The notes under the pieces were generated by a model. That model was given only the letters and a program-made list of their open reading frames with translations. It was not told the origin of the DNA and searched no databases. The position numbers and the translations under genes were made by a program. Shown one piece after another: positions 1 to 5,064 of a stretch of 5,064 nucleotides of DNA. Numbering within the stretch: position 1 is the stretch's first letter; the number at the start of each line of letters is the position of its first letter. The stretch is from NCBI GenBank assembly GCA_002725545.1, contig PBPW01000074.1:6616-11679 (forward strand). The letters run 5' to 3'. This DNA is from Fidelibacterota bacterium. Its GTDB lineage: Bacteria; Marinisomatota; Marinisomatia; Marinisomatales; TCS55.

Positions 1-1007
1 TTTCTCAATACTGTTGAATCGCTGAGATCTCTTTGCATTCTAGAAACAGGAAGCTTTGTGGCGAGATGATTTAAAAGTGCATTTGATATTCCCATATTTC
101 CTTCAGCATTTTCAAATTGAATAGGATTTATTTTATGGGGCATAGCAGAAGAGCCAACTTCGCCTTTAACCTTTTTTTGTTCAAGAATACCCCTTGATAT
201 ATAGTACCAAAAATCTCTGCAAAGATCAGTCAATATTGAATTGACACGAATAATTTGGTGATAGCTTTCTGCTAATGAATCATGTGGTTCAATTTGAGTG
301 GTAATTAAATTGGGCTCAAGCCCAAAAGAGGCAATGAATTTTTTTGCAAATTGTAACCAATTTACTTTTGGGTATGTTGTATGATGTGTGGACCAGGTTC
401 CTGTGGCACCGCCGAATTTGCCAAGAAATAAGTGTTTATTTATCTGATTGGCTTGGCGATTAAGCCTGCTGTAGAATACTGCTAATTCCTTTCCAAATGT
501 CGTTGGTGTAGCAGGTTGGCCATGGGTCATTGATAGCATTGAAGCTGCATCATATTTGATGGCTAATTTTTTTATTTCATCATTTAGCGATGTTAAAATA
601 GGGCTAAACACTTTTTCTAGTGCATTTTTCCACATCAATGTATAGGATAAGTTATTTATATCTTCTGATGTTAGCGCAAAATGAATCCATGGGTGTAGAG
701 ATTTATTAACTTTTTCACGAATGAAATATTCAATTGCTTTTACATCATGATTTGTTGTCTTTTCAATTTTTTTAATCCTTTTTGCATCTTTAACATCAAA
801 ACCCAAATAAATTTTTTGTAATTCCTTCTTTTGCTTATTTGAAATAGGCTGAAGCTCTTTTATCGCCCTTTCATTTGATAGCTTAATCAGATATTCGATT
901 TCAATTTCTAATCGATAGCGCATCAAGGCCATCTCGCTAAAATAAGGTATAAGATCTACTATGTCAGAAGAATAGCGACCATCTAGCGGTGAAATGCTAT
1001 TGTTCAT
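1..1007 (-). CDS. purB: Adenylosuccinate lyase PurB, N-terminal 335 residues (partial, cut by window edge)
   Basis: Adenylosuccinate lyase is a cytosolic enzyme that releases fumarate from SAICAR to give AICAR, and from adenylosuccinate to give AMP. Translating 1007 down to 3 gives 335 open codons that run off the left edge. The family is about 450 residues, so roughly a quarter is missing. Visible motifs in order are SPLDGRY (6-12), TTNHDVKA (84-91), TSEDINN (113-119), THGQPATP (161-168, with the presumed catalytic His162), TTQIEPHD (236-243) and the fumarase/lyase signature GSSAMPHKINP (285-295). That signature sits on the mobile loop holding the catalytic serine (Ser286/Ser287). The text follows the E. 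coli type PurB, including the KLPVSR.QRDL.DSTVLR stretch at the edge. The ATG at 1005-1007 lies 25 nt after purE and starts where the family starts. No strong Shine-Dalgarno is visible, so translation probably depends on the upstream purine genes. Identity is secure. Confidence 0.96.
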   Translation of the reverse strand, partial: MNNSISPLDGRYSSDIVDLIPYFSEMALMRYRLEIEIEYLIKLSNERAIKELQPISNKQKKELQKIYLGFDVKDAKRIKKIEKTTNHDVKAIEYFIREKVNKSLHPWIHFALTSEDINNLSYTLMWKNALEKVFSPILTSLNDEIKKLAIKYDAASMLSMTHGQPATPTTFGKELAVFYSRLNRQANQINKHLFLGKFGGATGTWSTHHTTYPKVNWLQFAKKFIASFGLEPNLITTQIEPHDSLAESYHQIIRVNSILTDLCRDFWYYISRGILEQKKVKGEVGSSAMPHKINPIQFENAEGNMGISNALLNHLATKLPVSRMQRDLSDSTVLR

Positions 1008-1032
1008 TTTCAACTTATGTAATTAATTATAG

Positions 1033-1419
1033 TCAAACACCAAAAATACGCTTGACAGCTAGTGCACAGTTACCTGGATCGATAACTGTTAGCACGGGGG
1101 TGCTGCTTGGCATTTGTAAAGTAGAATGAATATTTACCAACATATCAGCTTTATCTGAAAACGGAGGGCAGCCTATTGTTGGGAATTCAGAATTAGCAGC
1201 TACAAAACCCGATAAAGCATTAGACCTACCTGCGATTGTAATATATACTATATCTTTTTCTTCTTTATTATTGTTTAATATTTCTAAAACCTTTAGCGGC
1301 TGTTTATGAGCTGATGCAGCATGCTGCTCCCATTCTATTCCATATTCATCAAGCTTATCCGTTATTTTTTTTGCATGTGGCTCATCGAAAGTAGAGCCCA
1401 TTATTAGTATAGCTTTCAT
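1033..1419 (-). CDS. purE: N5-independent AIR carboxylase PurE, class II type, short form
   Basis: The product (128 aa) is a PurE-family protein that carboxylates AIR to CAIR. It has MGSTFD (7-12), SAHK (36-39), AGRSNALSG (63-71), CPP (84-86) and MPSSTPVLTV (103-112). The AGRSN and SAHK motifs belong to class II PurE (the animal PAICS domain and Treponema denticola PurE), which uses CO2 directly. Class I enzymes have SAHRTP and AG.AAHLPG and need N5-CAIR made by PurK. I therefore infer direct AIR carboxylation; no purK is seen in the window. Two things are odd. The protein ends at RIFGV, about 25-30 residues short of the usual C-terminal helix, and Phe11 replaces the conserved Ser of MGS.SD. 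The ATG overlaps the purC stop as ATGA and is preceded by AAAGGA six bases upstream. The family is certain; the class assignment rests on motifs. Confidence 0.93.
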   Translation of the reverse strand: MKAILIMGSTFDEPHAKKITDKLDEYGIEWEQHAASAHKQPLKVLEILNNNKEEKDIVYITIAGRSNALSGFVAANSEFPTIGCPPFSDKADMLVNIHSTLQMPSSTPVLTVIDPGNCALAVKRIFGV

Positions 1420-2402
1420 AAAAGATCCTTTAAATTTTGATTAATCCTTTCATTGATCGGCAAATCATTATTTGGAAATGGAAAATCATTACTAGTTATA
1501 GTTTCATATAGATAAATATATCGGCTGGAGAGCTCAACAACCAGCTCATCCGGCGCGTCTGGTAAAGTTTCATCATTATATGGATCGCAATTATCCACAA
1601 ACCAAAGTCGTAAAAACTCTTTATCAATGTTTTGAGGTTCTTGTCCGCTATCTATTCTTTCTTGATAGCTTTCCGCTATCCAATACCTACTTGAATCAGG
1701 TGTATGAATTTCATCAATAAGGACAATATTCCCATCGGCATCTTTACCCATTTCGTATTTGGTGTCCACAAGGATCATTCCATGGCTTAATGCTGTTTTT
1801 TGACCAAATTCAAATAACTCCATTGCCTTTTGACTACAATAATTCCAATCTTCTTCAGTCATCCATTTTTCACTGACAATTTCATCAGGCGATATGGGCC
1901 TATCGTGGTGTTCTTCTTTTGTGGTTGGAGTAATCATATTTTTATCAAGCCTCTGGTTTTTTTTAAGACCATCAGGTAGGGCATTCCCGCAGTATTCTCT
2001 ATCACCATTATTATATACTGTCCAAAGAGATGTGCTTGTACTGCCCGTTATAAAACCTCTTATTACAAATTCTATTGGAAACACATCACACTTTTTTGCA
2101 AGAGTTACATTAGGGTCTGGAATATCAATCACATGATTTGGGATTATATCTTTTGTTTTATCAAACCACCAAGCGCTAGTTAGATTTAGAACTTGACCTT
2201 TAAAAGGTATAGATGCTAAAACCCGATCAAATGCGCTTTGTCTATCCGTAGTTATCAGGGCAATTTTGTCTCCCAGGTCATATTGGTCTCTAACCTTGCC
2301 GGTTTTCTTTTGACCAGAACCAAGAGAAGTATCGGTTAATGTATTGTTAATTGATTTTGAGATGGAGTCTGTATATTTATTTTTTGATTTCATAGTATTC
2401 AT
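1416..2402 (-). CDS. purC: SAICAR synthase PurC, long eukaryote-like form
   Basis: Phosphoribosylaminoimidazole-succinocarboxamide synthase joins CAIR and aspartate, using ATP, to form SAICAR in the cytosol. The 328-residue product has the nucleotide-binding N-terminal lobe GKVRDQYDLGDKIAL (35-49) with TTDRQSAFDR (51-60). After it come IPFKGQVLN (65-73), FPIEFVIRGFITGS (108-121), TPTTKEEHHDRPIS (158-171), LVDTKYEMG (211-219) and LIDEIHTPDSSRYW (228-241). It is longer than the roughly 240-residue E. coli/Bacillus enzyme and resembles the yeast Ade1-like group of about 300 residues, which also occurs in bacteria. The ATG at 2402 lies 26 nt inside the end of the preceding purQ-purS gene. A second in-frame ATG at 2391-2393 (Met4) is equally possible, and neither has a visible Shine-Dalgarno, so initiation is probably coupled to upstream translation. 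The conserved domain begins well after both. The TGA stop overlaps the purE ATG by 4 nt. Confidence 0.96.
   Translation of the reverse strand: MNTMKSKNKYTDSISKSINNTLTDTSLGSGQKKTGKVRDQYDLGDKIALITTDRQSAFDRVLASIPFKGQVLNLTSAWWFDKTKDIIPNHVIDIPDPNVTLAKKCDVFPIEFVIRGFITGSTSTSLWTVYNNGDREYCGNALPDGLKKNQRLDKNMITPTTKEEHHDRPISPDEIVSEKWMTEEDWNYCSQKAMELFEFGQKTALSHGMILVDTKYEMGKDADGNIVLIDEIHTPDSSRYWIAESYQERIDSGQEPQNIDKEFLRLWFVDNCDPYNDETLPDAPDELVVELSSRYIYLYETITSNDFPFPNNDLPINERINQNLKDLL
1426..1431 (-). promoter_or_regulatory. Ribosome binding site of purE
   Basis: AAAGGA on the minus strand ends six bases before the purE ATG (1417-1419). It lies inside the last codons of purC. Together with the ATGA stop/start overlap it supports this start and suggests both re-initiation and independent ribosome entry at purE. 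Confidence 0.7.
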
Positions 2403-3633
2403 AGCAATGGGGGTTAAAAAATATGTTTGTTGTTAAAATTGAATTTATTTCATCATTTAAATTACCGCTTTTGGAATTTATATTCCATATTACTCCTCGC
2501 TTTATATAAGAAATTTCTTTTATATCAAATCGATTTGTAAGGGATTCATATTTAGCTCTTCCATATATATCTTCATTAGGTCTTACTAAAAATGAAGCAT
2601 CATATTTTTCTTTTTTATCTACAATATATTCTTTATTTGAATTAAATAGCTCTCCCGAACTAATTATTTTATTTAAAACATTAGTTGGTTCTCCCTCTAT
2701 ATTTATTTCCCAATGTATTTGTCTATTAACCTCTATATCAAAGCCAAGATGATTTAATGCCGTATTAATAGACTTTGCTTCATTGTCTGTAATTATTAAA
2801 TCAATAATCCATTCGGTCGATTTATCATCTATATTTAATTCTTTTGATTTATGATTAGTTATTGAAAAACTTAGCGGTTGATTAATAGTGGGATAATTTT
2901 CATCAATGTATTCTTTCATTGAAGAAAAAATTGCATCACCGTTTGTAGTTCGCTCTGGATGGGGCATCATCGCCATTACGTTTCCACTGCTATTGCTAAT
3001 AGCGGCAATATTATTCACAGATCCATTGGGATTTGTCGGAAATTCATCAATAATATCACCAGAATCATTAGAATATTTATAAACTAACTGTTCATTTTTG
3101 ATTAATTGATCTAATAAGCCATTTGGCATAACAAACCTGCCCTCACCGTGAGCAAGGGGAATATTCATTAAGATGTTTGGATCTGAATGTCTAGTAAAAG
3201 CGCAGCGTTCAGGGTTTGTCGATAACTTAAGATTAGTCCAGGTGTTGTAATAGCCAACACCAACCACCTGCCCATCAACAATTCTTTTGTTATCGGTTAA
3301 TGCAACTCCAATTGAATAATCTTTTAATCCAGGCACAAGTCCACTCTCTACTAATATTTGTGCTCCATTACATATACCAAGAACCGGTTTACCTTTCTCG
3401 GATTCTATTTTAATTTGCTGCATTATTGGTTCTAATGCGGCGATTACTCCTGCGCGTGAACGATCTTCATAGGAAAATCCACCTATAATAATATACCCAA
3501 CCATATCCGATAATATTTTCTGTGAACTGTTCCATAGCACCTCAACGGGTTCCATACCTACACGCTGACAGGCCATAAATGTTTCCCTTTCAGTATTTGA
3601 GCCTGGGAATTGAATGATGCCTATTTTATGCAA
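2377..3633 (-). CDS. purQ: FGAM synthase glutaminase PurQ fused to two PurS-like modules
   Basis: Residues 1-240 are PurQ, the class I glutamine amidotransferase that releases ammonia from glutamine for PurL to convert FGAR to FGAM. Visible motifs are IIQFPGSN (6-13), GGFSYEDRSRAG (51-62), GKPVLGICNGAQIL (81-94) with nucleophile Cys88, AHGEGRFV (161-168) and MMPHPERT (222-229), which supplies the His225/Glu227 pair. Bacillus-type PurQ is about 227 residues; this protein is 418. After a linker, residues 273-339 and 344-416 each read like PurS, the small bridging subunit of about 80 residues. The first contains INTALNHLGFDIEV and the second IKRGVIWNI, then an ending IFFNP..YEYYEI that resembles the C-terminus of PurS. 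The fusion probably supplies the bridging function in cis. The start is TTG at 3631-3633: a stop codon lies directly upstream in frame, and the next Met (residue 20) would remove the first strand and the PGSN loop. The gene overlaps the end of purM by 8 nt. PurQ is certain; the PurS modules are inferred from weak similarity. Confidence 0.93.
   Translation of the reverse strand: MHKIGIIQFPGSNTERETFMACQRVGMEPVEVLWNSSQKILSDMVGYIIIGGFSYEDRSRAGVIAALEPIMQQIKIESEKGKPVLGICNGAQILVESGLVPGLKDYSIGVALTDNKRIVDGQVVGVGYYNTWTNLKLSTNPERCAFTRHSDPNILMNIPLAHGEGRFVMPNGLLDQLIKNEQLVYKYSNDSGDIIDEFPTNPNGSVNNIAAISNSSGNVMAMMPHPERTTNGDAIFSSMKEYIDENYPTINQPLSFSITNHKSKELNIDDKSTEWIIDLIITDNEAKSINTALNHLGFDIEVNRQIHWEINIEGEPTNVLNKIISSGELFNSNKEYIVDKKEKYDASFLVRPNEDIYGRAKYESLTNRFDIKEISYIKRGVIWNINSKSGNLNDEINSILTTNIFFNPHCYEYYEIKK
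2380..2817 (-). other. Tandem PurS-like modules at the C-terminus of PurQ
   Basis: This is the sub-region of the purQ gene encoding residues 273-418. Module 1 (273-339) starts EWIIDLII, continues INTALNHLGF and ends ELFNSNKEYIV. Module 2 (344-416) starts YDASFLVRPNEDIYG, continues FDIKEISYIKRGVIWNI and ends IFFNPHCYEYYEI. Each has the strand-helix-strand-strand-helix-strand order expected of PurS, and their endings line up with each other. Free PurS is a dimer of identical chains, and the N-terminal domain of the large PurL resembles a PurS dimer, so two modules in one chain make structural sense. Similarity was judged by eye and is low between modules. Module 2 is the more convincing. Confidence 0.7.
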
Positions 3634-4663
3634 TTATTATTTCCTTATCACCCTCAACGACCTTACCTATTTCAAAAACCGGGGTTAATTCTTTTAAAGC
3701 TGTTTTTATATTATCAATATTTGATGAATCAGTAATTAATGCCATGCCAATACCCATATTAAAAGCCCTAAACATTTCAGAATCATCAACAGACCCAATT
3801 GATTGCATAGTTTTAAAAATAGGCAATATAGGCCATGAGCCTAAATTAATATTGACACTACGGTTATCAGGGAGAATGCGTGGAATATTTTCAACTATAC
3901 CTCCACCAGTTATATGAGCAATACCTTTAATTTCAATTTCTTGATCTAACAATATTCTAATATGATTGGTATAATTTATATGAGGCTCTAGCAAAGCATC
4001 GCCAACAGATTGTCCCAAATCAGGTATAACGTCTTTGACAGTATACCCCCCAATATCAAAAAATAATTTTCTGGCAAAAGAATAGCCATTTGTATGTAAA
4101 CCATTTGATGGCAAGCCAAGAATGCTGTCTCCCAAATTGATTTTATTACCGTCAATTATTTTTTCTCTATCTACTATTCCTGTAATAACTCCAACGAGGT
4201 CATGCTCACCAGGTAAGTAGGTATCTGGCATTTCAGCAGTTTCACCACCTACAAGTGAAACACCTGTTTCTTTGCAAGCTGAAACCATGCCCGTAACTAT
4301 TTCATCAATGACATCAGGTTTCAACTTATCGTTCGCGATATAATCAAGGAAAGTCAACGGCCTTGCTCCCATAACTAAAATATCATTTGCTGCTGCACTC
4401 AATAAATCGATGCCTATCGTATTATATTTTTTCATTTTTCTAGCTATGATGGTTTTTGTTCCTACCCCATCAATGCTTTGAACCATTATAGGATCTTTAT
4501 ATTGTGAAATGATATCATTAAGCCTATATAATGATCCAAAACCACCAATTCCGGTAAGCACGTTACCCGTAAATGTTGATTGTACTTTATCTTTTATTTT
4601 ATCTACAGCTTTATTTCCAGCATCGATATCAACTCCAGCAGATTTATAGTTTATTTTTTTCAT
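3626..4663 (-). CDS. purM: AIR synthetase PurM (FGAM cyclo-ligase)
   Basis: Phosphoribosylformylglycinamidine cyclo-ligase uses ATP to close the imidazole ring, converting FGAM to AIR in the cytosol. The 345-residue length is that of the complete bacterial enzyme (Bacillus and E. coli about 345). The N-terminal AIRS domain begins YKSAGVDIDAG (6-16), with GGFGSLY (40-46), SIDGVGTK (63-70), the nucleotide-binding GGETAEMPDTYLPGEHDLVG (139-158) and GLHTNGYSFARK (188-199). The C-terminal AIRS domain has HITGGGIVENIPR (250-262), GSWPILPIF (275-283) and FNMGIGMALI (301-310). No key motif is missing. The ATG at 4661-4663 follows the purL TAA with one base between them. No Shine-Dalgarno is evident, so translation is probably coupled to purL. 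Its substrate is the product of PurL/PurQ, encoded on either side of it. Confidence 0.98.
   Translation of the reverse strand: MKKINYKSAGVDIDAGNKAVDKIKDKVQSTFTGNVLTGIGGFGSLYRLNDIISQYKDPIMVQSIDGVGTKTIIARKMKKYNTIGIDLLSAAANDILVMGARPLTFLDYIANDKLKPDVIDEIVTGMVSACKETGVSLVGGETAEMPDTYLPGEHDLVGVITGIVDREKIIDGNKINLGDSILGLPSNGLHTNGYSFARKLFFDIGGYTVKDVIPDLGQSVGDALLEPHINYTNHIRILLDQEIEIKGIAHITGGGIVENIPRILPDNRSVNINLGSWPILPIFKTMQSIGSVDDSEMFRAFNMGIGMALITDSSNIDNIKTALKELTPVFEIGKVVEGDKEIIIA
3641..3646 (-). promoter_or_regulatory. Ribosome binding site that supports the TTG start of purQ
   Basis: AAGGAA on the minus strand ends seven bases before the TTG at 3631-3633. It sits within the last codons of purM. With the in-frame stop immediately upstream of the TTG and the conserved PurQ N-terminus immediately after it, this fixes the purQ start at a non-ATG codon. 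Confidence 0.75.
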
Positions 4664-4664
4664 T

Positions 4665-5064
4665 TTATAGTTTATTTATTAGCCCATTCTTCCAAGCATC
4701 ATAGCTTTGTTCTATAGATATATTTATTTCATCATTAATTATGATATTGGATTTAACCGTTTTTCCAATCATAAAAACTTCTACACCGTAATCAGAAAAA
4801 CAACGAACAATTTCATTTATATTTTCGTCCTCAACCTCTAAAATGAATCCCCCGGTTTCCGAAAATAATATTTCATCAGTTTTTAGATTGCTTTCAATAG
4901 AAACATTGCACCCAATTTTATTTTTAAAAGTCATTTCAGCTAAAGCTACCGCAACTCCACCATCGGCAATATCATGACAAGACAATACTAAGTTTTTATC
5001 AATACAATCTGTAAGAGCATGAATTTGATTCTTTGCTTCTTGTAAATCTGGCTTGGGCAACGTG
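4665..5064 (-). CDS. purL: FGAM synthase PurL, small type, C-terminal fragment (partial, cut by window edge)
   Basis: PurL is the synthetase subunit that converts FGAR to FGAM with ATP and ammonia supplied by PurQ. Only about 133 C-terminal codons are present. The reading frame stays open to the right edge, so the TTG at 5058-5060 is an internal leucine codon, not a start. The fragment shows the C-terminal AIRS-fold motifs LSCHDIADGGVAVALAEM (26-43, counting that TTG as 1), ILFSETGGFILEV (64-76), VFMIGKTV (95-102) and a closing SYDAWKNGLI (119-128). It ends just after this DAWK segment, as in Bacillus-type small PurL, with no glutaminase domain following. The glutaminase is instead in the separate purQ gene two cistrons downstream. 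The stop codon TAA is at 4665-4667, one base before purM. PurL and PurM share a fold, but purM lies complete next door and the DAWK ending points to PurL. Confidence 0.92.
   Translation of the reverse strand, partial: TLPKPDLQEAKNQIHALTDCIDKNLVLSCHDIADGGVAVALAEMTFKNKIGCNVSIESNLKTDEILFSETGGFILEVEDENINEIVRCFSDYGVEVFMIGKTVKSNIIINDEINISIEQSYDAWKNGLINKL

Follow-up and report, generated by a model that had tools for sequence, protein, structure and literature searches.

A PurQ glutaminase with two PurS-like units at its C terminus, a probable single-chain subunit of FGAM synthetase in Fidelibacterota

Phosphoribosylformylglycinamidine (FGAM) synthetase is found in Gram-positive bacteria and archaea as a three-protein enzyme made of PurS, a small PurL, and PurQ, and in Salmonella (structure 1T3T), Escherichia coli, and human as a large single-chain PurL, or FGAR-AT, of ~1,300 amino acids (aa). 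According to PMC10912719, which cites earlier work, PurL, PurQ, and PurS assemble 1:1:2 in the three-protein enzyme, and PMC3815217 and PMC10927867 describe the N-terminal domain of large PurL as structurally homologous to a PurS dimer. PMC3815217 also states that homologues are not efficient without PurS. Moreover, PMC3261824 describes in some methanogens an mdPurL, in which a PurS-like pair stands at the PurL N terminus and PurQ is free.

In this study, we analyzed a stretch of 5,064 nucleotides from a Fidelibacterota bacterium (here called the window), in which one gene attracted attention as a possible PurQ followed by two PurS-like units. Based on sequence comparison and structure prediction, we are confident that this gene encodes a single-chain PurQ-(PurS)2 subunit of FGAM synthetase. 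We infer that the PurQ part would hydrolyze glutamine and that the tandem PurS units, standing in for the homodimer of PurS, would hold PurQ against a small PurL during assembly, thus letting ammonia pass to the FGAR amidation site. Because two PurS units and PurQ form one chain, a complete enzyme would consist of just two chains (PurL of ~777 aa plus PurQ-PurS-PurS, one of each), and the usual PurL:PurQ:PurS ratio of 1:1:2 would be fixed by covalent linkage.

The gene order on the minus strand is purL (C-terminal part), purM, fusion gene, purC, purE, and purB-like (Table 1). The window purL is cut by the window edge, and its start lies outside. According to the coordinates, the end of purM overlaps the start of the fusion gene by 8 nt, the end of the fusion gene overlaps the start of purC by 26 nt, and purC and purE share 4 nt. 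As a side observation, complete relatives of the 128-aa PurE in fusion clusters mostly measure 128 to 133 aa, up to 152 aa, and PurE of free-PurS genomes in the phylum measures 163 to 168 aa (four loci).

Table 1. Features of the window, with positions counted from its first nucleotide
Feature	Position	Strand	Basis or remark
purQ-purS-purS fusion gene	2377..3633	-	418 codons, TTG start at 3633; ORF list
PurQ glutaminase domain, residues 1-232	2938..3633	-	Cys88, His225, Glu227
Linker, residues 245-271	2821..2901	-	Low conservation in alignments; regular structure in one residue only in the strong model
PurS-like unit 1, residues 272-343 (ITDNEA ... HWEI ... GELFNSNKE)	2605..2820	-	hhalign, AF2 beta-alpha-beta-alpha-beta
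PurS-like unit 2, residues 344-418 (RGVIWNI ... ILTTNIFFNP)	2380..2604	-	hhalign, AF2 beta-alpha-beta-alpha-beta
Small-type PurL, C-terminal part, presumed partner subunit	4665..5063	-	NF002290 / TIGR01736 at the profile's C-terminal end
purM, between purL and fusion gene	3626..4663	-	TIGR00878, 1.3e-108
purC, next in cluster after fusion gene	1416..2402	-	PF01259, 6.8e-68
purE	1033..1419	-	128 aa; PF00731, 1e-32
purB-like gene, cut by window edge	3..1013	-	Named by reading the sequence; related frames at the same position in relatives

By sequence, the N-terminal domain belongs to the PurQ family, in a nonstandard architecture. Residues 3 to 231 match TIGR01737 (PurQ) at 1e-59, with 201.6 bits versus a cutoff of 177.8, while large-PurL models give the domain only 76 to 88 bits, far below cutoff. 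The whole protein (418 aa versus ~220 to 240 aa for free-standing PurQ) obtains 187.1 bits with NF002957, the model of free-standing PurQ, which is under the cutoff of 212 bits. The triad C88, H225, and E227 is invariant in 90/90 rows of a diverse fusion alignment; in the 45 alignable loci (of the 48 found in a species-level scan presented below) plus the window, C and E are kept in 46/46 and H in 45/46, the single exception being one unknown residue. A Foldseek search with the strong structure model described below retrieved 3d54_D as best match (33% identity), from the Thermotoga structure of the three-protein FGAM synthetase (3D54).

The PurL partner was assessed in relatives. A complete PurL (774 to 826 aa), purM, and the fusion gene follow one another in this order on one contig in 52 loci, adjacent or up to a few kilobases apart. 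In three relatives (loci L027, L045, and L044), PurL passes the small-type models, its FGAR-AT linker starts at residue 18 or 19, and it has no PurS domain. Unlike in large PurL, PurQ and PurL are encoded by separate genes with purM between them.

For the C-terminal tail (residues 245 to 418), neither Pfam nor NCBIfam gives a match with the E value limit relaxed to 10, nor does a PDB sequence search, and the window protein matches neither PF02700 (cutoff, 22.2 bits) nor PF18076 (FGAR-AT_N). Nevertheless, the tail is no chance extension, since residues 240 to 418 used as query match 707 of 979 candidate proteins at E ≤ 0.001 and 48 loci encode it. Where the 120 matches listed carry a name, it is phosphoribosylformylglycinamidine synthase, synthase I, or PurQ, and several of these proteins come from Candidatus Marinimicrobia. 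A phage collection gave no tail match at an E value of 1e-5. To characterize its relationship to PurS, profiles of 99 tails (78 distinct), 25 free PurS (taken from the phylum and from the order to which an Opitutales genome, G028, belongs, leaving out two antisense ORFs), 26 large-PurL N termini, and 7 mdPurL N termini were compared by hhalign. Unit 1 matched PurS with a probability of 82.8 (P = 9.4e-6), unit 2 matched PurS with 70.9 (P = 3.8e-5), and the two units matched each other with 93.5 (P = 2.3e-7). With the large-PurL N terminus, the best result came from aligning unit 2 to the second half of that domain (34.4; P = 4.2e-4), and the best with mdPurL N termini was 29.5 (P = 5.7e-4), whereas 27 comparisons of reversed tail profiles gave P values of 0.017 to 0.74 (0.11, 0.40, and 0.058 against PurS). 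A plain PurS HMM likewise reached an i-E value (for one sequence) below 0.01 in 71/99 tails versus 2/99 reversed tails, counts that are not independent, 21 of the 99 tails being repeats.

Tail sequences have nonetheless drifted far from PurS: at E ≤ 1, the Pfam PurS model matches only 7 of 90 alignment rows (80 of them with a tail), weakly, the best at 3.8e-4. A search from a divergent Opitutales-type tail gave 21 proteins, the last of which (E = 2.1e-4) is P0226, a protein of 443 aa that shares 40% identity with the window protein along its full length. Its residues 284 to 351, equivalent to unit 1, reach 25.5 bits with Pfam PurS, above the 22.2-bit cutoff; its matches to our own small PurS HMM are weak (i-E of 0.0016 and 0.056 for one sequence). 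In the PurQ part of P0226, HFE (residues 227 to 229) replaces the usual HPE motif, with the histidine and the glutamate kept.

Two structure models were computed, the first from 22 close rows (mean pLDDT of 54.5, under 50 at residues 246 to 284 and 62 to 82 over most of residues 291 to 400) and the second, a strong AF2 model, from 90 diverse rows. In the strong model, each half of the tail forms a beta-alpha-beta-alpha-beta unit, and the tail of the weak first model superposes on the N-terminal domain of FGAR-AT (1T3T). Fold searches with the strong model had the PurQ half only among their matches, so that the fold match of the tail rests on the first, weak model. By prediction, the tail thus has a PurS-type fold, paired like the dimer. 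Altogether, these results bear out the first-pass annotation: its 418-codon gene is present (minus strand, TTG start), PurQ is followed by two units that both resemble PurS, and the suggested PurS fold is recovered in secondary structure (strong model) and by superposition (weak model). Of the profile evidence that it had called for, a direct Pfam or NCBIfam match failed to appear and the similarity to PurS emerged with hhalign. Profiles and models together confirm the two-unit PurS-like reading of the tail.

The superposition on FGAR-AT could also point to a split and circularly permuted large PurL, in which the PurS pair of a PurSS-PurL-PurQ chain would have moved behind PurQ and PurL would have become separate. 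Such a history would account for a tail that, in the first model, folds like the N-terminal domain of large PurL, and for a domain order that equals a circular permutation followed by a split. We consider it unlikely: the PurQ domain scores with the small-type model and not with the large ones, PurL of the three relatives passes small-type cutoffs, and the tail lies nearer to PurS by hhalign, a comparison in which profiles may favor the better-conserved PurS. Moreover, PF18076 was found in 1 of 199 Fidelibacterota, the phylum of Marinimicrobia. The first-pass annotation had proposed either an intermediate or an independent architecture; an independent fusion of small-type parts is suggested here, because the profiles recognize PurQ and, in relatives, PurL as small type and the tail is nearer to PurS than to the large-PurL N terminus.

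A free purS elsewhere in the genome would have weakened the reading of the tail as a PurS pair. The PurS match was absent from 29/29 fusion genomes picked from the 48 loci, in a search that was positive in 12 of 14 control genomes, and, with the sample enlarged, from 66 of 67 fusion genomes; for the window's own genome, purS status is deduced from these relatives. Among 199 genomes of the phylum, 86 have a PurS match (nine of these inside frames of 582 to 1,006 aa), 67 have the tail, 1 has both (G193), and 47 have neither, so that absence counts depend on assembly completeness. The mutual exclusion of PurS and tail gives a one-sided Fisher P value of 1.4e-20, calculated ignoring relatedness. 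In G193, the only fusion genome of the 67 with a free PurS-like ORF (79 aa; L118, 847-1086), this ORF lies on a 6.8-kb contig, the PurM piece of which shares 34% identity with that of the window; GC values for G193 are similar (0.346 versus 0.337), and the contig may be a stray introduced by binning.

The type of PurL follows the same partition. PurL was matched in at least 187 of the 199 genomes, and, among the matches listed, 142 genomes have a match covering 660 or more of the 718 positions. Within these listed matches, PurL of ≥853 bits occurs in 68 genomes (65 with PurS, none with the tail), PurL of 571 to 679 bits in 62 (59 with the tail, 1 with PurS), and PurL of <515 bits in 12 genomes, with frames of 943 to 1,011 aa, no tail, and a PurS match in 6, the other 6 having none. 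Two fusion-type PurL genomes have no tail match because the fusion gene runs into the contig end (G083 and G177), and a third (G170) has an 8.7-kb contig on which no purM and no fusion gene were found. Three free-type genomes (G061, G097, and G119) gave no PurS match in the phylum-wide search, and PurS, PurQ, and tail HMMs found nothing in the stretch around their purL, while positive controls matched. As to the third class, a PurL of 997 aa (L120, 3983-6976) begins with a PurS domain, and the N termini of seven mdPurL-type proteins, when read, begin with PurS-like units. The corresponding PurL proteins of G040, G045, G058, G074, G094, and G112 resemble it, with ~1,000 aa and two N-terminal PurS-like units, and mdPurL-type loci have a longer PurQ of 276 to 302 aa where seen (five loci). 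We also observed that the three clean PurL score classes go with PurS free, on PurQ, or on PurL.

Rather than a working PurS pair, the tail could be a decayed remnant of PurS or a similarly folded domain with a regulatory role (ACT-like or of another ferredoxin-like type), as its low sequence similarity to PurS and the lack of a Pfam match in the window protein might suggest. This appears quite improbable, given the missing PurS match in 66/67 fusion genomes, the conservation of both units and their better match to PurS than that of reversed controls, and the passing of the PurS cutoff by P0226. A single-chain PurS pair carried by PurQ, put forward in the first-pass annotation as an alternative architecture, is therefore supported by predicted fold, profile similarity, and the near absence of free PurS from the related fusion genomes.

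The survey of related genomes that it had recommended recovered the same domain order widely. In one public genome collection, scanned with a single genome for each species, the 48 loci lie mostly in Ca. Marinimicrobia/Neomarinimicrobiota, with four Opitutales or Opitutia (L042, L043, L045, and L047) and one Spirochaetia (L044). The nearest relatives of the window suggest that it, too, is a Marinimicrobia sequence. A few loci carry other names; two of them, L026 and L028, cluster with Marinimicrobia in the PurQ tree, and their records are titled Parcubacteria and Flavobacteriaceae, titles that may be misassignments. In Fidelibacterota, the tail is encoded in 67/199 genomes, with internal stops in 0/67 and frames of 414 to 460 aa in 63/67; the remaining four are shorter (47, 82, 190, and 382 aa), three of them stopping at contig ends. 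Opitutales genomes and the Spirochaetia genome have similar frames. Of 70 genomes in the order of G028, 13 have the tail, 15 have PurS, and none has both; the tail is found in 2/194 genomes of its phylum and in 1/149 of the phylum of the Spirochaetia genome. Large-PurL N-terminal domains occur in 29 of 115 genomes, compared with 1 of 199 in the phylum of Marinimicrobia. An annotation or assembly artifact joining adjacent genes, which the metagenome-like record of the window might evoke, is thus hardly credible in view of these intact frames across phyla and many separate assemblies. A larger fusion suspected from a 923-aa frame in another genome (G591) was rejected as a long open frame in high-GC DNA, with purM in another frame.

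In a quick PurQ tree, all 84 fusion PurQ domains fall on one side of a branch (SH-aLRT of 96) adjoining free small-type PurQ. This tree is midpoint rooted (hence with an arbitrary root), and the md and large types sit on very long branches; it supports one clade of fusions, not the root, and is consistent with one origin and later transfer. We favor, with some reservation, the existence of a further FGAM synthetase architecture, PurL plus PurQ-PurS-PurS, which would have a single origin, PurS having been duplicated in tandem and fused to the C terminus of a small-type PurQ, would have become locked to its own PurL class, and would have moved between Fidelibacterota, Opitutales, and a spirochete as a purL-purM-purQSS cluster.

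The fusion proteins are already in public databases as PurQ or FGAM synthase I. In the open-license papers searched, no report of the PurQ-PurS-PurS order was found, and one paper matching a PurQS/PurSQ spelling uses the word PurQSL. Our study adds this order to a textbook case of gene fission and fusion, suggests that either end of the complex can carry the PurS pair, and may explain the apparently missing purS of many marine genomes. One phylum would hold three solutions that almost exclude one another (PurS free, PurSS on PurL, and PurSS on PurQ), a natural experiment on the assembly of a glutamine-dependent enzyme. If the proposal is true, the fusion would provide a natural single-chain PurS dimer for testing the assembly order and the bridging role of PurS.

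Compared with known systems, the fusion shares with the three-protein enzyme its PurQ type, its PurL type (in relatives), and the predicted PurS fold, but the PurS of that system is a separate homodimer, whereas here two copies are joined together and to the PurQ C terminus. Large PurL has an N-terminal domain that is structurally homologous to a PurS dimer and on which the tail of the first model superposes; in contrast, large PurL keeps PurSS-linker-PurL-PurQ in one chain, while PurQ-PurSS forms one chain here and PurL another. The mdPurL of methanogens and of 12 of the 142 Fidelibacterota listed resembles it in having a PurS-like domain fused to a subunit and usually no separate purS, but carries the pair on the PurL N terminus with PurQ free, whereas here the pair is on the PurQ C terminus and PurL is free.
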